Both the position numbers and the translations under genes were made by a program. Of a stretch of DNA of 34,002 nt, positions 1-34,002 are shown piece after piece (the first letter of the stretch is position 1; each line of letters starts with the position of its first letter). Source of the stretch: an uncultured Brachyspira sp. (GTDB lineage: Bacteria > Spirochaetota > Brachyspiria > Brachyspirales > Brachyspiraceae); the NCBI GenBank assembly GCA_949300355.1, contig CASGDY010000027.1:1-34002 (forward strand), given 5' to 3'. The notes below the pieces were generated by a model, which ran no database searches, had not been told where the DNA came from, and worked only from the letters and a program-made list of their open reading frames with translations.

Positions 1-69
1 AAAAGTAATAAATGGAAACGTGAATTATCAATAGCATTAGCAGAGAACTTTCATCTGTTTGAAAATTGA
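1..69 (+). CDS. 3' end of an upstream gene (partial)
   Basis: Frame 1 is open from the first base to a TGA at 67-69 and encodes about 22 residues ending in LAENFHLFEN. The open frame and the promoter that begins on its stop codon suggest the tail of a real gene that starts outside the window. The family cannot be named from so short a piece. Confidence 0.4.
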   Translation, partial: KSNKWKRELSIALAENFHLFEN

Positions 70-94
70 CAAAATATATTTGTTTAGGTATATA
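66..94 (+). promoter_or_regulatory. Vegetative promoter for the NlpE-like gene
   Basis: TTGACA at 66-71 and TATATA at 89-94 are separated by 17 bp. The -35 box overlaps the stop codon of the partial upstream gene. The next gene starts at 201, so the leader would be about 100 nt. Confidence 0.6.
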
Positions 95-200
95 CTAAAT
101 AATTAAGTTTAAATGTATAAAAAAATTAAGAAAAATTTATTACTAATTTCATACTATTTTGTTTTACATAAAACAAAATAATATAATAAAGAGGGTAAAA

Positions 201-610
201 ATGAAAAGAATCTATTTACTATTTATCATTTTTGTGCTTGCTGTTTCCTGTTCTAATAAGACAGAAAGCACTCAAAATACTACTGCAGATAATAATGCAG
301 AGCAGAAACTCAATTAACTTCAAATACTCAAACTTTTGAAGGCGATTTTGTTTACTATGCTGATTCTGCTAATTTCAGCAATTACACAGAAATGAAAACT
401 TATCCTGTAGCTATGGAAGGTGAATATCTTAATTTAGAGAGAGAGTACACAGGATTTAATTTTACTGAACCTACTAAAGTTAACTTGAAAGTTGAAGGTT
501 ATTTAGAAGAAAGACCTGGTATGGAAGAAGGCACTACAAATATGTTCTTAATAGTTACAAAAGTTATAGGTTTTGATACTAATAAAACAACTCCTTTATT
601 CCAAGAATAA
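201..610 (+). pseudogene. NlpE-like lipoprotein, frameshifted
   Basis: The reading frame starts at ATG 201 after a GAGGG ribosome site and encodes a lipoprotein signal (MKRIYLLFIIFVLAVSC, lipid Cys 17). It stops at 315-317 after 38 residues. The next frame is open across the stop and continues as QLTSNTQTFEGDFVYYADSA to a stop at 608-610. That part matches by eye the C-terminal domain of NlpE-type lipoproteins: a YADSA stretch, then YPVAMEGEYLNLEREY, then a LKVEGYLEERPGMEEG block. One base gained or lost near 300-312 would restore a protein of about 136 residues. In the family this is an outer-membrane lipoprotein tied to surface or copper stress sensing; its role here is inferred only. It could be a recent inactivation, a sequencing error, or recoding. 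Confidence 0.7.
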
Positions 611-632
611 TAAATTTTAATTAGATTATATG

Positions 633-677
633 ATGCTGACGTATAATTTCTTATATGTCAGCATTTTTATTTTTTAA
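633..677 (+). terminator. Intrinsic terminator after the NlpE-like gene
   Basis: ATGCTGAC at 633-640 pairs with GTCAGCAT at 657-664, with additional A/T pairs inside, and a T-rich tract follows. Confidence 0.8.
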
Positions 678-789
678 ATATATTAGTTTATAATTACTTA
701 TCAAAAAATAATATTTACTATTTACAAAAATGACTATTAAGATATAATCTTCTTTTATATTATTATGATTATTTTTTGTTGGGATATTT

Positions 790-2892
790 ATGAAAAAAAT
801 TAATATACTTATTTGTTTAATATCTATAGTAATTACATTTACTGCATTATTTTCTGTGAATTATTTAAGTAAAAATGATTCTGATACTTCTTTAAGCGAT
901 ATCAATATAATGAATAGTACTTATAAAGAATCAAGAGATTATATATTAGATGATTATTATATATTTGATTATTCTAGTAAAGAACAGAAGTTAAGAGAAA
1001 TATTTAAATCAAGTCCTATAGCCTCAAGACTGAAATACAGAGCTAGTTTAATATCCCATTTTGGAGAGGAAGAGATTGTCATAAATGGTATTGATATAAA
1101 AAATGACGATGAAGTTTTTGGTATTTTAAATAATAATACATTAGAAAATTTTAATCCTGATAACTCAATTATTATAAGCAAGTCAATAGCTTCAGTATTA
1201 GATGTTAATATTAATGATACTATAATATTAAAACTTATTACAAAAACAGGACATTATAATGCTGAAGAATATACTATAATAGAAGTATCTGATAAGTTAA
1301 ATTATAATTATGCTTTAGTAGATATTAATAATTTAAATAACTTTGTAGGTTTGGAAAATGCCGCTACTGAAATATATGTTAAGCAGAAGATTAATGATGA
1401 TAAATTGATTGATTATGATGATGATATAAATCAAATTTTTGGCAATGGGTTTGGAGCATATACAAAAAAAGATATTTTGGGAACTGATTATAAAGATAAT
1501 GAAAATGCTTCCAAATACAAAATATATATAATATTAATATATTTATTTGTTTTATTTTCTATATTTATATTTATTAATTCATATACTATTTACAGCTATG
1601 GAGAATTATTAAAATCGAAATTATTATATAGTGCATCAGGATTTGCCGTATCATTCATTATATATTTCTTCATATTATTGTATAAGGGTGAATTAGAATT
1701 TGATTATATATATCCGCTGCTTTTTATTATAAATATATTATCGGTTATTGTAGCCAATGTTAAATATCAGGTTTGGGAGAAAGTATTTTTACAAGATGAG
1801 GAGTATAAAAAAAGCAAAAATATATTAATCATATTCGGACTAGTATGTACTTATATAATAGTATTTTTGGTATTTTATGCATCATTTTTTGTATTTGTAA
1901 ACCAATCAAATCAGAATGCTGATAAGGAATCACCTGAAAAAATTTTTAGAATAGTAAAGAATAACACTTCAAGAAATACATTTTTATTCAATGGTTCAAT
2001 AGATTTCTCTACAAATCATAATGTTACTAATGATCTCAATAATAGTATAACTAATTTATTATTTAAAGAAATTAGTTCTTATGATGAGTATGCTGATATA
2101 GAAACAGTGTTAACTTTTCCTGCTGCGGTTATTATAAGAACAGGGAGCATATATTCAAGGGTTTATGCTTATGGTAAGAATATATTAGAAAATGGAATGA
2201 GCGTATCAAATATCCTTATAGAAGGTGAGATGTTTGAAAGTCCTAAAAGAGAAATTATCATAGGTAAGGATTTAGCTAATTATTTGAATTTGAAGATAGG
2301 AGATGCTTTATCGCTTATAGCAAAGGCATCAAGGGGCTGGCTTGAAACAGGATATTTTTATGTAAGCGGTATATATGATTTGAAAGATAAAAATTATGAT
2401 ATTATAGGTGATGTAACTGCTATGAATAGTTTTATATATCTTAAAGAAGGTGATAAATCTCCTTATAATGAAAGCATCATAGTTTTTTCGAATAATGATG
2501 ATATATATTCATTTTTAAATGGCAGTGAAATAATAAATAATAATGATTTGAAAATTGTTACTGCTGATAGAGCATATTATATGCAAAATTCCAGCTCAAT
2601 TAAAAATATTACTATTTTGCTTATAATAACTTTAGCTTTCTCGCTTGCTTTATTATCTGCATCTGTATTATCTATTTTTCACAGAAGATTATCAAAGTAT
2701 GTAAATGCTTGGAATAAAAGTTTATTATTAAATGGTTTATATGCTTTGTCATTTATTATTTCTTTAATATTATCTATTGTAATAATATCTGTATTTATGA
2801 TATTTAGTATTAAATTGGTATTATTTAGTTTATGTATAGTATTATTATCATTTGTACTATCACTTTTAATATCTAATTATAATTATATATAG
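790..2892 (+). CDS. FtsX/MacB-like ABC transporter permease-type membrane protein
   Basis: A 700-residue protein with an N-terminal membrane segment (about 5-26), a soluble extracytoplasmic domain (about 30-235), helices around 245-335 and 350-375, a second soluble domain (about 380-615) and a final group of helices (about 620-700). This double layout of periplasmic domain plus membrane helices resembles lipoprotein-release or MacB-type permeases. Phrases such as IIIGKDLANYLNLKIGDALS and a VSGIYDL stretch are typical of their MacB-PCD-like domains. No ATPase gene is adjacent, so the energy source and substrate are unknown. The metallophosphoesterase starts 16 bp downstream, so the two are probably co-transcribed. 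The SD is weak (GGGATATTT before ATG). Confidence 0.6.
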   Translation: MKKINILICLISIVITFTALFSVNYLSKNDSDTSLSDINIMNSTYKESRDYILDDYYIFDYSSKEQKLREIFKSSPIASRLKYRASLISHFGEEEIVINGIDIKNDDEVFGILNNNTLENFNPDNSIIISKSIASVLDVNINDTIILKLITKTGHYNAEEYTIIEVSDKLNYNYALVDINNLNNFVGLENAATEIYVKQKINDDKLIDYDDDINQIFGNGFGAYTKKDILGTDYKDNENASKYKIYIILIYLFVLFSIFIFINSYTIYSYGELLKSKLLYSASGFAVSFIIYFFILLYKGELEFDYIYPLLFIINILSVIVANVKYQVWEKVFLQDEEYKKSKNILIIFGLVCTYIIVFLVFYASFFVFVNQSNQNADKESPEKIFRIVKNNTSRNTFLFNGSIDFSTNHNVTNDLNNSITNLLFKEISSYDEYADIETVLTFPAAVIIRTGSIYSRVYAYGKNILENGMSVSNILIEGEMFESPKREIIIGKDLANYLNLKIGDALSLIAKASRGWLETGYFYVSGIYDLKDKNYDIIGDVTAMNSFIYLKEGDKSPYNESIIVFSNNDDIYSFLNGSEIINNNDLKIVTADRAYYMQNSSSIKNITILLIITLAFSLALLSASVLSIFHRRLSKYVNAWNKSLLLNGLYALSFIISLILSIVIISVFMIFSIKLVLFSLCIVLLSFVLSLLISNYNYI

Positions 2893-2908
2893 AGTTTAAG
2901 GATTAAAA

Positions 2909-3805
2909 ATGAATTTTTTAAAGAAAATATCAAAAAGAAATAAAATAATATTTTTAGCAGTGATTATATTTGTATTTACTATGCATTTATATATGTATAA
3001 AACGGCACATTCTATGAGGGTTAGATATATTACTTTGGAGTTTGGGGATTTGCCTAAAAGTTTTGATAATATGAAATTGGCTTTAGCGGCAGATATGCAT
3101 GCTGGGCTTTATATACCAGAGAGTCATGTAAGAAGAATGTCTGACTTAATAATGAATGAAAAACCTGATATGATATTATTTGGAGGTGATTATATTTATA
3201 GTGCGCCTCATAAATTCAGTCATTATGATAAAAAGAATACTGAGAAATTTAATAACGGCATAAAAGGTTTAGAAGCTAAATATGGAAAATATGCGGTTTT
3301 AGGAAATCATGATAATTGGGAAAGCACAGAAGATGTTTCTAATGCTTTGTATTCTAATGGATTTAAAGCGATGGATAATAATATTTTATTTATAACAAAT
3401 GAAAGCGGAGAATATATATCTATTGGAGGAGTAGGGGATTTTTTGACAGATGATGTTAAATTTGATATTGCCACTAGTAATGTTAAAGCTGAAGATTTCC
3501 ATATACTTTTATCGCATGAACCTAATATACCTTTGAAAAGAGCAAAAGACGGAGAATATATGAAGTTTATAGATTTCTTTTTCTCAGGACATACACATGG
3601 ACTTCAGATAAGTTTTCTTCCTATGTGGGTATGGGAAGGAATAAATAAAAATAGAGAATATCCTCTTTTTCCTGCTATTTATGGTCTTATGAATTATGGC
3701 AACATGAAAGTTTATGTTACTTGCGGAATAGGGGCAGTGCTTATGCCTTTTAGATTATTTGCTTATCCTGAAGTAGTTATAATAACTTTGAAAAGCAGTA
3801 AGTAA
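2909..3805 (+). CDS. Membrane-anchored calcineurin-like metallophosphoesterase (YkuE/YaeI type)
   Basis: The 298 residues carry one N-terminal membrane segment (about 13-30) and then a full metallophosphoesterase motif set: D62-x-H64, GGD at 92-94, GNHD at 132-135, SHE at 202-204 and GHTHG at 227-231. These residues bind the two metal ions in the family. The anchor and size fit the YkuE/YaeI group, whose members hydrolyse phosphoesters at the membrane; the substrate cannot be read from sequence. It follows the large permease-like gene by 16 bp with AAGGA as ribosome site, and ends at a shared bidirectional terminator facing msrA. Confidence 0.88.
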   Translation: MNFLKKISKRNKIIFLAVIIFVFTMHLYMYKTAHSMRVRYITLEFGDLPKSFDNMKLALAADMHAGLYIPESHVRRMSDLIMNEKPDMILFGGDYIYSAPHKFSHYDKKNTEKFNNGIKGLEAKYGKYAVLGNHDNWESTEDVSNALYSNGFKAMDNNILFITNESGEYISIGGVGDFLTDDVKFDIATSNVKAEDFHILLSHEPNIPLKRAKDGEYMKFIDFFFSGHTHGLQISFLPMWVWEGINKNREYPLFPAIYGLMNYGNMKVYVTCGIGAVLMPFRLFAYPEVVIITLKSSK

Positions 3806-3810
3806 TAGAA

Positions 3811-3862
3811 TAATAAAAAAATAGGCTTGAAATTGTAATATTTAAATCCTATTTTTTTATTA
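3811..3862. terminator. Bidirectional terminator between convergent genes
   Basis: A perfect 15-bp inverted repeat, TAATAAAAAAATAGG at 3811-3825 and its complement at 3848-3862. It gives a T-rich tail on either strand and lies between the metallophosphoesterase and msrA stops. Confidence 0.8.
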
Positions 3863-3872
3863 TTAAACTTTC

Positions 3873-4481
3873 TTAAAATATTTTTGTGTAAAAATGGCAG
3901 TAGGGCATAGAACCTTTTTTAGCATAATAATTCTGATGATAATCTTCTGCCTCATAAAAGTTTTTATACGGTCTTATAGTTGTAGCTACATCATAATTTT
4001 TTTCTCTTAACATAGCAACATATTTTTCTGCTGTTTCTTTTTCTTCATCGTTTTGATAGAAAATAGCAGATAAATATTGTGATCCTATATCTGGACCTTG
4101 TCCATTCTTTTGAGTAAAATCATGAGTTTCAAAGAAAAGTTTAACCAATTCTTCATAAGTAGTTTTTTCTGGGTCATAAGCAACTCTTACAGTTTCTAAA
4201 TGTCCTGTAAGTCCTGTGCAAACTTCCTGATATGTAGGATTTACTTTGTGTCCTCCTGCATATCCGCTTACAACTGAAAGAACTCCTTTTGATTTTTCAA
4301 ACCAGTATTCTGTACCCCAGAAACATCCAGAAGAAAAATATGCATACTTTACATTTTCAGGCATAGCTGTATTGTTGTTCATATTGTTACCTTTATCATT
4401 AATATTTTGACTGTTAAGTTTTTCAGAGCATGAAATAATTGATAATAAAGATAAGATTGTTATTATTATTTTTTTTATCAT
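3873..4481 (-). CDS. msrA: Peptide methionine-S-sulfoxide reductase, lipoprotein form
   Basis: MsrA reduces the S-epimer of methionine sulfoxide in oxidised proteins. The 202-residue protein has the signature GCFWG with catalytic Cys 53, then VVSGYAGG and the YHQNYY motif near the C terminus. The first 18 residues are a lipoprotein signal (LLSIISC, lipid Cys 18), so the enzyme should sit outside the cytoplasm. The linker (about 19-45) is Asn-rich. msrB lies 55 bp upstream on the same strand and is also a lipoprotein, so the two probably form one operon that repairs both epimers in envelope proteins. The electron donor is not in this window. Confidence 0.95.
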   Translation of the reverse strand: MIKKIIITILSLLSIISCSEKLNSQNINDKGNNMNNNTAMPENVKYAYFSSGCFWGTEYWFEKSKGVLSVVSGYAGGHKVNPTYQEVCTGLTGHLETVRVAYDPEKTTYEELVKLFFETHDFTQKNGQGPDIGSQYLSAIFYQNDEEKETAEKYVAMLREKNYDVATTIRPYKNFYEAEDYHQNYYAKKGSMPYCHFYTKIF

Positions 4482-4536
4482 AGTATATATTAAACTCCGT
4501 AATTATAGATTTTAATTTCTTTATTATCTTGAAATA

Positions 4537-5019
4537 TTATTTATCTTCAGAATTTTCATTATTATTTTCATTTGTGAATTTATTAACGAAATTCAAAGAA
4601 ACAGAATTAATGCAGTATCTGGTCTCTTTTTCTGTGAACCCCTCTCCATAGAATACATGTCCCATATGTCCGCCGCATTTAGCACAAACAACTTCAATTC
4701 TATCTCCGTCAGGTACTAATTTGATATTTTCTTTTATAGCATCATCAAAACTAGGCCATCCTGTTCCTGAATTAAATTTTGCTTCTGAATGAAATAATGG
4801 AGTATCGCATATTTTGCAGGTATATATTCCATCTTCTTTTATATTTAAAAGATCTCCTGAGAAAGGAATTTCTGTACCTTTATTAATTAATACATGATAT
4901 TCTTTTGCTGAAAGAGTTTTAGGTTCATTACAGACATTACATACTTCTTTAGTATCAGTTTCATCACATGATATAGCGATTATCAATATTGAAATTAGTA
5001 TTAATATATTCCTTAACAT
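4537..5019 (-). CDS. msrB: Peptide methionine-R-sulfoxide reductase, lipoprotein form
   Basis: MsrB reduces the R-epimer of methionine sulfoxide. The 160-residue protein shows the zinc pairs Cys68-x-x-Cys71 and Cys112-x-x-Cys115, the SGTGWPSF motif at 84-91, GHMGHVF, and the catalytic Cys 136 in RYCINSVSL. Residues 1-18 are a lipoprotein signal (IIAISC). The C terminus is a short Asn/Glu-rich tail. It is the first gene of the msrB-msrA pair; separate rather than fused MsrA and MsrB with matching lipid anchors point to an extracytoplasmic repair couple. Confidence 0.95.
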   Translation of the reverse strand: MLRNILILISILIIAISCDETDTKEVCNVCNEPKTLSAKEYHVLINKGTEIPFSGDLLNIKEDGIYTCKICDTPLFHSEAKFNSGTGWPSFDDAIKENIKLVPDGDRIEVVCAKCGGHMGHVFYGEGFTEKETRYCINSVSLNFVNKFTNENNNENSEDK

Positions 5020-5064
5020 AATTACTATTATATAAATTTTTCTTTAAAAATCAATAGCATTATA

Positions 5065-6048
5065 CTACCTATGTATGTTTAAAGGGAATGAATATGCAGT
5101 TCTATCTCTTAAATCAAATATATTTCCGGCAGTATCTATTAATTTATAATCAAACATATGTGTAAATTTCTTATATTTTATTTTAGCTGGTAATTGTATA
5201 CTTTCTATATTACCAGAATAAGCATCTATTCTGTATAAAACCATAGCATCAATTTGATTATTAGACATTTTTTCCTGTATTATAGCAGGAGTATCTAAAT
5301 ACACTTTATTATCTTCTTTTAGATAGAAGAATCCTCCCACATAATGATTAATAAATGAAAGAAATTGAATTTTCCAAATTATTTTTTTATTGCTGTATAA
5401 TGAAACTGATTCATCATTATCCACCAACAATAACTCTTTATTAGATGCGCTAAAAATTTTAGATACTCTTATTTCAGAATATCCTATTAATTCCTTAGTT
5501 TCAGTTAAAGTATTAAAATTTAAATAATTTATAACTCTATTTTCTGTTATAGAAGGATATGTAAATATAATTCTAGATTCATCAAAGCATCCGCTTCTAA
5601 TAAATATGTTTTCTTTTAATGTATACATAGTTTTTTTAGTCTGCACATCACATATGAATACTTTCATTATATTTACTTCTCTTGCTCTAATAAATATATA
5701 TCTTGGATTTCCTGTAAAAAAAGCCTCGTATACATAAAGATTATTTATTTCTAATAATACTTTATTTGTTCCTATTTCTATTATTTTAAATACATTATTT
5801 TGAGAATCATTACTTGTAACGGAAATGGTCATAATTTTAGTTCCGTCTAATGACATATCTATTATAGAGTATGATCTTGCATTTTTATGAAATGTTCTGC
5901 ATATATCTAATTTAAAATCATATAAAAAACTATTGCAGCTTCCTTTATAATATGGAGTAAATATTCCTTTATTAGTTTTTTGATTTATATATATATAATA
6001 ATCATCTTTTTCAATTTCATTATATAAAACATTTTGTTTTGATATCAT
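5065..6048 (-). CDS. Uncharacterised beta-propeller-like protein
   Basis: A 327-residue protein with no signal peptide or obvious catalytic motif. It is rich in short beta-type stretches with recurring hydrophobic/aromatic strands (for example YYIYINQKTNKGIF, MSLDGTKIMTISV, YIFIRAREVNIMKVFICDV), which suggests a WD40-like or similar propeller; this is a fold guess only. Its AGGAG ribosome site overlaps the TAG stop of the CsgG-like gene, so the two are translationally linked. Function unknown. Confidence 0.6.
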   Translation of the reverse strand: MISKQNVLYNEIEKDDYYIYINQKTNKGIFTPYYKGSCNSFLYDFKLDICRTFHKNARSYSIIDMSLDGTKIMTISVTSNDSQNNVFKIIEIGTNKVLLEINNLYVYEAFFTGNPRYIFIRAREVNIMKVFICDVQTKKTMYTLKENIFIRSGCFDESRIIFTYPSITENRVINYLNFNTLTETKELIGYSEIRVSKIFSASNKELLLVDNDESVSLYSNKKIIWKIQFLSFINHYVGGFFYLKEDNKVYLDTPAIIQEKMSNNQIDAMVLYRIDAYSGNIESIQLPAKIKYKKFTHMFDYKLIDTAGNIFDLRDRTAYSFPLNIHR

Positions 6049-6059
6049 TAATTCAGCTC

Positions 6060-7037
6060 CTAATTTTTTATTTTGACTATCATCATAGGCTCTATTACTT
6101 TATCTGATTTATTTTCTAGTACAGCATAATAATCATAAATTTCTACAGCTTTAGCTGATGCTATAAAAGTTTCTTTATTTTTATAGAATCTGTATTTATA
6201 TAGCATTTCGCTTGTATACCAAACATCACCTTCTTGATTACTTCTTACGGATACATATCCTTTTTGAATATTGCTGCTAGATGTTATTTTCGGTATATTG
6301 CTCATATTATTTGTAGAATTATTTTCAGAGCTTGGAAGCTGAAGAACTTTATCTACTTTATATATATTAAATTCATCTCCTATCTTTATATCATTATTTT
6401 TACCAAGATTTATGTATAATTTATTATCTTCTGCTCTAGTTACTATACCTATCAATGGAAGATTTCCTAAATATTTTGTTATACTATCTGCTATTTTACT
6501 TAATGCTGCTGCCGATGCTGCTCCTAATGCTGTTTCTGTAAAGAGAGCATCTTCTGCTGAATATACAGGGCTATTATTAGGTAGTGTGTAAGTTCCTGTA
6601 TCCTTAAAAGATTTTACAGTTTTTAAGGATTTTATATCTATAAGATTTACTTTGAACTCAACATTAGCTGTATCTTTACCGCCCTTTTTTAAATTAAAAT
6701 TTAATATTTCACCTGTGATAATATAATCAGAATTAAATGTTTCTTTTATAAAATCGGATGCTAACTGCAAATTGGTCTGCATACTTTTATATGATGCTAC
6801 AATGTCATAAGAACTAAAATATGATATTAACAAATCATAATCTGTAACATTAATCATTTTTTTATTTATAAGGGAATCTTCTAATACCCTTGCAATTCCA
6901 TCATCAGCTTTATACTCTTCTACCCAAGTTTCATCTGCACTTTCAAAAGGCAGTATTGTTATAGTTATAGAGTATGCATTAATACTAAAGAGCAGTATTG
7001 TCATTAATAATATAAAGTTATTTTTTAAAAAAAGCAT
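6060..7037 (-). CDS. CsgG/FlgT-like exported protein
   Basis: The 325 residues begin with a signal peptide (about 1-22, ending ...SINAYS). Next comes a domain with ITILPFESADETWVEEY, GIARVLEDSLI, NVTDYDLLISYF and SDYIITGEILNF, the pattern of the CsgG/LpoB/FlgT N-terminal fold. The C-terminal part (about 195-325) has GIVTRAEDNKLYINLGKNND followed by IKIGDEFNIYKV, like the small barrel at the end of FlgT-type proteins. Such proteins act in the periplasm or at the outer membrane in assembly of surface structures. It follows a tiny lipoprotein by 4 bp and precedes the propeller-like gene, so all three form one operon. Confidence 0.6.
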   Translation of the reverse strand: MLFLKNNFILLMTILLFSINAYSITITILPFESADETWVEEYKADDGIARVLEDSLINKKMINVTDYDLLISYFSSYDIVASYKSMQTNLQLASDFIKETFNSDYIITGEILNFNLKKGGKDTANVEFKVNLIDIKSLKTVKSFKDTGTYTLPNNSPVYSAEDALFTETALGAASAAALSKIADSITKYLGNLPLIGIVTRAEDNKLYINLGKNNDIKIGDEFNIYKVDKVLQLPSSENNSTNNMSNIPKITSSSNIQKGYVSVRSNQEGDVWYTSEMLYKYRFYKNKETFIASAKAVEIYDYYAVLENKSDKVIEPMMIVKIKN

Positions 7038-7041
7038 ATAA

Positions 7042-7173
7042 TTAGTAATCTTTGTTTATCTCTTCTTCTTTTTTTGAATGTTTACATGCCATTAATGCAT
7101 TTATAGATATTAATGACAATAATATTCCAAAAATAAAAATAATCTTTCTAAAAAAATTCATTATAAAATCCAT
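7042..7173 (-). CDS. Small (43-residue) lipoprotein
   Basis: A short gene that encodes MDFIMNFFRKIIFIFGILLS and then a tail with SINALMAC and KHSKKEEEINKDY. The basic start, hydrophobic core and ALMAC make a plausible spirochaetal lipobox. The mature peptide would be only about 16 residues, charged and acidic at the end. An internal ATG at 7161 would give 39 residues and an equally good signal. It ends 4 bp before the CsgG-like start and lies 20 bp below a good promoter, so it is the first gene of the operon. Such peptides often accompany an envelope complex, but the role is unknown. Confidence 0.65.
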   Translation of the reverse strand: MDFIMNFFRKIIFIFGILLSLISINALMACKHSKKEEEINKDY

Positions 7174-7191
7174 TATCTTTATATAGTATAT

Positions 7192-7219
7192 ATTATATTA
7201 AAAATATAAACAATTTCAA
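7192..7219 (-). promoter_or_regulatory. Promoter of the small lipoprotein/CsgG-like operon
   Basis: On the minus strand TTGAAA (7219-7214) and TATAAT (7197-7192) are 16 bp apart. It diverges from the LCP promoter at 7254. Confidence 0.65.
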
Positions 7220-7253
7220 TAGTTAGCAAATAACTTCTTTAATAAAAATATAT

Positions 7254-7282
7254 TTGACAACTTAATTAACATAATATATTAT
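7254..7282 (+). promoter_or_regulatory. Promoter of the LCP-rsfS operon
   Basis: TTGACA at 7254-7259 and TATTAT at 7277-7282 with a 17-bp spacer. The predicted start of transcription falls at about 7289, which is also the A of the ATG, so the message may be leaderless. Confidence 0.55.
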
Positions 7283-7288
7283 ATATGG

Positions 7289-8512
7289 ATGAAAAATAAA
7301 AATGCCAAAAATATAAATAATAGAGCTTTAAAAACGATAAGTCAGGCTAATCAAAAATCTATTATGCTTGTTATCTTTTCTATTATATTTGCCTTATTAT
7401 TGATTGGTGTAATATTTTATTATTTTTTTATAAGTAAATTGAATATAGCTAAAAAAAATGATGAGCCTTTATACTTTTCAGTATTATTTATAGATGATAA
7501 TAATGATATTTATGGTGCTTATGTAGGTATAGTATCAAGTTTGAATAATAGAATAGGTTTAATAGGTTTGCCAAGAAATATAGCATTATGGGAGAATAAT
7601 GATTCTGCTCCTCAGGTTATAAATGAATTATATAAAAATGGAGGAGAGAATGCTGTTTTTAGGGCAATAGAAAATTCTGTGAATAAAAAAATAACTTATA
7701 GAATAGCTATTGATAATAATCAAATATCTGATATCATAGATTTGATCGGCGGCGTTAAAATGTATGTTGAAGAGCCTATCAATTTTAAAGATGAGGAGAA
7801 AGGATACGAACTGTCATTTGATATAGGAGAGTGGCTGTTTACAGGAAAGAAAATAATATCATATCTGCATTACTTGAATATGAAAGGGTATGAGGATATA
7901 GAAACTTTATATAGATTGGAAGATGTTGTGGTTAATACCATGATATCTTTGATACAAAGTCCTCAGCTTAGAAATATCATTCATTCTAAAGATATGATAA
8001 ATGCTATATTTTCAAAAATGAAAAGCAATTTAAGACCTCCTGATATGAAAGCTATTATGAATATACTTGCCAATAGCAATGAAAGAACATTGGTTATAGA
8101 AAACATTGATGCAAGAGTAGATGATAACGGCATTTTAACTCCTATATTTGAGGGAAGTGCTTTTATTAAGCAAATGGACGATTTGACATTATATGTTGAG
8201 CTTAAAACACAGAAAAGCGAATTAAATAATGAGGATGTAAGTTTAACTGTATTAAATGCTACAACAGTTGGAGGGCTTGCCGACAGAATAAATATTAGAA
8301 TGCGTTACAGAGGTTTTTCTGCCGGGGAATATGGAAATTTTGGTACTAACCTTAATGAAAGTGTTGTACTTATAAGGGACGGACAAATTGAGAAGGCATT
8401 TATGGTTGCTAATGAAGGCAGAGTAACAAGAGTATATGCAAAGACAGATAGAAGAGTATTAAATAATGCAGTATTAATTTTGGGGAATGATTACTATGAA
8501 ATTACACAATGA
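7289..8512 (+). CDS. LytR-CpsA-Psr (LCP) family protein with C-terminal LytR_C domain
   Basis: A 407-residue protein with a hydrophilic N terminus, a membrane helix (about 25-50) and an LCP domain (about 62-240). Recognisable pieces are FSVLFIDDNNDIYGAYVGIV, IGLIGLPRNIALW, INELYKNGGENAVFRAIENS and the DLIGGVKMYVEEPINF block, with LYRLEDVV near its end. A LytR_C-type domain follows (about 310-405; VSLTVLNATTVGGLADRI). LCP proteins transfer undecaprenyl-linked glycans to cell-wall acceptors outside the membrane; the acceptor in spirochaetes is not evident. No ribosome site precedes the ATG, and the promoter spacing suggests a leaderless mRNA. It overlaps rsfS by 17 bp, a pairing with ribosome-silencing genes seen in other bacteria. 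Confidence 0.85.
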   Translation: MKNKNAKNINNRALKTISQANQKSIMLVIFSIIFALLLIGVIFYYFFISKLNIAKKNDEPLYFSVLFIDDNNDIYGAYVGIVSSLNNRIGLIGLPRNIALWENNDSAPQVINELYKNGGENAVFRAIENSVNKKITYRIAIDNNQISDIIDLIGGVKMYVEEPINFKDEEKGYELSFDIGEWLFTGKKIISYLHYLNMKGYEDIETLYRLEDVVVNTMISLIQSPQLRNIIHSKDMINAIFSKMKSNLRPPDMKAIMNILANSNERTLVIENIDARVDDNGILTPIFEGSAFIKQMDDLTLYVELKTQKSELNNEDVSLTVLNATTVGGLADRINIRMRYRGFSAGEYGNFGTNLNESVVLIRDGQIEKAFMVANEGRVTRVYAKTDRRVLNNAVLILGNDYYEITQ

Positions 8513-8957
8513 TAAAAACAATGAAAATAAAGAATTAAATAACAATGAGGCAAATGAGGTTTTAGAAACAAAACTTAAAAAAAGAAAGAAAAAATTTATA
8601 GATAAAGAGAAGGCTAAAGAATTAACTTTAAAAGCAGCCAAAGCTTTATATGATAAAAAACTTGAAGATATTGTTATATTAGATTTAGAAGATGTAACAA
8701 GCCTTTCAGACTTTTTTATATTGGCCACAGCTTCTTCTTCTCCTCAGATGAAAGCAGGTTCAGATGCAGTTTATAAAGATTTAAAAGAAGATGGGGTTCT
8801 TCCTTATGCTGAGAATGATAATGATCCTGAAGGTGTTTGGTATTTGAGCGATTATGGTTTTTTAGTTGTTCATATATTTACTGAGGAAGGAAGAGAATAT
8901 TATAATCTTGATAAATTATGGCATGAAGCTAAAAAAATAGATATGCCAGAAATATAA
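8496..8957 (+). CDS. rsfS: Ribosomal silencing factor RsfS (Iojap/YbeB)
   Basis: RsfS binds ribosomal protein uL14 and blocks subunit joining when nutrients are low. The conserved domain runs from about AKELTLKAAKALYDKK to the end: IVILDLEDVTSLSDFFILATASSS, WYLSDYGFLVVHIFTEEGREYYNLDKLW are close matches. The first 35 or so residues are a charged extension rich in Asn, Lys and Glu that the compact family lacks. I choose ATG 8496 because GGGG at 8482-8485 is 10 nt upstream; an in-frame ATG at 8487 would lie only 1 nt from it. It overlaps the LCP gene. Confidence 0.93.
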   Translation: MKLHNDKNNENKELNNNEANEVLETKLKKRKKKFIDKEKAKELTLKAAKALYDKKLEDIVILDLEDVTSLSDFFILATASSSPQMKAGSDAVYKDLKEDGVLPYAENDNDPEGVWYLSDYGFLVVHIFTEEGREYYNLDKLWHEAKKIDMPEI

Positions 8958-8986
8958 TTTTTTATTTTATTATTTTGGAGTATTTT

Positions 8987-9721
8987 ATGAAGAGAATTAC
9001 TATTATACTATCAATTATTTTTATATTTGCTAAGATGTCATTTGCAGCAAGCGGTTGGCAGTTTGGCTTAATGGTTCCTATAGGATTGAGTTTAGGTTTT
9101 TATAATGTTAGTTTTGCTAATACTGTTACTGAAGATTATAAAAAGAATTATAAAAAAGACAGCGGTACAGTTGGATTTGATGCCGGAGTAAATATTTATG
9201 GCGGATATGCTGTATCAGACGGAGATATAGGAATCAGTTTATTATTAGATTTAGGATATTCTCATGATTCATTCGGATTATCTGGTTCATATAAAGAAAA
9301 TAATATAGATTATAAGAAAAAAGAATATTATACTTTTGAAAATTTATCTATAGGCATACTTCCTAAATTTCATTATGATAATTTTGCTTTTGGTTTAGGA
9401 ATAGGAGTAAAACTTCCTATGTATTTAACACATTCAATGGAGCTTACTTCTGGAAATACAACAACAAAAACAGATGGTGTATATGATTTTAATAATATAA
9501 AAAATGTAATGAAAAATTCAGTTATTACTTATGTTAAACTTACATTTGATTATTCTCTATATGTACATGATAATATTGCACTTTTATTGGGTGCTTATAT
9601 AGGAACAGATTTTGGTATAGATTTACGCGGTGCTGAATTAGTTATGGTTGACAGCAGAAATTTAGCTTCATTTGATTTAGGCATTCAATTAGGTATGAAA
9701 ATAGGAGAAAATCTTTTTTAA
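8987..9721 (+). CDS. Outer-membrane beta-barrel-like protein
   Basis: A 244-residue exported protein. Start chosen at ATG 8987 because GGAG lies 6 nt upstream (an upstream in-frame TTG overlaps that site). The signal peptide runs to about residue 20 (ending KMSFAAS). The rest alternates Gly/aromatic-rich strands (WQFGLMVPIGLSLGFYNVSF, VNIYGGYAVSDGDIGISLLL, LGAYIGTDFGIDLRG) and finishes with DLGIQLGMKIGENLF, ending on Phe as many barrels do. A small porin-like or OmpW/opacity-type barrel is likely; the substrate is unknown. It follows rsfS by 29 bp and ends at a strong terminator. Confidence 0.65.
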   Translation: MKRITIILSIIFIFAKMSFAASGWQFGLMVPIGLSLGFYNVSFANTVTEDYKKNYKKDSGTVGFDAGVNIYGGYAVSDGDIGISLLLDLGYSHDSFGLSGSYKENNIDYKKKEYYTFENLSIGILPKFHYDNFAFGLGIGVKLPMYLTHSMELTSGNTTTKTDGVYDFNNIKNVMKNSVITYVKLTFDYSLYVHDNIALLLGAYIGTDFGIDLRGAELVMVDSRNLASFDLGIQLGMKIGENLF

Positions 9722-9732
9722 TAAAAACAATT

Positions 9733-9780
9733 AACCTTACAGCATAATTTTTTTATTTTTAATTATACTGTAAGGTTTTA
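9733..9780. terminator. Bidirectional terminator
   Basis: AACCTTACAG at 9733-9742 pairs with CTGTAAGGTT at 9768-9777, with a further A/T stem inside and T/A tracts on both sides. It separates the barrel gene from the convergent gene at 9781. Confidence 0.8.
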
Positions 9781-10623
9781 TTATTTTATTTCATAAATTT
9801 GATATATTATAAAAGTTTCATTTAAATATTTACTTTCATCTTTACCTCTATATTCACCATATTCATCAATAATTTGTTTTGTAATTATACTATTATTAAT
9901 AATTTCATCTAGCTTATTTATTTCATCTTTAAATATACATTCTTTATCAGGAGTTATTAAACAGCCATAATCTCCAATTATAGTATTGATTTCAGATTTG
10001 AAATTTTCTAAATTACCGTCATATTTTATTTCTAATTCTTTAAAAGAATATGATTTATCTAATGGATTTGTTCTTATCAAATATTCTATATTATCAACTC
10101 CTTTATATTTATATGCATAAAATAAATGAGAATCATAATAAGATCTAGATAATTCGTTAATATCTTTTTCTGTAATATCTTTATCATTTAAAGCAATATT
10201 AATTAAATTTCTTATATGATAATATGTATAAGGTTTTCCGCTAATAAAACGGTATGACACAAATGGATTGTAAGCTCCGCTATCTATCCAAAATATGTTT
10301 TTAATTGTTTCATAAGATAAATCTTTAAATCTTAAGGCATCATAATCATTATTTATTTTATTATATTTTATATCAAATAGATAATATAAGAAATCTATTA
10401 TTAATTGATTTTTTTCATTATTTATCCATTTGTTATCACTAACATTATTGTTAATAATTCCTCCCCAGCCAAATATACTATCATACATTGCTTTAGCATT
10501 TTCATGTTCTTCATAGTTAAAATTTTTAAAGTAGTTTGTTCTAAAAGCATCAACACCATACATATCAAAACAAAATATATTAAAATTAATTATAAACATA
10601 AAAAAAATTATTAGTTTTTTCAT
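9781..10623 (-). CDS. Uncharacterised exported protein
   Basis: The 280 residues begin with a signal peptide (MKKLIIFFMFIINFNIFCFD; cleavage near 18-20). The body is rich in Tyr, Asn, Asp and Lys with no motif I recognise; segments such as GVDAFRTNYFKNFNYEEHENA and IFWIDSGAYNPFVSYRFISG may be of use in a profile search. AAGGAT 7 nt upstream of the ATG supports the start. It is preceded by an inverted-repeat-flanked intergenic element and stands alone. Function unknown. Confidence 0.6.
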   Translation of the reverse strand: MKKLIIFFMFIINFNIFCFDMYGVDAFRTNYFKNFNYEEHENAKAMYDSIFGWGGIINNNVSDNKWINNEKNQLIIDFLYYLFDIKYNKINNDYDALRFKDLSYETIKNIFWIDSGAYNPFVSYRFISGKPYTYYHIRNLINIALNDKDITEKDINELSRSYYDSHLFYAYKYKGVDNIEYLIRTNPLDKSYSFKELEIKYDGNLENFKSEINTIIGDYGCLITPDKECIFKDEINKLDEIINNSIITKQIIDEYGEYRGKDESKYLNETFIIYQIYEIK

Positions 10624-10641
10624 AATTTTATCCTTTTATAG

Positions 10642-10808
10642 ATTAAACTTGTTTCAAAAATATTTTAGAATTTAATTATTAATATATTTTTTATTTTTTA
10701 AGTGTTTTATTTCCATTTTATTGTTCTTTTTGCTGTGGAAAAAAGAACAATAAAAAAAATAACATTAAAATATTTTCTTTGTCAAGAACTTATGAAACAA
10801 GTCTATTA
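10642..10808. repeat. Inverted-repeat-bounded intergenic element with internal terminator
   Basis: ACTTGTTTCA at 10648-10657 is repeated inverted as TGAAACAAGT at 10793-10802. Between them is a 16-bp perfect inverted repeat (TTTTATTGTTCTTTTT at 10716-10731, complement 10740-10755) that can end the minus-strand gene above it. On the minus strand a TTGACA lies at 10784-10779. Similar ends (TTTCAAAACTA) bound the recA leader, so this may be a family of small mobile or regulatory intergenic repeats. Confidence 0.45.
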
Positions 10809-10815
10809 TAATTTA

Positions 10816-11496
10816 TTAATAGGTTTCTACATCATTTATTAATTTTTTTAATTCTTTTGCAAGTATCTCTCTATTTATTATACTGCTTGAAAATCTATTG
10901 TATCCTACTATATGTATATTATGTAATTTTGTTACTACTATATGACTATTTTCAACTTTTCTTATACTTTTATTTTCTATTTGGTATATTAATTTTATTA
11001 CATTAAATACATATTTTCCTTCACAAATTAATATTTGAGGTTTTATATTTTTTATTAATATTTTTATATATTGATGAAATTTATTATAATAGTCAATACC
11101 TGTAATATTTTGAAGATTAGTAAATAGTTTTTTTATATTTTTTTGATTTTCAGTTCCTATATAATATAAATTAGTTTTGAAAGCATTCTTTAATAAATCA
11201 ATTCTTCCTATACTTTCAAATAATTTTCTATTTTGTATTGCAAATCTATATCCATATTTTATATAATCTATTTCATCTAAAGGTTCAAATCTTTGTGCTC
11301 TTTTGTTTGTCCATTTTAAATTACCAGCTCCTGTATTAATTCCTAAAAACATTATTGTAGGATTTATAACTAAAGGGCTAAAATATATTTGCATACCTGT
11401 ATATTGTTTATCAATTTCTTTATTCTCTTTACAAATTTCTAGGATTTGTTTATCCATTTCTTTGATTTCATTTTGAATTTTTATTAATTCTTCCAT
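10816..11496 (-). CDS. Uracil-DNA-glycosylase-superfamily-like protein
   Basis: A 226-residue protein with a coiled, charged N terminus (about 1-35; EELIKIQNEIKEMDKQILEI). A core follows that contains IMFLGINTGAGN, reminiscent of the first motif of UDG-like folds (a GINPG type loop), then LYYIGTENQKNIKKLF, ILICEGKYVFNVI and HIVGYNRFSSS near the end. The latter could be the counterpart of the family's C-terminal His/Ser motif. No catalytic proof is possible by eye: it may be a nucleic-acid or nucleotide-processing enzyme or a catalytically dead relative. The first residue is preceded by AAGGAAATATTTTTT. Confidence 0.45.
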   Translation of the reverse strand: MEELIKIQNEIKEMDKQILEICKENKEIDKQYTGMQIYFSPLVINPTIMFLGINTGAGNLKWTNKRAQRFEPLDEIDYIKYGYRFAIQNRKLFESIGRIDLLKNAFKTNLYYIGTENQKNIKKLFTNLQNITGIDYYNKFHQYIKILIKNIKPQILICEGKYVFNVIKLIYQIENKSIRKVENSHIVVTKLHNIHIVGYNRFSSSIINREILAKELKKLINDVETY

Positions 11497-11636
11497 AAAA
11501 AATATTTCCTTATAAATTATAGTTTATCAATTTAATACAATTTTTTAGTATTAGAGTCGCATAAAAATATACAGCTCTAACTTAATATGATTGATTTTAT
11601 AGATTATTAATTATCTTATATTTATATAAAAATATA

Positions 11637-12020
11637 TCAATTCCAATGTAAACTTCCTCCGCATCTGTCGCATTTAGATGAGTGAGTTCTTGGATAAGTA
11701 AGTCCGCATTTTGAACATATTAATCTTTTATCTTTAGTTACAACTCCGTATCTTCTATATGCTTCTGTAAATATGCTCATTATATATCTGGTAATTCTGC
11801 TTGATTTGTAGAGTATACTAAATAATTGACCGTCTTGAGATGATGTAATAGATAATATTGATATTATTATAAAGGCAATGGCTATTATAATAATAATTGG
11901 TATTGATACTGCCTCTTTATTTATTTTACCCATAATTATCATGGAACCTATGCAGAATATTATGAATAATACTATATACATACTCCAAAATATTTTAATT
12001 CTTTCTATAAGTTTTTTCAT
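11637..12020 (-). CDS. Two-helix membrane protein with C-terminal zinc ribbon
   Basis: A 127-residue protein: two membrane helices (about 13-32 and 38-60), a cytoplasmic-looking linker, then a zinc ribbon at the C terminus (Cys-x-x-Cys in ICSKCGLTYPRTH, then CDRCGG). The ribbon probably binds one zinc. It lies 25 bp after a lipoprotein gene and near a second zinc-ribbon/TM2 protein on the same strand, so the three may form one unit. Function unknown. Confidence 0.6.
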   Translation of the reverse strand: MKKLIERIKIFWSMYIVLFIIFCIGSMIIMGKINKEAVSIPIIIIIAIAFIIISILSITSSQDGQLFSILYKSSRITRYIMSIFTEAYRRYGVVTKDKRLICSKCGLTYPRTHSSKCDRCGGSLHWN

Positions 12021-12045
12021 TTGTTTTCCTTTTTATGAAAATATA

Positions 12046-12522
12046 TTACTCATTAGTTGCAAAATAATCATTTATTTCCATCAAATTTGTAACATATTTT
12101 TTTGTTATTTCATCGTCATATTTAAATATTATTATGTTTGTACTTTTTGTAATATTATTTGTTGTATCCGATGAATAGCTGGTTATAGTATCATTTTTAA
12201 TTTCAAAATACATATATGAATCTGCAAATTTAAATAAGGCTGTATCTTTTTTTGGAGACTCTAAATATTGAGTAGCCGCAGCTGTTCCTATAAAAAATAA
12301 TCCATTAGCTATTGCTCCCCATAAATTATTTTCATCTTCCAAGGACTGGATTACAAAATTATAATCTGAAAATCCAATCCAAATTTTTTCATTGCCTTCT
12401 TCATAGCTGTATGCTTTTCCTGATACTTTATCTATCCATTTTTCTGTTCTTTTTTCTGCTGTGTCATAACATGATACTAAAAGACATTGTATTATTATCA
12501 TTATAATTAATAATTTTTTCAT
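12046..12522 (-). CDS. Uncharacterised lipoprotein
   Basis: The 158 residues start with a lipoprotein signal (MKKLLIIMIIIQCLLVSC, lipid Cys 18). The mature part includes WIDKVSGKAYSYEEGNEKIW, a hydrophobic Gly/Ala patch (GAIANGLFFIGTAAA) and an acidic C terminus. No known domain recognised. AGGAAA lies 6 nt before the start. Probably co-transcribed with the zinc-ribbon membrane protein downstream. Confidence 0.6.
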   Translation of the reverse strand: MKKLLIIMIIIQCLLVSCYDTAEKRTEKWIDKVSGKAYSYEEGNEKIWIGFSDYNFVIQSLEDENNLWGAIANGLFFIGTAAATQYLESPKKDTALFKFADSYMYFEIKNDTITSYSSDTTNNITKSTNIIIFKYDDEITKKYVTNLMEINDYFATNE

Positions 12523-12578
12523 TTTTAGTTTCCTCTAGGCTTGCATATATATTTGCTGCATATACAAACCATATTAAT

Positions 12579-12917
12579 TTATGATGTTATTTTTCTTCCT
12601 TGAGAGTCTTTAAAATTTTTTGTTAAAATCATAATAATGTCTATTATCCACCATATTAAAAATCCTCCTCCAGTTATCATAAATAATATTGCTGTTATTG
12701 GTTTTCCAGCATAAAATCTATGTGTTGATGGTATAAATATGCATAATAGTAAAAGCGTACTCCATTTTTTGGCAGGATACATCATTTGTCTTGCTCCGCA
12801 ATGAGAACAGATTTCATCATCTTTATTAATGATTTTACCGCAGAAACTGCAGAATTTTTCATCTGTATTCCTAGATATAATTGTTTGATTTGATTGGCTG
12901 TTATTTTCTTCTAACAT
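12579..12917 (-). CDS. Zinc-ribbon plus TM2-domain membrane protein
   Basis: A 112-residue protein that opens with a Cys4 zinc ribbon (FCSFCGKIINKDDEICSHCG) and continues into a TM2 domain. In that domain helix one contains LLLCIFIPSTHRFYAGK, helix two LFMITGGGFLIWWIIDIIMI, with the Gly-rich turn and the WWIIDI stretch usual for TM2. I place the start at 12917 because AGGAG lies exactly 6 nt upstream; the longer frame adds 30 residues without a ribosome site. TM2 proteins are small membrane proteins of unclear role. Confidence 0.8.
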   Translation of the reverse strand: MLEENNSQSNQTIISRNTDEKFCSFCGKIINKDDEICSHCGARQMMYPAKKWSTLLLLCIFIPSTHRFYAGKPITAILFMITGGGFLIWWIIDIIMILTKNFKDSQGRKITS

Positions 12918-13007
12918 TTTAAACTCCTTGAAATTATTTTGATTTATATAAAATAAATTTATATACATAGCTGATGTATTAAATATTGTATGTTTAAAAG
13001 TAAACAT

Positions 13008-13206
13008 AATATTTTTGATAAATAAAATTACAGATTCTTTATAGGATATATTTTTTGTATTATTATAAATATATTTTTTATATAAAATTAGCGATGCGAT
13101 GCGATGCGATTATTTATTATAATTAATTGAATTGCTTTAACCATAATATTTATTATATACAGATAATTTAATAAGTCAACTTTATATATTATATTGTAAT
13201 TAAAAT
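13008..13206. other. AT-rich intergenic stretch with a 5-bp tandem repeat
   Basis: No gene is seen. The unit GCGAT is repeated four times in tandem at 13091-13110, the only GC-balanced stretch here. The rest is A/T-rich spacer before the RNA operon promoter. Confidence 0.6.
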
Positions 13207-13235
13207 TTGCAAAAAAATATCAACTATGTTATAAT
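13207..13235 (+). promoter_or_regulatory. Promoter of the tRNA-tRNA-SRP RNA operon
   Basis: TTGCAA at 13207-13212 and TATAAT at 13230-13235 with a 17-bp spacer and an extended TG before the -10. Transcription should start near 13242, 13 nt before the first tRNA. Confidence 0.7.
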
Positions 13236-13254
13236 TTTTAGACTAAAAACTTAT

Positions 13255-13328
13255 GTGCCTGTAGCTCAATTGGATAGAGCATCAGATTGCGGTTCTGAAG
13301 GTTGGAAGTTCAAATCTTCTCAGGCACG
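13255..13328 (+). tRNA. tRNA-Arg, anticodon GCG
   Basis: A full cloverleaf: acceptor GTGCCTG/CAGGCAC with discriminator G, D-arm GCTC/GAGC, anticodon stem TCAGA/TCTGA, loop TTGCGGT, T-arm GGAAG/CTTCT around TTCAAAT. The anticodon GCG (13289-13291) reads CGC and CGU arginine codons. No CCA is encoded. Most bacteria use an ACG anticodon edited to ICG for these codons. Confidence 0.93.
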
Positions 13329-13339
13329 TTGCTGTATTA

Positions 13340-13425
13340 GGAAAGATGTCCGAGCTGGCCGAAGGAGCACGATTGGAAGTCGTGTGTGCTTAACCGCACC
13401 GTGGGTTCGAATCCCACTCTTTCCG
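13340..13425 (+). tRNA. tRNA-Ser, anticodon GGA
   Basis: Acceptor GGAAAGA (13340-13346) pairs with TCTTTCC (13418-13424), discriminator G. The anticodon stem is CACGA/TCGTG with loop TTGGAAG, anticodon GGA at 13375-13377. The long variable arm is typical of class II serine tRNA. CCA is not encoded. It lies 11 bp after tRNA-Arg. Confidence 0.95.
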
Positions 13426-13461
13426 TATACATGTTCTTTTTATTTTTTACATCTCTTATAA

Positions 13462-13546
13462 CGGGGCTCTACGGCAGTTGATGATGAATCCGCCAGGTTC
13501 GGAAGGAAGCAACGGTAAGTCAACCCAACTGGGTGCTAGTTCTATA
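13462..13546 (+). ncRNA. ffs: Small bacterial SRP RNA (4.5S type)
   Basis: The conserved SRP helix-8 core CAGGTTCGGAAGGAAGCA lies at 13494-13511, with flanking arms (AGTTGATG at about 13477 and GTCAACCCAACT downstream) that can pair into a single rod. The RNA binds Ffh and targets membrane and exported proteins. It is the short form without an Alu domain. Ends are approximate; it is probably co-transcribed with the two tRNAs. Confidence 0.88.
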
Positions 13547-13548
13547 TC

Positions 13549-13577
13549 TTGACAAAAACAATGTATTTTTATTCAAT
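13549..13577 (+). promoter_or_regulatory. Promoter before the nuclease-like gene
   Basis: TTGACA at 13549-13554 and TTCAAT at 13572-13577, spacer 17. The stretch from TATCTTGACAAAAA through TGTATTTTT is nearly identical to the promoter at 14912, so the two are copies. Confidence 0.55.
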
Positions 13578-13608
13578 ATGATGAAATTTAATAATTTTAG
13601 GAATCAAT

Positions 13609-14844
13609 ATGAATGATCAGCAATTATTGAATTCTTTTTATAATTTGATTTGTAACAAAAAAGATTTAATTTTTGATTTAATTACTGAAGAAAATAAAAA
13701 AAATATTCCTCAATTCAATATAACAAAAATTTTAGATTATTCTAATTTGGAAATATATAATAGCAAATTAATATATGAAATGCTTAAATTAAATTTTATT
13801 GCTGAAGGTAAAGAGGTTAACTTTGCAAAGGATTTTTCTGATTATATCATAAAAGAAAAATGTTTACATACTGAAATAAATACTGATGAGAAAATAGATG
13901 TTTATAGAGAAGTTTGTACTTCTAGAAATAGACGAATTGATATTCTTATTAAAAGTGAAGATAATTTTGAAATAATTTTAGAAAACAAAATAAATTCTTA
14001 TGAATTAAATAATCAGTTATATGATTATTATATGGATCGAGAATCATGTATTGATAAAAATAAATTATTTGTGGTTTTATTAACTAAATATGGAAATAAT
14101 CCTACTTCTTTAGGAAATAAATATAATGAGATATCAGAACATAAAAGAATAAAACCTTTATCACATGATGAGTTTGGAGATTTTATTGAAGAAAATATAA
14201 TAAAAAAATATTCTTTTTTATGGAAAAAGCAAGAATATCATTCTCTTTATTCTGGTTTAATACAGATGAGAGATAATGAAAAATTAATTACTAATAAATT
14301 TAGGAATGAAGATATGGAAGATAAAGTTATAAGAGATTTTTTAATTGAAACAGATGAATATAAATCATTGAATAGTGTTGAAGATATTAACAATTATGTT
14401 AGTTTACTTTCCAGAATTGCTAATATAATTAAAAGTAAAAAAGTAAAAGTAAGTCCTGTGGAAGAAAATATTAATTTATTAAAAGAAACTATAGAAAAAT
14501 TAAATAAATATTTTGAAAATAAGAAGAACAATAATAATCATATTTTATCGATAGAAAATATTGAATATGAGCTTATTAATGATGATTTTTCTAGGGCTGT
14601 AATTTTAAATTTAAAAGATTTGAATTTAAAATTATCTGTAATATTATGTATAGCTATTGATAGTGATCAGTTTTATATTTCCGTATTTTCAAATGATGCA
14701 GAAATTAAAAATAAATTATATGATAATTCTGTAAGAAATGGTATATATAATATTATGGAATTTGAAGGAGAAAATGAAAATAATTTTTTATATCAAAGTA
14801 TGTATATAAAAATGATAATGCTGAAGATGTATCATCTATTATGA
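13609..14844 (+). CDS. PD-(D/E)XK nuclease-superfamily protein, probably frameshifted near its end
   Basis: A 411-residue protein. The region around 85-145 (EVCTSRNRRIDILIKS, then FEIILENKINSYELNNQLYDYY) carries the core of a PD-(D/E)XK fold: Asp in RIDIL and the E-x-K of ILENKI, then a helix with QLYDYY. A Lys/Asn-rich second half follows. This matches the PDDEXK_4-like group of uncharacterised, often mobile or defence-linked proteins; the target is unknown. Just before the end, an A5 run (14806-14810) precedes a switch. The frame used stops at 14844, but the neighbouring frame continues NDNAEDVSSIMIKLYEYLEK to a stop at 14882, which looks like the natural helix ending. Start supported by AGGA 7 nt upstream. 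Confidence 0.65.
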   Translation: MNDQQLLNSFYNLICNKKDLIFDLITEENKKNIPQFNITKILDYSNLEIYNSKLIYEMLKLNFIAEGKEVNFAKDFSDYIIKEKCLHTEINTDEKIDVYREVCTSRNRRIDILIKSEDNFEIILENKINSYELNNQLYDYYMDRESCIDKNKLFVVLLTKYGNNPTSLGNKYNEISEHKRIKPLSHDEFGDFIEENIIKKYSFLWKKQEYHSLYSGLIQMRDNEKLITNKFRNEDMEDKVIRDFLIETDEYKSLNSVEDINNYVSLLSRIANIIKSKKVKVSPVEENINLLKETIEKLNKYFENKKNNNNHILSIENIEYELINDDFSRAVILNLKDLNLKLSVILCIAIDSDQFYISVFSNDAEIKNKLYDNSVRNGIYNIMEFEGENENNFLYQSMYIKMIMLKMYHLL

Positions 14845-14911
14845 TAAAACTTTATGAATATTTAGAAAAAATGAATTTATAAAAAATATCAGTTTTTAGA
14901 TATAAAATATC

Positions 14912-14940
14912 TTGACAAAAATATTGTATTTTTGTACAAT
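14912..14940 (+). promoter_or_regulatory. recA promoter
   Basis: TTGACA at 14912-14917 and TACAAT at 14935-14940, spacer 17, about 250 bp before recA. No clear LexA-type operator overlaps it. It is a copy of the promoter at 13549. Confidence 0.7.
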
Positions 14941-15193
14941 AAGTTTGTTTCAAAACTACGATGTAAAATTATTTAATTTAAATAATTTTTAGATGTTGTA
15001 TAATTAATTATTTTAGTATAAAAATACAGTTCTTTTGGTTCTCGCCGCAGGCGAGCTTCGCCTTATACCAAAAGGTACCTACTCGGTAAAAGAACTGTGG
15101 TATGGGGCAAAGCCCCATTATAAAAAATACCATTATTTATTAATTTAGTTTTGAAATAAGTCTATTATATTGTTTTTAGGAGAGTTTTAAAAT
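14941..15193 (+). other. Long structured recA leader bounded by inverted repeats
   Basis: TTTCAAAACTA at 14948-14958 is repeated inverted at 15146-15156. Inside, ACAGTTCTTTT (15026-15036) pairs with AAAAGAACTGT (15088-15098), TTTTGGT (15033-15039) with ACCAAAA (15067-15073), CTCGCC/GGCGAG form a tight hairpin at 15041-15055, and GGGGC-aaa-GCCCC follows near 15104-15116. The GC-rich core stands out from the A/T-rich flanks. It could be a small inserted element, a cis-regulatory RNA, or both. AGGAG lies just before the recA ATG. Confidence 0.55.
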
Positions 15194-16480
15194 ATGGCTA
15201 CTAAAAAGAAAGAAACTGCTGAAGTAAAAAAAGACGGTAAGAGTGAAGCTATTGAAGCCATTACCGATCAGATAAATAAAAAATATGGTCCTGGATCTTT
15301 TATGAGACTAGGAAGTAATAAAACTGTTAATGTTGATGTTATATCTACTGGGGCATTGACACTTGACCATGCCTTGGGAGTAGGAGGAGTACCTCGCGGA
15401 AGAATAATAGAGATTTACGGACATGAGGCTTCTGGTAAAACTACATTAACTTTGCATATCATAGCTGAAGCTCAAAAGGCTGGAGGTTATGCTGCTTTTA
15501 TAGATGCTGAACATGCTCTTGATCCTGTATATGCTAGTGCTTTGGGTGTAGATATAGATAATTTATATATTTCTCAGCCTAACAGCGGAGAAGAAGCACT
15601 TGAGATATTAGAAAAAGTTGTTTCTTCTACTGCTTTTGATATTGTTGTTGTGGACTCTGTTGCTGCATTAGTTTCAAAGGCTGAACTTGCAGGAGATATA
15701 GGAGATGCTCATATTGCTTTACAGGCTAGACTTATGAGCCATGCTTTGAGGAAACTCACTGCTATAATAAGCAATACTAATACTGCCGTAATATTCATTA
15801 ACCAATTAAGACAAAATATTGCTACTACTGGTTACGGTGCTGGTCCTACTGAAACTACTACAGGCGGTAAGGCTTTAAAATTCTATTCTTCTGTAAGACT
15901 TGATATAAGAAGAACTGAATGGATTAAAAAAGGCGATGATACTATAGGACATAAAGTAAAAATAAAAGTTGTAAAAAATAAATTATCATCACCATTTAAA
16001 GTAGTTAATTTAGAGATAATATTCGGTAAGGGTATATCATCTGAAGGACTTTTGATAGACTTGGCAATGGAAGCGAAAATCATTACAAGAAGCGGTGCTT
16101 GGTTCTATTATAATGGAGAGCAGATTGCCCAGGGTAAAGAAAAGGTTAGAGAACTTTTAGCATCAGATCCTAAAATGCGTATGGAACTTGAAATACAAAT
16201 AAGAGAAACATTGAATATGGGAGGAGCTGATAAGGTAAAAGAGAAACTTTCTGAATATTTAGAAGAACAAAAAAATGGCGGTGCTAAAGAAGCAGTAAAA
16301 GAAAATAATGATGATGAAAATAATGAGGCTGCATCTTCAAAGAAAAAATCTAAAAAGGCTGAAGAAGATGAAGAAGCTAATCTTTTAATGAGTGCAGAAG
16401 AGGCTTATTCTGATGATGACGATGAAACTTACAGTGATAATGATTTTGAGGATACTATTGTAACACCTGTAAAAAATTAA
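15194..16480 (+). CDS. recA: Recombinase RecA with an unusual L2 loop and long acidic tail
   Basis: RecA forms filaments on single-stranded DNA, drives strand exchange and triggers the SOS response. Walker A is GHEASGKTT at 76-84 (most RecAs have GPESSGKTT); [21 protein letters not shown] and [20 protein letters not shown] are standard. The L2 DNA-binding loop (about 204-219) reads [20 protein letters not shown], three residues longer than the E. coli form and without its KIGVMFGNP core. At 428 residues it exceeds E. coli RecA (about 353); the excess is an acidic, Lys/Glu/Asp-rich tail from about 350. The start is supported by AGGAGA. Confidence 0.97.
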
Positions 16481-16514
16481 TTTATATTTTTATATAATAA
16501 TATATCTATTAAAT

Positions 16515-16555
16515 AAGGGGCTTTTTTATAAAATTAGCTCCTTTTTTTATTTTTT
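16515..16555 (+). terminator. recA terminator
   Basis: AAGGGGCT at 16515-16522 pairs with AGCTCCTT at 16536-16543 (one G-T pair) followed by a long T tract. Confidence 0.8.
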
Positions 16556-16648
16556 CACTAATAATATAGTTATATTATTAGTATATACATATTTTTATAA
16601 AATGTTATAATATTAAAACTATAATATTGAATGTTTTGAATATTTTGA

Positions 16649-17506
16649 ATGAAGTTAATAAAATTTTTATTTATTTTTACAATTATATATACATTAATAA
16701 TAATTAAGCCTTTAACAGCTCAAACTAATTTTCAAGCTGGTCTTTATATAGGGGCAGATTTAAACGGACGCTTCAGTCCATATTTAGATGGCGGCGGAAA
16801 AATTATGCTTTTTTACAGATTTATTTCTGATGTATTTCCGGGTTATATTTGGGAAGGCATAAAAACAGATCTAGGTATAAGCGATCATATTAGTGCTGAA
16901 ATGAATAGGCTTACAATATTTGTGAATAGCTCTATTTCTGAGTATTTTAATATAGATGCTAGAGTTTCTATGCTTAATTATTATCTTTCTTATGCAAAAA
17001 GAGGATTTGTAAATTTTAATAGTCCTCAAGATGAATTTGGAACTGACGGTATAGCTAATGCACCTAAAACTTCTAATTTATCATTTGAAGCTGAAGTAAC
17101 CCCTACATTTAAAGTGAGTCTTTTTAAATCTTTATTTGAAGGGAGAGGATTAATTTTACAGGCAGGTCTTACTTTTAAATATGCTTATAATATGTTTGGA
17201 AAATATCATTTGGATTATGATTTGCTTTTAATCAGGGATCAGAATGATGTATCATATAAACTTGATTCTATGATTCTTTTTGATTTGCTTCCACTAACCG
17301 TTGGAATTAATTATATGCTTGCTTATATGAATAATACCAAGCAATTATGGCATTCAATAGGTGCTTATGCTCATTTTCAGTATGAGTTCATAAATAGAAT
17401 ATACACCGAAGTAAATTTAAGAATTGGGCAGTATTTAGGACATCCGGAATTTTCTGCAACTTTGTATTTCGATATGAATGCTATGATTACATATAGAATA
17501 ATATAA
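16649..17506 (+). CDS. Exported beta-barrel-like protein
   Basis: The 285 residues start with a signal peptide (about 1-24, ending KPLTAQ). They continue as alternating aromatic/Gly strands (FQAGLYIGADLNGRFSPYLD, GIKTDLGISDHISAEMNRL, LRIGQYLGHPEFSATLYFDM), with an aromatic/hydrophobic end (MITYRII). This is the pattern of a spirochaetal outer-membrane barrel; no specific family recognised. The ATG lacks a clear ribosome site; two TTTTGAAT repeats precede it. It ends 2 bp from the convergent C26 peptidase with no terminator between, so the two messages overlap. Confidence 0.6.
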   Translation: MKLIKFLFIFTIIYTLIIIKPLTAQTNFQAGLYIGADLNGRFSPYLDGGGKIMLFYRFISDVFPGYIWEGIKTDLGISDHISAEMNRLTIFVNSSISEYFNIDARVSMLNYYLSYAKRGFVNFNSPQDEFGTDGIANAPKTSNLSFEAEVTPTFKVSLFKSLFEGRGLILQAGLTFKYAYNMFGKYHLDYDLLLIRDQNDVSYKLDSMILFDLLPLTVGINYMLAYMNNTKQLWHSIGAYAHFQYEFINRIYTEVNLRIGQYLGHPEFSATLYFDMNAMITYRII

Positions 17507-17508
17507 AA

Positions 17509-18225
17509 TTATTTTCTTGAATTACAAACTTCTACAAACATATCAAATATATTCTGCATCTTTATTATTCTAGAACTCATTAATTCAGGGTGCCATTGTA
17601 CTCCTAAAATAAAAGAATCTTTTTTCTTATATTCTATAGCCTCTACTATTCCGTCTTTAGCCACAGCAGTTACTTTAAAATCTTTAGCTACTTTATCAAC
17701 AGCCTGATGATGAAAGCTATTCACTTCTGATGCTTCATCTAACATATCATAAATGATGCTGTCTTTTACTATTTGAATTTTATGTGTCGGAGTATGATAT
17801 TCTGCTGTTTGATTATGAAGTATATTAGTATTTCTTTGACTTGGTATATCCTGTATTAATGTTCCTCCGAAATAAACATTTATAACCTGTATTCCTCGGC
17901 ATATTCCAAATATAGGCTTATTCATTTCAACTGCATATTTCATTAATGTAAAATCAAATTCATCTCTTTCCGCTAATATGGTACCTATTTTTTCTATAGG
18001 TTCTTCATCGAATCTGAATGGGTGAATATCGACTCCTCCTGTCATTATTATTCCGTCAACATTTTCAACCATTTTTTTTATAATTTCTTTATCTTCTGTA
18101 ATCGGCATTATGAATGGTGCTCCTTGAGCTCTTATAACAGAATCCACATAAGAGCGGTTAATAAATGCTTTTGGTATAGAATTGTTTTCATATAAAATAT
18201 TTCCAGATAAACCTATAACAGACAT
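17509..18225 (-). CDS. Class I glutamine-amidotransferase-like gamma-glutamyl hydrolase (peptidase C26, PuuD type)
   Basis: In the family these enzymes hydrolyse gamma-glutamyl-amide bonds, for example of gamma-glutamyl-GABA. The protein (238 residues from the start chosen) has IMTGGVDIHPFRF, the nucleophile elbow FGICRGIQVINVYFGG with Cys in GICRG, SFHHQAVD, and the His-x-Glu of GVQWHPEL, so the triad is intact. I start at ATG 18225 (MSVIGLSGN) because AAAGGA lies 7-8 nt upstream; a longer frame to 18258 adds 11 residues without a ribosome site. The substrate cannot be read from sequence. Confidence 0.85.
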   Translation of the reverse strand: MSVIGLSGNILYENNSIPKAFINRSYVDSVIRAQGAPFIMPITEDKEIIKKMVENVDGIIMTGGVDIHPFRFDEEPIEKIGTILAERDEFDFTLMKYAVEMNKPIFGICRGIQVINVYFGGTLIQDIPSQRNTNILHNQTAEYHTPTHKIQIVKDSIIYDMLDEASEVNSFHHQAVDKVAKDFKVTAVAKDGIVEAIEYKKKDSFILGVQWHPELMSSRIIKMQNIFDMFVEVCNSRK

Positions 18226-18353
18226 AAACATATCCTTTATTTTAGTAAAAATTTGCATATATATTACATGTAAAATAATTTTTTTACAAGAGATTGGGGG
18301 CGGATGGGGGGCTGAGTAAAGCCTTATTAAATATTAGTATTAATATAATATAG

Positions 18354-18382
18354 TTGACATAATTAATAAATAATATTATTTT
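18354..18382 (+). promoter_or_regulatory. kptA promoter (repeat type)
   Basis: TTGACA at 18354-18359 inside a stretch (ATAATATAGTTGACATAATT) that recurs almost unchanged at 19197. The -10 is less certain (TATTTT at 18377-18382, 17-bp spacer). Confidence 0.5.
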
Positions 18383-18411
18383 ATATTTATGTATCTTTTA
18401 GGAAGTAAAAT

Positions 18412-18972
18412 ATGAAATATGATAAATTAACTAAAGAAGAAGTAAAAATAAGTAAATTTGTTAGTTTAGTATTAAGACATAAACCTGAAAATATAGGACT
18501 CACATTATCAAAAGACGGTTGGGCTAATGTTTATGAATTAATAGAAAAAATAAAAGCTACAGGAAGAAATATAAATGAAGATATACTTGAAAGAGTAGTA
18601 CTGTATAATGATAAAAAGAGATTTAGTTTTAATGAAAATCATATATTAATAAGAGCTAATCAAGGACATAGTATAAATGTAGATTTAGAATTTGAAGAAA
18701 AAGAGCCTCCGGAAATATTGTTTCATGGAACTTCTATTAATAATATAGATAGTATAAAACAAGAAGGCATAAAGAAAATGGGAAGACTTTATGTGCATTT
18801 ATCTCTTACAGAAGAAACTGCTAAAAAAGTAGGAGAGCGTCATGGAAAGCCTGCAATAATAAAAATTAATTCAAAACAAATGTATGAAGACGGTATCAAA
18901 TTTTATTTGTCTGAAAATAAAGTTTGGCTATGTGATTATGTTGATCCTAAATACATTATAGATGTGATTTAA
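18412..18972 (+). CDS. kptA: RNA 2'-phosphotransferase Tpt1/KptA
   Basis: The family moves a 2'-phosphate from RNA to NAD+, making ADP-ribose cyclic phosphate; the eukaryotic form finishes tRNA splicing, while the bacterial role is unsettled. The 186 residues show the N-terminal winged-helix part (KFVSLVLRHKPENIGLTLSK, DGWANVYELI) with the catalytic Arg-His, then RANQGHS, LFHGTS and YVHLS of the ADP-ribosyl-transferase-like half, near usual family length. AGGAAG lies 6 nt before the ATG. It is a single-gene unit with its own promoter. Confidence 0.93.
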   Translation: MKYDKLTKEEVKISKFVSLVLRHKPENIGLTLSKDGWANVYELIEKIKATGRNINEDILERVVLYNDKKRFSFNENHILIRANQGHSINVDLEFEEKEPPEILFHGTSINNIDSIKQEGIKKMGRLYVHLSLTEETAKKVGERHGKPAIIKINSKQMYEDGIKFYLSENKVWLCDYVDPKYIIDVI

Positions 18973-19196
18973 TAAGAATCCCTGCCCTTTATATTTTCTA
19001 GTTTTATCTAGACAATAAAATTTTAATTATTTTTAAAGCATAATTAGAAATTTTAGCACCCGCCCAAGTGATTATTAAGTTTAAAAATTTATTGTACGCA
19101 CGATTTATTTTTTATCGTTTAGTATGTAAATTAAAAAATAGCATATTTATATTTTTTATCTATTCACCGTGCGGAAATTATATTAACATAATATAG
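18973..19196. other. Intergenic stretch with GC-rich repeat-like islands
   Basis: No gene is seen. Short GC-rich pieces (CACCCGCCCAAGTG near 19060, GTACGCACG near 19095, CACCGTGCGG near 19166) sit in A/T-rich DNA. GCACG and CGTGC can pair across about 70 nt. They look like a degenerate intergenic repeat, but with one copy here this is a guess. Confidence 0.35.
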
Positions 19197-19224
19197 TTGA
19201 CATAATTATATATTTAGTTATCAT
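19197..19224 (+). promoter_or_regulatory. Promoter of the peptide-binding lipoprotein gene
   Basis: TTGACA at 19197-19202 and TATCAT at 19219-19224, spacer 16. The upstream A/T tract and -35 match the kptA promoter, so the two share an ancestral promoter repeat. Confidence 0.6.
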
Positions 19225-19273
19225 ATTTAAATATATAATTAATATAATCAATCCTATAAAGAGAATATCTATT

Positions 19274-20878
19274 ATGAAGAAACTAATTTTTATAATAATT
19301 TTGATTGCCAATATATTTTTGTTATCTTGTTCAAATAATAAATCATCTAATGAAGGCATAGTTGTATCAGTTGGAGGAATGCCAAGCAGTTTGGATCCGG
19401 CATTTGCTAAAGGCATCAATACAGCAGTTTACATAACACATGCTTTTGAAACTCTCACTCAAAGAGATGAAGACGGTACTATAATTCCTGCACTTGCTGA
19501 AAGTTGGGAAGCTATGAGTAATAATACAGTTTATATATTTCATTTGAGAGAGAATGCTAAATGGTCAGACGGAAAAAGTTTAACAGCCAATGATTTTGTA
19601 TATACTTTAAGAAGATTAATAGACCCAAAAGTAGCTTCTCCTTTTTCTTTGGGGTTTGATATAATAAAGAATGCACAAAGTATAATGAAAGGCGAAAAAA
19701 AATTAGAAGAACTTGGAGTTTATGCTTTAGATGATTATACATTAAAAATCGAGCTTGATATACCTTTACCATATTTTGAAGAGGCTATGGCTAGTGATAT
19801 TGCTTCTCCTGTAAGAGAGGATATTATAGAAACTTATGGAGAAGATTGGGCATTGACTAAAGATCATTATGTTGGAAATGGGCCTTATATAATGACTGAA
19901 TATGATGAGGCTGTAAAAATAGTAATGGAAAAAAATCCTTATTATTGGGATAAAGATAATGTAAAAGCTCAAAAAATTACTTTCGAGTTTTTAGAAGATG
20001 TTAATACTGCAGTTGCGGCAATTTACGGTGGCAGTATACTATTTTACCCTGAAGCACCAGAAAATGAGAGAGCTTCTTTAATAGAGCAGGGCATAGGAAG
20101 AGAAGTTGATATAACATCTATTGCTTATTATATGGTTAACTTAAAAAGAAGACCTTTTAATAATCCTTTAGTTAGAAAAGCATTAGCACTTGGTATAGAC
20201 AGAAACTATATAGTAAATAATGTTTTGGGCGGGAGTAGGGTAGCTGCTGACGGATTTGTGCCTATTAATGTAAAAATTGGTACTAATAATTTCAGAGATA
20301 ATGCTCCTCAATATATTTCTTTAGAAGAAAGTAATTATAATAAAAATATTGAAGAAGCTAAAAAATTACTTGCTCAGGCAGGATATGCTGATATAAAGAA
20401 ATTCCCTATAATAGAACTAATCACAACTACTAATCCTTCATCATTATTCGTTGCAGAAGCGATTCAAAGTATGTATAAAAATAATTTGGGTATAGATTTA
20501 AAACTTAGATATGAAGAGCCTACAACATATTTGCAGTCAATAAAAGACGGAAGTTTTCAAATGATAAAGGCTGGAATTAGCGTTGCTTATAATCAGGCGT
20601 CTGGTTATTTAAGACTTTTTCAGCTTGACGGACTTGGCAATGACGGCGGATATACTAATGAAGTTTATGATTATTTAGTTGATATTGCTATGACAAATGC
20701 TAATGAAGATATAAGAATAAAAGCAGCATATGATGCAGAACGCATACTTATAGAAGAGGATATGGCTATAATACCAATATACTATGATAAGGCTACTGTT
20801 ATGCAAAGTAAAAAACTGCATGGTGTAAAATATGATATATTTTCTGTATATGATTTTAGAAATTCTTATATAGAATAG
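19274..20878 (+). CDS. oppA: Oligopeptide ABC transporter substrate-binding lipoprotein (OppA type)
   Basis: This protein captures peptides outside the membrane and passes them to an Opp/Dpp ABC importer. The 534 residues begin with a lipoprotein signal (lipid Cys 19 in LLSC). The SBP_bac_5 fold follows: GGMPSSLDPAFAKGINTAVY, ETLTQRDEDGTIIPALAESW, FHLRENAKWSDGKSLTANDF with YTLRR, GNGPYIM, RKALALGIDR and a C-terminal LIEEDMAIIPIYY. Length is normal for the family. No permease or ATPase genes are adjacent, so it is an orphan binding protein, as is common where several OppA paralogues share one transporter. Confidence 0.92.
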   Translation: MKKLIFIIILIANIFLLSCSNNKSSNEGIVVSVGGMPSSLDPAFAKGINTAVYITHAFETLTQRDEDGTIIPALAESWEAMSNNTVYIFHLRENAKWSDGKSLTANDFVYTLRRLIDPKVASPFSLGFDIIKNAQSIMKGEKKLEELGVYALDDYTLKIELDIPLPYFEEAMASDIASPVREDIIETYGEDWALTKDHYVGNGPYIMTEYDEAVKIVMEKNPYYWDKDNVKAQKITFEFLEDVNTAVAAIYGGSILFYPEAPENERASLIEQGIGREVDITSIAYYMVNLKRRPFNNPLVRKALALGIDRNYIVNNVLGGSRVAADGFVPINVKIGTNNFRDNAPQYISLEESNYNKNIEEAKKLLAQAGYADIKKFPIIELITTTNPSSLFVAEAIQSMYKNNLGIDLKLRYEEPTTYLQSIKDGSFQMIKAGISVAYNQASGYLRLFQLDGLGNDGGYTNEVYDYLVDIAMTNANEDIRIKAAYDAERILIEEDMAIIPIYYDKATVMQSKKLHGVKYDIFSVYDFRNSYIE

Positions 20879-20937
20879 AACGTATTATATAGTTACCAAT
20901 AATATTCTATATTTTAATTATTTATATATAAATTTAA

Positions 20938-20965
20938 TTGACATTTTAGTCGTATGATGTATAAT
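20938..20965 (+). promoter_or_regulatory. Consensus promoter before the heptamer-repeat RNA
   Basis: TTGACA at 20938-20943 and TATAAT at 20960-20965, both perfect consensus, spacer 16. Expected transcription start about 20972. The next gene start is 284 bp downstream, beyond a terminator-like hairpin. Confidence 0.7.
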
Positions 20966-21005
20966 TTGTTTACTATGATATTAAAAACAATTTCTTATAT
21001 TAGAG

Positions 21006-21080
21006 ACAGTCTACAGTCTACAGTCTACAGTCTACAGTCTACAGTCTACAGTCTACAGTCTACAGTCTACAGTCTACAGT
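21006..21080 (+). repeat. Tandem repeat, ACAGTCT x 10.7
   Basis: Ten exact copies of the 7-bp unit plus ACAGT at the end, 75 bp with no interruption. Exact short arrays change copy number by slippage, so it should vary between strains. Confidence 0.98.
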
Positions 21081-21117
21081 AACTAACAATAATTTATTTG
21101 TTAGTTCTTTATTTTTT
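21081..21117 (+). terminator. Terminator after the heptamer repeats
   Basis: AACTAACAA at 21081-21089 pairs with TTGTTAGTT at 21098-21106, followed by CTTTATTTTTTA. Confidence 0.65.
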
Positions 21118-21194
21118 ATAAATAGATATTTATCATATAAAGCAGTATATCTTTTTGTATTGCATTCAAGAAAATTAATTTATCAAATAATTGG

Positions 21195-21212
21195 TTATAG
21201 CTCGAGATATAA
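21195..21212. promoter_or_regulatory. 18-bp near-perfect palindrome before the lipoprotein gene
   Basis: TTATAGCTCGAGATATAA is symmetric about CTCGAG except for one pair of positions. It lies 37 bp upstream of the lipoprotein ATG, followed by a T tract. It could be an operator or a short hairpin terminator. Confidence 0.4.
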
Positions 21213-21248
21213 CTTTTTATTAATAAAAAAACAATAGGAGTAAAACAA

Positions 21249-21701
21249 ATGAAAAAAATTTTACAAATAGCTTTAGTTTTAACAGCTTTAGCTTTATTCT
21301 CAACAGCTTGTTCAAAAGTAAGAACAACAAATTTAATAGGTACATACAAAAGCGGTTCATCAACTATGTCTGTTACTTCAGACGGAGAGGTGAGTTTTAG
21401 TATTGCTTCAGATGCTACAGGTGTATTAGCTTCACTAAAAAATGTGACTCCATATGGTGGTGGAGATAGTAGACCTAATGTTCTTATTCCTTGGGATTTA
21501 ACATCAGAAAAATCTTCTTACGATTATGAAGTTCAAGTATTTTTTGCAGAACAACAACAAGGAGGAAGTGGACAACCTACTTATCATGATGCTACTCTCA
21601 AATATAAATTTACTAAAGATAAAGAGAGTGTTAAGTGTGATGTAAGCGTTACTGTACCTCAAGATAAAGGAGAAAGCGGCACTGTAACATTTACTAAGTG
21701 A
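21249..21701 (+). CDS. Small lipoprotein
   Basis: The 150 residues begin with a lipoprotein signal (FSTAC, lipid Cys 21). The mature part reads LIGTYKSGSSTMSVTSDGEV and ends with a beta-rich stretch (KYKFTKDKESVKCDVSVTV, then GTVTFTK), like small lipocalin- or META-like barrels with an initial 'GTY' strand; this fold is a guess. AGGAG precedes the ATG by 9 nt. Its terminator is also the place where the truncated phage gene copy ends. Confidence 0.7.
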   Translation: MKKILQIALVLTALALFSTACSKVRTTNLIGTYKSGSSTMSVTSDGEVSFSIASDATGVLASLKNVTPYGGGDSRPNVLIPWDLTSEKSSYDYEVQVFFAEQQQGGSGQPTYHDATLKYKFTKDKESVKCDVSVTVPQDKGESGTVTFTK

Positions 21702-21730
21702 TAAAAACTTTCATCATATTTTTCTGTATC

Positions 21731-21754
21731 AGGGGCGTTAAAGCCCCTTTTTTA
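21731..21754 (+). terminator. Lipoprotein-gene terminator at the phage-block junction
   Basis: AGGGGC at 21731-21736 and GCCCCT at 21743-21748 flank a 6-nt loop, then six T. The homology to the phage gene at 32448 starts inside this T tract. Confidence 0.85.
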
Positions 21755-21962
21755 TAAATTGATTATATTCATTTTTTAATTTAGAGCGTACTTCTTTATT
21801 GACACTTTTTAATACCTTATCATAATCCTTTTTTATGCCTTTATCTATTGCTCTGATAAGTGCCTCAATTTTTGTTTTTGATAAAATATCATTAATGCTG
21901 AATAAATTATCGTCGAAGAAAGACTTTAATATTCTTTTTGCTGTGTCAAATAAGCTAAGCAT
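21738..21962 (-). pseudogene. 5' fragment of the MuF-like phage gene
   Basis: From ATG 21962 the frame encodes MLSLFDTAKRILKSFFDDNL and onward, almost identical to the first ~72 residues of the protein at 31790-32665. It then runs into the lipoprotein terminator and stops after FIKKGL. The rest of the gene is missing. It keeps the promoter-like motif upstream and may still be transcribed. Probably the scar of a recombination or tandem duplication that truncated a second copy of the late module. Confidence 0.9.
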
Positions 21963-22015
21963 AACTAAAGTATAAATCAAACAATAAAAAAATATTTATA
22001 CGATAGTTAGTTTAT
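21746..22015. repeat. Left copy of a ~270-bp direct repeat bounding the phage block
   Basis: This stretch matches 32448-32718 in the same orientation with about 13 differences by eye (roughly 95%). It holds the 5' end of the MuF-like gene, its start, and the 29-bp promoter-like motif. The copies are 10.7 kb apart. Confidence 0.9.
21986..22015 (-). promoter_or_regulatory. Late-promoter-like motif, copy 1
   Basis: On the minus strand ATAAACTAACTATCGTATAA, then AT, A and a T run. TATAAA could serve as the -10. It lies 23 bp before the truncated MuF gene start. Confidence 0.5.
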
Positions 22016-22091
22016 TAATGTTTTGAATAAAAAAATATAATATTATAAAAAATGATATAAAAATAACTTTACACAGAAGAAATACAAACAC

Positions 22092-22204
22092 ACCTCTTAT
22101 AAATAGTTTAAAAATCGAAAAAAATGTATAAACTGTACCTTTAAACACTTTTTAAAAACGTTTTTATATGTTAGAATTTTTTAATAATTTATTAAGGACT
22201 TGCT
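22092..22204 (+). repeat. Leader/promoter repeat, copy 1 (partner at 24761-24858)
   Basis: Both copies share a GTTTAAAAA stretch, AAAAAAATGTATAA, a T-rich block, TATGTTA with AAT (an extended -10, TGTTAGAAT here) and TTTATTAAGGA just before an ATG. It drives the exported-protein gene at 22205. Confidence 0.6.
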
Positions 22205-22822
22205 ATGAGAAAACTAATCTTTTTATTTACCATTTTTTATTTTTCAGTTTTTTGCTATGCCTATAAAGTACCTCAAGATGTAGTTAAAATTAAAGATAAT
22301 AGTAAATTACATTATGAATTAAACAGAGCTAATTATAAAATAGCCATTTTAGAAGAACAAGAGGAAGATACTATTACATACAGACCTCATTTCTTTATTA
22401 TAATAAGAACACAAACACCTGTAACTAAAAAAGATTTAGAAGAAAATAAAATGTGCTTTTTTGAAACAACAATAAACAATGAAGCTTACGCATATTCATC
22501 TACACCATATTATATTAGTGTAAATGAAAAAATTAATAATGAAATGTATTATCATCAGGAAATGGATATATCTGAAGAAGAATTAAAAGAATTATCTGAA
22601 AAAAAAGTAAATGCTGTTTTTATAAGACCAGAAAATTTCAGCGGTGCTTATGAACTTAAAGAGAATTTAGAATATTTAAAAAGTATAAACTTATCAAGTA
22701 TACAAATAAAAGAAACAGATGGACATTTTATTAACGGAGAAATTGAAAAAGACGCAAACAAATTTATTAGTGATTTATCAATGATGATTAAGTTTTATTT
22801 TCAAATATGTGAAAAATATTAA
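22205..22822 (+). CDS. Uncharacterised exported protein within the phage block
   Basis: The 205 residues begin with a signal peptide (about 1-19, MRKLIFLFTIFYFSVFCYAY). The mature protein is charged, with strands such as RPHFFIIIRTQTPVTKKDLE and NAVFIRPENFSGAYELKENL. No known domain recognised. It runs opposite to the phage genes and has its own leader, repeated at 24761, so it may be a cargo (moron-like) gene or host DNA caught between rearranged phage pieces. AAGGA lies 7 nt before the ATG. Confidence 0.6.
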   Translation: MRKLIFLFTIFYFSVFCYAYKVPQDVVKIKDNSKLHYELNRANYKIAILEEQEEDTITYRPHFFIIIRTQTPVTKKDLEENKMCFFETTINNEAYAYSSTPYYISVNEKINNEMYYHQEMDISEEELKELSEKKVNAVFIRPENFSGAYELKENLEYLKSINLSSIQIKETDGHFINGEIEKDANKFISDLSMMIKFYFQICEKY

Positions 22823-22840
22823 ATTAATAAAATGTTACTA

Positions 22841-22880
22841 AAAATATCTATTACTATAGAAATATATTAATAGATATTTT
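22841..22880. terminator. Bidirectional terminator
   Basis: AAAATATCTATTA at 22841-22853 and its exact complement at 22868-22880, with T tracts on both strands, between the convergent exported-protein and hub-like genes. Confidence 0.75.
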
Positions 22881-22889
22881 TTATATTTA

Positions 22890-23978
22890 TCAAATCTCTA
22901 TTGCCTCAATGGTTGTACACCAAGATTCAGCATCTGGATTTCGGCTTTGTCCTTTATGCCATATTTGTATGATTTGATATTCTCCTTTAAACATTTTATT
23001 TACTCTATTTAAAGGATTATATCCTAAATCGCCATTACCATAGAACATTTGATTTATACTTACAAAACTTTCTAATTCTAATGTTATTTTTTGAAGTACC
23101 TTAAATTTTGAAGTCATAGGAACATTAAAAGATATAGTTTTTAATCCAGTCATTTGAGGCTGTCCTATTAAGTTTCTATCTCTTATAATAGTAGGTGGTT
23201 TACTTACAATGTTTGGACTTTCTCCAATATATATTATATTACCTTCTTTATAAAGGATTTCATTAAATGTTTTTTTTACAAATGCCGCAAGACTTATTCC
23301 TTTTTTTGAACTAGGTCTAAAAATACCATTTATATTTATAGGATTTATATTGCTTTCAGCTAATTCTAAACTGTCTTTACTTGACTTTCCTATGTCTGCC
23401 CTTAAACTTAATCCTTCTTTATTAATTATATCTTGTAAAAATTTTCTTACTGCTGGACGCCATTTTTCTCCATGCTTTATATTAGGCATAACTAAGTCTT
23501 TTATTTCTTCATTAAAAGATTCTCCAGCAAGATTTAATCTTAAAATAGTATTTACTCCGTCCATATCAGGGTAGGAATTTTTTACATAACCTTGATATAT
23601 AGGTCTTAGAATTATATCATTATCATTCATAGCATAACAACTATCTTTTGGGTCTATAAGTCCCTGCCTATAATGTATAGGAGAGGCTTTTGTTCCAGCA
23701 TATAAAACTATTTTAGCATTATTGATTATTTTCTGAGCATTTTCATTATGCCAATATCTATTGACATTATATAAGGATATTGTGGCAGTATCAAACACTT
23801 CTTTTTCTTCATTATTAACTAACTGTTGTATATCGAATTCAATATGTATATTATCAATAGTTTTTGACCTATCCATATTTTGTTCTAATATAATTTTTTT
23901 TCCTGAATAAAATCCTTTAGGGGGTTCAGTAGTGTCAAATTCTTTTTTATCTAATAAAACAAATCTGTATGCTCTCAT
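22890..23978 (-). CDS. Phage baseplate-hub-like protein, copy 2
   Basis: The 362 residues are clearly homologous to the 367-residue protein at 24962-26065. Shared blocks are the MRAYR start, SLYNVNRYWHNEN, IVLYAG with PIHYRQGL, PIYQGYV..SYPDMDG, EGNIIYIGESPNI and the closing W-C-TTIEA. The N-terminal part (framework around 60-150: a NVNRYW strand, an AG..PIHY loop, then Y.GYV) is like gp27/gpD-type hub proteins that sit under a contractile tail tube; that role is inferred. It has its own 29-bp promoter-like motif 47-75 bp upstream, separate from the main tail operon. Two diverged hubs in one block suggest duplication or cassette exchange. Confidence 0.65.
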   Translation of the reverse strand: MRAYRFVLLDKKEFDTTEPPKGFYSGKKIILEQNMDRSKTIDNIHIEFDIQQLVNNEEKEVFDTATISLYNVNRYWHNENAQKIINNAKIVLYAGTKASPIHYRQGLIDPKDSCYAMNDNDIILRPIYQGYVKNSYPDMDGVNTILRLNLAGESFNEEIKDLVMPNIKHGEKWRPAVRKFLQDIINKEGLSLRADIGKSSKDSLELAESNINPININGIFRPSSKKGISLAAFVKKTFNEILYKEGNIIYIGESPNIVSKPPTIIRDRNLIGQPQMTGLKTISFNVPMTSKFKVLQKITLELESFVSINQMFYGNGDLGYNPLNRVNKMFKGEYQIIQIWHKGQSRNPDAESWCTTIEAIEI

Positions 23979-24024
23979 ATTTTAATTTTTTAATTCCTTG
24001 ACTTTATTATAAAAGCAAAGAAAT

Positions 24025-24053
24025 AAAAAAGATTTATACGATAGTTAGTTTAT
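24025..24053 (-). promoter_or_regulatory. Late-promoter-like motif, copy 2
   Basis: ATAAACTAACTATCGTATAA then ATC and a T run, between the terminator of the RHH gene and the hub copy 2 start. TATCCAAAACA upstream is partly shared with copy 1. Confidence 0.55.
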
Positions 24054-24070
24054 TATTGTTTTGGATATAA

Positions 24071-24103
24071 AAAAAGCCGACATCATTTTAATGACATCGG
24101 CTT
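24071..24103 (-). terminator. Terminator of the small-peptide/RHH operon
   Basis: On the minus strand AAGCCGAT...TCGGCTT pair (24103-24097 with 24080-24074), with an inner TCATT/AATGA stem and a T7 tail. Confidence 0.85.
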
Positions 24104-24110
24104 GTAGTTT

Positions 24111-24314
24111 TTATTTTGTGCTTTCTATTTTATTTATTATCATTTTCTTCAAATATTGGCTAATAGTTTGATTTTCACTTTCGGCAATATTTTCTAATTT
24201 ATCATATAGCTCGTTTTCTAACCTTACATAAACTACTTTTGATATTGGTTTGGCTTTATTTTCAGGGGCAATTTTTTTTCGTCCTGCCCCTTCTCTTGCT
24301 CCGCCTCTTGCCAC
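24111..24314 (-). CDS. Ribbon-helix-helix-type DNA-binding protein
   Basis: A 67-residue protein with a basic Gly/Arg/Ala-rich start (ARGGAREGAGRKK), common in small phage and plasmid proteins. An RHH-like unit follows: the strand SKVVYVRLENELYDKLENIA and the helix SENQTISQYLKKMIINKIE. RHH proteins bind DNA as dimers and often repress their own operon or act as antitoxins; neither is shown here. Translation starts at GTG with AAAGGA 7 nt upstream, and that site is shared with the stop of the 32-residue peptide gene, so the two are coupled. It ends at a strong terminator. Confidence 0.7.
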   Translation of the reverse strand: MARGGAREGAGRKKIAPENKAKPISKVVYVRLENELYDKLENIAESENQTISQYLKKMIINKIESTK

Positions 24315-24318
24315 AGTA

Positions 24319-24417
24319 TTATCCTTTAATGATAGAAGCTACTGATAAAATTATTACAGATAAAGATAATATAATAAAACTAGCAAATCTTATATTTTCA
24401 ATTATTTTGTTATTCAT
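24319..24417 (-). CDS. 32-residue membrane peptide
   Basis: MNNKIIENIRFASFIILSLS followed by VIILSVASIIKG: a charged start and one hydrophobic helix (about 10-30). The ribosome site GGAGGT lies 7 nt before the ATG, among the strongest here, and the stop overlaps the site of the RHH gene, both of which argue for a real gene. The -35 box of an opposing promoter (24421) overlaps its ribosome site. Possible second toxic or anti-holin-like peptide; unknown. Confidence 0.65.
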   Translation of the reverse strand: MNNKIIENIRFASFIILSLSVIILSVASIIKG

Positions 24418-24420
24418 ATA

Positions 24421-24448
24421 TTGACCTCCATTTTATATATGTTATAAT
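24421..24448 (+). promoter_or_regulatory. Promoter of the antisense RNA
   Basis: TTGACC at 24421-24426 and TATAAT at 24443-24448, spacer 16, on the strand opposite the peptide genes. Expected start about 24455. Confidence 0.6.
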
Positions 24449-24454
24449 TTTTTT

Positions 24455-24587
24455 ATAGGGGCAGGATGGCCGTCCCACCCCCATTTTTTGTTTGAATTAC
24501 TGTTTAAGTAAAGCTACTAAAGCAGTAATTAAGCTAGCAATCGCTATGATAAGTTCGGTCAAAGCTTTAATCATAGCGATTTTTTCT
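24455..24587 (+). ncRNA. Candidate antisense RNA (type I antitoxin-like)
   Basis: It starts from the promoter at 24421. A GC-rich hairpin follows at once (GGGGCAGGATGGCC pairs with TCCCACCCCC, 24457-24481) with a T6 tract. A 12-bp perfect hairpin comes later (AATCGCTATGAT at 24539-24550, complement 24570-24581) with a T tract. The second end gives about 130 nt, complementary to most of the 34-residue peptide gene (24497-24601). Early termination at the first T tract would give a ~35-nt RNA instead. Confidence 0.5.
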
Positions 24588-24601
24588 TGCCGTTTCTTCA
24601 T
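24497..24601 (-). CDS. 34-residue hydrophobic peptide (candidate type I toxin)
   Basis: It encodes MKKRQEKIAMIKALTELIIA and then IASLITALVALLKQ: a short basic start, a helix of about 20 Leu/Ile/Ala residues and a Lys-Gln end. That is the build of small membrane-damaging peptides of type I toxin-antitoxin systems or holin-like peptides. AGGAGG lies 8 nt upstream of the ATG and a consensus promoter 33 bp above. Codons include CGG, ACC, GCG and AGC, richer in G/C than neighbours, which hints at transfer. A perfect 12-bp inverted repeat lies within the gene and serves as terminator for an RNA on the other strand. Confidence 0.7.
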   Translation of the reverse strand: MKKRQEKIAMIKALTELIIAIASLITALVALLKQ

Positions 24602-24633
24602 TGTTTTGCCTCCTCTCATTTATTTATAATATA

Positions 24634-24661
24634 ATTATACCATAATTGAAAAAATTGTCAA
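24634..24661 (-). promoter_or_regulatory. Consensus promoter of the small-peptide operon
   Basis: On the minus strand TTGACA (24661-24656) and TATAAT (24639-24634), spacer 16. Transcription should start near 24627. Confidence 0.8.
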
Positions 24662-24760
24662 TACTAAAATCAATAAAAAATAGACAATTTATATAACAAT
24701 GTCTAAAAAAATAAATAATCCGCCTATAATTCATAACTTCACATAAAAAAGTCGCAAATG

Positions 24761-24858
24761 CCTCATATAAGAGGTTTAAAAAACAAAAAAATGTATAACT
24801 TTTTTAAACATACTCTTTATGTTAAAATAATAATATATAATTTATTAAGGAACTTTTA
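24761..24858 (+). repeat. Leader/promoter repeat, copy 2
   Basis: Homologous to 22092-22204: AAAAAAATGTATAA, the T-rich block, TATGTTAAAAT and TTTATTAAGGA. Here it precedes only a short frame, so the original gene may have been lost. Confidence 0.55.
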
Positions 24859-24990
24859 ATGTATATAGAAAATACCATAGGTCATTCACTAAAAGAAAAT
24901 ACACTTATTGTATTATACATATTATTAAGATTCAATCAAAAAAATAACAAATCTAAATTGATTATAAAATCTTTACTGCTTCCAAAATAG
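24859..24990 (+). CDS. 43-residue frame after the repeated leader, possible gene remnant
   Basis: It starts at ATG with AAGGA 7 nt upstream and encodes MYIENTIGHSLKENTLIVLY then ILLRFNQKNNKSKLIIKSLL. Its 3' end overlaps the end of the convergent hub gene. The leader is the same as that of the exported-protein gene at 22205, but the proteins share nothing. It may be a small real protein or what remains after the phage module joined here. Confidence 0.35.
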   Translation: MYIENTIGHSLKENTLIVLYILLRFNQKNNKSKLIIKSLLLPK

Positions 24991-26065
24991 TACACCAAGC
25001 ATTTACATCAGTATTCCTGCTTTGTAGAACATATCTAATAGTAGTTATTTGATAAGTTCCTTCATACATTTTGCCTATTCTCTCGGCAGTAATTCCAAAT
25101 CCAGCAGGATCTCCTTCTGTTACAAATGCTTGTCCGTAGCTTATAAAACTTTCTAATTCTAATTTTATTTTTTGAAGTATTCTAAACTTGGAAGTTAAAG
25201 GAACTGTAAGCGTTATGGTATTTGGATTGATTAATTGAGGCTGCCCCAATAAATCTTTATCACTTATAACATTAACTTTATTTGCTATAATTGGACTTTC
25301 GCCTATGTATATAACATTTCCTTCTTTTTTTATTACTTCTTTAAATGTATTTTTTACATAATCTGCTAAAGTAGTTCCATTTCTTTTAGTTTCAAATATT
25401 CCTTCTATATCTATTGAATTAACCTTAGCTTCAGATATTATTAAACTTCCTTTTGTAGGAGTTCCAATTTCAACCTTAACGTCAGGCGTTCCAACTAATA
25501 ATAAATAATTTTCTATAAATCTTTTTACTTCATTTCTCCACGCTACACCTGCGGCAATATTCAGCTGATTAACAGAGGCTTTTTCTTCTTCTGTCAATTC
25601 TTTTGTTGGAATTAAGTTTAAAACAAGAACTGTATCGGCTCCGTCCATATTCGCATAACTATTTGCCACATAACCGTCATAAATAGGGGTTGTTGTTATA
25701 TGACTGTCATTTAAAGCATAACAAGTATTTTTAGGATCTGCTAACCCCTGATGATAATGTATAGGTGTTGCTTTTACTCCGGCATAAATTACAATTCTAG
25801 CTCCTGCCAATTTGCCTGCGGAGTTTTCATTATGCCAATATCTATTGACATTATAAAGAGAAAGCACTGCCATATCATATATTGATTTATTACTTGTATC
25901 GCAATAAGAAACGCATTCAAACTCAATATGAACATTGTCGCCCATATTGCCGAGGTTCTGCTGTAAGGTTAGCTCTGTCGGCGGTTGGAAGTTAGGCTGT
26001 TTGCTTTTATCTATGCCTATGCTCACGCCTGTTTTTGATGTTAGTTCTATTCTGTATGCTCTCAT
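24962..26065 (-). CDS. Phage baseplate-hub-like protein, copy 1
   Basis: The 367 residues begin MRAYRIELTSKTGVSIGIDK. The region around 60-165 (LSLYNVNRYWHNEN, ARIVIYAG, PIHYHQGLADPKN, PIYDGYVANSYANMDGAD) resembles the first domains of gp27/gpD-like hub proteins of contractile tails. The C-terminal part (LTSKFRILQKIKLELESFIS, EGTYQITTIRYVLQSRNTDV, WCTILEA) is shared with copy 2. It follows the methyltransferase. AGGAG lies on that gene's stop codon, but a 57-nt hairpin separates it from this ATG. In a tail operon the hub normally follows tape measure and plug genes; here it follows the methyltransferase insertion. Confidence 0.68.
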   Translation of the reverse strand: MRAYRIELTSKTGVSIGIDKSKQPNFQPPTELTLQQNLGNMGDNVHIEFECVSYCDTSNKSIYDMAVLSLYNVNRYWHNENSAGKLAGARIVIYAGVKATPIHYHQGLADPKNTCYALNDSHITTTPIYDGYVANSYANMDGADTVLVLNLIPTKELTEEEKASVNQLNIAAGVAWRNEVKRFIENYLLLVGTPDVKVEIGTPTKGSLIISEAKVNSIDIEGIFETKRNGTTLADYVKNTFKEVIKKEGNVIYIGESPIIANKVNVISDKDLLGQPQLINPNTITLTVPLTSKFRILQKIKLELESFISYGQAFVTEGDPAGFGITAERIGKMYEGTYQITTIRYVLQSRNTDVNAWCTILEAVKIL

Positions 26066-26074
26066 TGTTGTTAT

Positions 26075-26131
26075 GCTCGAAAAAGCCTATAAGCTCCGAG
26101 CAATTTTCATTACTCGGCGGCTTTTTCTCGC
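26075..26131 (-). repeat. Hairpin element A between ribosome site and start codon of hub copy 1
   Basis: Minus strand: GCGAGAAAAAGCC at 26131-26119 pairs with GGCTTTTTCGAGC at 26087-26075 through a tandem G-A/A-G mismatch, and CCGAG...CTCGG forms the inner stem. SD AGGAG (26140-26136), 4 nt, the 57-nt hairpin, then ATAACAACA and ATG. Element B (30777-30833) is nearly identical. Confidence 0.7.
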
Positions 26132-26139
26132 TTTTCTCC

Positions 26140-26905
26140 TTAATTTAATTTTATTGCTTTTTTATTTGTGTATTTCTGCCAACGCTCTATAATCACACTG
26201 CAGTAATGCTCATCTATTTCCATTCCGTAGCATTTACGTTTTGTATGTTCGCAAGCTATTAAAGTGGAGCCTGAACCGAGAAAACCGTCTAAAATTATAT
26301 TATATTTATCGCTAAAGTCATTTATAATTTCTCTTAATAAACTGATAGGTTTTTGTGTTGGGTGTACTCTTTTTTCTCTTTCACATCGTATCATTCCATT
26401 CCATAAATATTTATATATTTTTAAAGATGTTTTTATATTAGTCCAGCACATCTCTCCATCAGCGTAATTTCCGCTATTTAGTTTATCCCATATTAACCAA
26501 TAGCCGTAAGGAAGAAAAGGCAGAAAATAATTACCGCCCCATAACAATATTTTTTCACAATCTTTTATTAATTCATAAAAGTATTTAGCTGTGTTTATAG
26601 TATCATCATTTTTTACAGGTTTATAATTATTGCTTTTAATAATACAAGTATGTTTATTTTTTTCCAAAAGGTTTATCGCCGCCTATTTTACCATTACTAG
26701 AAACAACATTTATACCATAAGGCGGATCTGTGAACACCATATCAGCTTTATTGCCCTTCATAAGCAAATCGATATTTTCTTTTATTGTACAATCTCCGCA
26801 TAAAAGTCTATGCTCTCCCAACTGCCACAAATCGCCTGTTTTTACTTCTATTTGCGTATTGGTATTTATATTTTCTATATCATCTATTTCAAATAAGAAG
26901 CCCAT
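26140..26905 (-). pseudogene. Beta-class DNA methyltransferase, frameshifted at an A7 run
   Basis: The first frame (from ATG 26905) encodes GDLWQLGEHRLLCGDCTI and the catalytic TDPPYGINV (motif IV), then stops after GDKPFGKK at 26654. The next frame continues at once (NKHTCIIKSNNYKPVKNDD) with LLWGGNYF, HPTQKP and DGFLGSGSTLIACEHTKRKC (AdoMet motif I), ending at 26140. Motif IV before motif I places it among beta-class N6-adenine/N4-cytosine enzymes. An A7 run at the junction, if A6, would restore one ~255-residue enzyme. Related proteins often have a ParB-like N-terminal domain that is absent. It may be dead or phase-variable. A 29-bp promoter-like motif lies just upstream. Confidence 0.85.
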
Positions 26906-26952
26906 ACTAAACTTTATAAATATTGATTGGCTTTATTATACTTCTAACTTCT

Positions 26953-26981
26953 AAAAAAGATTTATACGATAGTTGGTTTAT
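26953..26981 (-). promoter_or_regulatory. Late-promoter-like motif, copy 3
   Basis: ATAAACCAACTATCGTATAA then ATC and a T run, one base from the consensus, overlapping the stop of the 106-residue gene and 48 bp before the methyltransferase start. Confidence 0.5.
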
Positions 26982-27298
26982 GATAAAGAATAAAGTTCGA
27001 ACTGCTGTTTCTTCATATTGTAGATTAATTTGTAATTATTAAATGAAATGTCTCCAATTAAATAATTTATACCCTCGCTAATATTGAAAGGAATATTGCT
27101 TATAATAACTTCTTCTGCCTCATTCAATATAGAAATGTCCGCATTTTCCATATAAAAGTTTGGAAATATTTTGAAAGTGTATGAATTATTATCTATTGTT
27201 ATTTGATGTGTGTAGAAACCTGTTCTTAAATCAGGATATTGTTCGGCAAAAGTACCTTCAGTATTTACAGTAAAAGAAAAAGATTGCAGAAGCGTCAT
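26978..27298 (-). CDS. Small phage tail/baseplate protein (plug-like)
   Basis: A 106-residue beta-rich protein (FSFTVNTEGTFAEQ, HQITIDNNSYTFKIFPNFYM, NYLIGDISFNNYKLIYNM) without catalytic motifs. It starts in an ATGA overlap with the preceding 195-residue gene. Size and position, between a chaperone/initiator-like gene and the hub, fit the small plug proteins of contractile-tailed phages; this is inferred from order only. The late-promoter-like motif overlaps its stop codon. Confidence 0.5.
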   Translation of the reverse strand: MTLLQSFSFTVNTEGTFAEQYPDLRTGFYTHQITIDNNSYTFKIFPNFYMENADISILNEAEEVIISNIPFNISEGINYLIGDISFNNYKLIYNMKKQQFELYSLS

Positions 27299-27882
27299 AT
27301 AATAACTCCTGTTATATATTTACTTAATGTACCGGCAACTTTTTCGCCCTCGCTTTTATAAACAGGCGTTAGAGTCTTTAAATCCAATCTGAACGAAATA
27401 CCGTTTTGTCCTGCCTCATTTTCAATGCCGTATAAACCGACAAGCACAGCATATTTAATATCACCCCAAGGCGTGAGAATATTAAAAGTTCCTCCTTTTT
27501 GAACATAAAACTCCAAGGCATCAACAAATATTTGATTTTTTATCATTTGAACAGTCCAAGGATTAAGATTTGTTATTAAATTATGAAGTATCACAGAAAA
27601 ATCGGCATTCTGCCTCACGGCTCCGTCTATCAATAACTGTTTATTTAAATAAGGATATTCTGAATATTCATTTACTAGAAAAGGAATATCTCCGTTATAC
27701 TTTACTTCAAAACCTATTAGAGGCAAAGGCACATAAACCTGAGCAACATATCCGCTCATAATGCTCACTGTATCAGGAAGAATCACAGCGAACTTATTAT
27801 ATTTTGCCGTAATAGCCTGAAAATTAAATCCGGCATTATTGTTTAATACAGAGGCAGAGCCGAGTAAACTTTGAATAAGCAT
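27295..27882 (-). CDS. Phage tail/baseplate protein
   Basis: The 195 residues include FQAITAKYNKFAVILPDTVS, a hydrophobic YVAQVYVPLPLIGFEV, GGTFNILTPWGDIKYAVLVG and EAGQNGISFRLDLKTLTPVY. I recognise no named domain; its place directly after the tail chaperones and before a plug-like gene suggests a tail-tip or baseplate initiator protein. AAGGAA lies 10 nt before the ATG. It is striking that no tape-measure gene lies between the chaperones and this gene (12-bp gap). Confidence 0.5.
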   Translation of the reverse strand: MLIQSLLGSASVLNNNAGFNFQAITAKYNKFAVILPDTVSIMSGYVAQVYVPLPLIGFEVKYNGDIPFLVNEYSEYPYLNKQLLIDGAVRQNADFSVILHNLITNLNPWTVQMIKNQIFVDALEFYVQKGGTFNILTPWGDIKYAVLVGLYGIENEAGQNGISFRLDLKTLTPVYKSEGEKVAGTLSKYITGVII

Positions 27883-27894
27883 TTTTAATATTCC

Positions 27895-28206
27895 TTAAAA
27901 ACTTTTTCTAATATAATTAAGTAAGCTGTTATAATTTTTTATTTCGTTTTCCTTTATTTGCTTTTTACCTTTATCATCGAAATATAAATCAACATAATCT
28001 TTGAAATAATCGAAAGGAAACCTGAAAAGAAAATCAGCAATACTGTTTTCAGCCGGAATCCTCTCGGCATTTCCATTTCTATAAATATGAAGTCCTATGC
28101 CTCTGAAGTCTCTTGGGTTTGTGATTGTGTCATAGAAGTATTCTTCCATTCCGTAGCGTTCAATGATGTAAAAGTTATTCCAAACTCTGTTATTCTCTCT
28201 TCCCAT
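27895..28206 (-). CDS. Tail-assembly chaperone second part (frameshift extension candidate)
   Basis: A 103-residue frame (MGRENNRVWNNFYIIERYGM to YIRKSF) that overlaps the preceding gene by 112 nt in the -1 frame. It has no strong ribosome site of its own. Two overlapping genes between tail tube and tape measure is the classical G/GT arrangement of tail chaperones, the second made by -1 frameshifting. The -1 frame is open upstream to a T8 run (28251-28258) in the first gene. Independent translation from ATG 28206 cannot be excluded. Confidence 0.55.
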   Translation of the reverse strand: MGRENNRVWNNFYIIERYGMEEYFYDTITNPRDFRGIGLHIYRNGNAERIPAENSIADFLFRFPFDYFKDYVDLYFDDKGKKQIKENEIKNYNSLLNYIRKSF

Positions 28207-28658
28207 TCTTCTATTTTTATACGAGGCTTCATATAACGAAGCATTACAATAAAAAAAAGCAAAGAAGCCTTTATTAATTCTTTTGCCTCGCTGTCAATGC
28301 CGTTTAATGATTTAACCTCATTATTTTCAAAATAGTAGCCTGCGGCAATAGAACGTTCAAGCATAGCAGCCATTTTTAATTTACTGTCCTCAATATATTT
28401 TTTATGACGAGGATCATTGATATTATATTTTTCATCAGCAATTTTTTCTATTGCCTCATCAATATAAATATCATAATCAGTCAAAAGAACAGGCATACTG
28501 ATATTATCAATATATCCCGCAAATCCTCCAAGCACTAAAGCATTAGATTTTATTTCATCTTTATTTGAAGGCGGAAGAAAAACTTTAATTTCTCCGTCAG
28601 GGGTATTTATTGGAAAAACTATATTTGCTGTATTGTAGTCTATTTTTGTATTATCCAT
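28095..28658 (-). CDS. Tail-assembly chaperone-like protein
   Basis: The 187 residues follow the tail tube by 12 bp (AGGAG 5 nt before ATG). Helical segments such as ALVLGGFAGYIDNIS, IDEAIEKIADEKYN, KLKMAAMLERSIAAGYYFEN and ELIKASLLFFIVMLRYMKPR fit a chaperone that coats the tape measure during tail assembly. The codons for L-L-F-F (near 134-136) contain T TTT TTT in frame, a classical slippery heptamer, and the -1 frame is open from there into the 103-residue gene. The product of slippage would be about 254 residues. The role is from gene order, not from sequence similarity. Confidence 0.6.
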   Translation of the reverse strand: MDNTKIDYNTANIVFPINTPDGEIKVFLPPSNKDEIKSNALVLGGFAGYIDNISMPVLLTDYDIYIDEAIEKIADEKYNINDPRHKKYIEDSKLKMAAMLERSIAAGYYFENNEVKSLNGIDSEAKELIKASLLFFIVMLRYMKPRIKIEEWEERITEFGITFTSLNATEWKNTSMTQSQTQETSEA

Positions 28659-28670
28659 AAATGCTCCTTA

Positions 28671-29123
28671 TTATCCTATTAAAACGCCGTAAAGCTCTGT
28701 ATTTACCGCTAATGTTCCTTTTACTGTGAAAGTATAAACAGGGCTTGAAGCATTTGCTGACACTTCGCCCATAGACAAAGTACAAGCAAATATACTATAT
28801 TCATTGCCTGCATCATCAGTAAATACGCAGGTTCTATTTGCTCCGCTTACAAGTCCATTTGTAAATATTCTCTTTCTCCAAGTTTCCGCAGGTGTTACAA
28901 CTTTAATAATAGAAACATTAATTGTAGCAGGAACAGCCATTTCAGCTGCTCCTACATCTCCGAAATTAACTTTTAATCTTTTTACTGTCTCTTCATCTAT
29001 AGTCATTGAAGCCGCATCTTCTCCCATATCGAAAGCTGTAAGGTTTAAATCAGGATCATCTGGGAAAATCAAACTTGTAACGGCTTTATTTATAAACTTT
29101 TCTAAATAGCTTGGTAACTGCAT
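28671..29123 (-). CDS. Phage tail tube protein
   Basis: The 150 residues (MQLPSYLEKFINKAVTSLIF, LNLTAFDMGEDAASMTIDEE, VPATINVSIIKVVTPAETWR, EYSIFACTLSMGEVSANASS, VYTFTVKGTL) have the all-beta build and length of contractile-tail tube proteins that usually follow DUF3383-like sheath proteins (DUF3277-like). It lies 69 bp after the sheath gene with AGGAGG 7 nt before its ATG. The spacer has a short hairpin (TTGCC-gaa-GGCA). Confidence 0.7.
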   Translation of the reverse strand: MQLPSYLEKFINKAVTSLIFPDDPDLNLTAFDMGEDAASMTIDEETVKRLKVNFGDVGAAEMAVPATINVSIIKVVTPAETWRKRIFTNGLVSGANRTCVFTDDAGNEYSIFACTLSMGEVSANASSPVYTFTVKGTLAVNTELYGVLIG

Positions 29124-29192
29124 TTTTTAACCTCCTATTGTTGTCGCTGTGCGTGCCTTCGGCAATGTTCCCTACTTGGTCACTTATTTTTT

Positions 29193-30608
29193 TTATTCTA
29201 CTGTAATGTTAGGTACTACTTGTAATATAAAACTGCCTATTGCGGCATAGCAAGAAGCACCGTTATATATTCCGTCTTTCCAATCCTGATACTGATTAGC
29301 TTTGTAAGCAGCAAAATCAACCGCAGCCCATTCTCCGCTGTTTAATATTGCGTTTGTATTTGTATCATAATCAGAACCGAAATTGTCTAAAACTCCAAAA
29401 GCTGTCATAGTATTGCTTATAGCTGCTAATTTATTTTTCACTATATTAATTCCATTTTGATTGAACTTTATAGCTTGAAGCGGATTATTTGAAGCCTGTA
29501 TCATCATAGAAGCCACATCAACAATCAATCTAAAAATAAATGTGTCTAAGGCAAAATAATATTCCCAATCTTTGCCGTCTGCCACCATTCCGCCCAAAAT
29601 AACAGTATTATTGTTTAATGAGCCTATCCAAGAACAGCCGTTGTTATTTAAAGCATTCACTAAAGAATTAGATAATCTATCCTGCGGAGTTATGCCGTAA
29701 ATAGTTTTCCACTGAAGTAAAGAAAGAGGATTGCTCACACTTAAATTATATAGATTTCCTGATTTCACTCCAACTACAGCACCGTTAGCACTTTCTCCCT
29801 TAACTGCTGAAGGATAAACTGGGGCAAAACTTTTACTTTTTATGTATAAAGCAAATGTTTCGTCTGTACTTGGGTCTGTGCCTTCAGGAAGCTCTAAAGA
29901 AAAATATTGTCCTGCTGTTGCGTCTGAATAAGATTTTACTAAAGCAATAAAATCAGTATTAGTATAAAAAGCAGTAGGACAAGCCCATTCATACACTCTT
30001 AATTCTCCGCTTGCCGCAAAATCACTTAAAACCTGAACGGCTTCAGAAACTATTTCGCTTGTTATGTTGGTCCAATATGCTGTATCTGATAAATTAGTAG
30101 GCGTCAAATCTGCGGCACTCAATGCTGTGTCTGCCTGAATACATTTATATGTTTCGCCTTGAGCATTTACATATAAACTGTCTATTTCATAATTTTTAGG
30201 GTCCGATGTTTCTTCCCAATATCCGCTGTCTGACAGTTTACTTGGTTTCAAGTCTGTTTCGCTTGCGGCAGTGTCTGCTTGTAAGCATTTGTATGCTTGA
30301 CTTCCATCCGCATAATAATCTCCTGCGGCATACTGTTTAATGTTTGGTACTGTTCTTGTTTCTAAAACATTAATTTGTCCCATAGCATTATTAGTAAAGA
30401 AAGAGTTCAAGAAACTTTCTGTATATGAACCCTCTTTTAATTCTAAATCTGCTATTTCGCTTTTGCTGATTGTTTTTAAAGTATTAGCCTCTAAATTAGT
30501 GTCTCCATAACTGACTATTCCAAAAACTCTGGTATAATCAGCAGGGACATTCACGCCTAATACTTTTACATTTACTATAACTGGTTGTAATGGATTAGGT
30601 CTGCTCAT
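29193..30608 (-). CDS. Phage tail sheath protein with two inserted carbohydrate-binding-like repeats
   Basis: The 471 residues have a sheath-like start (IVNVKVLGVNVPADYTRVFG, then IADLELKEGSYTESFLNSFF) and a C-terminal part (GCSWIGSLNNNTVILGGMVA, DGKDWEYYFALDTFIFRLIV, AIGSFILQVVPNITVE) like DUF3383-type sheaths, which contract to drive the tube through the envelope. Residues about 92-132 and 141-180 form two similar units, each with Y..GD.Y or DSLYV, a Tyr-Lys-Cys strand (AYKCLQADTA, TYKCIQADTA), a D-L-x-P turn and a final YW, as in small chitin-binding (CBM5/12-like) modules. They would project from the sheath. An unusual hairpin separates its AGGAGG from the ATG. Confidence 0.72.
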   Translation of the reverse strand: MSRPNPLQPVIVNVKVLGVNVPADYTRVFGIVSYGDTNLEANTLKTISKSEIADLELKEGSYTESFLNSFFTNNAMGQINVLETRTVPNIKQYAAGDYYADGSQAYKCLQADTAASETDLKPSKLSDSGYWEETSDPKNYEIDSLYVNAQGETYKCIQADTALSAADLTPTNLSDTAYWTNITSEIVSEAVQVLSDFAASGELRVYEWACPTAFYTNTDFIALVKSYSDATAGQYFSLELPEGTDPSTDETFALYIKSKSFAPVYPSAVKGESANGAVVGVKSGNLYNLSVSNPLSLLQWKTIYGITPQDRLSNSLVNALNNNGCSWIGSLNNNTVILGGMVADGKDWEYYFALDTFIFRLIVDVASMMIQASNNPLQAIKFNQNGINIVKNKLAAISNTMTAFGVLDNFGSDYDTNTNAILNSGEWAAVDFAAYKANQYQDWKDGIYNGASCYAAIGSFILQVVPNITVE

Positions 30609-30617
30609 TGTTGTTAT

Positions 30618-30691
30618 GCTCGCCGACGAAGTCCACCTGCGGTGTCGCTAACATTATATGCCAACTAAAGTTGTCATATGCTTCGGCTCGC
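30618..30691 (-). repeat. Hairpin element C between ribosome site and start codon of the sheath gene
   Basis: Minus strand: GCGAGCCG...AAG pairs with CTTC...CGGCGAGC, including the same tandem G-A/A-G mismatch as element A, with an inner stem from CATATG/CATAT and CAACT/AGTTG. SD AGGAGG (30700-30695), 3 nt, the 74-nt element, then ATAACAACA and ATG at 30608. Confidence 0.65.
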
Positions 30692-30723
30692 TTTCCTCCT
30701 TTGTATTTTATATTAAAAATTAT

Positions 30724-30780
30724 TTATTGCGTGTCTGCTTCTTCCGCATTAAATAAAGTTATTTTATTATTTCTATGCTC
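30724..30780 (-). pseudogene. C-terminal remnant of a copy of the upstream virion gene
   Basis: A minus-strand frame without start codon reads RNNKITLFNAEEADTQ to a stop at 30724-30726. It resembles the end of the 310-residue protein just upstream (KEELILFNLENINN), and the bases after both stops are alike (ATAA.AATACAAAG). So the 3' end of that gene appears to be present twice, with hairpin element B between. Confidence 0.45.
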
Positions 30781-30833
30781 AAAAAAGCCTATAAGCTCCG
30801 AGCAATTTTCATTACTCGGCGGCTTTTTTTCGC
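30777..30833 (-). repeat. Hairpin element B after the virion gene
   Basis: Nearly identical to element A (2-3 differences over 57 nt): AAAAAGCC...GGCTTTTT outer and CCGAG...CTCGG inner stems, flanked by GCGA and GAGCAT. Here no ribosome site or start codon adjoins it; it probably acts as a terminator for the gene ending at 30856 (T tract on the minus strand). Confidence 0.7.
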
Positions 30834-30855
30834 TTTGTATTCTTATATTTATTTA

Positions 30856-31788
30856 CTAATTATTTATATTTTCTAAATTAAACAAAATTAATTCCTCTTT
30901 ATTTACTTGAACTATTACCCTTTTTATCAGTTCAATAACAATATTGCTTGCTGCTGTTTCCTGATAATAATTAATCTTAAAATCGCTTATAGCTTTATTG
31001 CTTACTATTCCAAAGCCTTTTTGTCTGTCATCCGAAACACTTTTGAAATTAATAAAATCATTTACTCCAAACACATTTTCATTATAATTTTGTGCTAATG
31101 TTTGTATGCTGTATGCTAATTCCTGCTGTGCCTCAGCTGCGGCATTTATTAAATGAAGTCTTATAGTGTCCTGTTTCCATTGCCCCACATAGTTGTTTTC
31201 ATTTTCTTTTTCATATCGAGGCATTGAAAGCCCTTTAGTGTCAATTACTTCTACACTTAAATATGGAGTTTCAAGGTTCAAAGGGCTTAAATATGAAGGA
31301 TAAACAGGAATATTCAATCTGTCTTTATTATAAATCCATAGCGGTATTGAATTATTTAATAAATTACTGCTTATTTCTGTAATGTCATAAACAACAAAGC
31401 CTTTATTTTTATTTTGCAGTATTTCGGCTCTATAATCATAATGATTTGCTTCTTGGTTATAAGCTATGAGAGAATGAACCATAAAAAAATTATTATCATA
31501 GCTTAAAATAAAAAGTTCAGGAGTTTCTTTGAAAGAATCACTCAATGAAACAGGAGTTTGTATAATATATTCTCCGATGTCCATTTGCCCAGACAAAGTC
31601 ATTTCTCTATTTTTATTAGAATGAATCGCTATATTTTTAATGATTGTACTTTTTGTTTTATCTATCAAAATATAGCAAAATCCGTTTTCTAAATTAATCT
31701 TTGAGGCACTATAACAGACACAGGGAACTGTTTTTGATGTAAACTCTTTTGAGGCTTTATTTAATAATTTAGTTTTATCTCCTGCCAT
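30856..31788 (-). CDS. Phage virion protein of unknown role
   Basis: The 310 residues start MAGDKTKLLNKASKEFTSKT and include NGFCYILIDKTKSTIIKNIA, DIGEYIIQTPVSLSDSFKET, YVGQWKQDTIRLHLINAAAE and AQQELAYSIQTLAQ. No domain recognised. It overlaps or abuts the MuF-like gene (TGA-A-ATG) and precedes the tail sheath, so a head-tail connector or similar structural part is likely. AGGAG lies 13 nt before its ATG within the end of the MuF gene. A partial second copy of its 3' end lies at 30724. Confidence 0.5.
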   Translation of the reverse strand: MAGDKTKLLNKASKEFTSKTVPCVCYSASKINLENGFCYILIDKTKSTIIKNIAIHSNKNREMTLSGQMDIGEYIIQTPVSLSDSFKETPELFILSYDNNFFMVHSLIAYNQEANHYDYRAEILQNKNKGFVVYDITEISSNLLNNSIPLWIYNKDRLNIPVYPSYLSPLNLETPYLSVEVIDTKGLSMPRYEKENENNYVGQWKQDTIRLHLINAAAEAQQELAYSIQTLAQNYNENVFGVNDFINFKSVSDDRQKGFGIVSNKAISDFKINYYQETAASNIVIELIKRVIVQVNKEELILFNLENINN

Positions 31789-31789
31789 T

Positions 31790-32665
31790 TCAAGAAAGCT
31801 CCTTTCCTTTTTCTGTTATTATATTTTTATATTCAGCAGGTATTTCATAAAGCCTGTAGATTAAACGCATAGTACATCGGCAGTTTATAGATATGCCAGG
31901 CAGTCCGTCTTCTATCTCATCAGCGTACTGAACATCTTTAGTTTTTTTGATTAAACCTTTTTTAAGTGCCGCACTGTCTCTAAATAAATAAAGTTTTCCT
32001 TCACGTTTCCAATGATTATTATGCATTTTATTTCCGCTTGGATAGAGTCCTGAAGGATTGCCTACAACTCTAATGTCTTTTCTGTTCTTCCAAATAAAGC
32101 CTATCGCATCGTTTTTCATTGCTGTAATGTATGTCATATTAGAAACGAGTTTATGCTGTTGGTCTCGAATTATCATATTCTGCCAAGATGAAGTTTTATA
32201 ATTCTTTTTTACTTTAGCAGGTATTACATCGTTCCAAAAGTCATATTCCAATTCTTCTAAGTTTTTATTTTGATGAGGTATTGAGGCAAAGTTCATTAAT
32301 CTGTTTTTTATTTCTTCTATTGTGTTTTGGTCTTGAGTTTTTATATATGACAGCGAAACATTTATCCTGCTTTCTAATTCTTTTTTGAAATCAGGCTTTA
32401 AATCTTCAATTTTATATTTCTGTAAACTTGGGGCAGCTCTGAACACGCCTTTTTTTATGAATTGATTATATTCATTTTTTAATTTAGAACGTACTTCTTT
32501 ATTAACACTTTTTAATACTTTATCATAATCCTTTTTTATGCCTTTATCTATTGCTCTGATAAGTGCCTCAATTTTTGTTTGTGATAAAATATCATTAATG
32601 CTGAATAAATTGTCATCAAAGAAAGACTTTAATATTCTTTTTGCCGTATCAAATAAGCTAAGCAT
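31790..32665 (-). CDS. Phage head morphogenesis protein, MuF/SPP1 gp7-like
   Basis: MuF-type minor head proteins enter the capsid and aid head assembly or DNA ejection. From ATG 32665 the protein has 291 residues: a charged helical start (LFDTAKRILKSFFDDNLFSI), then the MuF domain at about 155-275 with IIRDQQHKLVSNMTYITAM, FIWKNRKDIRVVGNPSGLYP, MHNNHW and the closing PGISINCRCTMRLIYRL with the usual Cys-Arg-Cys. I prefer ATG 32665 to a TTG 18 nt upstream. It follows the 29-bp motif by 24 bp, is the first gene of the late block, and its 5' end is duplicated at 21746. Confidence 0.82.
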   Translation of the reverse strand: MLSLFDTAKRILKSFFDDNLFSINDILSQTKIEALIRAIDKGIKKDYDKVLKSVNKEVRSKLKNEYNQFIKKGVFRAAPSLQKYKIEDLKPDFKKELESRINVSLSYIKTQDQNTIEEIKNRLMNFASIPHQNKNLEELEYDFWNDVIPAKVKKNYKTSSWQNMIIRDQQHKLVSNMTYITAMKNDAIGFIWKNRKDIRVVGNPSGLYPSGNKMHNNHWKREGKLYLFRDSAALKKGLIKKTKDVQYADEIEDGLPGISINCRCTMRLIYRLYEIPAEYKNIITEKGKELS

Positions 32666-32718
32666 AACTAAAGTATAAATCAAACAACAAAAAAAGATTT
32701 ATACTATAGTTAGTTTAT
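32448..32718. repeat. Right copy of the ~270-bp direct repeat
   Basis: Partner of 21746-22015, in the same orientation. It covers the promoter-like motif and the first ~72 codons of the intact MuF-like gene. Confidence 0.9.
32690..32718 (-). promoter_or_regulatory. Late-promoter-like motif, copy 4
   Basis: ATAAACTAACTATAGTATAA then ATC and a T run, 24 bp before the MuF-like start. One base differs from copies 1 and 2 in the core. Confidence 0.55.
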
Positions 32719-32752
32719 CGCTGTTTAGGGTAAAAATACTGTATCTTTATTT

Positions 32753-33022
32753 TTATTGGAGATTTTTATTTATCCAATTCCATTTAGATTTTGACATCCA
32801 ACCAGTACGATTATTAATATCTATTTCAGTTATAAAAAATGTAGTATCAGATAATACAGTTTGTAATCTAGCATACCATTGTGAAGTATTACTAGTAGTT
32901 CGTAAAATAAAAGAATTAGGCATTATTTTTAACCAATCTATAGCTAAATCTAATTTTTCTTTTAATAGTTTCCATTCTATTTTTCCCATATCTTCTATAA
33001 GTAATATAAAATATTTTTCCAT
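32753..33022 (-). CDS. Small Cas2-like/SinR-type protein
   Basis: An 89-residue protein (start YFILLIEDMGK; then SFILRTTSNTSQWYARLQTV, TTFFITEIDINNRTGWMSKS, KWNWINKNL). Small proteins with a ferredoxin-like Cas2 fold outside CRISPR loci share this layout: an N-terminal strand, a 'W.l.T..s...w...l' middle and a GWM...WNW end. No cas genes or CRISPR array are present, so a CRISPR role is not claimed. AGGAG lies 7 nt before the ATG and the membrane-protein gene ends 16 bp upstream, so the two form an operon. Confidence 0.5.
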   Translation of the reverse strand: MEKYFILLIEDMGKIEWKLLKEKLDLAIDWLKIMPNSFILRTTSNTSQWYARLQTVLSDTTFFITEIDINNRTGWMSKSKWNWINKNLQ

Positions 33023-33038
33023 TTAATAACTCCTAATT

Positions 33039-33419
33039 CTATTTATAGTCATCAGGTTTATTTATATCTATATCTATTAAATTATTGCTTTTTTCTTCAC
33101 TCACTATAGTGTAATCATCTTTCGACATTTCTAATTTATTTTTTTCTAACAGATATTTTTCATCATGTAAATCTTCAGGTCTTGTTTTTAATATAATAAA
33201 ATATGCTATTATAGGAACCAATGCTAATAAAATCATAAATATTAATGATAAATATGCAATTATACTGTTTTTAAATAAAAACCCAAGAAACATTACAAGT
33301 AAAAAAAATAGTTCAATTATGACTATAAAAAAAATCAAGGGCTGTAATATGTTTCTAGTTGTAATTTCTAAAACTTCTAAATGAAGAATATCTTTTAAAA
33401 TAGCTCTAATTTTACTCAT
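33039..33419 (-). CDS. Two-helix membrane protein
   Basis: From ATG 33419 the 126 residues hold a short basic helix (SKIRAILKDILHLEVLEITT), two membrane helices (about 30-53 and 57-83), then an acidic cytoplasmic tail with RPEDLHDEKYLLEKNKLEMS. A longer frame (to 33455) adds 12 residues. No named domain recognised. It lies between a possible phage nuclease and the Cas2-like gene; a partner role with the latter is plausible from the operon but unproven. Confidence 0.55.
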   Translation of the reverse strand: MSKIRAILKDILHLEVLEITTRNILQPLIFFIVIIELFFLLVMFLGFLFKNSIIAYLSLIFMILLALVPIIAYFIILKTRPEDLHDEKYLLEKNKLEMSKDDYTIVSEEKSNNLIDIDINKPDDYK

Positions 33420-33500
33420 ATATATTATATATATAATTTTTATATAAATTGTCAATACATAATATGTTTATATACTATAGAAAAAAGGTTTATTTTCGTA

Positions 33501-33529
33501 TTGACTTATCATAAAAACTTTGTTAAACT
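33501..33529 (+). promoter_or_regulatory. Promoter of the structured RNA candidate
   Basis: TTGACT at 33501-33506 and TAAACT at 33524-33529 with a TG before it, spacer 17. Expected start near 33536, at the foot of the closing stem of the RNA. Confidence 0.55.
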
Positions 33530-33535
33530 AAATAT

Positions 33536-33645
33536 ATAGAGTTAGTACGAATGGCAGAAATCATCGGACACGCCTGCCGCTTGCTTAATTTTTTAAGTAC
33601 TGCGATGGAGGGACACAGTCCGTCCTCCCTACTAACTCTTTTTTA
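33536..33645 (+). ncRNA. Candidate structured ~110-nt RNA
   Basis: AGAGTTAGTA (33538-33547) and TACTAACTCT (33630-33639) form a perfect 10-bp closing stem that runs into a T6 tract. Inside are GGAGG/CCTCC with GAC/GTC (33607-33628), GGCAG/CTGCC, CTTAA/TTAAG and CATCG/CGATG pairings. The stretch is far richer in G/C than its surroundings, as stable RNAs are in A/T-rich genomes. It is not one of the RNAs I know (not tmRNA, RNase P or 6S by motif). It could also be a small inverted-repeat element. Confidence 0.5.
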
Positions 33646-34002
33646 AAGTTTTTTAGTTTGATTTTTTAATTTACTTAGTCCTCTTTTATTCAATCTATAA
33701 AAATGTACTATTTCATAGTTTTCTTTTGTATCTTCAATTTCTACTAAAACTAAATCATTACGCCCATCATCCGCATAGTGTATAAAATTATAATAATTAG
33801 GTCTGTCTTCTCTTCCATAAAATATGTCATCGGTTTTGTAAAGAGCATTACCCAATATTTTTATAGCTTTTTCTTTATCAATATCTTTATGTCTGTCATA
33901 AAAATTTCTTTCAATTATATTCTTTTTTAATAAAATAGGCTTATCTTCTAAACCTTGTTTTTTCAAAAAAGATTTTGGAAAGTTAGGCAGAGTATTATCT
34001 TT
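33643..34002 (-). CDS. C-terminal end of a possible phage polyvalent-protein nuclease domain (partial)
   Basis: The frame is open to the right edge of the window (KDNTLPNFPKSFLKKQGLED...), so the gene continues beyond it; a TTG at 33966 is unlikely to be the true start. The visible 119 residues contain ILLKKNIIERNFYDRHKDID, ALYKTDDIFYGR, YNFIHYADDGRNDLVLVEIE and YEIVHFYRLNKRGL. They look like the barnase/EndoU/colicin-type nuclease ends (PBECR group) of large phage polyvalent or MuF-linked proteins. Family assignment is tentative. Its stop codon lies in the T tract of the RNA on the other strand. Confidence 0.5.
   Translation of the reverse strand, partial: KDNTLPNFPKSFLKKQGLEDKPILLKKNIIERNFYDRHKDIDKEKAIKILGNALYKTDDIFYGREDRPNYYNFIHYADDGRNDLVLVEIEDTKENYEIVHFYRLNKRGLSKLKNQTKKL

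What the first reader, a model, noticed from the sequence alone, without database searches (positions are those of the whole stretch)
24319..24661. Candidate new type I toxin-antitoxin module in the phage block
A 34-residue hydrophobic peptide gene with consensus promoter (TTGACA-16-TATAAT) and AGGAGG is opposed by a promoter (TTGACC-16-TATAAT) whose RNA would be antisense to it and end at a perfect 12-bp terminator inside the peptide gene. The GC-rich codons differ from neighbours. A 32-residue membrane peptide and an RHH protein follow in the same operon. The whole is under 600 bp.
Basis: partly seen in the sequence, partly recalled or inferred. Interest (0 to 1): 0.8.

Follow-up and report, generated by a model that had tools for sequence, protein, structure and literature searches.

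The report
Antisense-controlled toxin-like module in spirochaete prophages
A 0.6-kb cassette in a Brachyspira prophage makes a tiny membrane peptide that a built-in antisense RNA appears to hold silent, and the same design, with a second membrane peptide and a DNA-binding protein, recurs across spirochaete genomes, where no such toxin-antitoxin family seems to have been described.

Summary
In detail: a 34-aa hydrophobic peptide gene with a 12/12 promoter and AGGAGG is opposed by an 11/12 promoter. The opposing RNA (~135 nt) would fold into three hairpins and end at a perfect 12-bp terminator stem inside the peptide gene. A 32-aa membrane peptide, an RHH protein and a terminator follow. Only the "GC-rich codons" remark fails.

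Comparison turns a single-sequence guess into a family. The peptide is under strong purifying selection (dN/dS-like ratio 0.11). RHH homologues lead to about 40 loci in 20 of 26 Brachyspira genomes. In 26 of 31 scored loci an antisense promoter of at least 11/12 sits within 8 nt of the second peptide's start, against 0 of 303 control genes. No intact pep1 lacks it, yet several loci keep it after losing pep1. In most relatives the peptide mRNA buries its start codon in a long 5'-3' helix (z -7 to -10), a hallmark of type I toxin mRNAs; the window's own RNA shows this only weakly. The same anatomy occurs in other spirochaete families.

Best reading: a new, prophage-associated type I-like toxin-antitoxin family with an extra membrane peptide and an RHH protein, probably an autorepressor. 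Toxicity and transcription are untested.

The parts
24634..24661 (-). Sense promoter TTGACA-16-TATAAT with TG before the -10; contains TTGA-N8-TCAA, a possible RHH operator
   Evidence: 12/12 match; sense promoters of 10-12/12 about 60 bp before pep1 in the relatives; TCAA in the spacer in 21 of 31 promoters against 2.6 expected
24609..24614 (-). Shine-Dalgarno AGGAGG of pep1
   Evidence: sequence
24497..24601 (-). pep1, 34-aa hydrophobic peptide MKKRQEKIAMIKALTELIIAIASLITALVALLKQ, proposed toxin
   Evidence: dN/dS-like ratio 0.11 over 6 distinct sequences; no Pfam, NCBIfam or PHROG family above cut-off
24421..24448 (+). Antisense promoter TTGACC-16-TATAAT with TG before the -10; its -35 overlaps the pep2 Shine-Dalgarno complement
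   Evidence: 11/12; >=11/12 at the same placement in 26 of 31 loci, 0 of 303 control ORFs
24455..24591 (+). Proposed antisense RNA (antitoxin), about 135 nt: hairpins 24458-24481, 24490-24534 and terminator hairpin 24539-24580 plus T-run
   Evidence: fold z -4.95; 12/12 terminator pairs kept in 7 of 7 relatives, three pairs changed on both sides in the divergent one
24319..24417 (-). pep2, 32-aa membrane peptide MNNKIIENIRFASFIILSLSVIILSVASIIKG
   Evidence: ORF with SD GGAGGTCAA; N/S ratio 0.27 in its family; present in most modules
24111..24314 (-). 67-aa ribbon-helix-helix protein with N-terminal GGAREGAGRKK, GTG start
   Evidence: best PDB fold matches are RHH proteins (PutA, Arc, CopASO, CopG); a relative passes Pfam NikA-like and DUF6290 cut-offs
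24074..24103 (-). Intrinsic terminator of the pep1-pep2-RHH unit
   Evidence: 13-bp stem and T-run, the only terminator-like site found by the scan of 23400-25800

Best explanation
A type I-like toxin-antitoxin module carried as an accessory cassette by a Brachyspira prophage. The minus-strand promoter makes one mRNA for pep1 (proposed membrane toxin), pep2 (second membrane peptide) and an RHH protein, ending at 24074. A plus-strand promoter in the pep2 leader makes a ~135-nt structured antisense RNA complementary to nearly all of the pep1 gene and ending inside it; pairing would block translation of pep1 or send the mRNA to RNase III. The RHH protein probably represses the sense promoter. Shown by computation: the anatomy, selection on the pep1 codons, conserved promoters and RNA structure, recurrence. 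Inferred: transcription of both strands, toxicity of pep1, repression by the antisense RNA, RHH autoregulation, and any role of pep2 (second toxin, or helper or immunity peptide).
For: Purifying selection on pep1, N/S 0.11, 0.27 and 0.14 in three sequence families. Antisense promoter >=11/12 within 8 nt of the pep2 start in 26 of 31 loci, 16 distinct strings, 15 loci perfect, against 23 such sites per 173,888 base-strands of background and 0 of 303 ORFs of >=90 aa. All 27 loci with intact pep1 keep an antisense promoter of >=10/12; pep1 is broken but the antisense promoter kept in G002, G021a, G006, G011, G018, G019:C13 and G000:C133. Sense RNA of most relatives folds at z -7 to -10, clearly better than its complement, with the start codon in a long 5'-3' helix; also in another spirochaete family. 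Same four-part anatomy in other families of the phylum. Prophage context.
Against: No transcript data and no toxicity data. The window's own pep1 mRNA shows only a weak case for start-codon burial (SD-start about 70% unpaired), and its sense and antisense strands fold about equally well. The antisense RNA starts upstream of the pep2 SD, so it would not pair with the pep2 start. The relatives are homologous, so the counts are not independent. In G002 and G021a pep1 lacks promoter and start codon, so there the + RNA, not the peptide, is what is kept. Some relatives of other sequence families lack a clear U-run terminator for the antisense RNA.
Confidence: 0.78

Rival explanations
1. The peptide-RHH operon is a phage regulatory unit and the structured RNA is a leader that controls expression of pep2 and RHH (attenuation or translational coupling through a leader peptide); nothing is toxic.
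For: RHH is the most constant member; pep2-RHH pairs exist without pep1 (L166, L168, L185); pep1 mRNA is highly structured.
Against: Does not predict a near-perfect opposing promoter at a fixed place in most modules, nor repeated loss of pep1 with that promoter kept.
Confidence: 0.1
2. The plus-strand RNA is the functional product (a small regulatory RNA acting in trans) and pep1 is incidental.
For: In G002 and G021a the conserved block stops at the + strand terminator and the pep1 promoter and start codon are gone.
Against: Synonymous changes dominate in the pep1 frame; in most relatives the sense strand, not the antisense one, is the better-folding RNA.
Confidence: 0.06
3. A type II-like or mixed module in which pep2 is the toxin and the RHH protein its antitoxin or repressor, with pep1 and the antisense RNA as an added layer.
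For: RHH proteins are common antitoxins; pep2-RHH pairs occur alone and in tandem; weak RelB-antitoxin model hits.
Against: The RHH proteins are mostly 60-75 aa, with a basic GGAREGAGRKK N-terminus and no C-terminal toxin-binding extension; pep2 resembles no type II toxin; pep2 is missing in the MEAITF modules (L150-L154).
Confidence: 0.15

Closest known systems
yonT/SR6/yoyJ of Bacillus subtilis prophage SPbeta (type I TA, PMC5848175)
   Same: Prophage-borne; toxin gene followed by a second small toxic-peptide gene in one polycistronic RNA; ~100-nt antisense RNA that starts near the second gene and runs into the first.
   Different: pep1 is 34 aa (YonT 58) and matches no toxin family model; the antisense RNA here starts before the pep2 SD, so it should not cover the pep2 start as SR6 covers yoyJ; an RHH gene follows; here the antisense RNA runs through most of the toxin ORF.
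aapA/IsoA of Helicobacter pylori (type I TA, PMC6733600)
   Same: Multi-copy; small hydrophobic peptide; antisense RNA on the opposite strand; 5'-3' long-distance pairing that hides the start region, and an anti-SD in the 5' UTR (seen here in relatives).
   Different: As described there, an aapA locus has one peptide; no second peptide or RHH gene is mentioned. The 5'-3' helix is weak or absent in the window's own member.
hok/sok (type I TA)
   Same: Membrane peptide, antisense RNA, fold-back of the mRNA 3' part onto the 5' part (from general knowledge, not tested here).
   Different: Sok covers the 5' leader; hok has a mok overlap; no RHH gene (general knowledge).
txpA/RatA and bsrG/SR4 (Firmicute type I TA)
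   Same: Peptide of similar kind on prophages, convergent antisense RNA overlapping the toxin gene (PMC5848175).
   Different: [quoted passage not shown] no Pfam/NCBIfam toxin model matches here.

Membership tests
Type I toxin-antitoxin system | Small (<60 aa) hydrophobic peptide gene that is really translated | tested here: met
   34 aa, hydrophobic stretch, SD, N/S ratio 0.11 against about 1 or more in most other frames; translation inferred from selection
Type I toxin-antitoxin system | Antisense RNA gene on the opposite strand with own promoter | tested here: met
   11/12 promoter, three hairpins, terminator; conserved in relatives. Sequence evidence only
Type I toxin-antitoxin system | Primary toxin transcript kept untranslatable by folding of the start region | tested here: inconclusive
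   Clear in most relatives (SD-start about 28-49% unpaired, sense z mostly -7 to -10 in Brachyspira); in the window's RNA the start region is about 70% unpaired
Type I toxin-antitoxin system | Peptide is toxic when the RNA antitoxin is absent | not testable with these tools
   Only indirect: pep1 decays while the antisense promoter stays in 7 loci; no intact pep1 found without it
Type I toxin-antitoxin system | RNA antitoxin lowers toxin translation or mRNA level | not testable with these tools
   Complementarity over about 135 nt is given by the geometry
Known type I toxin families in Pfam / NCBIfam / PHROGs | Sequence match of the peptide to a family model | tested here: not met
   No match above cut-offs for pep1 or pep2 (Pfam and NCBIfam for several sequence families, PHROGs for the window's own)
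yonT/SR6-type two-toxin module | Antisense RNA overlaps the start of the second peptide gene | tested here: not met
   Predicted start 24455 lies upstream of the pep2 SD, about 38 nt before the pep2 ATG
Type II toxin-antitoxin system | RHH antitoxin paired with a protein toxin of a known family | tested here: not met
   RHH fold present but no toxin family match to pep1 or pep2

The most novel reading that the evidence does not exclude
A phylum-wide spirochaete family of three-protein, one-RNA addiction modules: an antisense RNA silences the toxin mRNA, which also silences itself by 5'-3' folding; an RHH protein made from the same mRNA represses its promoter through a TTGA-N-TCAA site; and a second membrane peptide acts as a second toxin or modulator. 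It would be a mixed type I / protein-regulated TA architecture, and the first type I system known in Spirochaetota.
Probability: 0.5. Interest if true: 0.82.

Novelty: new variant of a known kind. Interest (0 to 1): 0.72.

Why it matters
A 2025 paper states that type I toxin-antitoxin systems were known only in Proteobacteria, Firmicutes and Tenericutes, and adds a candidate from Cyanobacteria (PMC12390103). It blames discovery methods that look for relatives of known loci. This family shares no toxin sequence model with known ones, yet carries the hallmark RNA features, and it is frequent: 20 of 26 Brachyspira genomes hold the RHH gene, and one other spirochaete genome holds ten copies. It makes the question of how narrow type I systems really are directly testable, and it adds a DNA-binding partner that the type I modules compared here lack.

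Tried and rejected
Rfam search of the region: no family near its cut-off. Search for pep1 in IMG/VR and in phage records: nothing, so the reach beyond the genus had to come from the RHH protein. The RHH profile in IMG/VR gave one module-bearing contig, L231. DNA search across the family: short AT-rich matches are noise. Covariance-model hits at 34-36 bits (G007, G015:C65, G021:C135, G002:C12) looked marginal but turned out to be a second sequence family of the same module. RHH genes in family f19 with no pep1/pep2 detected (for example L205-L208, L211, L212, L216, L217, L219, L220) were not counted as modules. GC difference of the peptide gene: rejected. Literature search for Brachyspira or Treponema type I systems: nothing relevant in the titles and abstracts listed; only open-licence papers are searchable.

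Full report
What is there. The window comes from a Brachyspira genome: the nearest named relatives of its RHH gene are B. alvinipulli ATCC 51933 and uncultured Brachyspira. The finding lies between two paralogous baseplate-hub genes of a prophage block (phrog_196). The minus strand carries, in order: a 12/12 promoter (24661-24634), AGGAGG, a 34-aa hydrophobic ORF (pep1, 24601-24497), a 32-aa membrane peptide (pep2, 24417-24319), a 67-aa RHH protein (24314-24111) and an intrinsic terminator (24103-24074). The plus strand carries an 11/12 promoter (24421-24448) whose -35 overlaps the complement of the pep2 Shine-Dalgarno. Its RNA would start near 24455 and end at a perfect 12-bp stem followed by T6 inside pep1. 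That RNA folds with z -4.95.

Is pep1 a gene? Six distinct pep1 sequences from Brachyspira genomes give 108 synonymous against 39 non-synonymous pairwise differences, a per-site ratio of 0.11; most other frames give about 1 or more, and the one exception (0.27) is an antisense frame. Two other pep1 sequence families give 0.14 and 0.27, with few differences. So the peptide is very probably translated and selected.

Is the plus-strand RNA real? Its promoter, 5' hairpin, middle hairpin and terminator hairpin are found in seven members, including a divergent one (G015:C118, L008) whose first hairpin is re-made in different sequence. All 12 terminator pairs are kept in all seven, three of them through changes on both sides in the divergent one. 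In G002 and G021a the minus-strand promoter and start codon of pep1 are gone, and the conserved DNA begins where the plus-strand RNA would end. This is what decay of a toxin with its antitoxin retained would look like.

A family. A covariance model of the RNA found weak hits that proved to be a second module of the same design with very different pep1 sequence. Profiles of the RHH protein then gave about 42 strong loci in 20 of 26 Brachyspira genomes. The loci were selected by RHH alone. Of 31 with a scorable pep2 position, 26 have an antisense promoter of at least 11/12 with its -35 within 8 nt of the pep2 start, 15 of them perfect, in 16 distinct sequences. The background is 23 such sites in 173,888 base-strands, and 0 of 303 ORFs of at least 90 aa have one in the same placement. 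Relatedness means these loci are not independent, but the spacers and surrounding sequence differ widely. Pep1 sequences include MEVLTFIATIIDIMTLIVIVVKLIKIKK, MVEVITLVTKVIELTTAIITLVIVIKKIK, MEAITFITAVIYLLAAIISLVNSIRK, MNIIELLTAITNLLTAIIIAVTTFKNRK and MELLILLMVIDLLTLIIILIKFKK.

The mRNA. In most relatives the pep1 mRNA can bury its start codon in a long helix with a stretch just before the antisense start. Examples: AUGGAAGUC/GACUUCCAU, AUGGAGGAU/AUCCUCCAU, AUGGAAGCUA/UAGCUUCCAU. The sense RNA folds much better (z -7 to -10 in twelve of fifteen) than its complement (mostly -4 to -6), which points to the sense strand as the selected one. The SD-start region is 31-49% unpaired in these twelve. 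A 5'-UTR AAUCCU can also pair with the SD. Untranslatable primary transcripts, long-distance 5'-3' pairing and transient anti-SD hairpins are described for type I toxins (PMC6733600). The window's own mRNA, L167 and L170 show no such advantage of the sense strand.

Beyond the genus. L203, L213 and L215 fold their SD-start region into a 5'-3' helix. Most RHH hits of those families have no detected peptides.

The RHH protein. AlphaFold2 gives a confident two-helix part whose best PDB matches are RHH proteins: PutA, Arc, CopASO, ParG, CopG (E-values weak for so short a domain, probability near 1). A relative passes the Pfam cut-offs of NikA-like and DUF6290. Sense promoters of modules and of solitary RHH genes often contain TTGA-N4..10-TCAA (21 of 31 against 2.6 expected), a candidate operator; autorepression is an inference.

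Context and decay. Modules lie in prophages: after the large terminase gene and before the integrase in G010 and G007, and on a phage contig in the host's own second copy, where a 20-bp insertion frameshifts pep1 while the antisense promoter is perfect. No intact pep1 was seen without an antisense promoter of at least 10/12.

Verdict. [quoted passage not shown] Transcription of either strand, toxicity and repression are unproven. A 2025 paper lists type I systems only from three phyla and adds a cyanobacterial candidate (PMC12390103); I found no report from spirochaetes in the open literature searched.

Noticed in passing
29193-30608 (-): The tail-sheath-like protein holds two tandem segments (GDYYADGSQAYKCLQADTA and YVNAQGETYKCIQADTA) that match the carbohydrate-binding family CBM_5_12 just at its Pfam cut-off: a sheath with possible sugar-binding inserts.
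   Followed up: no
22890-23978 and 24962-26065 (-): Two tandem paralogous baseplate-hub genes flank the module (phrog_196); the cassette sits in the gap between the duplicates.
   Followed up: partly
L202 (G000:C133) around 6100-6600: The host's second module has pep1 frameshifted by a 20-bp insertion but a 12/12 antisense promoter; it lies next to a methyltransferase-like gene on a phage contig.
   Followed up: partly
L223, L230 (genome G160, same phylum): Ten identical copies of the RHH gene in one genome; the two fetched carry a module with a GTG-started pep1 VKRKKKKLWSRADKIALLVFLLELLKFILDLVSKLSA.
   Followed up: partly
24634-24661 (-) and promoters of relatives: TTGA-N4..10-TCAA inverted repeat inside the sense promoters, also before solitary RHH genes: 21 of 31 against 2.6 expected; candidate RHH operator.
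   Followed up: partly
L166, L168, L185: Tandem pairs of small membrane peptide plus RHH gene without pep1 or a good antisense promoter in G015 and G019: the pep2-RHH pair can stand alone.
   Followed up: partly
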